DNA of 64,000 nucleotides from Crossaster papposus (Eukaryota; Echinodermata; Asteroidea; Velatida; Solasteridae): contig JBAIAA010000787.1 of NCBI GenBank assembly GCA_037893245.1, forward strand, positions 248,001-312,000, in the 5' to 3' direction. Position numbers and translations under genes: made by a program. Positions 1 to 64,000 of the stretch are shown piece by piece (the stretch's first letter is position 1; every line of letters begins with the position of its first letter). The notes under the pieces are model-generated. The model did not search any database. It was not told the origin of the DNA and was given only the letters and a program-made list of their open reading frames with translations.

Positions 1-110
1 GCAGTCATCCGTTTAATCTGCTGTAGTGAAGAAAGGGACACTGTGATAAAGCTGTCATCCAGGGGTTAATTTTATATCGTGACAAATTCTAGTTGTTTTT
101 AACCTGACAG

Positions 111-377
111 GCTTTCTACTTTGCCGGTTTGGTTGCCGTTTCTTATTTCGTGGCCATTCTGGTAGCCTTAGCCATTGAGTACCCAGTTGCTAACTTGGAG
201 AAGATCTTTCTCCCGACCCCGCCAAAGGCTAAGGAAGTGAAGGGACGCAGCGACCTGTACGAGGCAAGTAGTGACACAGTCACTGTGGTCACCGGGTCTC
301 GGATTGGAAATCACGTCGGATACAATGACGATGCCTACAAAAGGGGAGTCGCTGATTCCAGGGAAGTGATGCAATAA
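111..377 (+). CDS. Terminal exon, acyltransferase-3 / NRF-6-like membrane protein (partial)
   Basis: An AG acceptor preceded by a pyrimidine-containing tract (tttttaacctgacag) ends at 110, and an open frame runs from 111 to a TAA at 375-377. The peptide opens with a hydrophobic segment (about 25 residues, YFAGLVAVSYFVAILVALAI) followed by EYPVANLEKIFL, then a polar tail of about 50 residues. A last transmembrane helix followed by an E-P-x-x-LEK motif is typical of the C-terminus of acyltransferase-3 proteins of the nose-resistant-to-fluoxetine type, which are multi-pass membrane acyltransferases. That assignment rests on family memory, not on a search. An AATAAA at 373-378 overlaps the stop codon, so the polyadenylation site could be very close or further downstream. 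The upstream exons lie outside the window. It could instead be another multi-pass membrane protein. Confidence 0.45.
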   Translation, partial: AFYFAGLVAVSYFVAILVALAIEYPVANLEKIFLPTPPKAKEVKGRSDLYEASSDTVTVVTGSRIGNHVGYNDDAYKRGVADSREVMQ

Positions 378-1129
378 AGTATGTGGCATAGATGCAAAGT
401 TTCCTCTAGAGGATACTTTATTGAGGAGCTCCGGTACCTAGGAATGAGGGTTAATTGTCTGCAAACTGAAGGGGAACACTCAAGGAAATCATGATCACAA
501 ATTTGCTTTGAAAGAGTTTCCGTCATGAGTTTTTCCTCTGGTTTTTCTTAACTACACAAAACCAAAAATGTATATTCGTGTGGAGAAATGGCATTGATCT
601 TTCCATTGATCCTGTGCATTCACCAATAGACTTTGTGCACAACATTCTTTGTGGAGACATCCTCCTCTTTATAATTTTCTTGTGGAGACCATATCATTCT
701 TTTGTCTTTTATTATTTGTTGGTCTCCACAGGGTACCAAATTTAGAAACGTAACGTAAACATGAGTGTATTTTCATTCAGGAACTAGAGGAACTCCTTGT
801 TAAATGTCTTAAGTTTTTAATATTAGACATGCTTCGCCGATGTACTCAAGTGTTTACTCAAAGGTTGAATTGTGACCAATTGCCTCTCTGCATATTTTGT
901 ATATTTTGCCAAATTGCCTGCAAAATTTGTTTTAACAATGTTTTTAGTGAAATAGTTTTTAAAGTTTTGTTTTTCTTAAGACATATTAGGGACTTAAGAA
1001 TGGGAATTATAGAACAGGAATGAGAATACGAATTAAGAATGTAATTAATTAATGTTTTATTGTTTATATTTCTAGTTTTAATTAATGTTTTTACTCTTTA
1101 TATTTCCAAATGTTTGTAATTGTTGGGCA

Positions 1130-1203
1130 CCTTTGAAAAACAGTGATCCACTGAAAGGTTTCCACAGGGTAAATAAGAAATAAATAAATAAATAAATAAA
1201 CTG
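1130..1203 (+). repeat. Retroelement-like 3' tail ending in (AAAT)n
   Basis: The segment ends in five to six AAAT units directly before ctgcag. A conserved-looking leader followed by a short tetranucleotide run is typical of LINE or SINE 3' ends. No coding part is attached, so it is either a 5'-truncated copy or a simple repeat. Confidence 0.3.
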
Positions 1204-2038
1204 CAGTCTAAATTCTGTATATTTGTTTAATATCCACTTTGACAATCAATGAAAAATGTTTGAATCAAAGTTTAATTAGAATTTGTATGATAAATAATCT
1301 TGAAAATATATAGCTGAAATTTAATAGTCATTAAAATGTTTTCCCAAAAAGTTTTTCAGTATAAAGTGTAATCATTTCAATATTTGATGAATTAAATTTT
1401 TTTTAAAGAAGATATTATATGAAATTATATTGTGTCCAATTATATTGTGCACTTGATATGGGACCATGATAATTATTTACCGTAGTATTAGTGATTATAG
1501 CTTTGGTATATTACGTTCTATTTTGAAAAATATATATTGTATCTATGAACATTATCTTTTATATTGCTTAATTATAATGCTTAAATAAACTATTGCAATC
1601 ATTGTGTCAGATTATATAGATCAAAGATGAGCCAGTTTTTGTTGACATTATACATTTGTAGGCCTATATGTTTTATCCACGGGGGTCCCCCAAATCGTAA
1701 CCCTTGTGTTGAGGACCACACCCCTACAAGAAATCGCCTAGTGCCCTCAGCTTTAGATATTATGTTAGACATGTCTGGGCTATCTCATAGCCAAACTTGA
1801 ACAAATTCAACAATAAATTGAGGGCCAAATTACTGATTCAAGAATATAACCTCAACATCCAGTTTGTAATCTTATGTAACAATAAGACTCTCCTCATTGC
1901 GATGACTCGTAGCGTAGAAAAATAATAAAGCGGCAATTTTAGTGTAATGAATAAAATCATTCGATAATTGGGAGACGGGGAGTCGGCTTTTTGGCCGGAT
2001 GTACTCCACCTACGCCTGCTTTTTTGTATATATGTATT

Positions 2039-2059
2039 CCCCCCCCCCCCCCCCCCCCC
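2039..2059. repeat. Poly-C tract
   Basis: An uninterrupted run of about 21 C. It is one of about ten long G or C homopolymers in the window. Confidence 0.9.
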
Positions 2060-2137
2060 AATACACCCACTTGCGAACGCCGACTTCAGTCTCTCATAGG
2101 AGGGTTAGGGGTAATTATAAATGGGCGTCTCTATTAT

Positions 2138-2652
2138 ACAAATATTGACTGCTTTGAGTGGTATAGTAAAACTAGCCTCCCGAGGTGATCCATGGAGCAT
2201 TATATTTTCCCGAGGCGAAGCCGAGGGAAAATAGAATGCTCCATGGATCACCGAGGGAGGCTAGTTTTACTATACCGCGAAATAAAGCAGTCAATATTTG
2301 TTTTATAACACCTCACTCACAGATTCTGCACAATTTAAGCTTCCTGAAAGTATAGTAATGACAACAAATCTCCGAATTATACGTCTCTCGATCATACGTG
2401 TACTTTGTTGCCTTGATGAACGGGTGCGAAGGTGATAGAGCAATGTTTACGCAATGCACCGAAACACACGTCTGGGTTTCAGTCACGCTTTCGTTGCTAT
2501 GCGCATGGTTCGTGTGTTGCTATGCGCATAGTCCTTTTTGTGTGGTATAGTCTTTTTGGATAGCGCAAGTAAAAAATAGTAAAAATAGCAAGTGACACGT
2601 GCCGCGCTCTCGGCCAATCAAGACACAGAATCTGTGAGTGAGGTGTTATAAA
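2138..2652. mobile_element. Foldback/MITE: hairpin plus adjacent TIR element
   Basis: 2138-2205 and 2238-2301 form a long hairpin: acaaatattgactgcttt on the left is mirrored by aaagcagtcaatatttgt on the right, with a small loop at about 2206-2237. Immediately next to it, tttataacacctcactcac at 2302 is repeated inverted as gtgagtgaggtgttataaa ending at 2652. The hairpin therefore abuts, or forms one arm of, a roughly 350-bp TIR element. No coding capacity is seen. The target duplication was not resolved. Confidence 0.7.
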
Positions 2653-2970
2653 CCCATCTAGATCTCGGCATGATTATTCAGTAGTGATAATAATGACGAT
2701 AATATATTGCTATTAATCAACTACATGTAGTTACATCAATAATTTGCAAAACGGCTTCTCTCGACCTCTTATTAGTAAATAATTAGTTGAGTTATAGATC
2801 GTAAGGTGGGTTCGAATTATGTCTATTCTCTGACTATTTCGGTCTCCAAGTTTTTTGCCGGGATGAGTTTAATATAAAGGAAAGCAAGGCTCCGAGAACG
2901 TAAGTGTCTCCCGCTCAGTTTGGTCTGGATACGCCTAGTCAATAAGCCATTTGCGCGTGACCCCGAGTTA

Positions 2971-3552
2971 AATTTAAATAATATCTGGTACACTGACTTG
3001 TTCACGCAGCTTGGCACAGTTTAACTTTAAATTCTCCAGACTAAAGACACTGTTGCTATATCACGTGATTCGGGGCAAGCTTTTGCATAGTTACGTAAGA
3101 GACGCTCATCAGCACCAATACATTGTATACAATGGGTGAGAATGGCAAAAAGACACCAGACCATTCCAGAGCTGGGGGTTGCTAGCGTATGACGCGTAAG
3201 GCTTGCCCCGAATCACGTGATATAGCAACAGCGTCTATATCTGGTACACTGACTTGTTCACACAGCTTGGCACAGTTTACATTTAAATTCTCCAGACCAA
3301 AGACACTGTTGCTATATCACGTGATTCGAGGCAAGCCTTACGCTAGCAACCCCCGGCTCTGGAATGGTCTGGTGTCTGTACCATTCTCAACCATTGTGAA
3401 CAATGTATTGGTGCTGAGCGTCTCTAACGTAACTATACAAGAGCTTGCCCCGAATCACGTGATATAGCAACTGTGTATTTGGTCTGGATAATTTAAAGTC
3501 AAACTGTGCCAAGCTGTGTGAACAAGTCAGTGTACCAGATATTATTTAAATT
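2971..3552. mobile_element. Composite array of two inverted MITEs separated by a shared flank
   Basis: Two short elements at about 3051-3230 and 3308-3471 have the same termini (gttgctatatcacgtgattc on the left, its complement on the right) and are inverted copies of each other. A flanking segment containing tatctggtacactgacttg occurs three times: forward at about 2980 and 3238, and inverted at about 3525-3545. The result is a nested palindromic block. CACGTG E-box palindromes lie in each terminus. It is non-coding. Confidence 0.75.
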
Positions 3553-3559
3553 CCACACG

Positions 3560-4870
3560 CAAATGGTCAATTGCCCGTAAACCTCCTAGGAAAGAAATTA
3601 CGCTGCCCGCTGTATTCCACCAGCACCCATTTTATACTTCTCTTTTTTTATTTTCAATGTACCTGACCTGCGCCCGCTGTACTCAACCTGGGCCAGTTTG
3701 ACTTATGTTTTCATTTCCAATGTACCCGACTTGCGTGAAGTTGCGTCCGCTGTCCTCCACCTGCCCCCGTTTTTGGCAAAATATTTAAGCTCGGTAACAT
3801 ACTTTTTTTTTTACAACTTTGTAAAAACTTAATATACAAACTATACGACTCCACCCAGTTATAGGCCATAATGGAGATTAATGACCAGCATATCCGACCT
3901 AAATTTACCAGATAGGCCATAGCAATCATAGCAATAGCAATCATAGGCTTACCACACTCGAAACTACATAAAGAGAAATAACAGATTAAAAATATGACCC
4001 CCACAAAAACATATAGCTTGTTATTATAATAACCGGCTGTACAAACACAAAGTGCCATACATTTTGGAAAAATAACCTATAAATTGGCATGCTATATATA
4101 TTAAATGGCGGGAAATGGAACCAATGAAGGCACAAAATTGCCCCGTTTTTTTTATTTGTCACTTAATTTGAAACATGAGGTCAATCTTCAACCGAACCTC
4201 GAAAGCTGACCTCGTCATTGTCTGCAAAATTAGCTCAATACTAGGTCTAGAAGTTGTGATAAAAACTGTGTTTGCAAAATGACCAAGAGTCGAATCGCTT
4301 ATAGGTGACACGTGATAAATACTGTTCACGTGTCGCGCTCTACAGTTGTAAAACAGGACAAGCCCAAGACGCATATGTCCCATATACGAATGTTTAACCC
4401 TCATCTTAGACATTCAGAGATGTCAGTGTTTTTTAATCTGCGGGAAGAATACTCACAAAAACTTATATGTTGTTTTTGCGATGATTATATGTAATTAAAG
4501 AAAACATATGATGTTATAGGACAAAATGGGGAATTTTCCTGAACTTTCCCAGTAAACAAGGTGATTTTTTTAAACTTGAATTTCTAAAACTAAATGTATA
4601 CCCGTAACTTTCTTAGCAAGCTTTACAGGTTTGTGAAGTGCATTATTATTTTAAAGATTATGGCTATTTTTCAAAACAACGTTTAGGCCTACATATTTTG
4701 TGTTAGTAATCTCGTTCTCATTTTTTTTGGGTTATTATCAGCAATTTTGTATTGAGTGCATTGTCGATTCACTTTGCACATAAATGCAGAGTCGGGACCG
4801 GGGCCTTTTGTTTGCAACCAGAATTCATATTAACAGAGTTTGTATTAACGAGTGTCGACATGTATTTTGT
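3560..4870. other. Non-coding stretch, nothing recognised
   Basis: AT-rich sequence with scattered short open frames but no supported exon, repeat family or RNA gene. Confidence 0.4.
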
Positions 4871-4874
4871 TTAG

Positions 4875-5043
4875 CACCACTACACGGCACGACTGGTATC
4901 ACGTTTACTGGTTGGTGGTGTTTGGGTCGTTGTTGCTAGCGCTCCTCGTACTGGAAGCACGCCAACTCTTAAACCAAACATTTCCAGCGAAGCCAAGCTT
5001 CGCCAAGCTTCACCGTCTCTATCGAAGTAATAAACGAAAATAG
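4875..5043 (+). CDS. Possible terminal exon of an unknown membrane protein
   Basis: A ttttgtttag acceptor ends at 4874 and the frame stays open to a TAG at 5041-5043. The peptide begins TTTRHDWYHVYW, continues with one strongly hydrophobic segment (LVVFGSLLLALLVLEA) and ends with a basic tail, LHRLYRSNKRK. One membrane helix near the C-terminus followed by a lysine-rich tail is plausible for an ER or Golgi membrane protein. I do not recognise the family. An AATAAA lies inside the last codons at about 5029-5034. The exon may be a chance open frame. Confidence 0.28.
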
Positions 5044-5044
5044 A

Positions 5045-5477
5045 CAAAACGACTTACGATTTGGTTGCCTTTTAGTAAACCATTGATTGACTTGACGTAA
5101 CCCATATCCATCCCGCATGTACGTATTCCGCCTCCAGTCTTGACTCCATGTCTTGTTGGTTCAACTCCGCCATGATTGTCAGTGTTGCTAACCGTTAGAG
5201 TGATCTTAATGTTCCGTGTTTCACCTCCATGTATACAAGAAAACTTATTCATATCGTATTTTCAGTCACATAAGTGGCTTCCATACACATCGTGGGAATC
5301 GCGCGGGAACTTATCAGAGTGTGAAACATTTCGTGTTTCTCAGTTAAATGCTTCGATATTTTCTAAGCCAAATTTGAGTTTTTAGGACACCATTGCTTTC
5401 GGATGGCTGAAGTATAGGAACAATTAGCGATGCCGATGTAATTCTTTTCAGCAACAGTAGTCAGTGAGTCAGTAGTA
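5045..5477. other. Non-coding, nothing recognised
   Basis: No supported gene. It borders the duplicated repeat unit that begins near 5478. Confidence 0.35.
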
Positions 5478-6113
5478 ATCTCGTACTGCGCGGCCTGGCT
5501 AACTTTTACTTTTGAAATGACGAAATCCCCACCCTGCCCACCATAGGGGCAAGATTTTACTAACAATCTCCCGCATGTATATACATAAGTGGAGTAACCC
5601 CCCACCCCTTCCCTCCGCAATGTCCCAATTGCGCCATGCTTGTGACTATGTGATTGACACAAATCCCCACCATGGGCCCGGGCGCGAACTATTGTTCACA
5701 AACGACACCCAAGTTGGGTGTACACCAGCGGCGTAACTTTGGTTCAGGGTGCCCGGGGGCAAGAATGGGTTGGGTGCCCCCTGATGACCAGATGACATAC
5801 GCATGATGCAGCAGAGCGAATTAAGTTTTGAAAGCCACGTGCACTTACAAATGATACTTACCTTCCAATCAATTTGTATTTATGTTTTAAATAACTAATC
5901 ATGTTAAAGATGACGGGTGTCATACTCAGTGGGAGAATGATGTTCGTATAGGCCTATAGTTCGAAAGTTGGGTGACTATTTTGCTAAAAGATACTGTAAT
6001 TATAGTAGGGATGAGTCTGTACCACAATTGCTAAATTGCTTAAGAAAGCGAAATGCGTCGTCAACCGATTACGGGCATTTCCAATTCCAATTTGAGACGA
6101 CCCCTCACCTTTA
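5478..6113. repeat. Tail of tandem segmental-duplication unit 0
   Basis: 5478-5660 matches 20531-20700 and 26841-27010, and 5695-6113 matches 27525-27930. Shared landmarks include actgcgcggcctg, gccatgcttgtgactatgtg and gttcgtataggcctatag. After the MITE at 6114-12164 the match resumes (agaatgttaaaatagacgg). The unit is therefore the tail of the duplicated block described at 12343 and 23352. No gene is recognised in it. Confidence 0.75.
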
Positions 6114-6302
6114 AAGGTAGGATACACCATTGGTAATTGCTTGAATTATCATTAATAGGTAGATTTGGGGGGTTGTATTTTATAGTGAATATCCTTTAAC
6201 TGACCTGTCCGAAGTTTTACAATCATGGATGCTGAGAAAAGCACGAAAACAGCGTTTGTTTTCAACCGGAGCTATGCATGGTGTACTAAGGTCACTAAAA
6301 CG

Positions 6303-6715
6303 GGGCGGTGTGTCTTGGCTAGCGTCGCGGAGTGTCTTGGCTAGCGGCGCGATGTGTCGTGGCTAGCGGCGCGATGTGTCGTGGCTAGCTGCGCGATGTG
6401 TCTTAGCTAGCGGCGCGGTGTGTCGTGGCTAGCGGCGCGGTGTGTCTTGGCTAGCGGCGCGATGTGTCGTGGCTAGCGGCGCGATGTGTCGTGGCTAGCG
6501 GCGCGATGTGTCGTGGCTAGCTGCGCGGTGTGTCGTGGCTAGCGGCGCGATGTGTCGTGGCTAGCGGCGCGATGTGTCCGTGGCTAGCGGCGCGGTGTGT
6601 CGTGGCTAGCGGCGCGGTGTGTCGTGGCTAGCGGCGCGATATGTCTTGTCTAGCGGCGCGGTGTGTCGTGGCTAGCGGCGCGGTGTGTCTTGTTTAGCGG
6701 CGCGGTGTGTAGCGG
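6303..6715 (+). repeat. 22-bp tandem array (GTGTCGTGGCTAGCGGCGCG type), left arm
   Basis: About 19 units of gtgtcgtggctagcggcgcg plus two variable bases (at, gt). Each unit contains the palindrome GCTAGC. The array lies just inside the left terminus of the 6278-11933 element and is GC-rich against AT-rich surroundings. A role as subterminal transposase-binding sites is inference. Confidence 0.92.
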
Positions 6716-7011
6716 CACGAGTGGATGATGGAGGGGAAACTTTTGGTATCGAGGGGCTTGCCCTTAAAATTGTGACGTCATGTCGACCTCGAGAATAAAT
6801 ATGTAGTGTTTTGGCCGTAGGAATATTCAAAGTGAAGGGACTTTTCTTTAATTCAACTATACCCGTTGTTTAATACATTGCCCTTTTTATGCCTTTCCTC
6901 TGCTCTTACCCAGTACCCCTCTGAGCCAGTGGTAGGCTCCAAAATGTTCGCGTTTTTTTGAGGTTTCATTTCTTTTATTTATCCTTGGGTATTGAATTTC
7001 AGAGAGGGTAT

Positions 7012-7162
7012 TGTTACGGCAGTCGACCATGTGGTTCCAATGTGGTTCCCATCTGGTTCAGTGCAACCAGACTATCGGTTGATAGTCTTGCTCCACGAGC
7101 CAAAGATCCTGATGATTATTTTCAAGTCAGGGAACCACACTGTTGACTGCGGTAACGATACC
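7012..7162. repeat. Short imperfect hairpin
   Basis: gttacggcagtcgaccatg at about 7012 is mirrored by acactgttgactgcggtaac ending at about 7162, and inner segments (aaccagactatcgg / ttgatagtcttgct) also pair. Open frames across it are probably by-products of the hairpin. Confidence 0.55.
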
Positions 7163-8327
7163 GATTACGTTTCAAATGTTATTGAAATATCATTTCAAGG
7201 AAGGGACGAAGAACCACTGGGTTGAATTAGTTGCAAGACTGAGCCACAGATCCTGACATTGGATAGGCCTACTGCCAGGTCGAGGAACTAGATGGTCGAC
7301 TTATCATGATATAGTCAGCGTTCGAATTTCCCAAACAGCTTTAGGGAACAGGCCTTATACCTAGCGTTACCTGGACCGAGATTCACCAGAATAAACCTTA
7401 TCGACATTCTCAATGCATCATTGGATTGGATGACAAACATGCCATTAATTTTATGCATAAATCCATGGTGGAAGTGAACCAATAAAACATCAATTTATAA
7501 TTTTATTCAGAAATTTTCTTCAGAAAATACCTGCTCATCAAATCAGAGATGAATGCAAAGTATACCACAAACATTTTAAATATAAAAGAAATGTTAGACT
7601 TGGCCTACGTGACGTACGCCCTATCCATAATTAAGTTTTCAGTTCAAGGACAACCAATAGAAGCATGAACAGGATTCCTGAAGCCTTCATTGAACTTGAA
7701 GGCATGATGTGTGGATTGTTTTCATTCATTCATTCTTTTATTTTACCACCGTTATCTCATGAAGAAAAGGACATTAGAACATGCATGTTCAATGCACATG
7801 TATGTTCTAATATAGGTTTTCCCGGACGATATCGCGAAATGTGCACATAAGTTTGTAACTGGTGCATTCGTTTTCGTGCGAAATAGTATGAACGTTCACA
7901 TTCCCGTTTTCTATTTAACATTTGATAATTCGTTTTTGCATAATGGTGCATCCAGTCGTAAGAAATCAGCACGCGATTTCCCGAATGTGCACTGAATTTA
8001 GTATATTGATAATTCATTTTAGCACGAATTTGAATGCACACCCGCAATCATGTTTTCCTTTTAATTTATCAACAATCAATTTCGCTAAATGTGCAGCCGA
8101 TTTTCTACGCATTAACGACTGGTCAAGCATTGGAATCCATTTTTATGTGTTATCAAAAGTAACATAGGTGTCCTATGGGGAATTAAACCAGGTGGTCTCA
8201 TCTTTGAAACATACCAAATAAATGCTACATATACCCCTAAGTTGAAGAACAAAAATCTTCATTTGCTCAGCATTTGCCACGATCGCATCATATAGATTTT
8301 ACCTTATGCCCCCTAACATTTCCAATA

Positions 8328-8474
8328 ATGGCTGCAAGAGGGAGATACAGACGAGTCTCGGACGTTGATCGAAATCGTCTTATCGATGCCTTTGAGGCTG
8401 ACGACGTGGACTACTTGGAGGTAGAAAATATACTGGACATCGACCACTCGGTGCCTTGGTTGATAGTTCATTGA
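8328..8474 (+). pseudogene. HTH N-terminus of a Tc1/mariner- or IS630-like transposase (fragment, left arm)
   Basis: From ATG 8328 the frame encodes about 48 residues: a basic start (MAARGRYRRVSD) followed by VDRNRLIDAFEADDVDYLEV and then LDIDHSV, ending at a TGA. An R-x-R start, a D/E-rich helix and a second helix ending in an LxI-x-xS pattern is the usual DNA-binding helix-turn-helix of Tc1/mariner/IS630-type transposases (family knowledge; no search was run). No catalytic domain follows. The fragment lies in segment B of the interlocked repeat and recurs inverted at 9527-9667. Confidence 0.5.
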
Positions 8475-9526
8475 CGGATAGACAATTGAACTGATAAAAT
8501 GACAGATAAGTCATTTACAAAAACATATTAACCTCAATCCACCAAAATCCTCATTTGGATAAATTCCTAAGTAACCTCAATCCTGCAAATTCATCCAGCA
8601 TTAGGCCTTATGACCTGGAGCCTGCATTATCCCCCAGTGGCGAATCCCTAAACGCCCTCAATCCTGCAAATTTCAAGTGACCTCATTCCTGCAAAATCCT
8701 GCAATTTGCAAAGAGGATTTTGAAGGATTTGGGATGGTTAGGGTTAAAATACATTTAAGATAAAGAGCCAACATATAGGTTTTCCCGGACGATATCGCAA
8801 AATGTGCACATTCATTTGTAGAAGATGCATTCAATTTCGCGCTGATTTACAGAACGACGTATGTCCGAGTTTCATTTTCGCAAAAACGAGCATTCAATTT
8901 TATTTTGTTTAATTCAAATAAATGAATGTGCTTAGCGTTTCATTTAAACGATTACAAACACACGATTGGGCTTTCGGTTTGACGTATGCGTGTCCGATTA
9001 TTAAGAATGTGCAATCTATTTCGCAGAAAATCGATTTATCATTGTGTCACGGCCTGAATTGAATATTCTTTTTCATTTGTTATAATTTAAATTCGCATAT
9101 TCTGCATTCAATTTCAAAAAGTATATATGGCTATTCAATTCACGATACAACTTGGATTAAATCATTAATAAATCAATGTATTGTGGGACTAATTGATCAA
9201 AAATATGTTGGCTCTTTATCTTAAATGTATTTTAACCCTAACCATCCCAAATCCTCCAAAATCCTCTTTGCAAATTGCAGAATTTTGCAGGAATGAGGTC
9301 ACTTGGAAGTTGATGCATCAGATGAATTTGCAGGAATGAGGGCGTTTGGGGGTTTGCTACTGGAGGATAATGCAGGCTCCAGGTCATAAGGCCTAATGCT
9401 GGATGAATTTGCAGGATTGAGGTTGCTTAGGAATTTATCAAAATGAGGATTTTGGAGGATTGAGGTTTTTTTGTTTTTGTTAATGACCTCTCTATCGTTT
9501 TATCAGTTTAACTGTCTATCCGTCAA

Positions 9527-9667
9527 TGAACAGTCCACCTAGACATGAGTGGTTGATGTCAAGTCTATTTGCTACATCTAAGTAGTCCGCGTCGTCAGCC
9601 TCAAAGGCATCGATAAGACGATTTCGATCAACGTCCGAGACTGTCTGTATCTCCCTCTTGCAGCCAT
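9527..9667 (-). pseudogene. Inverted second copy of the HTH transposase fragment (frameshifted)
   Basis: The minus strand from 9667 repeats the 8328 fragment. A 1-nt deletion just after the RGRYR codons shifts the frame. In the corrected frame the residues DYLDVANRLDINHS are closer to an HTH consensus than the left copy. It is non-functional as it stands. Confidence 0.5.
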
Positions 9668-9912
9668 TATTGTAAAATTTGAGGGGGCATAAAGTACCAT
9701 CTAGCTATATGATACGATCGTGGCAAATGCTGAGTAAATAAAGATTTTTTTCTTCAACTTAGGGGGTTGAAAGGCATTTATTTGGTATGTTTCAAAGACG
9801 AGACCACCAGGTTTAATTCCCCATATGTTATACTTGATAACACATAAATGAATTCCAATGCTTGACCAGGCATACAAATGCGTAGAAAATCGGCTGCACA
9901 ATTAGCGAAATT

Positions 9913-10270
9913 CGGGCGATTCACAATGCAGTGCGCCACCAAGCGTTTGACTCAAAAGAGCCACTTTTAAACTTTACGGTCGACTTCTTCCGTATATCAT
10001 ACCGTAGTGAAATATCTATTCTTCGTTGTTCACGCGAGGTACAACACAAACATAAATGTATCCGGAAGCGTCGTTGATTAAAACATTGTTATTTGCAGAA
10101 ACAAATTGGAACTTTAATCGTGCGCGTCCAAAAAAACGTAAAAACTGATGAGTTCATGCAAAATGAATACCGTTTTTCAAACTGATGCCGACTTTTCCCC
10201 ATGATGCACTGCGAGTATAGCAGGATTTGCGCCTCCAACGGCAGCTTCTAGGTATTGTGAATCGCTCGAG
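9913..10270. mobile_element. ~350-bp insertion in the right arm, TIR-like ends
   Basis: Compared with the left arm (tcaacaatcaatttcgct), the right arm is interrupted between ttagcgaaatt and attgttgat. The insert begins near gcgattcacaat and ends near attgtgaatcgc, an inverted pair. It is absent from the left arm, so it entered after the two arms formed. Confidence 0.6.
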
Positions 10271-11565
10271 ATTGTTGATAAATTAAAAGGAAAACATGAT
10301 TGCGAGTGTGCATTCAAATTCGCGCGAAAATGAATTATCGATATACTAAATTCAGTGCACATTCGGGAAATCGTGTGCTGATTTCTTACGACTGGATGCG
10401 CCATTAAGCAAAAACGAACTATCAATTGTTAAATAGAAAACGGGAATGTGAACGTTCATACTATTTCGCACGAAAACGAATGCACCAGTTACAAACTTAT
10501 GTGCACATTTCGCGATATCGTCCGGGAAAACCTATATTATTGATCAATTAGTCCCACAATACATTGATTTATTAATTATTTAATCCATGTTGTATCGTGA
10601 ATTGTATAGCCATATATACTTTTTGAAATTGAATGCAGAATATGCGAATTTAAATTATAACAAATGAAAAAGAATATTCAATTCAGGCCGTGAAACAATG
10701 ATAAATCGATTTGCTGCGAAATAGATTGCACATTCTTAATAATCGGCCACGCATACGTCAAACCGAAAGCCCAATCACGTGTTTGTAATCGTTTAAATGA
10801 AACGCTAAGCACATTAATTTATTTGAATTAAACAAAATAAAATTGAATGCTCGTTTTTGCGAAAATAAAACTCGGACATACGTCGTTCTGAAAATCAGCG
10901 CAAAATTGAATGCATATTTTACAAATGAATGTGCACATTTTGCGATATCGTCCGGGAAAACCTATATTAATTACACGAGAAAATGTGGAAACACCACAGA
11001 ACAAAAACAATTCATACATAATATGTAATGTATTAACGCAATAATGTGATATACGTAGGCTATAGGGCCGGCTAGGCCCTAGACTAGGCTAAACATTTAT
11101 ACATTATTTTTCTATGGGTTTTTCTCTTTGTACAATTGATTTCTCAACAACCGCACTAATATTGACTACTCTTCCATATTTGTATCACTAGTGTTTGCAC
11201 ATACAGCTATACTAATCTAGTAGACATTTTTCGGTAGGCAGGTTTCAAAGTTTACTGCAACTTACGCGTCCACAAAAAGAGCGACCTCTTGTAATTATTC
11301 CCCCCAAAGCGCGAACATTTTGGATCCTACAACTGGATCAGAGGGGTACTGGGTAACACAGTAGAGCAGAGAAAAGGGCAATGTATTAAACAACAGCCTT
11401 TGGGGGTACGGGTATAGTTGAATTAAAGAAAGGCCACCTCACTTTAAATATTCCTACGGCCAAATCACTACATATTTATTCTCGAGGTCGACATGACGTC
11501 ACAATTTTAAGGGCAAGCCCTTCGATACCAAAAGTTTCCCCTCCATCATCCACTCGCGCCGCTAA

Positions 11566-11912
11566 ACAACGCGCTGCTAGCCACGACACATCGCGCCGCT
11601 AGCCACGACACATCGCGCCGCTAGCCACGACACATCGCGCCGCTAGCCAAGACACACCGCGCCGCTAGACAAGACACACCGCGCCGCTAGCCAAGACACA
11701 CCGCGCCGCTAGCCACGACACACCGCGCCGCTAGCCACGACATGCACATCGCGCCGCTAGCCAAGACACACCGCACCGCTAGCCACGACACATCGCGCCG
11801 CTAGCCACGACACATCGCGCCGCTAGCCAAGACACATCGCGCCGCTAGCCAAGACACACCGCGCCGCTAGCCACGACACACCGCGCCGCTAGACAAGACA
11901 CACCGCGCCGTT
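11566..11912 (-). repeat. 22-bp tandem array, right arm (inverse of 6303-6715)
   Basis: About 16 units of cgcgccgctagccacgacac, the complement of the left array. Copy number and point variants differ between the arms, so the arrays have changed independently since the arms were identical. Confidence 0.92.
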
Positions 11913-12164
11913 TTAGTGACCTTACTACACCATACGGAGCTGATCAGTTATTCCTATGTTATCTTTGGGTTTTTTTGCGATCTCCGTCTGGCGATCGCGT
12001 TTTTATTATTTTTTTAATTATATTTTTCGGAATAATTACAGGATATCTAGCGCAATTATTTTGCTGGATGCCTAGAATCATTATTCACTTTCAAATGAGT
12101 AAGATATTTTTTAATAATTCGGTAGTAAATTGTTTCGATATTTGCAAATGGTGTATACCACCTA

Positions 12165-12342
12165 TAAGAATGTTAAAATAGACGGATAGACAATCTCAAT
12201 GTGGCCAAAACTGACCCCCAAGAAGCGTATTTCACTATAGATAAAAACTTAAATAAAAAATTACGCTCTGGGCAGTATAGTTACGCAACCATGGCGTAGC
12301 CAATGCTGTACAGAAGCTAATGTATATTTCTTCAATACCCCA
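12165..12342. other. Junction between duplication units 0 and 1
   Basis: Sequence after the MITE matches 27930-27955 briefly and then runs on to the head of the next unit. No gene is seen. Confidence 0.4.
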
Positions 12343-13147
12343 TGAATAGTGGCCTTATTACAGTGCAAATGTAATCAGTGCTCGTATACTGGAACTTGTT
12401 ATGTATCTATAATAACAGATCTGTACATGTAGGGTGTTTGGTGTGTGGGTTCGAACTAGTCTAGCCCTAGACCCTTGTGTTATTTCGGCGCCCACCACGC
12501 GCGCATCCACGTTAACGCTGTCTCTTGTTCAAATCCCGGCTTCGTGTGCGTTCTGGTCTCACGCATGCGTAGTTTACAAAATGCGGCTGGATCCATGTTC
12601 GCACTGGAGCCGACGTTTGACAAACGTACATGATTTTGGATTCCCCTAAGGGTCTAGCACTAGTTGGCAATCAATTGTTAACTTTAACCTTAGTTTTCGA
12701 CGATTCTCCCTCGCTTTTCCGAGGGATCCAATCAGCGACCGAGTTTGAGCCTCATCATGAATTATTCATTATACACAAATACAGGATATGACTAGCCTTG
12801 GTCAAGGCGTTCATCGTTACCGTCCGTACGTACAGCGCAGCGGTAATCGGAGCTCAAACTACGACCTCACGCGGCCACTATTATATGCAAACTAACTGAG
12901 GATACTCGAACGCCTTGGATCATTAGGTTTTGGGGGCGGTGCTCATTATGCTAATAGATTAAGCTGACCTTTATAGTCGTTTTCTTATTGGTCGATCGTT
13001 GCGTAGAAACTGCATAATTTGAGCTAGCGGTGAAAGGTCATAGCTAGCTCGCAAGACAGTGTTTACGAACACCGCCATCGTTGACATATTTTATCGGAGA
13101 AAGTTGAGTGATTTTTACGAAGGCTTGTAGGAATTACACATGAAGCA

Positions 13148-13172
13148 GGGGGGGGGGGGGGGGGGGGGGGGG
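13148..13172. repeat. Poly-G tract
   Basis: About 25 consecutive G on the plus strand, inside the nested 12793-15455 element. It is a potential G-quadruplex and a likely site of length error. Confidence 0.9.
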
Positions 13173-14900
13173 CGGCAGGGGGGCCCTTCGAGGCTGTGAT
13201 TGCGAAACACTGTGGTACCGTCCATTCTCAAAATAGGGGGGAACAATTTTCTCACTCGAAAAATAAAGAGTTTTTGGCATCCAATCTTAACATCTTGTCT
13301 TTTGTAGTTGTACAAGGTTGTTATTTACCTTAATGTTTATCATCCAATGACAAAAATTGTATTGAAAATGAAAAAAGCAGTCGAAAAAATTAAGCGTTGA
13401 CGTACCGTTGATGCGCGTGGAGATTGTGCACAAATACTCAAACGACGTTAACAAATACCTCCCCTAAAAAGGGCAATAATAATCGATAAATTGTGAAAAA
13501 TCGTGCTTTGACCCCACTCATTTGTTTCCATGGATACGTTAAAAAAGGATGTAGCAGTGATATACTGAATTTTTAAAAAAATCTGCCTGTGACCCCCTTG
13601 CGTTTTATCGTGTTGTTTTCGAACGAAAATGGCAGAAAATGACATCGCCCCAAACAAAATCCGTGTAGATCGTGCCTGCGTACCTGGCTTTGCGGACGTT
13701 GTATGAATCACTAAATGCGGAGAACGATACACGGAGCAAATCTGTACGTGTTTCAATGGTGCGCTTCGCGGTAGCGATATCTATACGTATTTACTGTGTG
13801 AGATGTGTGGCTCATGAGCGTGGAAGAACGAATGAGATACATTTCAACGTTGGTGGCGCACTTTCTTGGGCCCCCCTCCGCCCCCCCTGACATGGAGATT
13901 TGAACTGTCTTAATTGCTTGATTGGTGAAAGTCGCAGTTATTTTCGCTCGTTTTGCTGGGTATTTTCTTGAATGTTGACATTGTTATGGTCAAAACTAGT
14001 TGTGTTTAGCTGCTTAGTTTTGAGTTTTCAACCGCGGTGACTGGAGAAGGCCGCGACTCTATTGAAACGTGTCTAACTCGGCCCTACATTATGTCGCACA
14101 CATCTAATCCAGCTGATCTGAAAAGCGTGGCTCGGTAAAACGCGAACTCTGATAATTAAATGCCTTGCCGGCTGAATTTTGCCAAGAAAATAATTTGAGG
14201 AGTTATTGGGGATATAAGACACTTGTCCCTGTTTAAATTACGATATTGCGATCACTTTGAAGGTTGGTTCTGCAGCCGTAAACATGCCCCCTCCCCACAG
14301 CGTTGGACCATGCTTGGACCACAATGTGGCGATACCGCACAGACCAGCATGCCTGGGTTAATGCCGATTATGCGGCGATAAAAAACTGACGCTGAGTACC
14401 TGGCCGTACGTGCGAGCTCCGAGCAAAATGGGGCTCAGGCTGCCTGAAAAATGACGGATTTCCCATAACCTGTCGGCAAATTCACAAAGACCACGAAGAA
14501 AGGATTCTAATGGCCTTTCGCTGCTCGGGTCTAATATCTTCGAGGGATAATATTTGCGCTGCAAAATTCAAACAACACGACAGATCTTCGGACGAAAGAC
14601 GACGCTGAATATCTGCCATTTTGTCTTAAATGTCATGCTGCATCAAATTTGATGACATCGGGTTTCAACCGCGTTGTGATTGGACACTTCACATCTTAGC
14701 CCCGCCTATACTTATCTGTATTCGCATACGAGGTCATGCGCCACAAATGTGGCGCAAAATATAGGAAAAACATAAGATTTCAAAAACCCAATGATCCAAG
14801 GCGAACAAATAGCCTCAGTAGATTTGCATAAATAGTGGCCGTATGAGGTCGCTGTTCGCGCTGTATCTTTGCATGGGGCGCAAGCTAGCAGCATAGAGGA

Positions 14901-15368
14901 AGTTCGGGCGCGAACTATAGTTAACCATAGTTCGACTAAGGTCGCTCGAACGCAGAATGGTTGGACTATCTAGTCGACTATTTGGAACCAGACCCCGGGG
15001 CACGGTTGCCGCTGGTTGACAGTAGCCTCTTTTCATAGGAAAACGTGGAGAGAACCAGTGACGTAGAAAAGGTGGTATCAGTAGTCGGACGGAGGGAAAG
15101 GCAGTAACGTCAAGTGAAAATCTGGCGGGCCTAATGTAACTTTTGTCTTGTTTTTGGACCAACATGACTATCGTTATGGCTTATTCTACTTATAATTCGT
15201 GGAAGAATAGTGGCAAAACCCATTTTATTCATGTCGCAAATGTAAACAAAGCGGTTGCCATCTTTTCAACAATAGTTCGACTAGAGCCGTTCGAGCGAAC
15301 TGCATTTGAGCATGCGCATTGGTAAAGCAGAGACTGACTAATGGTTAACTATAGTTCGCGCCCGAACT
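14901..15368. mobile_element. 468-bp TIR element with internal repeats
   Basis: agttcgggcgcgaactatag at 14901 is mirrored by ctatagttcgcgcccgaact ending at 15368, and atagttcgact recurs inward in both arms. It lies inside the 12793-15455 element, giving a third nesting level. The target duplication was not resolved. Confidence 0.7.
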
Positions 15369-16150
15369 TGCTCAAATATGCGGGGCGCACGCACAGTGTA
15401 TTTCTGGACGGATAACGACGGACGGATAACGACGAACTCGCCTTGACCAAGGCTAGGATATGACTGGGTATGTGTACACAAGACAGTGTACATGTAATGT
15501 ACATTGTACATGTACAGTGTATGTGATGGCGACTGTATGCACGTATAGTATGCATTGCGCGAAATGTGCAGACTTAATAGCATTGTGTGGCCGATCATCC
15601 GGGGCAGTACTAGTGCAAGCTAGCTGCAGCCGCCAACCGGCGCGGCCTGGCCGCATTGTACCCGTACCGATCTTGTCGAGTCCCGCTGCAGCATCGCCTC
15701 AGGAGTTAGTAATGTGGTGCCGCGGAGAAGGGACGGTTTTTTTTATTCCAGTGTATGGAACCATAGAGAAAGGAACAGATCGAACGTACGTCATTTTGGC
15801 TACGTTTCCCTGAAATCAAAGGAATTAAACATTATCATTTCGTGGTTTCACTCATCACAAATTTAAACACCAAAGACAAATACTTCTGCACCCGCAGTCA
15901 CAAATAAACGCCGGGGCAGCCATAATTTGCTGTGTCGATGTATAATGTACATTGTACATGTACATGTACATGTGTACACAGGTCAATCGCGGCGAGTCTG
16001 GACATGTTTTGCGCGACACAATACCCCTCAGGTCTGCACGTATTTGCTTAACTGTCCATCATTATCAGGTGATATGAATACTGCATATTACAATAGTCTG
16101 ACCACGCCCACAATGTGCCAACTTGTCCAAGACCTTCAACAGGGTCCAGT

Positions 16151-16423
16151 CACTGACCTCTATACATGGACAGATCATCCATTGTTTCATTTTGAAGTCG
16201 GCATGCAGAGAAGTGCAACATGGCGGACCCACGAAGTCACTCTGTGAGCCAATGAAATGTCCAGGTGTAGAGTTCAGTTGGTTGGTAAATCCACTGACCT
16301 CTACAACTGGACATTTCATTGGCTCACAGCAGTGACGCCATGTTGCACTTCCAGTTCGCGCCGACTTCAAGTGTTAGCACAGCAGAATATGGACAATGAT
16401 CCGTCCAGGTGTTGAGGTCAGTG
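16151..16423. mobile_element. 273-bp MITE, 8-bp target duplication GGTCCAGT (hAT-like)
   Basis: It begins CACTGACCTC and ends GAGGTCAGTG. GGTCCAGT at 16143-16150 and 16424-16431 is a perfect 8-bp duplication. An internal copy of the terminal motif (ctgacctctacaactggaca) creates a second inner hairpin. Eight-bp duplications with CA..TG ends fit hAT-type MITEs (inference). Confidence 0.85.
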
Positions 16424-16569
16424 GGTCCAGTTCACGGGTTGCGGTTCGTCGTGAAATAGCGCCCTCTATAACATCGGTGGTTTGTGTCAGTGATCGCGAA
16501 ATAAACAACACGAAGGTCTTGGAACCAAGACTAGGTTCGAACCGGCCATGAGGAACATAATAGTGTGCC

Positions 16570-16832
16570 CACTGACCTCTATACATGGACAGATCATCCA
16601 TTGTTTCATTTTGAAGTCGGCATGCAGAGAAGTGCAACATGGCGTCACTGCTGTGAGCCAATGAAATGTCCAGGTGTAGAGTTCAGTTGGTTGGTAAATC
16701 CACTGACCTCTACAACTGGACATGTCATTGGCCCACAGCAGTGACGCCATGTTGCACTTCCAGTTCGCGCCGACTTCAAGTGTTAGCACAGCAGAATATG
16801 GACAATGATCTGTCCAGGTGTTGAGGTCAGTG
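16570..16832. mobile_element. 263-bp MITE, second copy, 8-bp target duplication AGTGTGCC
   Basis: Same family and orientation as the copy at 16151. AGTGTGCC flanks it at 16562-16569 and 16833-16840. Unit 2 of the segmental duplication has a related single site without the MITE at about 23502-23516 (agtgtttgtgccc). Confidence 0.85.
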
Positions 16833-17290
16833 AGTGTGCCCTTGGGTAAGAGACGTACTGCAATTGCCTTTCTGAGCCCAGGAATGTGTGTACCTGTAGT
16901 GTTATTAGGGTATAGAATAATGATGTGCATTTTGTATGGCGCCCAAACGCAGATAATTATACATGTTTCCAAGTATCTATCAAAAAACACAAAACATTTC
17001 CGGGTAAAGTGTACCACTGTATACTGAAAGGCAACGACCTCATAATACATGTACATGTAGACCGGTGTACATTTTACAGAAACTGACAAGAACAATATAT
17101 ACAGGGATATCCGTGCGCGGGAAGTGGTAACATGTTTACCACCATCGACTTCCCTTGACCCGGCGACCCAAGCTTTGAAATATCAATTTACATTCAACGA
17201 AATGTGCAGTCGAGTTAAAATGCACGACATAGTCATTCCCAACCCATGTCTTATACGTTCCAAAGTACTGTGGACATTCCTTTGTATTAG

Positions 17291-17900
17291 GCCTAAATTC
17301 AAAACCTTAATATGGCGAAATATACGCTTTAATAACGCTGTATACTTAACAACTGCAAAAACTTTTTATTTGTTTAGGTTTGCTCATTAATCGTGACCCT
17401 AACATGAAAAGCAATATGCGCCGTGCCCCGCCCACAAAAGATGACGTCACGGTAAGAATATAGCGTGGCTATACCAGGCTGAGCCTAGCCTTGAATACAA
17501 GGCTGCACTGTATCCTCAACGTGGGATCATCGTTTGTCATAACACTAAACGTGTACATAGCTAGCTCGCAATGCATTATTATAGAGAACCAGCTGAGTAT
17601 GTATAATAATGCATTGCGGGCTATATGTACACGTTTAGTGTTGTGGCAAACGATGATCCCACGTTGCGGACACAGCATAGCCTTGTATTCAAGGCTAGGC
17701 TTAGCCTGGTACAGCCACGCTCTATTCTTACCGTGACGTCATATTTTATGGGCGGGGCACGGCGTATATTGCTTTTTATTTTAGGGTCACGATTAATGAA
17801 CGAACATAAACAAATATGAAGTTTTTGCAGTTGTTAAGTATTCAGCATTATTAAAACGTATATTTCGCCATATTCAAGTTTTGGATTTCAATCACCCTTT
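17291..17900. mobile_element. 610-bp near-perfect palindromic MITE
   Basis: Two ~300-bp arms meet near 17593 (for example gtgacgtcatattttatggg pairs with ccacaaaagatgacgtcac). The ends pair as aattcaaaaccttaatatgg and ccatattcaagttttggatt. Unit 2 has an empty site at 23966-23975 (tgtattagttaagaac), so the whole palindrome is an insertion. The CRE-like TGACGTCA in both arms is noted but not interpreted. Confidence 0.8.
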
Positions 17901-18139
17901 AAGAAAACGTTGGCTTAATTCTTTTTTTTTAGCTTGCAGAAACAAATCAACCCAAAATTTTGATTGTGGGCACTTTAGGTTATTCCAAAAATGCTATACA
18001 TGTACAACCTTGTGAAGATTTGAACACAAAGGGGCCAAAAAGTGCAAATATACATCGCTGTGGAGCTGATTAGACTTCACATGGGTAGCCAGTCAGCCCC
18101 GTACAGTACACAGTGTTCTGTTAAAATAACTCACAAGAA

Positions 18140-18294
18140 CATAATTATATTTTCCCGAATAATTACAGGATATCTAGCGCAATCATTTTGCTGGGTGCCT
18201 AGAATCATTATTTACTTTCAGATGAGTAAGATATTTGTTAATAATTCGGTAGTAAATATTTTCGATATCTGCAAATGGTGTAATATACTACCTT
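18140..18294 (+). mobile_element. 5'-truncated AAGGTAG-family MITE
   Basis: The right half of the family is present (aggatatctagcgcaatcat to ctacctt), and the left half is missing. It occupies the position where unit 2 carries the tRNA-like insertion at 24214. Confidence 0.7.
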
Positions 18295-19084
18295 TAACGG
18301 GGTACTAGCAATCATGAGTCGAAAGTAAGAAAATAAGAGCGTATAAAGTATAGCATTAAAAAATACCATTGTAGGTTTAAGCACAGGAGTAATAGCTAGC
18401 TAATAAAACATTAAACAAATCCTGTCACACATGAATATACATTCACGCACACACACAAACTGACAACAAATCGCAAACCGCTACACGGGTTAGTAGATAA
18501 TACCGTGTGGATAGGACACCGTCCTTTTTAGTTTGTTTTTATTGGCCAGCGCAATTCCATGAAAAGATGGACGCTGTTGAAAAGTGGAAAATTTATATCT
18601 TCTAAACTACAGGCATCATACCATCGAACATAGTGTTAAATTAAAGGGGACAATCTTTCATTTGAGTGGCGTGTCTTTGTAGTCAAGTGTGATTTAGTTT
18701 GTTAACTAAACCCTACAAAATGTTTTTAACGTGTTTTTAAATAGTCTTGTTTGGTAATAATAGTCTTTAATTTAATGCGTATCTGAACACTTTTGACAGC
18801 CAAACACTTTGGAGATTTGTGAATACCTTTCCTGACGTTTGCAAGTCCGAGTATTGACAACTGGGGTCTATTACTAGTTAATACTTAGGGTATAACAGGG
18901 TGAGGACCCGGTCATTACTGCGTGCAACCCGGTACGTTATCACGTATAGTGAATCGGGTCATCTTCCCGTTATTCCCTTTAATAGATACCTTTTTATTTA
19001 GGTAATAAACAATGAATTTGCTTAATTATTTTAAAGCCGGGGTAATTGCTATAAAATGATGCCCCCCACGTGATCGAGTCTCGA

Positions 19085-19141
19085 CCAATCAGACGCTATC
19101 AACTCTCCTAGGTATTTATCATTGGTCTACAATGTATAAAA
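19085..19141 (+). promoter_or_regulatory. CCAAT plus TATA promoter-like pair (unit 1)
   Basis: CCAAT at 19085-19089 and TATAAAA at 19135-19141, 45 bp apart, followed by non-repetitive sequence. The same pair is conserved at 25426 and 25476 in unit 2. No downstream gene was identified, so function is uncertain. Confidence 0.3.
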
Positions 19142-21829
19142 CATGTCACAGTACGTAAGTGTCACTCAACTGACTAATGTACCAAACGGAATCGGTTTTA
19201 ACGTGCAAGGGTGTGACTTTCTGGTGTCATCCAGGGCAGTACGAGTACAATACGTAAGTGTGTCTTTCGATTTCAGGTTTCCTGGAAGGGAAAGGGCGTA
19301 CGTGCCGTTTAATGGTTTCGCAGGTTATGTGATTGCACGCAATACGCAGGCATCCGGGAAGGAGCGAATTAATGCGCGTCGTCCAATTGGAGACTGCTCC
19401 AGAGCCACTGGTGTCACGCATATGATTGGCGATAACCGAAATGACCGACATTAGGGTTTCCACAGTCAAATTATTTCAATCAGTCAGAGCATAACGTACT
19501 CTATAATGAGGTACACAACGAAGTTATAATTGCAGCGAGTTGGCAGTCTCGGGCGTTCGAGAATTTTTGAGGTTTTAACGAGAGTTTGGAAGTGCTCTTA
19601 GAACAACGGACATACAATCTCTTAAGTGGAAGTTTCAGGTTAAAATAGAACAGTGAGTTAAACTTTGAACAATTTTTTGCGTCGATTGATGCCAATTTTA
19701 ATGATTAATTCCGATTTAAAGTTATTATCTAGCCTTGTGAAATGAGGTATAAATCTTGAACTTTTTTTAAATCCCTGTACGTTTTTAGTGACCCTGACTG
19801 TTTCGGGAAGTTGCAGCAAAAATGTAAAATTTGCTAGAAAGTTGAAGAATTACGCTTTCGAACCGTACCATTCACATCTCTGCCGGTTCGACCATAGTTT
19901 TTTCTATTTTGATGCGAAATATTCGTAAAATTGCACAAGTTCCTGAAGTGTCTGAAATACGCGAGTTTGTTTCTGCATGAACGTAGAACAGTGAACGTAG
20001 AACAATAGAGGACAATAGGGTCCACGATTGACAGAAAGGCTACGATTGCATACCGTGTACAAAACATAGGGAAGACCTTCCAAAAACGAACAAAAAGATT
20101 ACAATTAAACAAAAGAGGGATAATAGGGGGTCCCCAATGCATGGCAGGTGTTTGCACACGTATGAGTTTGTTTTCTTATTGAACTAGAGGACGTAGAACA
20201 ATAGAGGACAATATAATCCCCTACATACAGGGGAAAGGCCCCAATTCCGATTCGTGTACACATATGGGAGGTCTTCTGAAATACGAACATGTGAGGTGCA
20301 TGATTGGCCTACACACCCCGGCGTGCCGAATGCACGCCTTGCTAGGGGGTCCGGGGCGCGAATATTTTTCTCAAACGACATCGCCATAGAACTGTTTTTT
20401 AACGCATCTGATTGGCTATCTGTTACGTCATAGTAGTAAGTTTTACTCTCAATTTATTGACCCTAGGATTCTCAACTTATTGACCCTAGAACTCTGGGTT
20501 TTATTGACCATAGGACTCTCAACTTAATCCCTACTGCGCGGCCTGACCGACTTTTACTTTTGAAATGACAAAATCACAATCATGCCCACCATAGGGGCAA
20601 GATTTTACTGACAATCTCCGGCATGTATATACATAAGTGGACTACCCCCCCCCTTCCCTCCCCCATGTCCCAATTGCGCCATGCTTGTGACTATGTGGGT
20701 GCACTACCCTAATTGAAGGGAGAATTTCTCCGCCAGCTCATTAGCATGAAATGTGTCCCCACAATTTCTTTTGAAAAAGGATGCCGTTTGGTGAAAGAAA
20801 TGGTGGGATTGTGTAAATATAGCATTGGATCAACTCCCTGGTTTTTGAGCTTCAATACTATGAGGGCAGACTTGACAAAATTACGGTTGAAAAATGGGTC
20901 ATAATTGCCCTAGAATGTGGAGGGATGCAATTTGTAAAATGGCTGCTTGCAGGCTCGGGAAGTATCACTTTTCGGGAGGTGAGTTTCTTTTGGTGTGAAT
21001 ATTAAAAAATGTAATTGGCTAACCTACTAGAAATTGAAAAGGAATGGAAAGATAAAGACCAAGACAATAACCTGATTGATGTTTGAGCAACCCCAGTGAT
21101 GTCGGTGTGCATGAAACTTAGTCCTAAACATTGTTGATTTTACACTGTTTTCAATGGGACTCGAATTAGGCTGGTGCACCCATGTGATTGACCCAAACAT
21201 GGGCCCGGGCGCGAATATTCCCAAGGGTCGTTTGGCTTTATACAAGCCTGTGGGTAAGCTCAAACAGTATAACCTTAACGCTTCACATCAATAAGGATGA
21301 GAATACCAGGGAATACAGCTTAACTCGACCAACAATAATTCGAGAGATAAAGACAATAACAATTCGGAAGTGTCGCTAAGCCCCCAATTGTTTTTAGACA
21401 AAAACCAAAATACCTAGGAGCGCTAGGGCCACCTTTTCCCTGTTATAAACAAATATGAAAGTGTTATACCCCGCGCCGTTTGACGCGAAAATCCCCACTT
21501 TCACTTATAAGTAACAACTGAAATTGAGAAAAAAATGGTTTCAAATAAAGTTGTCCAGGAAAAAATATATTACATATAATTTGACTTTTCAACTTTCACT
21601 CATGAAAATACGTTTCACATACCATTGCCTATGATCATGGAAAGAGAATCGACGGTATGAACGATTAAGGTTGTTAGATATTTTTAAAGCACAGTTTTCA
21701 TGGTGTCGTAAACCATTAGGAGGGACTGTCAAATCGTCATTAACCATACATTTTGGTAAGTTTCTTTACTAAGAACTTTGTAATTTTCTTTACGTTATCG
21801 TAAGACAGGTGCAGCGCGCAAATTCCTTG

Positions 21830-21830
<1 letters not shown>

Positions 21831-21867
<37 letters not shown>
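21831..21867. repeat. Poly-G tract, about 37 bases
   Basis: The longest homopolymer in the window. Other G or C runs nearby lie at about 22478-22490, 22674-22698 and 22875-22890. Confidence 0.9.
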
Positions 21868-21868
<1 letters not shown>

Positions 21869-21995
21869 GGTAAGTAGACAATCATATCTGCATTATGTTA
21901 GGTCACACCATACAGGTTCCTGTGTTCAGATATTGGTACCTCGTTTGATCAAGGTGCGCTGGGCAGCCAGTCTAGGCCTACTTATGGTGGGACAT

Positions 21996-23345
21996 AAACA
22001 GTCGTGATTTTTTTCGCGACTATAGTCGTGAAATTATTCGCGACTAGTCGTTAATGTATTCGCGACTGGTCGGGAATATTTTTGCGACTGGTCGCGAATA
22101 TTTTTGCGACGGTCGTGAATATTTTCGCGACTAGTCGCAAATAAATTCACGACCAGTCGTGAATTTTGTCGCGAATATTTTTTTAGTCGCTTGGAAAGTA
22201 TTCACCAAACTGGCGACAGAGGGCGTTCGGTGGAATGCAGGGGGCGCCACATAAACTTCGTGCATTGATAAATATTGAGCGGCGCGTACATGCATGCAGT
22301 ATTCGACTTGATGGTTAAAATCAATCACTGAGTGACTAAAAACAAAGGACCACTGTTGCAATACACGAACCAGTCATCGTTCGTGTAATTGATGTATTTT
22401 CCAGTCCACGAACTCCAACCACTGACTGTCATCTAGCAGAGATTATGGCTAAAACTGAGATGCGTGTCTCACAAAAGGGGGGGGGGGGGGGAAAGAGTTA
22501 AGAATTACGCTCTGGAGAGGCCAGTCAAACAACCACTCGCTGGCATACCCACTAGATAACGTACAATTACAGATTTATAACTGCAGACCAGCCGTCACAA
22601 ATACAATCCAGGGGCGGATCCAGGAATTTCGGTTAGAGGGGGCGCCAAAAATTGTCAACATAATATATTGGGAGGGGGGGGGGGGGGGGGGGGGGGGGTG
22701 CGCTGAGGTGTCTTCTCGAGATGTTTTTAGGGGGGGCGCGCGCCGGGTGCGCCCCCCCCTCCTGGATCCGCGCCTGCAATCCATATGATACTTGTCAGCA
22801 GAACCCTTTTCCGCGTCTCAAACTAGAATAACGGAAAAACACGGAGGGGTTCTGATGAAACTTGTACACGTAACCCCCCCCCCCCCCCCCCATTTCTACT
22901 GACTGCAATCTCGCAGGAAGAAAAAAAATTATTCCTTGAAGTATGCCTGCATAAACCGGCTCCTTGCTATTTTCCGTTGCAAAAGCACTTCATCTTTAAC
23001 TAAAAAACCTATAACCCACATAACCCACCGTTACACGGACGGTCCTTCCCATATGACCTTCCCATATCCGAGAATCGTTCTAAATATATATATAAAACGT
23101 AAGCTGCATGTAATGATTACGCCCCTTCCCAATACAAACAATTATGTAGTATGTTATATTGTTACAACCATAGGTTACAACACAAAATTCGGTCGTTGAG
23201 CACCCGCGCGTCACATCACATAGGGCCTACACGGCAAATAATCCCACAATGTGCACACTTTACTGTAGAACCCTTCAAGTTACTGGGAAAATATTTACGA
23301 CAAAAATTGACGACTAGTCGTGAATATATTCACGACCAGTCGCAC
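21996..23345. mobile_element. Possible element bounded by GTCGCGAATATT-type repeats
   Basis: 21996-22190 is an array of short units such as ttcgcgactagtcg and gtcgcgaatattttt in both orientations. 23307-23345 has the related gacgactagtcgtgaat and tattcacgaccagtcg. This could be a TIR element with palindromic subterminal arrays, but no clear terminus or target duplication was found. Confidence 0.35.
22609..22776. mobile_element. 168-bp hAT-like MITE
   Basis: It begins CAGGGGCGGATCCAGGA and ends TCCTGGATCCGCGCCTG. A CAGGGGCGGATC terminus is typical of hAT-type MITEs (family knowledge). An internal poly-G run is present. Flanking CAATC occurs on both sides, but an 8-bp duplication is not perfect. 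Confidence 0.65.
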
Positions 23346-24213
23346 AAAAATTCATAGTGGCCATATTACAGTGCAGATGTAATCAGTGCTCGTATACTGG
23401 AACTTTTTATGTATCTATAATTTAAGAACATAATTAAAGATCTGTACATAATGTACGGTGTTTGGTGTGTGGGTTCGAACTATGCCATAAGGAACATATA
23501 TAGTGTTTGTGCCCTTGGATCTCTGAGCCCAGGAATGTGTGTACCTGTAGTGTTAGGGTAGGTCTATATATAATAGAATATAATGATGTGCATTTTGTAT
23601 ATGACGCCCCAAACGCAGATAATTATACATGTTTAGCAAGTATCTGTCAAAAAACACAAAACATTTCCGGGTAAAGTGTACTGCTGTATATAATACTAAA
23701 AGGCAACGACCTCATAATACATGTACATGTAGATCGGTGTACATTTTACAGAAACTGACAAGAACAATATATACAGGGATATCCGTGCGCGGGAAGTGGT
23801 AACATGTTCACCACCATCGACTTCCCTTGACCCTGCGACCCAAGCTTTGAAATATCAATTTACATTCAACGAAATGTGCAGTCGAGTTAAAATGCACACA
23901 CTGACACAGACATCCCCCAACCCATGTCTTATACGTTCCAAAGTACTGTGGACATTCTTTTGTATTAGTTAAGAACACGTTGGCTAAACTTCTCTTTTTT
24001 AGCTTGCATAAACAAATAAACCCCAAATTTTGATTGTGGGCACTTTAGGTGATTCCACAAATGCTATACATGTATACCCTGTGAAGATTTGAACACAATG
24101 GGGCTAAAGAGTGCAAATATACATCGCTGTGAAGCTGATTAGACTTCACATGGGTAGCCAGTCAGCCCCGTACAGTACACAGTGTTCTGTTAAAATAACT
24201 CACAAAAACCCGT

Positions 24214-24300
24214 TAACGATAGCCGGATTCGAACCGCAGACCTTTTGATCCATAGCTCGCCTTTCTTACCAACTAAGATATTTGGCGAGTTGGTTGAGAA
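24214..24300 (-). repeat. tRNA-like SINE head
   Basis: On the minus strand atcttagttggtaag resembles a tRNA A box/D arm, and ggttcgaatcc is a perfect B box/T arm, about 45 nt apart. The anticodon arm is not well formed, so this is tRNA-derived rather than a working tRNA gene. It is present in unit 2 only. Confidence 0.5.
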
Positions 24301-25425
24301 CTGTTGTTATTAACAGTCCTTTAATGTAGCTGAATTGCCATTGTTCTTTTCATGTGCGACAGCAAAATGTTCTTTTCGGGCGTAGGCATATACTCGGAAT
24401 ATATATTAAACAAAAGAGTTGGCTTAGGTAGCCAAAATCTTCAATGAGGACAACTTGTTGAGACCTTAGCTATCCAAAACAATATACGACTGCATGAGAG
24501 GAACCCACTGTGTGACTGCTCATGTGTACTGCATGTGCATCAAAATGGTAACTTGATGTCGCTAGGTAAGCCAAGAGTCACAGACGTTAAGTACCAGGAT
24601 AATGTGTTGCCATGTTGTCTAACTAATGAACTATATTCAGCAATCATGAGTCAAAAGTAAGAAAATAAGAGCGTATAAGGTATAGCATTAAAAAATACCA
24701 TTGTAGGTTTAAGCACAGAAGTAATAGCTAGCTAATAAAACATTAAACAAATCCTGTCACACATGAATTATGAATATACATTCACGCACACCCAGCAACT
24801 GACAACAAATCGCGAACCGCTACACGGGTTAGTATATAATACCGTGTGGATAGGACACCGTCCTTTTTAGTTTGTTTTTATTGGCCAGCGCAATTCCATG
24901 AAAAGATGGACGCTGTTGAAAAGTGGAAAATGTATATCTTCTAAACTACAAGCATCATACCATCGAACATAGTGTTAAATTAAAGGGGACAATCTTTCAT
25001 TTGAGTGGCGTGTCTTTGTAGTCAAGTGTGATTTAGTTTGTTAACTAAACCCTACAAAATGTTTTTAACGTGTTTTTAAATAGTCTTGTTTTGGTAATAA
25101 TAGTCTTTAATTTAATGCGTATCTGAACACTTTTGACAGCCAAACACTTTGGAGATTTGTGAATACTTTTCCTGACGTTTGCAAGTCCGAGTATTGACAA
25201 CTGGGGTCTATTACTAGTTAATACTTAGGGTATAACAGGGTGAGGACCCGGTCATTACTGCGTGCAACCCGGTACGTTATCACGTAGTGAATCGGGTCCT
25301 CTTCCCGTCAGTATTCCCTTTAATAAATACCTTTGTATTTAGGTAATAAACAATGAATTTGCTTAATTATTTCAAAGCCGGGGCAATTGCTATAACATGA
25401 TGCCCTCCATGTGATCGAGTCTCGA

Positions 25426-25482
25426 CCAATCAGACGCTATCAACTCTCCTGGGTATTTATTAATGGTCTACAATGTATAAAA
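25426..25482 (+). promoter_or_regulatory. CCAAT plus TATA promoter-like pair (unit 2)
   Basis: CCAAT at 25426-25430 and TATAAAA at 25476-25482, paralogous to 19085-19141. The spacing is conserved across the duplication. Confidence 0.3.
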
Positions 25483-28077
25483 CATGTCACAGTACGTACG
25501 TGTCACACAACTAAATGATAATGTACCAAACGGAATCGGTTTTAACGTACAATGGTGTGACTTTCTGGTGTCATCCAGGGCAGTACGAGTACCATACGTA
25601 AGTGTGTCTTTCGATTTCAGGTTGCCTGGAATCACCTGACTGAACAGTGTAGTATTCATGGATGGGGCGTACGTGCCGTTTATTGCATTGGTTTCACAGG
25701 TCATGTGATTGCACGCAATACGCAGCATCCGGGAAGGAGCGAATTAATGCGCCGAAATTAGGGTTTTCACAGTCAAATTATTTCAATCAGTCAGAGCATA
25801 CCCCGTACTCTATAATGAGGTACACAACGAAGTTATAATTGCAGCGAGTTGGCAGTCTCGGGCGTTCGAGAATTCTTGAGGTTTTAACGAGAGTTTGGAA
25901 GTGCTCCTAGAAAAACGGACATACAGTCCCTTAAGTGGAAGTTTCAGGATAAAATAGAACAGTGAGTTAAGCTTTAATAATTTCTGCGTCGATTGATGCA
26001 AATTTTAATGATTAATTCCGATTTAAAGTTATTATCTAGCCTTGTGAAATGAGGTATACATCTTGAACTTTTTTTAAAACCCTGTACGTTTTTAGTGACC
26101 CTGACTGTTTCGGGAAGTTGCAGCAAAAAGGTAAAATTTGCTAGAAAGTTGAAGAGTTACGCTTTCGAACCGTACCATTCACATCTCTGCCGGTTCGACC
26201 ATAGTCTTTTTAATTTTGATGCGAAATATTTGTAAAATTGCACAAGTTCCTGAAGTGTCTGAAATACGCGAGTTTGTATCTGCATGAACGTAGAACAGTG
26301 AACGTAGAACAATAGAGGACAATAGGGTCTACGATTGACAGAAAGGCCACGATTGCATACCGTGTACAAAACATAGGGAAGACCTTCCAAAAACGAACAA
26401 AAAGATTACAATTAAACAAAAGAGGGATAATAGGGGGTTCCCAATGCATGGTAGGTGTTTGCACACGTATGAGTTTGTTTTCTTATTGAACTATAGGAAC
26501 GTAGAACAATAGAGGACAATATAATCCCCTACATACAGGGGAAAGGCCCCAATTCCGATTCGTGTACACATATGGGAGGTCTTCTTAAATACGAACATGT
26601 GAGGTGCATGATTGGCCTACACACCCCGGCGTGCCGAATGCACGCCTTGCTAGGGGGTCCGGGGCGCGAATATGTTTCCCAAACGACATCTCCATAGAAC
26701 TGTTTTTTTAACGCATCTGATTGGCTATCTCTTACGTCATAGTAGTAAGTTTTACTCTCAATTTATTGACCCTAGGATTCTCAACTTATTGACCCTAGGA
26801 CTCTGGGTTTTATTGAACATAGGGCTCTCAACTTAATCCCTACTGCGCGGCCTGACCGACTTTTACTTTTGAAATGACAAAATCACAATCATAGGGGCAA
26901 GATTTTACTGACAATCTCCGGCATGTATAATTATACATAAGTGGACTACCCCCCCCCCCCCCTTCCCTCCCCCATGTCCCAATTGCGCCATGCTTGTGAC
27001 TATGTGGGTGCACTACCCTAATTGAAGGGAGAATTTCTCCGCCAGCTCATTAGCATGAAATGTGCCCCCACAATTTCTTTTGAAAAAGGATGCCGTTTGG
27101 TGAAAGAAATGGTGGGATTGTGTAAATATAGCATTGGATCAACTCCCTGGTTTTTGAGCTTCAATATGAGGGCAGACTTGACCAAATTACGGTTGAAAAT
27201 GGGTCATAATTGCCCTAGAACGTGGAGGGATGCAATTTGTAAAATGGCTGCTTGCGGGCTCGGGAAGTATCACTTTTCGGGAGGTGAGTTTCTTTTGGTG
27301 TGAATATTAAAAAATGTAATTGGCTAACCTACTAAAAATTGAAAAGGAATGGAAAGATAAAGACCAAGACAATAACCTGATTGATGTTTGAGAAACCCCA
27401 GTGATGTCGGTGTGCATGAAACTTGGTCCTAAACATTGTTGATTTTACACCGTTTTCAATGGGACTCGAATTAGGCTGGTGCACCCATGTGATTGACCCA
27501 AACATGGGCCCGGGCGCGAATATTTTTCACAAACGACACCCAAGTTGGGGGTACACCAGCGGCGTTACTTTGGTTCAGGGTGCCCGGGGGCAAGAATGGG
27601 TTAAGTGCCCCCTGACCAAATGACATGTGCGCATGATGCAGCAGAGCGAATTAAGTTTTGAAAGCCACGTGCACTTACAAATGATACTTACCTTCCAATC
27701 AATTTTTATTTATGTTTTAAATAACTAACCACGGGTCGTCATACTCATTGGGAGAATGATGTTCGTATAGGCCTATAGTTCGAAAGTTGGGTGACTAGTT
27801 GCTAACATATACTGTAATTATATAGGGATGAGTCTAGCACAATTGCTAAATTGCTTAAAAGCGAAATGTGACGTCAACCGATTACGGGCATTTGCTCATC
27901 AATTCCAATTTGAGACGACCCCTCACCTTTAAGAATGTTAAAATAGACGGTTAGACTAATGAAGAAAACTACAGGCGGGTGCCCCCCTAGCCCGGGTGCC
28001 CGGGGTCCGCCCCCCTCCCATTTGGGCTGTATTTCCCATGTAAATAATCATTCGCAAATTTTAGGAGAAAAGTCAGA

Positions 28078-28160
28078 CTAAAAAAAGTCGAACGTCGTGA
28101 CTCGAATCCCAAAACTTCGAGTCTCCGAGCCATGAATTAGTCCCGACTGAGCTCCGACAT
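28078..28160 (-). repeat. tRNA-derived SINE-like sequence
   Basis: The minus strand reads gagctcagtcgggac (A-box-like), then about 35 nt later gggattcgagtc (B-box-like). A poly-T run and no cloverleaf-quality anticodon arm suggest a SINE fragment or tRNA pseudogene. Confidence 0.45.
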
Positions 28161-28689
28161 ACGACCTAGCTAGCTGGGGGCAGTGGGACTTTAAAAAAAA
28201 AATTATTGGCATGTATTATTTTGCTTGTTTGGGGTGTTTTTAGGTGGGCAGGTTTGATGGGTGTTTGTTTTTGTGAGACTTTTGTCCTAATTTGGGATGT
28301 GTGTTTGTTTGCTTCATGTTGTTTTTACAAGTAATTGAGTGCAATTGTGTTATTTTAATATAGGCCTATATGTATGGTGGCCCTGAAGGGACTACGCAGA
28401 TCGTGAATATTGACGTCAATATTCACGACAAATTTCACGACTTTCCTCAAAGTCGCGAATATTGACGTCAAATTTGACGTCAATATTCGCGACTTGCCCC
28501 CAAAGTCGCAAATATTTTGACGCGAATTTTTTTCCAGCAAGCTAGGTTTTGGCTAGTCTTGTTTCGGGGCGATCCGGCGATCGCGAATTTATTTTTATAA
28601 AATTATATTTTTCGGAATAATTACAGGATATCTAGCGCGATCATTTTGCTGGATGCCTAGAATCATAATTTACCTTCAAATTTACATTT

Positions 28690-28822
28690 AAGTTCAGTTC
28701 ACGAGATTTGTAAGCATTTATCACTTCGTCTTCGGTCACGTCAGTGCAGAACTAATACACAGGTATAACTGCGTGCAGAACACATGCTGTAAAGGGATAT
28801 CCTTTTACAAATCAAGTGCTCA
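28690..28822 (+). repeat. ~133-bp direct repeat, copy 1 (copy 2 at 29348-29486)
   Basis: The segment from aagttcagttcacgagattt to gtgctcagcagtgccat occurs twice in direct orientation with few differences. Flanking MITE sequence is duplicated too: aatggtgtatcctacctttaa is seen before and after copy 2. This is consistent with local tandem duplication. Confidence 0.8.
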
Positions 28823-28844
28823 GCAGTGCCATAGAATCATAATT

Positions 28845-29264
28845 GTGACCCGCTCTACATAAATGAGTCGGATGTCGCAATTACCGTTGACACGTACAGG
28901 GCGATTGAATTTTTTTTTTTTTTTTTTTTTCTGTGTATTCTGCTTCGTTTGTATCCATATTTTCAGAAAAAAACGAAATAAAACTTAATTTTGAATCTTA
29001 AAGTGTTTTAATACAGGATTTTGTTGACTGTTTTGTTTCAAGTTCAGTTATTTTGATCGTTGGGATACGTTAATTTTCTCTTAAAAGTGGCTGTTTCACA
29101 CTTGAAAAATATATTATTTCAAAAAATCATAAAAAATTAATGCAGTACTCTATAGCGCTCCGACATACATCAAATTGAAGCTTATCAGATGCTCTTTCAA
29201 GCCCTATAAATAACTCCGAAATTGTTTTTTGCTACATCAGACTCATTTATGTAGAGCGGGTCAC
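28845..29264. mobile_element. 420-bp MITE with AATT target duplication
   Basis: It starts GTGACCCGCTCTACATAAAT and ends ATTTATGTAGAGCGGGTCAC. AATT flanks it at 28841-28844 and 29265-29268. The interior has a long poly-T run near 28911 and is non-coding. Confidence 0.8.
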
Positions 29265-29931
29265 AATTTACCTTCAAATAAGTAAGATATTTCTTAATAA
29301 TTCGGTAGTTAATATTTTTGATGTCTGCAAATGGTGTATCCTACCTTTAAGTTCAGTTCACGAGATTTGTAAGCATTTATCACTTCGGTCACGTCAGTGC
29401 AGAACTAATACACAGGTATAACTGCGTGCAGAACACATGCTGTAAAGGGATATCCTTTTACAAATCAAGTGCTCAGCAGTGCCATGTCAAATTTTACCTT
29501 AAATATTTTTGATGTCTGCAAATGGTGTATCCTACCTTTAAGTTCAGTTTACGAGATTTGTTTCTGAACTTGAAACAAATCCACTGATCTCTCGTGACAA
29601 TCGAGGGCGCCCTCATTAAGCCCGTTTTCTGAGTATGGATGATCGACGAACGGACGGCGCGCCCCGGACAAATGAAAAACTCAGTCTTGGAGCAAGACTA
29701 GCCAAAACCTAGCTTGTGGAAAAAAATTCGCGTCAAAATATTTGCGACTTTTAGGGCAAGTCGCGAATATTGACGTCAAATTTGACGTCAATATTCGCGA
29801 CTTTTTGGGAAAGTCGTGAATATTGACGTCAAATTTGACGTCAATATTCGCGACTTTGATGAAAGTCGTGAAATTTGTCGTGAATATTGACGTCAATATT
29901 CACGATCTGCGTAGTCCCTTCAGGGCCACCA

Positions 29932-30650
29932 TATATATGTATTCTTTTATGATAATGTATATTTGTTGGTTTTAAATTTAATTATATATTTGTTTACAGA
30001 AGTTGCACTTTGGGAGAGCCACTCGATAGTAATTTAGTTTGCTTACTTGGCAATCCTGCAGGGGTGTGCATTGTTGTTTTTCTTGTTACATGTATAATGT
30101 TGTAAGGGTGTTTTCTTTTGTAATCTGTCTTGCTTTGTCCTGTTCTTATTCAAAAAATCAACTTTTGTAATTGTATTTATATTTTTATTGTTTGTAATCC
30201 TGTAAAAAAATAAATTTGTTGTGGGGCTTTCATATGTTGCACGGCTTTCATTCGTTGCGCTGCTCGTATTCGTTGCGTGGCGTTTATTCGCTGTGTGGCT
30301 ACGGTGGCTTTCGTTCTTTGCGTGGCTTTCAATGATGCCGGAGCGCGGGGTTTCCGTTAGTCGCGGGGCTTATTTGTTTGCTGATTGCGTTTATTTCGAT
30401 TGTCGGTGGATTTGTTATTTTCCAATGCAAGTATTTTACTTTTGTTTTCTTGTATATTTAACAAAAATATATTTTTAATTTTGTGTGTTTTTAATTTTTG
30501 TTTACGTTTTAATTTTGTTTTGGGGTTCTTTATTTTATTTTGCTGCATTCTCATTGTTAATTGCGGCTTACTGTTTACTTTTTAGGATTTTATTTAAATT
30601 TTATTTTTGCTTTACCTCAATTTTGCGGTTGTCTATGTTTGCCCTTATGG
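29932..30650. other. T-rich stretch, nothing coding
   Basis: Strongly T-rich. At about 30222-30335 there is a loose tandem of ggctttcattcgttgcg-like units. No gene is supported. Confidence 0.4.
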
Positions 30651-30877
30651 CCGCCCATAATTGTAGACATCTAGCAAAATGATTGCGCTAGACATCCTAT
30701 AATTGTTCCGAAAATTGAATTTTATAAATAAAAAGAACAGAACTACATAAGAACCACTACCCGAAGCCGGTTGAAAACCATAATTCTAAAACTTCGAACA
30801 TATCCCTATAAAACACAACCCCCCAAATCCACCCATTCATAATAATTCAAGCAATTGTCAATGGTGTATCCTACCTT
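30650..30877 (-). mobile_element. Truncated AAGGTAG-family MITE
   Basis: Inverted relative to 35322: attgtagacatctagcaaaa at the left and atggtgtatcctacctt at the right end, followed by TA. The far terminus is missing. Confidence 0.65.
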
Positions 30878-30940
30878 TAACCCTGGGAGGCAGGAACGAA
30901 AATAATATACACGGTTGCAATCATGCTCAAGCGAGAGGTG

Positions 30941-30962
30941 CCCCCCCCCCCCCCCCCCCCCC
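30941..30962. repeat. Poly-C tract
   Basis: About 22 C, followed by a G/C-rich segment. Confidence 0.9.
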
Positions 30963-31665
30963 ATTTCCGTGCCGGCGCCGCCGATGAACCTGCTAGTGCT
31001 GTTTTGTTCGTGTTGGCATGCGCTTTCATTTTCACTGAGGTTGTGGAGATACATGCTTAAGACTAGAGCCCTCTGTGATTATCCCTCTATAAATAATGTT
31101 GATTTATTAAATGGGATAATTCATTTATTTCGTATGATTTACCGTCAACATTATTTAGAACATTAATAAATATGGGCTCACTTTGTAGTAATCAAGAGTG
31201 GGTATAACCGGAGCAACGGATCGGAACAGCCCATGTGGTCGGACGGATTGCCTGGTACGGTACGGTAATACATGTACATGTACAGCGAATCAATGCGCGG
31301 CTTCGGCCTCTTGCTGCTTTCACTTCTAGACCACAGGGCATGGCCGATTATCTTGCACTTTCTTGACGCATATCGTGAATCTATATAAATCTTACTTTAA
31401 ACTACTTAGCAAGTTGTTGGGAAACTCACAAATAAAATCCCCAGACGATCTGCGAACCAGTACTCGATAAAATCTTCATTTAAAATTCATGTTTTTCCCG
31501 TTTCGATGCACAAAACTGCCCAGTAAACAATTACGTCATTATTTTTCAACGACCAATCAACGAGGCCCTTTTGTCGTGGTGCGGTACGTTTGTGCGAATA
31601 GTGGGCAAATGGACCAATAGCGGGCGCTGTAAAATAGAGCGAGCGTAGGCGCTGTTTACAGCAAG

Positions 31666-31919
31666 ATGGCCGCGACGACACGAGCTGCTCAGATGACAGC
31701 GATTCGAACACGAAAAAGTGTATTATGCACGTTTCAGATGCAGATTCCAGGGTTTTGTCGTTCACTGAAAAAGGTTGGAACAAATTCCACGCTTGTGCCG
31801 ATAGGTGGAAGAATGTTTCTACTTCTACCAAAGCAGAAATCGCCGAAAAAAGCGGAGATGATCATCGGCATTCCAATCGTACACGCACTGGTTGATGTAC
31901 GGCCGGAATCAGTGTCAAA
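31666..31919 (+). CDS. Candidate first exon of a C2HC-type uncharacterised protein (frame uncertain)
   Basis: ATG 31666 has a strong Kozak context (aagATGG), and a strong donor follows (AAG|GTATGT, GT at 31920). The ATG frame is open to the donor, but a second frame reads more like protein: an acidic serine-rich start, then VLSFTEKGWNKFHACADRWK and TKAEIAEKSGDDH before a TGA. That pattern (SFT..xW.KF..CA..W) resembles the N-terminal region of a large uncharacterised invertebrate family that often ends in a YHxxCY zinc-binding motif. If so, a 1-nt shift separates the start codon from the conserved frame, and the gene is damaged or the sequence contains an error. Upstream 31600-31665 could be a GC-rich 5' untranslated region. 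The partner exon is probably 33084-33423. Confidence 0.4.
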
Positions 31920-33083
31920 GGTATGTGATGATGTAGTTGAGTAGATTCCGTTAAAACAAAGGAATAGGGCTTTTTCAGAATTAATTTGTCTTAATCCAAG
32001 AACCACCTATTCCTTCTATGTCCCCATAGATTGTGTAATTTGCACTAAACATGTTTTAAATGGAGATTAAAAAGAGTTATGACCATTGTTGACAATTTCT
32101 GTCGGGTCCTAATCGGAACCCATAATTCTTAGAGAGTTTTTATACCTCAAGCGATCTTCTTCAATTCCACAAGGGCAAAATAAAATAGTTCTGCTTCCAG
32201 CTCTAAATAGGCATGCAACTTGGTCACATGGAAATTGAAACTAGGGTAGGAACACAAATATACATGTAACTTGTCACTAGTACTGAAAGCAGTTATTACT
32301 TTATATTAGGGGGACAACAATTTAGGGGGGGGGGGGGGGGGGGAGGGACATTCATATAGTACATTTTCCAGTACATTTTTCTATTCTTAACCTGGAAGCT
32401 CATATAACGTCCTTATTTGTCAGTATTTTGTATTTCCTTGCCTTTTTTCCCCTGGAAATAAAACAAAAAACCTGCCTGCTTGTCTAATTGTATTCCTTTA
32501 CCCCCTCACTGTCAATATTTATGTTTTGTTTAAATTTCGTTTTTTTCCCTCCAATTGTATTTATTTACTTTCCTGTGATTACACAATGTCCAGAATAGTA
32601 TAATAGTACGAGTTGAAAGAGGAAATGTTACATTCTACGAGGCGAAGCAAGAATGCAACATTTATGAAGGATATTTTGCATGACGGAGCAAGACAAATAT
32701 AATAAAAATACATAGAGCAGGGGTCGGCTGGAGATACAATGTAGTCTTCCTCTACACATTTAAGGTTTTAGTCAGGGTTCCATAGTTTTAAAGTTAAATC
32801 AATGTGAAAAATACGGCATTCCTGGAACCTGTACTTTGGAAAGAATGTTTTTCTCATAAACAAAATGCATTCCATGTTTGTGTTTATACCTGTGTCTTTA
32901 ATAAATTGTGGACAGATATGCTCCACTTTATAGAGTGGAGTGAAGCATATCTGTCCAACATTTTTAGATGTTGTTGTATGTATAATTTTACCCATTATTA
33001 ATTTATCTCCAGATTTCAATTCATCGGGCACTCTATTTATAAATATTCCCATTTCCCTCTCCACCCCCTCCAAATATTTTCAG
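31920..33083 (+). other. Putative intron
   Basis: It is bounded by GTATGT at 31920 and by a polypyrimidine tract with aaatattttcag ending at 33083. It contains a poly-G run at about 32325-32342 and a hairpin at 32909-32957 (ggacagatatgct / agcatatctgtcc). Confidence 0.35.
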
Positions 33084-33423
33084 ATGCAGATACGACGGGA
33101 AAAGACACATGCGAATGCAGCACTGAGCCCCCAAGGAGAAAACTGCGTTCAACCTCTGGCTTCTTTCCAAGAAACCAACAAAAACTTCACAATACTGCCA
33201 CGTATATGCATCATCTGCAAAAAGACAGAGGTGGAGGTTTGGACAAGAAGACCCGAACAACTGTCCTTGACAAACTTTCACAATGCCAGACGCTAACTGC
33301 AGGAAAGCTTCTGGAAGCAGCGAGGAAAAAAGATCAGTGGGTGCTCTCACAGATCGAGGGAAAGGATCTTGTCACCACAGAAACATTGTATCACACAGTC
33401 TGCTTTCCATCCGACTCTCCTTA
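33084..33423 (+). pseudogene. Second exon of the C2HC-type protein, with two compensating frameshifts
   Basis: Three stretches look like one protein read in two frames. First comes CECSTEPPRRKLRSTSGFF in one frame. Next is LPRICIICKK in the +1 frame. Then, back in the first frame, comes KTRTTVLDKLSQCQTLTAG, followed by LLEAARKKD and a terminal ETLYHTVCF, ending with TAA at 33421-33423. A CxxC pair followed about 65 residues later by HxxxC fits a C2HC zinc site, as in the family noted for the previous exon (from memory). The second frame change falls in a run of five A (tgcaaaaagac). The product cannot be made from this sequence as shown, so it is either a recent pseudogene or affected by sequencing error. 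Confidence 0.5.
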
Positions 33424-34081
33424 ATAAAAACTCAGCTGGAAATGGGCAAAATGTTTGTTATAACAGAATTGTGTATGTAAATCAGTACGAGTTGTTCACC
33501 CACTCAAATGTACATTGTTAAAGACATGGACAAATTTAAGTTTTACCGTTAAGAATAAACATGTATCAAAGGCTAAAGCTGGAAAACCCTCTGGTCGTGT
33601 ATATATTTTGTTCATACAATTTAGTTTTCGATTTTTACCCCCCCCAAAAAAAACCAAAAAACCAACAAATACTTAACACAAATTAAATTATAATAAAAAA
33701 ACAGAAAAAGAAAAAAGAAAATGACACTTTATCCAAAAGTTAAAAATATGGCAATAACAAAATGAAAATTTGTATTGGGACATCAAACCACACCCTAATT
33801 CCTCCTAATCGAATTATGTCTCTGTATAGTCCCTTTTAGCAAGCAACAGCAATGAGCAATCAATTCCCATTGAAAATGTACACAGCTTTCCAATCCTGGT
33901 CAATAGAGGGCGCCCTCTATATACAGGTCATTACAAATGCAAATATTTAATTAACTGGTGAACTTGCGATTGGGGATTTTGGTTTTTCGTGATCCACATG
34001 ATTCCAGCTAACAGACTGCAGTGATTCCACTTAGATTCAAGAGGTGCGCCAAGGAAATCAATTTCTGAGCACATTTTGCAG
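33424..34081. other. Non-coding, nothing recognised
   Basis: A/T-rich downstream sequence. No repeat family was identified. Confidence 0.4.
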
Positions 34082-34443
34082 CCATGCCCTGTGGTCTATT
34101 CGGTTTGGAGAGGAACTTGCATTTATTTTTCCAGAAACTTCTGTAAGTTTGGCAAGCAGTCTGCTTTTATTCTTATATTTAAGGTTGCAGAAGAATCTTT
34201 TAGCCTGTCTGCCATTACAGGTCAAGTTATTTGCTGCTTTGCACAATAATTGCGCGTTATATTATGGTACAAATCTTTTCTGGAAGTTTCGATGAGTTGG
34301 CAATGAGCGTTGTGTTCATGTGAATACGTTACGTATACATTGTATGTATGCCTTTGTTTTAGGCGCTCCACCATATGCATTCTGGACCAAGACATAGTGT
34401 GCCGTATAAGCCGTGGGCTGCACCGTTGGGGTTTAAACCATAG
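34082..34443 (+). other. Weak candidate exon pair (34082-34142 and 34363-34443)
   Basis: An acceptor acattttgcag precedes a 61-nt open segment ending at CTTCT|GTAAGT. The next acceptor, tgttttag at 34362, opens ALHHMHSGPRHSVPYKPWAA, which continues a few residues and stops at TAG 34441. Both keep phase 0 at the junction. I do not recognise the peptide. It may be chance. Confidence 0.2.
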
Positions 34444-35321
34444 TAACTCGGACAAACTAACACCAGAGACTTGTGTCTGGGTAAGAGTCGTATTGGCAGA
34501 TTTATTTAAATATTCAACAAAGTGGGTAAACAATATTTTTCTTTGCTTGCATAATCACAGAGATTTTTACAAAATGTATAAATTATTTTCAGGAATGATA
34601 ACAGTACATAGTTTTATTTATTTAGTTTGGATTTACAGGGTCCTTCTTTTATATGTCTTATGGGCGTCTTTGGTACATCTTGGAGAAGAAACTAATAAAT
34701 CATCTCAATTGAACTGAAGTGAATAAACTCCAGGCTTTTGTTCCTCATCCTAGTCAAAAATTTGAGGGTCTCACCTGGACCCTGCCCGAGGGCCTGATCC
34801 AAAGACAGGGATTTCCTCACATGACCACGGGCTCTATACTTTAAGGTAAAGGCAGCCAGAATTAGTGTAAAAAATGAATTCTTAAAATATATGCCTTTTA
34901 TATCGGCAAATACGCAATCAGAAAGCACATACCATAAACGAATTCAAATGTGAACATTTGAAAAATGTTTGCCAATTTGATAAAATTGCATGCTGGTTGA
35001 CCGGCCTCTTGCTGCTGGCTTTTACAAAAGTGAATGATCTCTGCGACCTCATAAATTTAAATAATATTATTTGGCCAGTGAATGCTAACTGCCGAAATTG
35101 AATTCTCACTTAGACTGTTGAATGCTAATGGCAACGGACACAGCATTCATTTTCAAACAAGATTGAACAAAATTATGTTAAAATAAAAAATAACATTTTT
35201 CCATCATGACCATTTGCTTTTAACATCTGTTTTAAATACATTAATTCAAATGACCATCACTGAAAATCAAGTACAACCACAATGCACACAATTATTAATG
35301 AAAGCTGTTAAATGCCCTTTA
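34444..35321. other. Non-coding, nothing recognised
   Basis: A/T-rich sequence between the weak exon pair and the intact MITE. No supported gene. Confidence 0.4.
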
Positions 35322-35704
35322 AAGGTAGTATACACCATTGGTAATTGCTTGAATTGTCACGAATGGGTAGATTTGGAGGGTTAATTTTTATAGTAAATAT
35401 CATTTAACTGACCTGTCCGAAGTTTTAGAATCAGGGATGCCGAGAAAAGCACGAGAAAACAGCGTTTGTTTTCAACCGGCGTCGAGCTGATATTCTTATG
35501 TTATTTGTGTTTTTTTCGCCATCGCCGGTCGGCGATCGAGAATTTTTCTTTATAAAATTATATTTTTCAGAATAATTACAGAATATCTAGCGCAATCATT
35601 TTGCTGGATGCCTAGAATCATTATTTACTTTTAGATGAGTAAGATTTTTCTTAATAATTCGGCAGTAAATATTTTCGATATCTGCAAATGGTGTATACTA
35701 CCTT
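35322..35704 (+). mobile_element. Intact AAGGTAG-family MITE, 383 bp, TA target duplication
   Basis: The termini are AAGGTAGTATACACCATTGG and caaatggtgtatactacctt, and TA flanks both sides (35320-35321, 35705-35706). It is the reference copy for at least seven partial or split copies in this window. No open frame is supported. A TA duplication suggests a Tc1/mariner-type origin (inference). Confidence 0.85.
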
Positions 35705-36111
35705 TAATTTGTCGTTTCCTTTTCTAGAATACTTTAATAAATCACTGCCACTACCATGATTACGGGCACATGTTGGATGCAATCTAAAGCTTAGATCCTT
35801 GCTATATGACCAAAGACAAAGGGGTTTCACTGACGTGTTTAGCAGGGGGCGATTTCCATGTATGTCTGCTAGTCAGTACAAGAATTTAAAATGAAAGTTG
35901 TTTGTGTGCAAAAGGAAAAAAAGTACACAGGCAAGAGATAATTTCTGTGCAGACATCCCGGTATACCTACATTACTTCCCGCGGTAGGCTTGTTCTCTTC
36001 CGAAGATTCAACTCGCGATACAGCATTCGATTTGGTTGGCAGCGTCGAAAAAACACCGACTATCTGCACCATAACGAGTAGTTTATAGCGGGTATCGCAC
36101 CCTTTTGTAAG

Positions 36112-36245
36112 GAGGGAATGGTGGCGGGTGAAAGGGTGGAGGGAGTGGTGGAGGGAGTGATGAAGTGATGGGGGGTGGAGGGTGGAGGGAGTGGCGAAAG
36201 GAGAAGGAAAGAGGAGAGGAGAAGTGTAGTGTGATGGTGGGTGTC
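36112..36245. repeat. Polypurine (GGA-rich) tract
   Basis: About 130 bases, almost entirely G and A on the plus strand, with GGAGGG and GTGGAGG units. It is a candidate for triplex (H-DNA) structure. A long minus-strand open frame across it is a low-complexity artefact. Confidence 0.75.
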
Positions 36246-36330
36246 TAGGATACACCTTTTGCAGGTCTCGAACATTTTGACTACCGAATTATTAAGAAAT
36301 ATCTCACCTTTTTGAAAGGGTCTATATAAT
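36243..36330 (-). mobile_element. AAGGTAG-family MITE fragment
   Basis: The segment from ctaggatacaccttttgcag to aagaaatatctcacctttt matches one end of the family copy at 36502. Confidence 0.65.
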
Positions 36331-36501
36331 GTGTTTTTTTACTAGCTTAAATGAAAGATTATATTTAAATGAGTTTCTAAAAGTTATTATTTTGATTAAT
36401 AAATATGAGCAAAACAACCATAAAGTGTTTTAGGGAAATGCCCCCCCCCCCCCTAGAATGGTACCTCATTAGCATAGCAAATTAGCATTGTAACATATTT
36501 A

Positions 36502-36929
36502 AAGGTAGGCCTGAAGGACACACCATTTGCAGATATCGAACATTTTGACTACCGAATTATTAAGAAATATCTCACCTTTTTGAAAGTAAATAGTGATTGT
36601 AGGCATCCAGCAACAACAATTGTGGTAGATATCCTGTAATTGTTACGAAACATTGAATTTTATTTAAAACAAACAATAATACAAAATAAAAAAAATAAAA
36701 ATAAATAAAATAAAATAAAATAAATTAAATTAAACAAGAACATAAGAACAACTGCTGGACGCCGGTTGAAATCGAACAACGTTTTTGTTTCTGGCTTTCC
36801 TCAGCATCCATGATCGTAAAACTTTAGACAGGTCAGTTAAACGATATTTACTAGAAGTCAAACCCCCAATAAAAAAATTAATCCACACATGCGTGATAAT
36901 TCATGCAATTATCAATAGTGTACCCCACC
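36502..36929 (-). mobile_element. AAGGTAG-family MITE, inverted copy
   Basis: It starts AAGGTAGGCC and ends gtgtaccccacc, with TA on both sides. Internally it is the complement of the 35322 copy, with an (A)n/(AAAT)n expansion near 36680-36735. Confidence 0.75.
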
Positions 36930-36948
36930 TAAAAACGCTGTGTAGTAA

Positions 36949-37110
36949 TACCTTTCGGACAAGGCGTATAGAGACACCCTTGTCAGTGCATATGTCTGCG
37001 ACATTTTGGACGATGAAGAGTTCATGCTTCTGTATGACATCAATGCACCGAGTAATCCGGATTTATAGTATGAAAATTACGGCTATTGATTTTCAATTGT
37101 TTTCGCCAAA
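36949..37110 (+). pseudogene. PIF/Harbinger-type transposase fragment (dead)
   Basis: The frame reads LSDKAYRDTLVSAYV then CDILDDEEFMLLYDINAPSN and PDL before a TAG; after it the same frame continues YENYGY, a TGA, then FSI. A DEExxLLYD-x-N-x-x-x-NP-D segment followed by YxNYxxF is the conserved N-terminal region of HARBI1-like transposases of cnidarians and other invertebrates (from memory). There are two in-frame stops, no catalytic DDE region and no TIRs alongside. It starts 20 bp after a MITE end. Confidence 0.55.
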
Positions 37111-38695
37111 AAAATGCTATCAAAATAGATGGGTTTTTTTCAAACATAAATTTTGGAACATGTAAATTCATTTAAATATAGCTTTTGAGGATCCAAAAAC
37201 TGCTTTCATTTCACTTCTAGGTCTTAGAAAACACCTGAGCCTGTTGTTTGAAATAGGCTCAGGTAAAACCATGGAAACCCCTAAAAGGGGCGTGGTCTTC
37301 TTCTTTTAGAAATGTTTGTTTCAAACATGATTTATTACTATTTTAAAAATCTTGTGGAAATATTTTCATATTCGCATAACCATTAAGAACTTAAAACCAC
37401 CATGTTTAGATAATTTGCTAATTGACATATGGCGTTTTTCACTTTTTGCCCACCCAACACTATTTGTCCATAAAGGCCGCAAATATAACCCAAATCCAAA
37501 AAGAAATTGTTAAAACATAAAATATGTAAAGAGTTCTAAGCATTAACAATCTGTTCAGCTCACTTTTGGGTCTTAGAAAACACCTGATTACATATGGACC
37601 CAACTAGTGTACATAATGTACCGCTCCGTATTGCTTACCTGAGAACCGTTCCCAAACACTACAGGACAAGACATGTTCGGTTTCAAACATGCGCAGATCG
37701 ATGTTTTCGCTCGGCTTACCGTTTTCTTTGTCTCTCATCCCGAAACGTAAGCTCCCTATTAAGTGGAAAATAACAGTAAGTGATACAAAATATCGGATAT
37801 TTAGCTTCGTCATGTCAAAAATATACCAGTGTCGATGTAGAATGAATGGATAACGCACAAACATTAATGTTGCATGTACCTCTGCATTGATCAATATCGT
37901 TCGTGTTAAGTTTTTGCTTTTGTTTTATATCTATCTGCAGGGAATCGAATCGTTGATGTGTGTTGGATCATGAGAGCCTACTCTGACTAACAATGGGAAA
38001 CCTTCAGAATAAATTCGCGGGAAAAGGTTCGTTAAAACGCATTCAGTATTAGCTCGATAAGAGCTCAGTGCTCAGAAGTAACATTGTAACCGGCTATTTA
38101 ATAACACAAACACGTTGACTCGATCCCGGGTAGAGAAAACCTGCCAAATCTTCCACTCATCAGTTCGTCGTCATTTCAAGCGCCATCACTCATTCCAAGC
38201 ACTGTCGTTTATTGAGGCACTTGAATGGCGACATAGTGTTAGTTATTTTACACATATTCCTAGAACGATATGTGGCAGATGGGGTATCCCCTCTTGTCGC
38301 TATACACGCACCACACTGCTGTTACCTAACCCTCCCTTAAAACCGTTACCTAACACCCCCCCTTACATTTTAAAAAGAATTCCAGAGATTCCGGTAACAC
38401 ATTAGAGCCAACGCAAGAGGGAAGGGGCGCCCTTTTCCACATACCGTGCTACATTATGTTGACAAAGCACCTGCCCTGCTCACAACTAATCTTCCTGCAC
38501 TCAGGTTCATTTAATACAGAAAACAATTGGACATGTGACCATTCTAGTGAGCTTTGAACTGAATTATTAAGCCCTATGTCGGCCCTCTTTCAATTTGTCC
38601 TACTGTCATCAGTACCTCTTTTCACAATGTACAAAATGTAGTGCCATTTATATTGTAAAGGAGAATCTTGTAAAGTTCATATGATTTTATTTCAG
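37111..38695. other. Non-coding, possible intron
   Basis: No supported exon. cttagaaaacacctga recurs near 37225 and 37570. It precedes the repeated microexons starting at 38696. Confidence 0.4.
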
Positions 38696-38731
38696 GAAAA
38701 GGATCGAATGATGAACGCCCTCAAGTTCCAA
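38696..38731 (+). CDS. 36-nt symmetric microexon A, copy 1
   Basis: It is flanked by a tttatttcag acceptor and GTAAGTTATACAGC donor. In phase 1 it encodes KGSNDERPQVP. The copy at 59146 has the same length, phase and downstream intron start (GTGAGTTATACAGC) and encodes RKLDDKLPEAQ. Equal 36-nt length, phase 1 at both ends and the conserved intron start indicate a duplicated exon of one host gene. The peptide is short, charged and proline-containing, so it is likely disordered. The gene is not identified. Confidence 0.5.
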
Positions 38732-38939
38732 GTAAGTTATACAGCAATTTATTTCAACTTTTTGTCTGCAACTTAATAAAGTTTCAGACAATGGATTTCC
38801 TCACATTTCCGAAGTCGCAAGGTTCCTTTCTCGCTTACAAACAATATAAACAACCATTCCGATTTCAGGTATAATTATATACAAAAAGTTTAAAGCGGAC
38901 AGTGGCTATAAATTGCTTTACTGTATTTCATAATTCTAG

Positions 38940-38995
38940 AAGAGACAACCTAATAGCCATCAGTGGACGACATTCCCGACAGCGTTTCCCCTGAC
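38940..38995 (+). pseudogene. Decayed copy of microexon B
   Basis: It starts AAGAGACAACC after a taattctag acceptor and is alignable to the 48-nt exons at 46033 and 59373 (shared gacattcc). In the shared phase it has two stop codons, and the donor GTGAGT is replaced by TGACC. It sits 244 nt after microexon A copy 1, similar to the 227-nt spacing at 59146/59373. Confidence 0.5.
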
Positions 38996-38996
38996 C

Positions 38997-39382
38997 ATTT
39001 AATTGCGAGGCGGCTCGCCTCACGTTTTTGGAGACCGTCTTAGGTTTTTTTTGGCCAATATCGCCGCCTCACACGTATGAAAAGTGGAATACAAAAAAAA
39101 AAATTATAGATATATCTGTGCATTCTGTCTTTTGTATGTATTATATGTGTCTCGATATTATCTGTGAAATCGACGCGCTATAGTAAACGATTCCTTCCTC
39201 CATGGTTGATTACGTTGATTACGCGATGCCGACCTTTTATATAGGCCGTTTTCCAAACCTTCGTTTCTGGTTTGGCTTCGTTGATGCAATTCGAACGTGA
39301 TGGAGCCCGAAAGGCTGGAGTCTAAGCTAAAATTAGAAAACGGCAATATCGCTTGTTGCACAGAACGCATGCCTACGTGACC
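38997..39382. other. Non-coding, intron-like
   Basis: No supported exon. It ends at the TIR of the next block. Confidence 0.4.
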
Positions 39383-40014
39383 TGGGGCCGGTTGCACCAA
39401 ACACGTCCTACGTGCTTGTCGTAAGATAAGAAATTTAGGACAACCCTAAGACGTAACTGCGGTTGCACCAAAAAGCTTTTAGGCCGTCCTAAAATGCATA
39501 TCTTACGACACGCCGTAGGACATGTCCTACTGTATAATTATAACTGTATTGGGACCGACGCAGGTCACAATCCCGAAATTAGATTAGCAACTGTACACAG
39601 CATGTTTTCAATCAAATATGTTTTATTTTTCTTTAAAAGCAATCAAATTTGATAAACCATTCAAGCATGTCAATAAAGAGCATGTTCTCTCACTCATTTC
39701 GAAAAAAATAATTACCGAAATTGATCTATGCTATCAGAAGTTATGCATGTGCATGGAATACTATTGGAAGCTGTTGAATTCAAATACAAATGAGATTTTA
39801 ATAATTGAAATTAAGACTAAAAACCTTATTTGCATTGTCAGATTTTGTATTTAGAACAAGTGAACACTTTTCCCACGAAATATTAATGGCTATTTTTGTA
39901 TTTCTTTTTTTGCAAGTCAATAAAATGTACCTTATATCCACGTAAACAAAAAATATATATACATGTATATATATGAAATAAATAGGATACGAGTTAAAAT
40001 AACTTTGGCATATT

Positions 40015-40062
40015 TATTTCTGGACAGACTGTTTCGTACCGTGTGGCACTCATCAGCAGAAT
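40015..40062 (-). ncRNA. Type I hammerhead ribozyme of Penelope-like element 1
   Basis: The minus strand shows every core segment in order: stem I strand TTCTG; CTGATGAG; stem II TGCC-ACAC-GGTA closed by G-C; CGAAAC; a 3-bp stem III (ACA / TGT, loop GTC); cleavage triplet GTC; and the returning stem I strand CAGAA. All 15 invariant core positions I can check match. A very short stem III is what is known for hammerheads in Penelope-like elements. It should self-cleave just 5' of CAGAA. Neither mutation nor mispairing is seen in stems I to III. Confidence 0.8.
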
Positions 40063-40181
40063 GACATAGAATATCGTGTAGCATCTTCGTATACACATGG
40101 AATCAGGCTTGCGTTGCGCGCGTTATGTATCGAACCCTGATCGCGCTCCGCGTTTATACGTTATTGAACTTATTGCGCGCG

Positions 40182-40998
40182 TTACGTCACTGACCCTAGC
40201 ACGCACTTGTCTCGGTGCCTACACTTAGAGACGATTTCGCTCCTCTTATTTAGTGTACCTAGGTTGGGCTTGCATATGATTATGTATTTTTCTGCTATAC
40301 ACAAGTTGCATCTTTTGTTTACATTAGAGTATGGTAGTGCTCTTTGGATAATGTCCCATTTGATTTCAAAGTTCTTTCCTTCGTCCTTTAGGGCCCATAT
40401 GTGTTTGCTCAGTTCGGTCTGTGCTCTCTTGCTCTCGCATCTGAACGACTGCTTGTGGTTCGCCAGCCTCGCCTTGAATGTTGTGGAAGTTAGCCCGACG
40501 TACGATTCTATTCTTCCCTTCTCACTCGCGACGGTGGCCTGGTAGATAATGTTCTTACTTAGGCACTCTCCGTTTAGTGGGCATTCTGTGTTGCGGGGGC
40601 AGCTGCACATCTTATCTTTGATTTCTTCTACTTGCTTTACTTTTCGCTTGTTGGCTGATTGAATTGCTGTTTTGACGTTTGGCATGCAGCTGTACGACAA
40701 TTTTACCGTATTCCGGTTCAGTATCTTGTGGAGTATATGTTCCTTGGGAAAGCATCTATCGATGATCTGGAGAAATTTCTTACCAATGTTGGTCCGTACA
40801 TTTTGGTTGTATGGTGGGTTGTACCACGTCACGTCTCGTTTTCTGGTATTCTTCCTTTTCTTTTCACTTGGTTTGTAAGATAACTGGTACCTGTACCCGC
40901 TTTTCTGTAGAGCCTCCTGGTATATCGGGGCAGCTTCTTCAAATGCATCCTTGGATGAAGAGATGTTTGACAGGCGTTTATTGACTCCCTCTGTCAAC
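40182..40998 (-). CDS. C-terminal part of Penelope-like RT/GIY-YIG polyprotein (element 1)
   Basis: The minus frame reads GVNKRLSNISSS, then AAPIYQEALQKSGY, RKRDVTWYNPPYNQNV, LNRNTVKLSYSCMPNV, a cysteine cluster (CSCP..CPLNGEC), then SYVGLTSTTFKARLANHK, and ends with a stop at 40182. The region after the RT palm, the cysteine cluster and the GIY-YIG endonuclease (YVG...R..NH) match Penelope-like elements of cnidarians and other invertebrates. Residues upstream of about 40998 in the same open frame come from element 2 read out of frame and are not part of the protein. The RT core is missing, so it is not functional for transposition. Confidence 0.8.
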
Positions 40999-41003
40999 AT
41001 GTG

Positions 41004-41365
41004 TATTGTCAACATGTGCACAAGTTTTGCACCTTGGACGCTTGCAGGGAACAGTTCTGAAGGGGCCGTTGTCGATGGTACAAGTGGTGCTGGGGAGTGT
41101 TGACCGAACAACATGGTTGCTGATGGAGCGGTCACGTCTAAAGGAACATAGGGGGTTCGTAGACTGGGTGAAGATGGCGCAGGTTGCTGGATCTTCCTGC
41201 AGCGTCTTGAAGTGCTTGAGGAGGATATTCTTGGCAGCCATGTTTAGGGGGTGGTAGGTAAGAACAAGAGGAATACGACCTTGTTGCTTCGGGGGGGGCT
41301 TGTTCCATGGCGGCATTGCGGGTGACCGATGAAACTCTGCGAAGCGCACCATCAGTCACAGATGA
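41004..41365 (-). mobile_element. Penelope-like element 2, copy III (partial)
   Basis: Nearly identical to 41864-42226 of copy I and in the same orientation. It covers the linker upstream of the GIY-YIG domain (SSVTDGALRR to CKTCAHVDNT). Its poly-C/G tract has 8 bases against 7 in copy I, which breaks the frame. Partial direct copies next to a full copy are common for Penelope-like elements. Confidence 0.8.
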
Positions 41366-41367
41366 TG

Positions 41368-41385
41368 TATATATATATATATATA
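41368..41385. repeat. (TA)n tract at a Penelope-like 3' junction
   Basis: About nine TA units between copy I and copy III. A longer (TA)n tract lies after copy II at 44750-44773. Confidence 0.85.
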
Positions 41386-41387
41386 GA

Positions 41388-43628
41388 AAATGTGAAAATA
41401 TAAATATAACAGTGCTCACCGGAAATAAGACCGAGCTTTCGGTGCGAATGCACCTTCTTCAGGGAGAATTATGGCTTGTTGTGATGTCCCGCTGGTAGAA
41501 CAAACGCGGAGAAGGTGAACTCCGCGTTCATCCCGTCAGGTTGGAGCGTGCCCAGTTGGAACATCACACGCTGTTCCAAAGATCGGCGCTGCGTGTCCGA
41601 CGATGCCGTGGAAACAACGCAGACGCTCATGTCCTTGGTGGAGTGAGATGGCGCGCCGAAGTGTTGGGCGACAGCCAGGCCGGGTTGTTTCAGCCGAACG
41701 CTTCGGAGATGCTCCGTAAAACGGTCGGCAAGTCGGCGCTTGGTTTCTCCAATATAAAGCAAGCCACAGCGAGTACACTTAATACAGTAAACAAGATTAG
41801 TAGTGGTGCATTTGAAATGGCCGCGGATGTTGAAATGGCCTCGGGGACCAGTGATGGATGATGTATTGTCAACATGTGCACAAGTTTTGCACCTTGGACG
41901 CTTGCAGGGAACAGTTCTGAAGGGGCCGTTGTCGATGGTACAAGTGGTGCTGGGGAGTGTTGACCGAACAACATGGTTGCTGATGGAGCGGTCACGTCTA
42001 AAGGAACATAGGGGGTTCGTAGACTGGGTGAAGATGGCGCAGGTTGCTGGATCTTCCTGCAGCGTCTTGAAGTGCTTGAGGAGGATATTCTTGGCAGCCA
42101 TGTTTAGGGGGTGGTAGGTAAGAACAAGAGGAATACGACCTTGTTGCTTCGGGGGGGCTTGTTCCATGGCGGCATTGCGGGTGACCGATGAAACTCTGCG
42201 AAGCGCACCATCAGTCACAGATGATGGGTATCCACGTCGTTGGAAAAAACCTTTCATTTCTTTGCCTCGCTGTTTAAATTGGTTATCCTCGCTGCAAATA
42301 CGACGGAGGCGGAGGAATTGGCTATAAGGGATGGCATCCTTGCATTTCTTGGGGTGAGACGACTCATAATGCAAGTAGCTGTGAGAATCGGTAGCCTTGT
42401 AGTGGACTGAAGTGGAGAGAGAATTGCCATTGATTGACACACTGATGTCGAGGAAGGTGATGGTCTCATTGGAAATCTCAGAGGTGAATTGCACAGCTGG
42501 GTGAAGGTTCTCCGCATACTGGATGAACGTATGGACGTCTTCCACTGACCCAGAAGTGGCACCGATGATGTCATCGATGTACCGTTTGTACAGCAACGGT
42601 TGAGGCCCAGGATAAATTGACATCATCTTCTCCTCGAGAGATCCAATGAATAGGCACGCGTAACTGGGACCCATACGCGTGCCCATTGCGACGCCAGTGG
42701 TCTGCAGGTAGTGCTTTCCGTTGAAGGTGAAGTTGTTAAGGGTGAGGACAAGTTCGGCAAGCCTGATGAGGGTATTGGTAGGGGGGTCACAGTCTGGACG
42801 GCGGTCAAGAAAGTGACGTAGGGCTAGTAAACCATCGGCGTGGGGGATGCAAGTGTACAGTGATTTGACGTCCATACTGAACAGGTAGTTAGTGGAGCCC
42901 GTGAATTCAAAGTCGGCGAAGGTATGGAGAGCGTCATTGGTGTCCTTCACATATGAGGGGAGTTGGTTGACAATAGGGGACAGCACAGAGTCAATGAACT
43001 GTGAAATCAACTCAGTGGGGCAATTGCAAGCTGAAACGATGGGCCGGCCGGGATTATCCTTCTTGTGAATCTTGGGAAGCAAATAGAAAACGGACGTTCT
43101 GGGATATGAAGTGATGAGTTTAGTAGCATTCCCGGGTAGCTCACCTGTGTCGATAAAGGCCTTGATTGTGTCAGACACGATTCCCTGGTGCGTAGGGGTG
43201 AGGTCGTGGTCGATCACTTGGTAACTGGTATCTGTTAGTTGTCGCTCAGCTTCGGACATATATAGATCTTTACGCCAAACCACAGTTGCTCCACCTTTGT
43301 CCGCTCTCTTAATGACATAGTCCTCTTCTTCCTTGAGTGATCGCAGGGCCTGTTGTTCTGCAGAAGAGATGTTAGACCTGGTGCAACGGTTGTTAAAATT
43401 GAGGCGACTAACGTCAGAGCGACAATTCTCAATGATTCGGTCGAGAGACTTGTTGAGGCCAGTAGGTGGACACCAGTTAGATTCTTTTGGGACTAGTTTA
43501 TCAATGGTACTGACTGTAGGGGTATCATCACGATGAGCAACAGTGGATGGACTAACCTCTCTGTCGTGGAAGTAGGCTTTAAGACGCAGACGTCTGTAGA
43601 ACATTTCAATATCTCGTCGAGTAGAAAA
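41388..43628 (-). mobile_element. Penelope-like element 2, copy I
   Basis: Minus-strand element with one long ORF. The 3' end runs into a (TA)n tract at 41368-41385. The 5' end stops at about 43628, where the inverted copy II begins. The first residues read (FSTRRDIEMFYRRLRLKAYF) lie inside the usual N-terminal region, so the 5' end is truncated. Confidence 0.88.
41469..43604 (-). CDS. Penelope-like reverse transcriptase with GIY-YIG endonuclease, 711 aa
   Basis: An open frame of 711 residues. RT motifs appear in order: KRADKGGATVVW near residue 97, YLLPKIHKKDNPGRPIVSA, LFSMDVKSLYTCIPH, TGVAMGTRMGPSYACLFIGS, the catalytic LYKRYIDDIIG, and ITFLDISVSI. A linker and a cysteine motif (CKRPRCKTCAH) follow, then the endonuclease LVYCIKCTRCGLLYIGETKR with RLADRFTEHL. 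This is the full Penelope-like domain order (RT then GIY-YIG), which primes reverse transcription from a nick the endonuclease makes. Catalytic YxDD and GIY-YIG residues are intact. The N-terminus is truncated; the start shown is the first Met. Confidence 0.93.
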   Translation of the reverse strand: MFYRRLRLKAYFHDREVSPSTVAHRDDTPTVSTIDKLVPKESNWCPPTGLNKSLDRIIENCRSDVSRLNFNNRCTRSNISSAEQQALRSLKEEEDYVIKRADKGGATVVWRKDLYMSEAERQLTDTSYQVIDHDLTPTHQGIVSDTIKAFIDTGELPGNATKLITSYPRTSVFYLLPKIHKKDNPGRPIVSACNCPTELISQFIDSVLSPIVNQLPSYVKDTNDALHTFADFEFTGSTNYLFSMDVKSLYTCIPHADGLLALRHFLDRRPDCDPPTNTLIRLAELVLTLNNFTFNGKHYLQTTGVAMGTRMGPSYACLFIGSLEEKMMSIYPGPQPLLYKRYIDDIIGATSGSVEDVHTFIQYAENLHPAVQFTSEISNETITFLDISVSINGNSLSTSVHYKATDSHSYLHYESSHPKKCKDAIPYSQFLRLRRICSEDNQFKQRGKEMKGFFQRRGYPSSVTDGALRRVSSVTRNAAMEQAPPKQQGRIPLVLTYHPLNMAAKNILLKHFKTLQEDPATCAIFTQSTNPLCSFRRDRSISNHVVRSTLPSTTCTIDNGPFRTVPCKRPRCKTCAHVDNTSSITGPRGHFNIRGHFKCTTTNLVYCIKCTRCGLLYIGETKRRLADRFTEHLRSVRLKQPGLAVAQHFGAPSHSTKDMSVCVVSTASSDTQRRSLEQRVMFQLGTLQPDGMNAEFTFSAFVLPAGHHNKP

Positions 43629-44716
43629 CCATCACCTTCCTCGACATCAGTGTGTCAATCAATGGCAATTCTCTCTCCACTTCAGTCCACTACAAGGCTA
43701 CCGATTCTCACAGCTACTTGCATTATGAGTCGTCTCACCCCAAGAAATGCAAGGATGCCATCCCTTATAGCCAATTCCTCCGCCTCCGTCGTATTTGCAG
43801 CGAGGATAACCAATTTAAACAGCGAGGCAAAGAAATGAAAGGTTTTTTCCAACGACGTGGATACCCATCATCTGTGACTGATGGTGCGCTTCGCAGAGTT
43901 TCATCGGTCACCCGCAATGCCGCCATGGAACAAGCCCCCCCCCCCCCCGAAGCAACAAGGTCGTATTCCTCTTGTTCTTACCTACCACCCCCTAAACATG
44001 GCTGCCAAGAATATCCTCCTCAAGCACTTCAAGACGCTGCAGGAAGATCCAGCAACCTGCGCCATCTTCACCCAGTCTACGAACCCCCTATGTTCCTTTA
44101 GACGTGACCGCTCCATCAGCAACCATGGTGTTCGGTCAACACTCCCCAGCACCACTTGTACCATCGACAACGGCCCCTTCAGAACTGTTCCCTGCAAGCG
44201 TCCAAGGTGCAAAACTTGTGCACATGTTGACAATACATCATCCATCACTGGTCCCCGAGGCCATTTCAACATCCGCGGCCATTTCAAATGCACCACTACT
44301 AATCTTGTTTACTGTATTAAGTGTACTCGCTGTGGCTTGCTTTATATTGGAGAAACCAAGCGCCGACTTGCCGACCGTTTTACGGAGCATCTCCGAAGCG
44401 TTCGGCTGAAACAACCCGGCCTGGCTGTCGCCCAACACTTCGGCGCGCCATCTCACTCCACCAAGGACATGAGCGTCTGCGTTGTTTCCACGGCATCGTC
44501 GGACACGCAGCGCCGATCTTTGGAACAGCGTGTGATGTTCCAACTGGGCACGCTCCAACCTGACGGGATGAACGCGGAGTTCACCTTCTCCGCGTTTGTT
44601 CTACCAGCGGGACATCACAACAAGCCATAATTCTCCCTGAAGAAGGTGCATTCGCACCGAAAGCTCGGTCTTATTTCCGGTGAGCACTGTTATATTTATA
44701 TTTTCACATTTTCTAT
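43628..44716 (+). mobile_element. Penelope-like element 2, copy II, inverted head-to-head
   Basis: Plus-strand copy of the 3' half, pairing with 41388-42464. Arms of about 1.08 kb are nearly identical and separated by a ~1.16 kb loop (42465-43627). It starts inside the RT (accatcaccttcctcgacat) and runs to the same 3' end as copy I. Confidence 0.88.
43652..44630 (+). pseudogene. RT C-terminus and GIY-YIG domain of copy II, frameshifted at a poly-C tract
   Basis: The frame starting ISVSINGNSLST runs to EQAPP and then shifts. The GIY-YIG part is read in the other frame (KQQGRIPLVLTYHP to LLYIGETKRRLADRFTEHL). The break coincides with 14 C at about 43935-43948, where copy I has 7. One substitution (NHGVRST against NHVVRST) is also seen. 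The RT core is absent. Confidence 0.85.
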
Positions 44717-44749
44717 GCTCTTCAGTGCTACGCAGCATCCCAAATTTTG

Positions 44750-44810
44750 ATATATATATATATATATATATATTGTAAATAGAAAATGTGAAAATATAAA
44801 TATAAAAGTG
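44750..44810. repeat. (TA)n tract plus short inverted fragment of the element 2 3' end
   Basis: About 12 TA units, then tagaaaatgtgaaaatataa, which also occurs at 41388. This is another partial 3' end in minus orientation. Confidence 0.7.
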
Positions 44811-46032
44811 AGCCAAATATTTGTCATTGTTTCCCTTCAAATTCGGTTCCTTTTTTTACTCTAGTGTAGTGTGTGTTCCGTGTCGATTAAAACACATCCG
44901 AGTTGTAGATTGAACAATTTCACATTGTTCGACCCTACTTTCGACCCTTTCTATAATTGTTGTAGTTTTGTGTAGAAACAATTGGAGCATTTGAACAAAA
45001 TCTAAATAGTTAATCCCACGTGCAGTCTCCAAACGTCTTTTAACACGATGTTTGTGTTTTACGAAAACTCGTTTAATGTGATGCTATTTGGTCCTTCGAA
45101 AATGTTTAGTTTTGAATAAAAAATACAATTTTCCTTTTCAATTTTTTGTTTACAACCGAATGGTGTTAAAACATGCAGAAGTATTGTTTTCAATATTTTC
45201 ATTATAAATTATGATTGACACTGTACTTCAACCCGAACATATTGCCGCGAATGGCTACCCTAACTAGTTAAGTCACCTCCCCACTAGACGTAATTTCATG
45301 TCGTAAATCCATGTCCTACTAATGCGTAAGTTGTGATGGTGCAACAGTTGTGTCGTAATTTCTTTCGGTTGCACGAAAGTTGTCTTACACCACACGTAAG
45401 TCAGAATGCGTACGGCAAGGAAGTTAGTACATGTCGTAAGACATCGATGGTGCAACCCATTTTCGTTCGTAACTTTAGTACAGCACTTAAGACTGTTGGT
45501 GCAACCGGCCCCATGGTACATGACCACTCGGTTCGAATCGGAGTAAACATAGCATCGTGTCATTCCGAGTCCGATACCGTTCAGCGAGGCCCCTTGGGTG
45601 TCAACACAATTGTACAAAATGCACCCATACCTTTTGCAACCAGGTTTTACTCGGTGACAATGAAGCAAACATCGTACGGAAGCCCCTTTCACGACGTAAG
45701 AATCATAATAATTTCACGATGCAACAACGCAGTTATTGACCATAATGGGCCTGCTTCATTTAGGAAAATAACAAGTTATTTTTAGATTTCCCTCTAACCA
45801 GTGCGCGCTGGGTTTATGTTCAAGTTACCGAGACCACTGGCGGGATTGTTTTTTCATTGAACAAAATATTTTTTTTATTCAGTAATTTCTTTTATTCAGT
45901 TTTATTCCTGTTTTGATATTGCAACTACTACAAGATGCCAACACTTAGTTTATGAGCTCTGTTATTTACATTGCAGATAGGGGCTTGGTTGAAGACTAAT
46001 CTATATATTACTTTTTGTCTGTGTAATTTTAG
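44811..46032. other. Non-coding; includes right arm of the TGGGGCC block
   Basis: No supported exon. 45270-45513 is the right inverted arm. 45950-46032 belongs to the host duplication that matches from about 59300. Confidence 0.45.
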
Positions 46033-46080
46033 AAGAGATATCTCAACCAGCAGCTGAAGACATTCCAGCTACCTCTCACC
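46033..46080 (+). CDS. 48-nt symmetric microexon B, copy 2
   Basis: It is bounded by a gtaatttttag-type acceptor and GTGAGTCAGC donor. In phase 1 it encodes EISQPAAEDIPATSH, with 2 nt before and 1 nt after. The copy at 59373 has 48 nt and encodes EISPPAAEDIPATSH. All but a few differences are silent or conservative, so coding constraint is plausible. It is probably an exon of the same host gene as microexon A. The gene is not identified. Confidence 0.55.
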
Positions 46081-47150
46081 GTGAGTCAGCATACATGTAC
46101 TTCCAATCTTGATCCGATAAGGGGGAATCAATCAGAAACAGAATGTCTTGAGTATTTGTATCTGTTGTTGGCCGTTTGCTGCCAAGCAACATATAGTCCG
46201 GTCAATTACATCAAAATAGGGCCTGATGAAGTAATTGCAATATAATTTATGTTAACACTGTCACGTGGGGAAGTACACAACAATGTATCACTCTTTGACA
46301 TACTCAAAATCTAAGGTCCCCCAATGAGTTGAAAAGTGATTTGTATTCACTTGTTCGCTACTATTTTCTATCATACAACAACCGCCGGTATACAGAGTGA
46401 GTGTCGTTCATCTTTTGCGTCTGTTAACCGTCAGAATATTCGTTCACACCACGCATGTGACACCGCAAAACTAGACTTATCACAAGTAAACGACTTTTCT
46501 ATGTCTACCAATTTATAAAATATACGGGAATCTACCTTGCCTAACAATAATATTTGGTAATTTCTTAAAAACGGTCAGACATTTTGATATTTTCGGCTGT
46601 CGGTTAAAATAAATCACCTCATGTTCAATAAGCCATTCGTTTCGGAATGTTTTGGCATAAATAGGTCAAATTCAAAAACACCGGCTGACAATGATATGCA
46701 CGAAGTGACCCATTTGAAGTTAAACTTAGGTGGCCATGCACGAAGGTGGAGCCCAATTTGGGGATATCCCAAATCTGGGATTCGTGTGTTTGTTTCCTGA
46801 GAAATTAACGTTCCTAATAAACTATATAATCGTTAAAAAAATACGCCAAAAGCGTTTATAAAGGAAAAGCGAGCCGGATTAAAATATTTTACTGAAAATG
46901 TAGGTGAATATAATTGTCCACTTGTTTTTAATATTAAGGATCAAACTTGATTTTCTACATCCTCCCTTTTGCAAAATAATAAACGTAATTCATCTATGGA
47001 CTTGCGCACTTTTGGGTGAAAGTCATCGACTCTGTCAGAAGCAACTAGGACCGTGAATAAAGTTATGTCTTGAAAACTACAATGTTTCCTTCAATTATAG
47101 AGTTATAAACAAGTGAACATTATTACTCTTAATATATAACGTACTGTTGA
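46081..47150. repeat. Host-locus duplication, copy 1 (about 45950-46960)
   Basis: From the microexon onward this matches 59421-60248 (for example ttggccgtttgctgccaagc and aaaatatacgggaatctacc). The match ends near cttgattttctac, where the second copy runs into Gypsy sequence. 46961-47150 has no recognised content. Confidence 0.8.
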
Positions 47151-47181
47151 AACAACATTTGAAAGTGGTTTGTGTCAAGAA
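47151..47181 (-). repeat. 31-bp exact match to 57374-57404, possible 3' LTR remnant
   Basis: Identical at 47151 and 57374 in the same orientation (includes catttgaaagtggtttgtgt). On the minus strand it directly follows the RNase H codons for ADYTLPF. This would fit a deletion from RNase H into the start of the 3' LTR. Confidence 0.5.
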
Positions 47182-47860
47182 GGGGAGGGTGTAGTCGGCA
47201 TAGGCAAGGATCGGGGCAGACGCCATTCGTTGTTTAAGCGCCTCAAAGGCTTCCTGGCACTTTTCACTCCAGCAGAAAGGGGGATCTTTGACACCACGTT
47301 TTCCTCCAATCAGGGCAAACAAAGAGTGGCGAGGCTATTTTTGCGTAGTTACTGAAAGTAGCCCGTAAAGCCCAAGTAGCTGCGTACACCTTTCTTACTC
47401 TTAGGTCGGGGCAATCTTTAATCAGTTACAGCATATATTTTTTCGGGGTCTGTAGCGATGCCCTCTGAAGAAACTACATAGCCAATGTAGTGCACTTTGG
47501 TCTGAAACAAGTGGCACTTGTATGGCTTAAGCTTCAGCCTATGTTCTCTCATCAGTCTTGTAAATACTTTAGCGAGCCGCTCCTGGTGTTGTTCGATGGT
47601 AGTGCTGAATACGATGATGTCGTCAAGGTACAACAAGAGGCTATCAAAATTCATGTCACCAAGGACAGCCGTCACCAAGTGTTGGAATGCGGCTGGCGCA
47701 TTCATCAAACCAAAAGGCATCTTGGTGAACTCGAATAAGCCCATTGGCGACGGGAATGCTGTCTTTGCTCTGTCCTTCTCGGCCATTTTTACCTGCAGGT
47801 ACCCAGATGTGAGTTCGAGGCTGGAAAAGTATTTGGCTTTCCCAAAGGCATCAAGAGCAT
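47182..47860 (-). pseudogene. Gypsy copy 1: RT palm/thumb and RNase H start
   Basis: Starting from 47860 the minus frame reads KYFSSLELTSGYLQVKMAEK, then GLFEFTKMPFGLMNAPAAFQ, the catalytic LLYLDDIIVFS, and GYVVSSEGIATDPEK. After a frameshift and two stops, RNase H connection residues follow (LFALIGGKRG, FCWSEKCQEAFEALKQ, APILAYADYTLPF). The YLDD site is intact, but the ORF is broken and RNase H catalytic residues are deleted. Confidence 0.85.
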
Positions 47861-48270
47861 CCTCAATAATAATAATGTTAGTTCTTATATAGCGCTTTAG
47901 ACTCCCACAATGTGGGTGTATCAAAGCGCTTTACAATTATTATCCCTGTTCACCAGGAACGAGACCATTTCTGCTGCAGCAGGTACCCATTACTCCTGGG
48001 TGGAGAGAGGGCCCTTATAAAAATCTACCCTAGTTTTACTTTAAAAAAAACTGCAGTTTTATTGTAGTATTACTATAGTGCTACTATAGCTGATCAATAG
48101 TAAACCTGAAGTAAAACTGTACTTTTACTATAATATTACTGTAGTTCATACCGTAGTAAAAGTACGGTGTTTTCGACACGGTAAAACCGCAGTTAAACCG
48201 CAGTATTACTGCGTTTAAACTACATAATTACTATATTTTACTTCACATTTACTGTTTTATTACTACAGTT

Positions 48271-49420
48271 TACTGCAGTTAAACTACAAGATCACTGTAG
48301 TCATTTTTACTGTAGTATTATTATAGTGTGTACTGCAGTAAAACTATACTGTTACTGTAGTTTTAGCATATTTTTACCTCACAATAACCCATTGTTACTT
48401 TATCTTTACTGCATTTTTACTGTAGTATTATTATAGTGTGTACTGCAGTAAAACTATACTGTTACTGCAGTTTTAGCATATTTTTACCTCAAAATAACCC
48501 ATCGTTACTTTATCTTTACTGCATTTTTACTGTAGTATTATTATAGTGTTTACTGCAGTAAAACTATACTGTTACTGTAGTTTTAGCATATTTTTACCTC
48601 AAAATAACCCGTCGTTACTTTATCTTTACTGCATTTTTACTGTAGTATTATTATAGTGTTTACTGCAGTAAAACTATACTGTTACTGTAGTTTTAGCATA
48701 TTTTTACCTCAAAATAACCCATCGTTACTTTATCTTTACTGCATTTTTACTGTAGTATTATTATAGTGTTTACTGCAGTAAAACTATACTGTTACTGTAG
48801 TTTTAGCATATTTTTACCTCAAAATAACCCGTCGTTACTTTATCTTTACTGCATTTTTACTGTAGTATTATTATAGTGTTTACTGCAGTAAAACTATACT
48901 GTTACTGTAGTTTTAGCATATTTTTACCTCAAAATAACCCATCGTTACTTTATCTTTACTGCATTTTTACTGTAGTATTATTATAGTGTTTACTTCAGTA
49001 AAAATATACTGTTACTGTAGTTTTAGCATATTTTTACTTCAAAATAACCCGTCGTTACTTTATCTTTACTGCATTTTTACTGTAGTATTATTATAGTGTG
49101 TACTGCAGTAAAACTATACTGTTACTGTAGTTTTAGCATATTTTTACCTCAAAATAACCCATCGTTACTCTATCTTTACTGCATTTTTACTGTAGTATTA
49201 TTATAGTGTGTACTGCAGTAAAACTATACTGTTACTGTAGTTTTAGCATATTTTTACCTCAAAATAACCCATTCTTACCACATCTTTACTCCAGTGCTAT
49301 TGTAGTATTATTGCAGTCTTAACTGCAGTAAAACCACTATGTTACTGTAGTTTTAGCATATTTTTACCTCAAAATAACCCAGTCTTTACTACATTTTTAT
49401 TACAGTATTACTGCAGTATT
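48271..49420 (+). repeat. 110-bp tandem repeat, about 10 units
   Basis: tgtagtatta recurs at 48311, 48421, 48531, 48641, 48751, 48861, 48971, 49081, 49191 and 49301, which is an exact 110-bp period. Inner units are almost identical and the outer ones diverge. A diagnostic site alternates between catcgttac and cgtcgttac in successive units from 48501 to 49161, which implies a 220-bp higher-order unit. Confidence 0.95.
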
Positions 49421-49439
49421 TGTACTATAATACAGCATA

Positions 49440-51850
49440 AAGGCCTACTAGTGTATAGCAGCAACACTTCTGTTTAACTGTACAGAAAAAGGCCAATAAA
49501 ATATGCAGTACACTATTTTTAGCTAAAAGAAAGGACGCGTAATAATTGACACAAGACATTGGGATTCTTGAGCTTTGTTTTGGTCTTATTATCTCTTCCC
49601 CATAGAAAAAACAACCGGGATTCCCGGGATTTGTTGGCGGGATTATCCGGGATCCCAGTTGAACCAGGATTTTTTAAACCGGGATCCCGGTAATTTTTGT
49701 ATTCCGGTTGGATCCTGGTTGGAATAAGACAAACTATTATTATTACAGTATTACTATTGTTAAAACAAAAAGTATCATTATTAAAAACAATTATAACAGT
49801 TTTTTTTTTAAATCAGACAAAGACTAAACGTAGGCCTATATCATATGTTTCCTAGTTCCGGATCATGAGTAAAGTATGTAAGTATACACGCACAAGCAAT
49901 TTTAAAGTGACGTGTTCTGTGGGTCAAAGTTTATCGATTTGCTGCACCATGCATGGCCACGTTGCGCGCTGAAGACAACAATTTCCTAAACATTTTTGTG
50001 TGCAATTATTTCTTTTAAACTTTAGGCATTTGGTTAATAGGCCTGGCTTTATAGTATATGGCTAAACGGATTTAGCCTAAATATTTTATCAGAAAGGCTG
50101 CTTGACTATATCCGCGCATCCATTACATTAGTAAGTACTACAAAGCAGTTTTTCAAGCGATCCGGAACTAGGAAAAGCATGAAAAGCAATGTCAGTTCGT
50201 CGTGGCCTTGGCCGACATGTATTTTCAAAAATAGAAGTAGAACTTTTTACTTAGATTAGAACTTAGAAGCTTTTTTAAAATTTGTACTCCTTCAAAGTTC
50301 AAGTACAGTTCATCAATCATTGCTACATCATCATGTCTATAGTATTTTATTTGCCATCACTCAAAAGATGAACAAGTATTACTAATACACCCATTTCACT
50401 TGATTATCGAGGATTGGCCTAGCCGATCCTAAAGCAGCCTGAATATGTTTTGCGATCCCGATATCCAGAACAGCAAAATCGTACGTTACACGTGTGTGTG
50501 TCCACTTGGCACTTGGTTGCCCGGCCCCGCGGCCCCGGCCCCGGCCACGGCCAGCACTGCAGCAGCGGTCGTCAAACTCAAAGTCAAACTTCTCGATGGT
50601 GTCTCCCAATCTCGAAAAGATTATTTCCAAACCATGAGCAGATTAGTAACAAAAGTAACTTTAAGTACGAAAATTGAGTTACAAAACCTTCTTCTTTATA
50701 TTCATCCAGACTGCTCGCTTCTTGCCTGATGAAAACCGTTACAATAGACGTAGTGCACTTCGATTTCAAAAAGTGATCAACACATTTTAGTCAGTTACCT
50801 AATTTAACGCGTATTTACTCAGCGCAAATTAAGGCTGGGAACTTGACCAAGAATCGGTGTAAAGTTCCAGGATGAAAGAATTTGACGATCTGCTCGGAAC
50901 ATACCATTTTGAAAGGGGTGTACGCACGACTTTCTTCAACAGAAAATCACTTTAAAAAAATCGCTTTTTAATATTAAAACCCAACTAAGCAGAAAATATT
51001 GGATGGATATAATTAAATATGCCAATGAAACATTATTTTTGTTGCCATTTTCGCAATCCTTGGGCGGTATTTTTCATTTGACCCCCTGTATTTTTACATT
51101 GGTAGGCCTACGACCAGGTCAACTCGGCCCCAATCCAACTCGGCCCCAGTCAACTCAGCACCGAAGCCGAGACAGCTTGACCGTCGAGACAATTTAACTT
51201 TTCCCACCAAAATATTGGTGGGACCGAGCGAACAGCCCACCGTACGCTCTACACGCGCTGCATGTACACATCGACTTCGGGTTGTCTGGACGGTCGAGTT
51301 GTCTCGACTTTGGGCCAAGTTGATTTGGGGCCGAGTTGACTGGGACCGAGTTTCCTCTCGCTCGGAAAACAACTGCCGCACAGAATTTGGCGATCTTTTT
51401 TTCCCCTCTCTAACTTCGTTAATAATGCTTGTAATGGATTGAAACTTTCAGAGATGAGAGATAAGATAAAAAAAGGGCGGCTAAAGAAATGTGTGATGAC
51501 ACTGAACTATAGGCATACATTTACATGATTTCTCAAACGTTAACGTTACAATTATGTACTGCTCTGCAGCCCAGCTAGATTACGGACGCAAATTGCCTTT
51601 TCTGATTTTTCTCTCCATATAGCCACTTTTATCTCTGACGATATGGTTTTGAAAGGATTTTTAAAGAACATGCAGTCATGAACCCCAAAACATGATTTCC
51701 TATTAGCTATCTTCGTAATCGTAGGAAAATTACAAACTCGCAATGCCTGCTAACGAGGTAGCGCGCGTACATTATTAGGCCTAAGTACTGCCTTTATAAA
51801 GAAAGCATGAAAAGTAAAGAAATCATTAAAAAACATTTCGACAAAAAAAA
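49440..51850. other. Core of the 4.2 kb element, no gene recognised
   Basis: It includes a G+C-rich block at about 50515-50570, a palindromic cccgggattcccggg area near 49620-49690 and the small MITE at 51119. Short open frames have no recognisable motif. Confidence 0.4.
51119..51350. mobile_element. 232-bp palindromic MITE
   Basis: tcaactcggccccaatccaa with cggccccagtcaactc at the left pairs with gagttgactgggaccgag and the preceding ttgatttggggccgagt at the right. It is inside the 4.2 kb element. No target duplication was resolved. Confidence 0.7.
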
Positions 51851-51857
51851 CGACAAT

Positions 51858-52020
51858 ATTACCATTGTTTTACTACAATGATACTGTAGTATTACTGCAG
51901 TTTTCATTGCAGTAAAGTTATAGTATTAACAAACATATTACCATTGTTTTACTACAATGATACTGCAGTATTACTGCAGTTTTCATTGCAGTAAAGTTAA
52001 AGTGAATCTACAGTAAACTA
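51858..52020 (+). repeat. Two ~79-bp direct repeats
   Basis: attaccattgttttactaca starts at about 51858 and again at about 51937. The copies sit near the right terminus of the 4.2 kb element and share TACTGTAGT/CTGCAG motifs with the satellite. Confidence 0.8.
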
Positions 52021-52349
52021 TGAATATAAATACTATAGTATTACTTCCAAAATACTGCAGATTCACTATAGTTTGACTTGTGTTTTTATTGTAGTAAAAC
52101 TATAGTAACTTTACTTTAGGAGAAACTTTACTTTTACTTTAATTACTACAGTAAAACTGTATGTACTGCAGTAAAACTATAGTTTTACAATAGTAAAACT
52201 ATGGTGGATTTTTATAAGGGGGGAGAGGCAATTGTAGCAAAGTGTCTTTCCCAAGAACACAAGCACCATGTTCCCTGCCAGGTTTCCAACCCACGTACCA
52301 CCGTACAGGAGTCAAACACGGTAACCACTGGACCACAGTGCCCCCCCCC

Positions 52350-53035
52350 CCCCCCCCCAATACGGGGAAAAGGGAAGGCGTCTCGCACTGTCTTTGCGTT
52401 TAATTGACGGTAGTCTGACACAAAGTCTGATCTTGCCATCCTTTTTGCGCACAATCACGTTAGGGGATGCGTAGGGGCCTTGACTAGGCTTTATAACTTC
52501 CGTTTCTTACAACTCGTTGATTTGTTGCCGAACCTCCTGGAACTGAGCTGCAGGGATCCTGCGATATGCCATCCGGAACAGGGCATGGTCTACAAGGGGT
52601 ATTCTATGCTCTACCGTCTGTGTATATACCCTAAGTCTTGGGAGTCTCTGGAGAACACATCTCGGTTGTCGGATTGGAGCTTGGCCACTCGTTCTCTCTC
52701 CTCTGTATTCAGACTCTCATAGCTGACATCAACTTGTGGGACCTCTTGGGACTCTACAGTTGACTGGTTGCATGTAGCTGCAGGACCTGAACCATCTGGC
52801 GACTTATCCTGACCTCTGCTGACACTGCATACTTCTCGTACTGCGGATAAAGTGGCCAACGGGTGTTAGGCTTGATAATGACATCCTGTTGCGACAGATT
52901 ACATACCCGGACATTGACTTTCCCCCTTTTAACTTCAGCAAAGGTTGTCCCCACGGCCAGGTGTCCCTCGGAAGCTATATCACTTGGCTCCACCAGGGCA
53001 CTGAAGGTTCTCCTTTGTCTTGGGCCGCGTGTTGG
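52350..53035 (-). pseudogene. Gypsy copy 1: RT N-terminus and connector
   Basis: On the minus strand the connector reads EPSDIASEGHLAVGTTFAEV, VNVRVCNLSQQDVI, AVSAEVRIS and VDVSYESLN, then VDYRQLNAKTVRDAFPFPR before the SINE insertion. Frameshifts separate these blocks. Upstream it is cut by the 53038-54950 element. Confidence 0.8.
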
Positions 53036-53467
53036 TACACTCTTAAAAATACGCGGTTAAAAAGTAACCACGTCGAGGTCACCTTTAACCACGTTCCCGT
53101 CGTCGGATATGCACAGACGACGTACGTGGTCAAAATGACCCCGTGCGACGTGGTCAACAAAAACAACCACGTATTGTTGTCACATTTTGGCAATAGTCGT
53201 GGTTAAAATATAACCCCAATCCCGTGGTCAAATTAACCCCTTCCCGTTGTCATTTCGGAATAACCCCATTTTCGTGGTCACCAATTTGTCCACGTTATAT
53301 GAATATGTTTAGAAATCTATGGGGAATTTACTGTAATGCTGTGGTATAAAACTAAATTTGAAAAGGTAGTATAGGTAGGATGCGATATAAACACATGAAG
53401 ACAGTCTCTGTATACGATTTAGCTGCAGTTTATCATTTGGTACTGTAACGCAATGCGTCTTTAGTGA

Positions 53468-53884
53468 TGTTATGCCGTGGCCGGGAGGGCGCACTCTAGT
53501 CCTTAGCTGGCTCCCGGTAATGCGCGTGCTCCTGCACGGGGTGCGGGGGGCACCAGCTGGCTGTGCGCGCCCTATATAAGCCGCTGCACGAATAGCGTCG
53601 CGATCTGTTTTTACCGTGACTAGTGGAGAGAGCTGTTGCGTGCAGAGGGTGGGTATTCATAGTCCCGCCGAGTCCCTGATCCAATCCCCTACCAATCATT
53701 ACTAAGTCACCGTTGGGGAGCCTCATACTTATGTGTTAGTCGGGTTAATTGCTAACCGATGTGTATAGAGTAATTCGCCAATCAACAGTTGTATAATAAA
53801 GCCTGGAATTCTAGCTATGTGTCCTAAGTAGGAGAGAGTGTCCCGAACGCCTGGGTAGGCGAATAAAATATCATCGTAATCACA
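53468..53884 (+). promoter_or_regulatory. LTR-like or promoter-like segment inside the 1.9 kb element
   Basis: It begins TGTTATGCCGTGGCC, has CCTATATAAG (TATA-like) at about 53570 and AATAAA at about 53796, and ends near gtaatcaca. The TG..CA span with TATA and AATAAA in order suggests a solo LTR. No target duplication or primer binding site was confirmed. Confidence 0.3.
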
Positions 53885-53928
53885 TGGATGCGTGTCAGGT
53901 CCCCATCATTCTCCAGTTTCCCCATCTG

Positions 53929-54255
53929 TCAGAGAGTGAGAGCGTGTGAGGGTGATATTTGGTGGTGTTCTTCGGGCCTGGCGGTATACTTCCGCCAAAA
54001 CGGATCATCTCCGGCCGTATAGGTTAGGCCGTTCACCGATATTGGCTGAGACAGAACCGGGCAGTCGACGAGAGCAATACCGTCACAGTACTGTAAACAC
54101 ACGTAGCCTTCTAAATTTAGTACCGCAACCGGCGCCCCAGTCTGGCTACTCCCCCATATTTCAACTGGATTCGCGCTACACCGACCGGTCGTACCATGCA
54201 CGCGTACCGGGACCGGCGGCCGGCCGAATAGTGAAACACAAGTCATGTACCGCAA
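53929..54255 (-). CDS. Unrecognised 108-codon open frame
   Basis: GC-rich minus-strand frame with protein-like composition (segments such as NLEGYVCLQYCDGIALVDCP and AGDDPFWRKY). I recognise no domain. It lies inside the 1.9 kb TIR element and next to the LTR-like segment. It could be a transposon-captured fragment or chance. Confidence 0.2.
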   Translation of the reverse strand: MRYMTCVSLFGRPPVPVRVHGTTGRCSANPVEIWGSSQTGAPVAVLNLEGYVCLQYCDGIALVDCPVLSQPISVNGLTYTAGDDPFWRKYTARPEEHHQISPSHALTL

Positions 54256-55047
54256 TGGAATCGCCAGTGCACGCTACGTTCGCATACCAACACAGCGTCG
54301 CCGGCTAACGTAAAAATGAGTGCAGAAATGTAGCGTAACTTCGGTACGCACGAACTTCCCAAATTTAACCTAGACCTACAAAGACTGTCTGCACTGCTTT
54401 TACCACATCCTACCTTCAAACTTTTCAATATAGTATTGAAAACCCAGTATTCAAGCAATTTCTCCTTCGTTTTAACGCCGCGTTGTCAACAAAGTTGCAA
54501 TGGCGTCCGCTTCGTGTCAAAATTCGCGCGGTGGCCGACATGTCACGCTGCGTACACGTACTTGTACATCCGCGAACAATTATGTAGGTCTACCATAAGT
54601 TTGCTTGTAAAATGTGAAGTACAATTTCTTTCTCACAAAAACACTCATTTTATTTGTTAACTAAATTTAAACTTAACTTTTAACTGAATCTACTTTTTAA
54701 AGCATTCTTATTTAATAAAGTCATGATCGGCGCTTCGCCGAACCGTGTATTAGTACACAATGACGTGATAGCATGACAAACCTCAACCAATCAGAATGCG
54801 TAATTAATTTCACCACATTTTTCGTGGTCAAAATGACCCCAATAAACGTAGTTATTAAAACAGAAGTTGAACATTTCGGGGTTATTTCGACCACGAAAGT
54901 TGTCCAAAAATAACGACCACGGGATTTGTAACCCCGGAGTTTTAAGAGTGTACATCTGCCTCCATACCAGGTTTGAGCGCCATCTGCTTATCATTTCTGC
55001 ACATCAAGGGGCAGATTTCACCGTATCTGTTTGCCAGATCAGTTCCG

Positions 55048-55695
55048 TCAACATTTACACACTGAAAAGCTAAAAACCATATGGGATGGATCGCCATCGT
55101 GTTCTTGGCATGAACCACCTCCCATGTCTTGTGTGCAGCTTATCCCGCACGGCCAGGATGACGTTTGTACCCAGGAGAACAGGAGTGGAATGACGGAACT
55201 CTGTGACTGGCACAACAAAAGCAGGAACATTACGAACTGTGTGGCCGAGGGGACGATGTTCAGTAGGAGGTCCCCACGATGAGATAGACTCTGGCCACCA
55301 GCTCCATAAATGAGAACATCTGTCTTGTGAAAGGCCTCGCGTTGGAGTGCAGGGTGCATCGACACGTACTCATCTGTGACCGTCGTCACCTGAGATCCAG
55401 TGTCTAAAAGCGCCTGGCACGTTCTCCCCGACACCATGATTTCTGTGGTGCTCACCGGCCCAACAAGTTGCTCTTCTACTCTCCGTCCTGGTATATCAGG
55501 CTGTACTGCATCAAAGCCTGTCATTTTCGGAAATTTATTAAGGCTCTCCCGTGATACCGTACCCCCTGATTGCCCAGCATCAGTGGGTATTCCCAGTTTA
55601 AATGCTGACTGGACATCATATGTGGGTTGGTCCATTCTGATGGGGGCACTGTCGGGCGAAGTGACCTGATGCCCCACATGTATAGCAGCGGCCAT
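55048..55695 (-). pseudogene. Gypsy copy 1: aspartic protease region
   Basis: The minus frame reads VSGRTCQALLDTGSQVTTV, with the DTGS catalytic motif, then LIYGAGGQSLSHRGDLLLNI. After that a 1-nt loss (gaggggacgatg here against gagggcgacgatg in copy 2) shifts the frame. The intact continuation is visible in copy 2 (62384-62722). The active-site motif is intact, but the frame is broken. Confidence 0.85.
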
Positions 55696-55834
55696 CTCGT
55701 CTCATCCCGGATTCGCGAATTGGTGGGCCAGATGGCTGTCTGAAATTGTTAAGGTTTGGCTGGTTTGGGCCGACGTACGTAGTTCTCCAACTGTTGTACC
55801 CGATGACCCAGGTACTACTGTCCCTGTAGAACAT
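55616..55834 (-). pseudogene. Gypsy copy 1: CCHC zinc knuckle of Gag
   Basis: The frame contains RDGRCYTCGASGHFARQCPH, a classic CX2CX4HX4C nucleocapsid zinc knuckle. It follows a glutamine-rich part of gag and precedes the protease. Confidence 0.88.
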
Positions 55835-56794
55835 GGTCCAGTGTCGTCAACTGCTGTTGCACCAGGGTGGTCAGCGCCACTAACTGGTCACTGGTGGACT
55901 TGTGGCTGTGGGTGGCGGGGTCAGGCTCATTTGATGTGTGGCAGCCTGTCCCCTCTGGGTCACGGTGGTTTGGTCTAAAGCCACAGATTGCTGTTGTAGC
56001 TGAAAGCGCCGTCGTCTCACCTCCTTCATCTGCTGAAGTTACTCGCTGATAACCCGGAGTTCCTGCCGAAGAGTTTTGAAACTCATGTGTCGAGGCTGCA
56101 TAGAGGCAAGACGCTGCCTCACTGACTTATTTTGAAATCCCGCCATAAATTGTGTTGTTAATAAGAGATCTCTGTCTTCACCAAGGGATGCCTCTCTACC
56201 CTGTCGTTGCTGGATTTCTTCGGTGTGTCTGAGCAGAGCCTCCAATGCAATGGCAAACTCAGTGACACTTTCTTCTGGTCGTTGTTTCCTCGAGAAGAAT
56301 TTGGCTATTGGTATTGTTGCAGTGCACCCCTCACCAAATTCCTCACGAAGTTCTGCAAGTGCTGCCTCTGCTGTTACCTCTACACCTCGCCTTTGAAGAT
56401 TCAGGACAACGCCACGAGCCCTACCTCTGGTGTGTCGTACCACTTCATGGAACCGAACATTGTCTGGCTGTGGTCCCTTGGCTTCGAGAAGGTAGGAAAT
56501 GTCACGCGCCCAGTCCTCCACCTTCAGACTGTGTCTCTTACCAGTTGATCCAGATAATGCTGGGACATCCCTCACCTGATGAGCAGTGTACGTGAATGGT
56601 ATAGGTCGACCTGTTGCAGGATGGAGTGGGTCGAAACCTGCTACATGTAGATGAAGGGGGATGAATGGGCTCGGACCGTGGCGGAGGGCTGAATTTGATG
56701 CTACTTGCCCTATTTCAGGGGCCTGATGTATGTTCGTCACTGGCTCTCTGGTCTTTGGCAGCGAAGGCGGATAACAGGGAGAGGATTCCAGCAC
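55835..56794 (-). pseudogene. Gypsy copy 1: Gag
   Basis: 251 open codons from 56794 to 56039. They include KVEDWARDISYLLEAKGPQ, VRHTRGRARGVVLNLQRRGV, EFGEGCTATIPIAKFFSRKQ and TEFAIALEALLRHTEEIQQR. This is the capsid region typical of Gypsy/PNMA-type Gag. A nonsense change (GAGTAA where copy 2 has GAGGAA) stops it before the glutamine-rich linker and zinc knuckle. Confidence 0.85.
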
Positions 56795-57102
56795 ATGTTC
56801 AGGAAGCAGTAATGTTGGGGTTCTCCATCAGCCCGATACACATGCTCGGGGGGTGTTGTCCTTGGTAACAGTAACTGGGATAAAGGACTTGACTCTGGCA
56901 TCATAGGCGGTGGCAGCCAGGATCAACATCGAGGCCGTAGTAGGGATGATTGAATGTGGACGGGTAGGGTGAGGGATATGCCATCATGCACCACTAAAGC
57001 CCCCCGACTTATGAGACTGTGCTGGGCTTGTTCGATAGCAAATTAAAAAAATATTGTCCTAACCATAAAAATAAGTGGCTCAGTTCCTAAGAAAATTCAA
57101 TC

Positions 57103-57120
57103 CTCCCGGGTTTCGGCACC
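57103..57120 (-). promoter_or_regulatory. Gypsy primer binding site, complementary to tRNA-Phe
   Basis: The minus strand is TGGTGCCGAAACCCGGGA. Its complement (TCCCGGGTTTCGGCACCA) is the 3' end of eukaryotic cytosolic tRNA-Phe, including CCA. It marks the 5' end of the internal region, two bases from the putative LTR end. Confidence 0.85.
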
Positions 57121-57404
57121 AAAAGTAAGACAAAAATGTAGCCTAGAAATTTGTCACACAGATAAATTTAATACTTATTAAAGTAAGAAAGCAATCCACA
57201 AAATATATTATAAAAATATATTTCCACCTGGTTCAAGAAGATTGGGTCGCGGCTTAAATCTTCAAGGTTGGGACAACAACATTGACACAGAAAGGAAAAA
57301 TAGAAGTGTGGACAAATATAACTGAGAGAAACAAGCAAAATATTTATTTGGTGACTTTCCAAATTACGACGGCAACAACATTTGAAAGTGGTTTGTGTCA
57401 AGAA
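57121..57404 (-). repeat. Putative 5' LTR of Gypsy copy 1
   Basis: On the minus strand it would run from about TGACACAAACCACTTTC (57400) to TGTCTTACTT next to the primer binding site. An AATAAA is present (57343-57348 as TTTATT). The first 31 nt recur exactly at the truncated 3' end (47151-47181). There is no TATA box within it, and the boundaries are not proven. Confidence 0.4.
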
Positions 57405-59145
57405 TGCGTCGAATACTAGAATGGGATTTCAATCTGATTCTTATCCCCCCAAAAATAGGAATTTAGAATGCTAAAAAAACTTAAAACAGCTCAAAACAAA
57501 TGCTAAAAAAATAAAAAAAATTACAAAACCCAACACAGTGCCAAAAAGTGGATAGCTATAGGCAATCAGACGTTAACCTGCAAACGAAACAAAACAAAAG
57601 AACAAAATACAAAATTAAGAATATTAAGAGTAATCCAAATCATAACCATCAGAACAATGACAAGAAATTGTTTAAAGTTTAACTCATACTTAACTCATAA
57701 TGTCCCTTTCCTTGTATTTGGGCAGACTGTTTATTGTACATTAGACTGGCTCCAGTCCTTCACATGGTTATAGTTTGCATAACACTTTCAGCTACATAAG
57801 GCCTACATACTACTGTGTATAATAATCTATCCTAGACTTAGCCAGTCTAATCCTTTGTTATACACAATAGTCCACCATACTTGGCCGATTTATACAATTT
57901 ACACAAATCTGGTTGAATCTTTGCATCTCTCAACAAAATCTACGTATGGCATGGCTGAAAGTCTTCAAAACTAAAGAAACAAGGCAAATTATAAGGTCAA
58001 ATATTCACTCCATCCTGATCTCCTATTAATCTTTTCTAGATATAAATAAAAGTAATTACTTGAGGATAATTCTCAAACATCGAAATTAAATCTACAAAGA
58101 AACTAAATAATGATCCCAAAACCTTTTAACTTCTCTAATTTAACACAGGAATTATTCTCCTATCCAGGCTGTCTTTAACTTGGCAAAGCTCTCAAAGTAT
58201 ATAATACAGAACAAAATCAAGTTCATGATGGCCTCGAGACAATTAACTGCAAACTTTCCAAAACTCAGACAAAACGTCTTCACCAAATACGATGAGTCTA
58301 TCAATTCCCGTCTTTAGGAACGAAATAATTCAGAATTTAAATCAAACCAAAAGAGGATAATTAATAGGTAAAAACTCACCAAGTTTCTGAGCAGAACTAA
58401 TTACCTATCTACTGGCAGCTGGAATTTGTGTCTGAAATATGTGTATGTTTTGGAGGTACATGCTGCTTGCCATGCTCACTGAATGTGACCCCAAGGCAGT
58501 GTCCTTTTATATATATGGCACAGTGTGGACTAAAGTAAATACACAGGGGGCTGCACAACCTTACCATGAATGGGATGCAGAAGGATGCACTACTCCTATG
58601 AGAAAACTGTTTTGTAATGTTATTTCACAGGCCAATAAACTGTTCGACTAGGCCAGAGGATTACCCGGGGACCACACAGTTAACAATGGACGGGGTGATT
58701 CAACAGTAGGCCTATGTGTTACCTGTAGAATAACAAATCAAATAAAAACTTTTGCTCCATGTTATGAATGGTCAAATGAGAGATAGTGATACGTTTAATA
58801 TAAATACAGCTAGTTGTTATTCTTATAGAAAATTACATCTAAAAAAAGCTTTGTTTGCATTATATTACAACATTCCCTATGTCACTTATGCGTTTTGCAC
58901 GCTATTTTATAAAATGGCCGCCAATGCTGACACAGGCCTTTTCCCAGGTGGGTTCAATCCTGAAAACATTCTTTGGGCCAAGGTCTAGAAGTGTGCCAAA
59001 TTTCATGCTTGTACACAAAACCCACAATTAGGTGTATTTAATGCACATATATCTGCTAGACTATTTTATCTAAACCACTTAGCAACATCAAAAGCTGCTC
59101 CTGATGGGAATCGCATGTAATTTCATAATAATTGTTTTATTTCAG
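57405..59145. other. AT-rich non-coding stretch
   Basis: No exon is supported until 59146. On the minus strand 58501-58519 reads CATATATATAAAAGGAC, a good TATA box, followed about 140 nt later by a GTGAGT donor-like site. This could be an LTR U3 or a host promoter, but nothing coding follows it. Confidence 0.4.
58501..58519 (-). promoter_or_regulatory. TATA-box-like sequence
   Basis: Minus-strand CCATATATATAAAAGGAC, followed by non-repetitive sequence and a GTGAGT at about 58375-58380. Its target is unknown. Confidence 0.25.
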
Positions 59146-59181
59146 AACGAAAACTGGACGACAAGCTTCCCGAAGCTCAAG
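59146..59181 (+). CDS. 36-nt symmetric microexon A, copy 2
   Basis: Acceptor tttatttcag, donor GTGAGTTATACAGC. In phase 1 it encodes RKLDDKLPEAQ. See 38696 for the paralogue: same length, phase and intron start. Confidence 0.55.
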
Positions 59182-59299
59182 GTGAGTTATACAGCTTAAA
59201 TTGTTGGGAATTGATTAATTGGTCATAGTTTTGAGACTATGATGGTCCTCTAGATCTATTGCTTAGAAATCGTTATTTCATCTTGCCAGCAAAAATAGT

Positions 59300-60248
59300 T
59301 TTGTTAAAGCAGATATGGCCTATAGGGGCTGTTTTGGAGACTAATCTATATTCCTTTTTATGGTAATTTTAGAAGAGATATCTCCGCCAGCAGCCGAAGA
59401 CATTCCCGCTACCTCTCACCGCGAGTCAGCATACATGTCATTCTAATCTTGATCCGAGACAAGGGAATCAATCAGATTCAGAATGTCTTGAGCCTTTTTA
59501 TCTGTTGTTGGCCGTTTGCTGCCAAGCAACATAGTCCGGTCAATAACATTTTAACACTGTCACATGGGGGAAGTATCACGCTTTGGCATACTACAAATCT
59601 CATGTCACCCAATGAGTGGAAAAGTGATTTGTATTCACCTTTTCGCTACTATTTTCTATCATAAAAACAGCCGGTATACAGAGTGAGCGTCGTTTATCTT
59701 TTGCGTCTGTTAACCATCAGAAAATGTGTTCACATCACGCAAGCGACACCGCGAAACTAGACTTATTACAAGAAGACGACTTTTCTATGTCTACCAATTT
59801 ATAAAATATACGGGAATCTACCTTGCCTAACAATAATATTTGGTATTTTCTTAAAAACGGTCAGACATTTGAATATTTTTGGCTGTCGGTTAAAATAAAT
59901 CACCTCATGTTTAATAAGCCATTCATTTTGGAACGTTTTGGCATAAATAGTTCAAATTATAAAACACGGGCTGACAATGATATGCACAAAGTGACCCATT
60001 GGAAGTTAAACTAATAGGTGGCCATGCACATAAACTGGAGCTTAATTCGGGGATGTATCCCAAATCTGGGATTCGTGTGTTTGTTTCCTGAGAAATTTAC
60101 GTTCTTAATAAACTTTATAATTGTAAAAAAATACGCCAAAAGCGTTTATAAAGGACAAAACGAGCCGGGTTAAATTCATTTACTGAAAATGTAGGTGAAT
60201 ATAACTTTCCACTTGTTTTTAATATTAAGGATCAAACTTGATTTTCTA
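59300..60248. repeat. Host-locus duplication, copy 2
   Basis: Matches about 45950-46960, including microexon B and the downstream intron. It ends at cttgattttctac, directly followed by Gypsy integrase sequence. Confidence 0.8.
59373..59420 (+). CDS. 48-nt symmetric microexon B, copy 3, with GC donor
   Basis: It encodes EISPPAAEDIPATSH in phase 1. The donor is GCGAGTCAGC instead of GTGAGTCAGC. GC-AG introns are spliced at low frequency in animals, so the exon may be functional or weakened. Confidence 0.5.
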
Positions 60249-60680
60249 CGGGGTAGTCCTGGTCTTCTTTACGCTAAGCAGGGTACACAGCCCCTTGACT
60301 ACCGCCGATTCAAAACACTTCCCCTGATCAGAATGCAACCACTCCGGGATACCGTAGTTGACAACAAACTTTTCCCAAAGGACTTTGGCCACAGTTGTTG
60401 CTCTCTCGTCTTTGGTTGGGTATGCTTGGGAGTAACGGGTATAGTGGTCTGTAACCACCAAGATGTGCTCATATCCTCCCTTTGATCGCTCGAGACCGAG
60501 GAAGTCAATACACACCAGCTCGAGTGGGCGGGCGGTGCGGATGTTTTCTAATGTGTTGACCTGCCTCTTCGTATCCGGCGTCTTCCTTAGTGTACACCTT
60601 TTGCACCTCTTGATGTAGACACGTGTTTCGGAGTACAGGCCAGGCCAGAAATATCTGTTTTTGACCTGCTGCAGTGTCTT
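60249..60680 (-). pseudogene. Gypsy copy 2: integrase core (truncated)
   Basis: The minus frame reads KNRYFWPGLYSETRVYIKRC (end of the zinc-binding domain), then LELVCIDFLGLERSKGG (first catalytic D), VVTDHYTRYSQAYPTKDE, and WLHSDQGKCFESAVVKGLC (second D and the region before the E). It ends at KKTRTTP where the host duplication begins, so the last catalytic E and the C-terminal domain are missing. Confidence 0.85.
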
Positions 60681-60831
60681 GTTCACTTAGACTTTCATTG
60701 GGTTTTATTTATAGTTCAATTATGTTTATTTTTCATTTTCTATTGTATAATGTTTTCTTTTTGTGTAGGCGCCTTGATCGGTTTTCTGGAGAAGTGCGCA
60801 TTATAAATCCATATTATTATTATTATTATCT
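60681..60831 (+). mobile_element. LINE/SINE 3' tail with (ATT)n, CTTGT target duplication
   Basis: It ends with gcgcattataaatccat and (ATT)n. CTTGT flanks both sides (about 60672-60676 and 60830-60834). It interrupts the integrase zinc-binding domain between codons for GLDK and TLQQV. It resembles the CR1/L2-type tails seen at 47869 and elsewhere. Confidence 0.7.
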
Positions 60832-61381
60832 TGTCGAGGCCCAAGTGTCCCATAGCATCATGAACATGTCCCAGCACCAGCTCTCGTAGCCTCTTTGGCA
60901 TGACAAGGAGATAGCGTTGGCCTGCAGCATCGGAATCCTTACGGTGGAAGAACAAATTACCCTTCACCACCAGTCAGTCCCAACTTCGAAGTAGTCGACA
61001 GACAACCTTGGGCTGTTGTGCCATCTGCCTTCTACTTGGCCTTGCCAGCTGCATATTCTTCAGGAGTACCACTCGGCATATGGCCCCATCATCTTGTTGC
61101 GCATCGAGAAGGTTGATTCCCTGCATGAAGCTTGTGCCGGTAGGGGTGTCACTTGAGCTTGTAGAAGACTCCCCTTCTGAAATGGAACTACCGTGTAGGC
61201 CTACTGTTGCAGAGAGTCTGGCCCCATGGAAGGGCACCTCTTCTTGTGCGGGCTTGGCTCTTGGTTGTTTGACGTGCAGTGGCCTCTCTTCATGTTCATT
61301 ATCTGCTCCATTTGTGTCAAGGATCCATGTGATCTCACTCCTGTTGATTCGTGACAGGACATTTACATTGGTATTTGTCAC
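60832..61381 (-). pseudogene. Gypsy copy 2: RNase H-integrase linker and zinc-binding domain
   Basis: The frame reads TNTNVNVLSRINRSE (linker after RNase H), acidic serine-rich sequence, VVLLKNMQLARPSRRQMAQQ, LFFHRKDSDAAGQRYLLVMP and HVHDAMGHLGLDK (HxxxxxxH of the zinc site). Immediately upstream, RNase H is deleted: FCWSEK joins TNTNV. Confidence 0.8.
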
Positions 61382-62040
61382 TTTTCACTCCAGCAGAAAG
61401 GGGGATCTTTGACACCACGTTTTCCTCCAATCAGGGCAAAGAGTGGCGAGGCTATCTTTGCGTATATTTTTCGGGGTCTGTAGCGATGCCCTCCGAAGAA
61501 ACTACGTGGCCAAGGTAGTGCACTTTGGTCTGAAACAAATGGCACTTTGACGGCTTAAGCTTCAGCCCACGTTCTCTCAGTCTTGTAAATACTTTAGCGA
61601 GCCGCTCCTGGTGTTGTTCGATGGTAGTGCTGAATACGATAATGTGGTCAAGGTACAGCAAGAGGCTATCAAAATTCATGTCACCAAGGACAGCCGTTAC
61701 CAACCGTTGGAATGTGGCTGGGGCATTCATCAAACTAAAGGGCATCTTGGTGAACTCGAATAAGCCCTTTGGCGACATAAATGCTGTCTTTGCTCTGTCC
61801 TTCTCGGCCATTTTTACCTGCAGGTACCCAGATGTGAGATGGAAAAGAGGCTGGAAAAGTATTTGGCTTTCCCAAGAGCATCAAGAGCATCCTCCATACG
61901 AGGCAAATGGAAGGCGTCTCGCACTGTCTTTGCGTTTAATTGACGGTAGTCGACACAAAGTCTGATCTTGCCACCCTTTTCTGTATTCAGACTCTCATAG
62001 CTGACATCAACTCGTGGGACCTGGACCATCTCGTGACTTA
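61382..62040 (-). pseudogene. Gypsy copy 2: RT with YLDH instead of YLDD
   Basis: The minus frame has IRLCVDYRQLNAKTVRDAFH, GLFEFTKMPFSLMNAPATFQ and LLYLDHIIVFS. The second catalytic aspartate of YxDD is replaced by H, which should abolish activity. The reading frame is broken at several points. Confidence 0.88.
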
Positions 62041-62367
62041 TCCTAACCTCTGCTGACACTGCATACTTCTCGCACTGCGGACAAACGGGTGGACAAACGG
62101 GTGTTAGGCATGATGATGACATCCTGTTGCGACAGATTACATACCCGGACATTGACTTTCCCCCTTTTAACATCAGCAAAGGTTGTCCCCACGGCCAGGT
62201 GTCCCTCGGAAGCTATATCACTTGGCTCCACCAGGGCAGTGAAGGTTCTCCTTTGTATCCGTCTAGGGCCGCGTGTTGGGACATCTGCCTCCATACCAGG
62301 TTTGAGCACCATCTGCTTATCATTTCTGCACCTCAAGGGGCCGATTTCACCGTATCTGTTTGCCAGA
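62041..62367 (-). pseudogene. Gypsy copy 2: protease-RT connector
   Basis: Same connector as copy 1 (EPSDIASEGHLAVGTTFADV), uninterrupted where copy 1 carries the 1.9 kb element. Confidence 0.8.
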
Positions 62368-62826
62368 TCAGTTCCGTCGACATTTACACACTGGAAAGCT
62401 GAAAACCATATGGGATGGATCGCCGTCGTGTTCTTGGCCTAAACCACCTCCCATGTCTTGTGTGCAGCTTATTCTGCACGGCCAGGGTGAAGTTTGTACC
62501 CAGGAGAACAGGGGTGAAATGACGGAACTCTGTGACTGGCACAACAAAAGCAGGAACATTACGAACTGTGTGGCCGAGGGCGACGATGTCCAGTAGGAGG
62601 TACCCACGATGAGATAGACTCTGGCCACCAGCTCCATAAATGAGAACATCTGTCTTGTGAAAGACCTCGCGTTGGAGTGCAGGGTGCATCGACACGTACT
62701 CATCTGTGATCCAGTGTGGCACGTTCTCCCCGACACCATGATGTCTGTGGGGCTCACCGGATCAACAAATTGCTCTTGTACTCTCCGTCCTGGTATATCA
62801 GGCTGCACTGCATCAAAGCCTGTCAT
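62368..62826 (-). pseudogene. Gypsy copy 2: protease with deleted active-site region
   Basis: VSGRTCHTGSQ replaces the copy 1 VSGRTCQALLDTGSQ, so the catalytic D is lost. The C-terminal half (GHTVRNVPAFVVPVTEF and TPVLLGTN) is intact in an adjacent frame. Confidence 0.82.
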
Positions 62827-63014
62827 TTTTGGAAATTAATTAGGGGTCTCCCGTGATACCGTACCCCCTGATTGCCCAGCATCAGTGGGTATTCCCAGTT
62901 TAAATGCTGACTGGACATCATCTGTGGGGTGGTAGTTGGTCCATTCTGATTGGGGCACTGTCGGGCGAAGTGACCTGATGCCCCACATGTATAGCAGCGG
63001 CCATCTCGTCTCAT
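62823..63014 (-). pseudogene. Gypsy copy 2: CCHC zinc knuckle of Gag
   Basis: RDGRCYTCGASGHFARQCPN, the same zinc knuckle as copy 1. Confidence 0.85.
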
Positions 63015-63999
63015 CTAGGATTGGCGAATTGGTGGGCCAGATGGCTGTCTGAAATTGTGAAGGTTTGGCTGGTTATGGCCAACGTAGTTCTCCAACACTG
63101 TTGTACCCGATGACCCAGGTACTGCTGTCCCTGTAGAACATGGTCCAGTGTCGTCAACTGCTTCTGCACCAGGGTGGTCAGCTCCACAAGCTGGTCATTG
63201 GTGGACTTGCTCTGAGTGGCAGTGAGTGGCGGGGTCAGGCTCATTTGATGTGTGGCAGCCTGTCCCCTCTGGGTCATGGTGGTCTGAAGCCACAGATTGC
63301 TGTTGTAGCTGAAAGCGCCGTCGTCTCATCTTCTTCATCTGCTGAAGTTCCTCGCTGATAACCCGGAGTTCCTGCCGAAGAGTTTTTAAACTCATGTGTC
63401 GAGGCTGCATAGGGGCAAGACGCTGCCCCACTGACTATCTTGAAGGCCCGCCATAAATAGTGTTGTTAATAGGAGATCTCTGTCTTCACCAAGAGATGCC
63501 TCTCTACCCTGTCGCTGCTGGATTTATTCGGTGTGTCTGAGCAGAGCCTCCAATGCAATGGCAAACTCAGTGGCACTTTCTTCTGGTCGTTGTTTCCTCG
63601 AGAATTTGGCTATTGGTATTGTTGTAGTGCACCCCTCACCAAATTCCTCATGAAGTTCTGCAAGTGCTGCCTCCACTGTTACCTCTCCACCTCGCCTTTC
63701 AAGATTCAGGACAACGTCACGAGCCCTACCTCTGGTGTGTCGTACCACTTCATGGAACCGAACATTGTCTGGCTGTGGTCTCTTAATTGGCTTCGAGAAG
63801 GTAGGAAATGTCACGCGCCCAGTCCTCCGCCTTCAGACTGTGTCTCTCGCCAGTTGATCCAGAGAATGCTGGGACATCCTTCACCTGATGAGCGGTGTAC
63901 GTGAATGGTATAGGTCGACCTGTTGCAGAATGGAGTGGGTCGAAACCTGCTAGGTGAAGGGGGCTAACTGCCTGTTGGCCGTTGGATGGGCTCTGGGGA
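63015..63999 (-). pseudogene. Gypsy copy 2: Gag (partial, runs off the window)
   Basis: Fragments in different frames include AAATHQMSLTPPL-like linker sequence, RHMSLKTLRQELRVISEELQ, VRHTRGRARDVVLNLERRGG and KQRPEESATEFAIALEALLR. GAGGAA is present where copy 1 has a stop, so copy 2 keeps that codon. The 5' part lies beyond 64000. Confidence 0.82.
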
Positions 64000-64000
64000 C

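Follow-up and report, generated by a model that had tools for sequence, protein, structure and literature searches.

Whether the hammerhead ribozyme of a Penelope-like retrotransposon cuts the RNA from which the element copies itself is the question raised by a short motif in the genome of Crossaster papposus, found in a stretch of 64,000 nucleotides that was analysed as a whole (the window). Published work already describes hammerheads in Penelope pseudo-LTRs as well as the tandem units, tails and head-to-head copies, and the part of PMC7761336 consulted calls what these hammerheads do in vivo still mysterious. The family at this locus, labelled PLE-H here as the hammerhead-bearing Penelope-like element, is young and has about 200 near-identical copies that record the start and end of each cDNA; the family can therefore show whether its templates were cut at the ribozyme. 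What is added here is a reading of that footprint, according to which templates would have been mostly uncut, with a few copies broken or starting at the scissile bond, a reading that rests on three events; among the titles and abstracts listed by literature searches, none ties insertion ends to the ribozyme. Positions in PLE-H are counted from the predicted cut, with negative numbers upstream.

The motif lies on the minus strand at window positions 40017-40062, where the Rfam model for type I hammerheads (Hammerhead_1, RF00163) matches over its full span (model positions 1-45, full core) with 37.6 bits and an E value of 7.1e-6 in the 64-kb window, compared to a gathering score of 34 bits. This is the sole match to any Rfam family at the gathering level in the window, and it bears out an earlier note on this DNA, which had claimed a complete canonical hammerhead and had named the Rfam type I model as a check. 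The stems of 5, 5 and 3 bp, the loops and the cut site given in that note are likewise all correct. On the minus strand, the 5' strand of stem I (40061-40057) is followed by the core CUGAUGA (40056-40050), stem II (GUGCC/GGUAC with loop ACAC, 40049-40036), the core GAA (40035-40033), the 3-bp stem III (ACA/UGU with loop GUC, 40032-40024), C17 (40023) and the 3' strand of stem I, CAGAA (40022-40018), with cleavage predicted between 40023 and 40022, 5' of CAGAA. The pairing had been called free of mismatches; every named helix does pair, but stem II includes one G-U wobble.

A chance motif is ruled out by the Rfam score together with a search of the window's own genome (1.02 Gb in 1841 contigs), in which a 44-nt pattern of the ribozyme occurs at 198 sites (97 + 101) when as many as 3 mismatches are allowed, and the reversed pattern at 0. 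The nearest-neighbour minimum-energy fold of the stretch is not the hammerhead, and the stability of the 111-nt stretch containing it is not unusual (z 0.64); since the Rfam hammerhead consensus shows a comparable gap between the hammerhead and the minimum-energy fold, folding energy is uninformative on activity. Self-cleavage of the PLE-H hammerhead is given here as a prediction.

The motif belongs to a PLE-H copy truncated at its 5' end (39971-40993, minus strand), which corresponds to unit positions -971 to +52 and aligns by blastn with the tandem units of contig C338 at 99.4% identity over 1024 nt; this match marks the copy as a young one of a tandem retroelement. The C-terminal part of the PLE-H open reading frame occupies 40182-40993 (minus strand), with the same protein end as the 701-aa family protein P0003, and includes the end of the reverse transcriptase region, a Cys-rich linker and a GIY-YIG-like motif recognized by eye; its stop codon (40182-40184, minus strand) lies about 120 nt upstream of the hammerhead. 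A TA-rich flank (39952-39970) directly follows the 3' end of the copy. The claim that the hammerhead belongs to a Penelope-like element beside a 5'-truncated reading frame is supported.

The complete form of the element is seen on C338, where five hammerheads recur every 2434 bp with reading frames between them, three of the four complete-unit frames spanning 711 open codons between stops and the fourth 592; P0003 is the 701-aa protein that begins at the first ATG. Within the array, a hammerhead stands 120 nt after one stop codon and the next ATG follows at +170 after the cut. The placement of the ribozyme "in the tail" thus holds for the 3' end of one unit, but in tandem units the hammerhead lies between reading frames and is also part of the 5' leader of the next unit. 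Genome-wide, at least 74 Rfam hammerhead matches were scored, at least 72 of them over the cut-off, and at least 100 of the 198 pattern sites are identical letter for letter. Recent activity of the PLE-H family is supported: the 99.4% copy, the open reading frames and the identical hammerheads uphold this part of the earlier claim for the family, whereas the perfection of the ribozyme alone would be no sign that the truncated copy is active. Over 15 distinct haplotypes of 51 copies, the ribozyme has 3 changes in its 44 nt and the flanks have 34 in 81 nt, a comparison that was not counted because most of the loci were chosen for a good ribozyme score.

Assignment of the family was approached through the protein and through the structure of the copies. 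P0003 has no significant Pfam match, including none to a reverse transcriptase, and none in NCBIfam or among PDB sequences; the Pfam GIY-YIG family gave no match in P0001 or P0003. In the reverse transcriptase region, P0003 aligns with P0002, the protein of the neighbouring element in the window, with a BLASTP E value of 2e-7 at 20% identity. P0002, which we take to be of Penelope type, has a Pfam RVT_1 match above the cut-off and a GIY-YIG match below threshold; a comparison of A1 with P0002 by hhalign was weak (33% probability, E 4.6e-4), and a search of solved structures by sequence gave P0002 a single match at chance level. PLE-H is filed as Penelope-like on the alignment with P0002 and on an architecture that comprises tandem units with pseudo-LTRs, 5' truncation, a tail and inverted copies. 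Its endonuclease is a putative GIY-YIG enzyme according to motifs picked out by eye (IIYQATV...YVGLT in P0003), and both YQATV and YVGLT are retained in a paralogous C-terminal protein on contig C251. No relatives were found in viral contigs, GTDB contigs or phage records. A metazoan retrozyme, which is non-autonomous and about 170-400 nt long, is ruled out by the 2434-bp unit and its 701-aa reading frame.

The surroundings of the copy hold a second Penelope-like element (41383-44716), a palindromic insertion that is nested next to TA repeats and has a 711-aa reading frame (41469-43604, minus strand), inverted arms identical over 775, 314 and 297 nt, and an 82-nt pair at 98%. No second ribozyme was detected in this neighbouring element at E values up to 5 within 39500-45500. 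A fragment of the same element (41002-41372, minus strand, left edge approximate) repeats 41862-42231 with 100% identity over 296 nt and 98% over 81 nt, with a one-base shift. Across 40993-41372, the PLE-H copy continues at its 5' end into this internal fragment, which has the same orientation and is followed by TA repeats; perhaps the joint records a template jump between the RNAs of the two elements. An imperfect 28-nt inverted repeat at 39414-39513, near GGTTGCACCAAA and with a 34-nt reverse match to 45474-45507, is perhaps a small DNA transposon. Elsewhere in the genome, on C251 (418001-448000; loci L009-L011), seven solo hammerhead segments (about -79 to +119) form a tandem array at intervals of about 3.6 kb, with a related endonuclease-like frame on the opposite strand that measures 288 codons in six repeats and 200 in the seventh.

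Where copies end was assessed genome-wide with 44-nt probes allowing up to 3 mismatches. The probe for -44 to -1 found 198 sites, the one spanning the cut (-22 to +22) 238 and the one just after it (+1 to +44) 229, and only 21 sites were found for +120 to +163; nearly all copies therefore stop by +120. None of these four probe counts shows an accumulation of ends at the cut. Among 89 fetched copies containing +1 to +44, a non-random set picked because the ribozyme scored well or because the downstream sequence matched and the exact upstream part was absent, 46 end at +53 to +59, 31 at +120 and 8 read into the next unit, while 2 run to the border of the retrieved sequence and 2 are of other kinds; L023 and its mirror L024 are classed among the 46 and actually extend to about +119 after a small indel. 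TA repeats follow 68 of the 77 classified 3' ends. On C338, C353, C258 and L021, the 3' flank of PLE-H consists of a TA repeat and then GAAAATG..., the 3' border of the second element, standing tail to tail.

The same positional logic was applied upstream of the cut. Of 100 listed sites among the 229 with +1 to +44, chosen by downstream sequence only (all exact sites and the first with one mismatch; 59 with an exact upstream part by pattern search and 41 read individually), 98 retain 17 nt or more on the upstream side of the bond. The RNA copied beside the start site was therefore nearly always uncut there, suggesting that the hammerhead is usually still uncut when PLE-H copies itself. Two of the 100 break at the bond: L047 begins exactly at +1, and L053 continues from -18 to -1, then 11 extra nucleotides, then +1 onward, an insert at the bond and not a clean start. 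Altogether, 26 of the 100 sites have a 5' end between -43 and +1, including these two, and the ends concentrate at -28 to -38 (17, compared to 6 at -17 to -27 and 7 at -39 to -49, three of the last resembling small indels and not ends: L056, L064 and L069). Inverted arms appear twice in these counts, L041 is a repeat of L040, and L057 looks much like L054; there are thus fewer independent events.

Starts of units can also be followed from the 21 sites beyond +120, of which 13 have a ribozyme or unit upstream according to listings or loci and 8 do not. Among these 8, the copy L077 on contig C559 starts at +2, L076 at or before +4 inside an AAAT repeat, L071, L074 and L075 at +34 with one flank common to all three, L072 at +36 and L073 at +55, and L078 has no match upstream of +120; seven of the eight thus start elsewhere than at the bond or are ambiguous. 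The next ribozyme of the L077 copy follows about 2372 bp on (by position) and is intact, and the copy ends near +120 past it. This shape is the one expected of a template trimmed at its upstream ribozyme with the downstream one whole, and a deletion inside the ribozyme is also possible, with GAAAC standing just before the start. L047 and L077 as starts, and L053 as an insert, are as cut templates might give. With the three +34 copies counted once, 3 of 6 breaks between -16 and +36 fall on two bond positions (binomial 0.001; 0.014 without L053; 2.6e-4 in a narrower interval without the +34 and +36 copies), in an interval chosen post hoc, with few events and from two samples that cover different stretches.

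Head-to-head arrangement of copies adds a further view of the ends. Sixteen adjacent head-to-head pairs occur among the fetched copies, six of which were dropped: a C251 pair 11 kb apart, the second L021 pair, in which one arm reads through, L041 as a repeat of L040, L024 as the mirror of L023, and L060 and L061 with an arm cut by the edge of the locus. In 9 of the 10 kept pairs, one arm ends at +53 to +59 and the other at +120 (binomial 0.008 under the overall end frequencies), the exception being the L023 pair, whose arms both end near +119/120; two C258 pairs, outside this count, are also mixed. L042 and L043 are palindromic head-to-head copies with an identical internal joint and base change. 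Their flanks differ once past the TA repeats, which looks like duplication of the whole palindrome to another site.

Combined, the motif, the tandem units, the 3' ends in two separate clusters a short way downstream of the ribozyme, and the TA flanks are observed, and they probably reflect an endonuclease-bearing Penelope-like retrotransposon with a hammerhead in its pseudo-LTR, the downstream ribozyme being uncut when reverse transcription starts and the upstream one perhaps sometimes cut. An RNA transcribed from tandem copies would contain a ribozyme in each unit; the reverse transcriptase would start at +53 to +59 or at +120 on RNA uncut at the adjoining ribozyme and would then read upstream through it. 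A weaker suggestion is that a ribozyme upstream in that RNA may sometimes be cut, giving copies that begin at the bond such as the one on C559. The ribozyme would in this way trim multimeric transcripts from the 5' side, and the one beside the reverse-transcription start would stay whole. The specific proposal that in vivo some new Penelope copies owe their 5' end to hammerhead cleavage, with the upstream ribozyme of a tandem transcript cut, the downstream one protected beside the reverse-transcription start and single units reaching from +1 as far as +120 beyond the following ribozyme, is considered doubtful.

Known systems agree with much of this scheme, and the earlier note's remark that hammerheads in Penelope-like elements are known is confirmed by the portions of PMC7761336 and PMC11167929 covered. 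PAc, a Poseidon-type Penelope-like element of Anolis carolinensis (PMC11167929, in part), resembles PLE-H in its single reading frame with a reverse transcriptase and an endonuclease region (in PLE-H, the former by alignment with P0002 and the latter as a motif by eye), its tandem repeats with pseudo-LTRs, its AT-rich targets and optional tail, and a hammerhead just upstream of two reverse-transcription starts, which for PLE-H are deduced from 3' ends. In the sections covered, reverse transcription of PAc has two adjacent starts downstream of the hammerhead that match the genomic tail, uncut RNA is used in vitro, and not one RNA read began or ended at the cut site. The mostly uncut templates proposed for PLE-H fit PAc, because PAc ribozyme mutants insert in vitro as well as the wild type; this result and the lack of reads at the cut site also count against the preferred explanation. 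Unlike PAc, as far as that account describes it, PLE-H has its 3' ends at +53 to +59 and +120 and a stem III closed by 3 bp; the PAc ribozyme overlaps the start of its reading frame, with the cut 26 bp after the start codon, whereas the PLE-H cut lies 169 nt before the ATG. In its closed stem III, PLE-H is fuller than the minimal Penelope type (PMC7761336, in part) and nearer to the hammerheads of invertebrate retrozymes, which, in the part of PMC7229834 covered, share the type I form, a short closed helix III and tandem repeats with PLE-H and differ from its 2434-bp units in being non-autonomous and about 170-400 nt long.

Other explanations bear on the same footprint. The ribozyme may be retained mainly for translation or RNA turnover with no part in copying, and starts at the cut site would then be chance 5' truncations; this is a possibility of some substance, though a minority one, given that the bond is uncut in 98 of the 100 listed sites and that PAc insertion in vitro is independent of the ribozyme (PMC11167929, sections covered), and it is countered by the half of the breaks around the bond that fall on two positions, with the post hoc interval and few events already given for that statistic. 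Whether the RNA is inactive as a monomer, cleaving only as a dimer or with a protein of the element, appears evenly balanced and is compatible with the preferred explanation: the 3-bp stem III is weak, PAc ribozyme cleavage requires protein (PMC11167929, in part), and minimal Penelope hammerheads may act as dimers (PMC7761336, in part), but the stem III of PLE-H is closed, unlike the minimal type that the covered part of PMC7761336 describes as being without helix III or loop-loop contacts.

It is unlikely that the hammerhead is useful as DNA, its self-complementary stem II and core joining two first-strand cDNAs, primed on two target strands, head to head to leave the palindromes known from inverted junctions of Penelope. 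Joints do lie inside the hammerhead in L040, L042, L043, L044 and L045 and at its edge in L060, L048 resembles a snap-back with loop II of the ribozyme, ACAC, at its turn, and 5' ends concentrate at -28 to -38; however, L020 joins symmetrically at -136/-142, outside the hammerhead, the joints overlap by no more than 1-3 nt, and extra bases number 6 in L022, 3 in L045 and 24 in L061. The peak of ends could equally simply come from run-off at a transcription start near -40, where the A of an initiator-like TCATTCT lies at -40, one nucleotide before stem I, and a TATAC starts 31 nt upstream of that A (both by eye). Pseudo-LTRs, head-to-head copies, junction palindromes and a tail on one of two inverted arms are shared with the Penelopes of Adineta vaga, for which the tail on one arm and the palindromes are read as self-priming (PMC3846280, in part); the sections of that account covered make no mention of a hammerhead, whereas several PLE-H junctions lie inside one.

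Overall, the preferred reading of a hammerhead that is probably left whole beside the reverse-transcription start and may sometimes be cut upstream attaches to a known kind of ribozyme, and PLE-H provides a useful in vivo test of the role of the hammerhead in Penelope-like elements.
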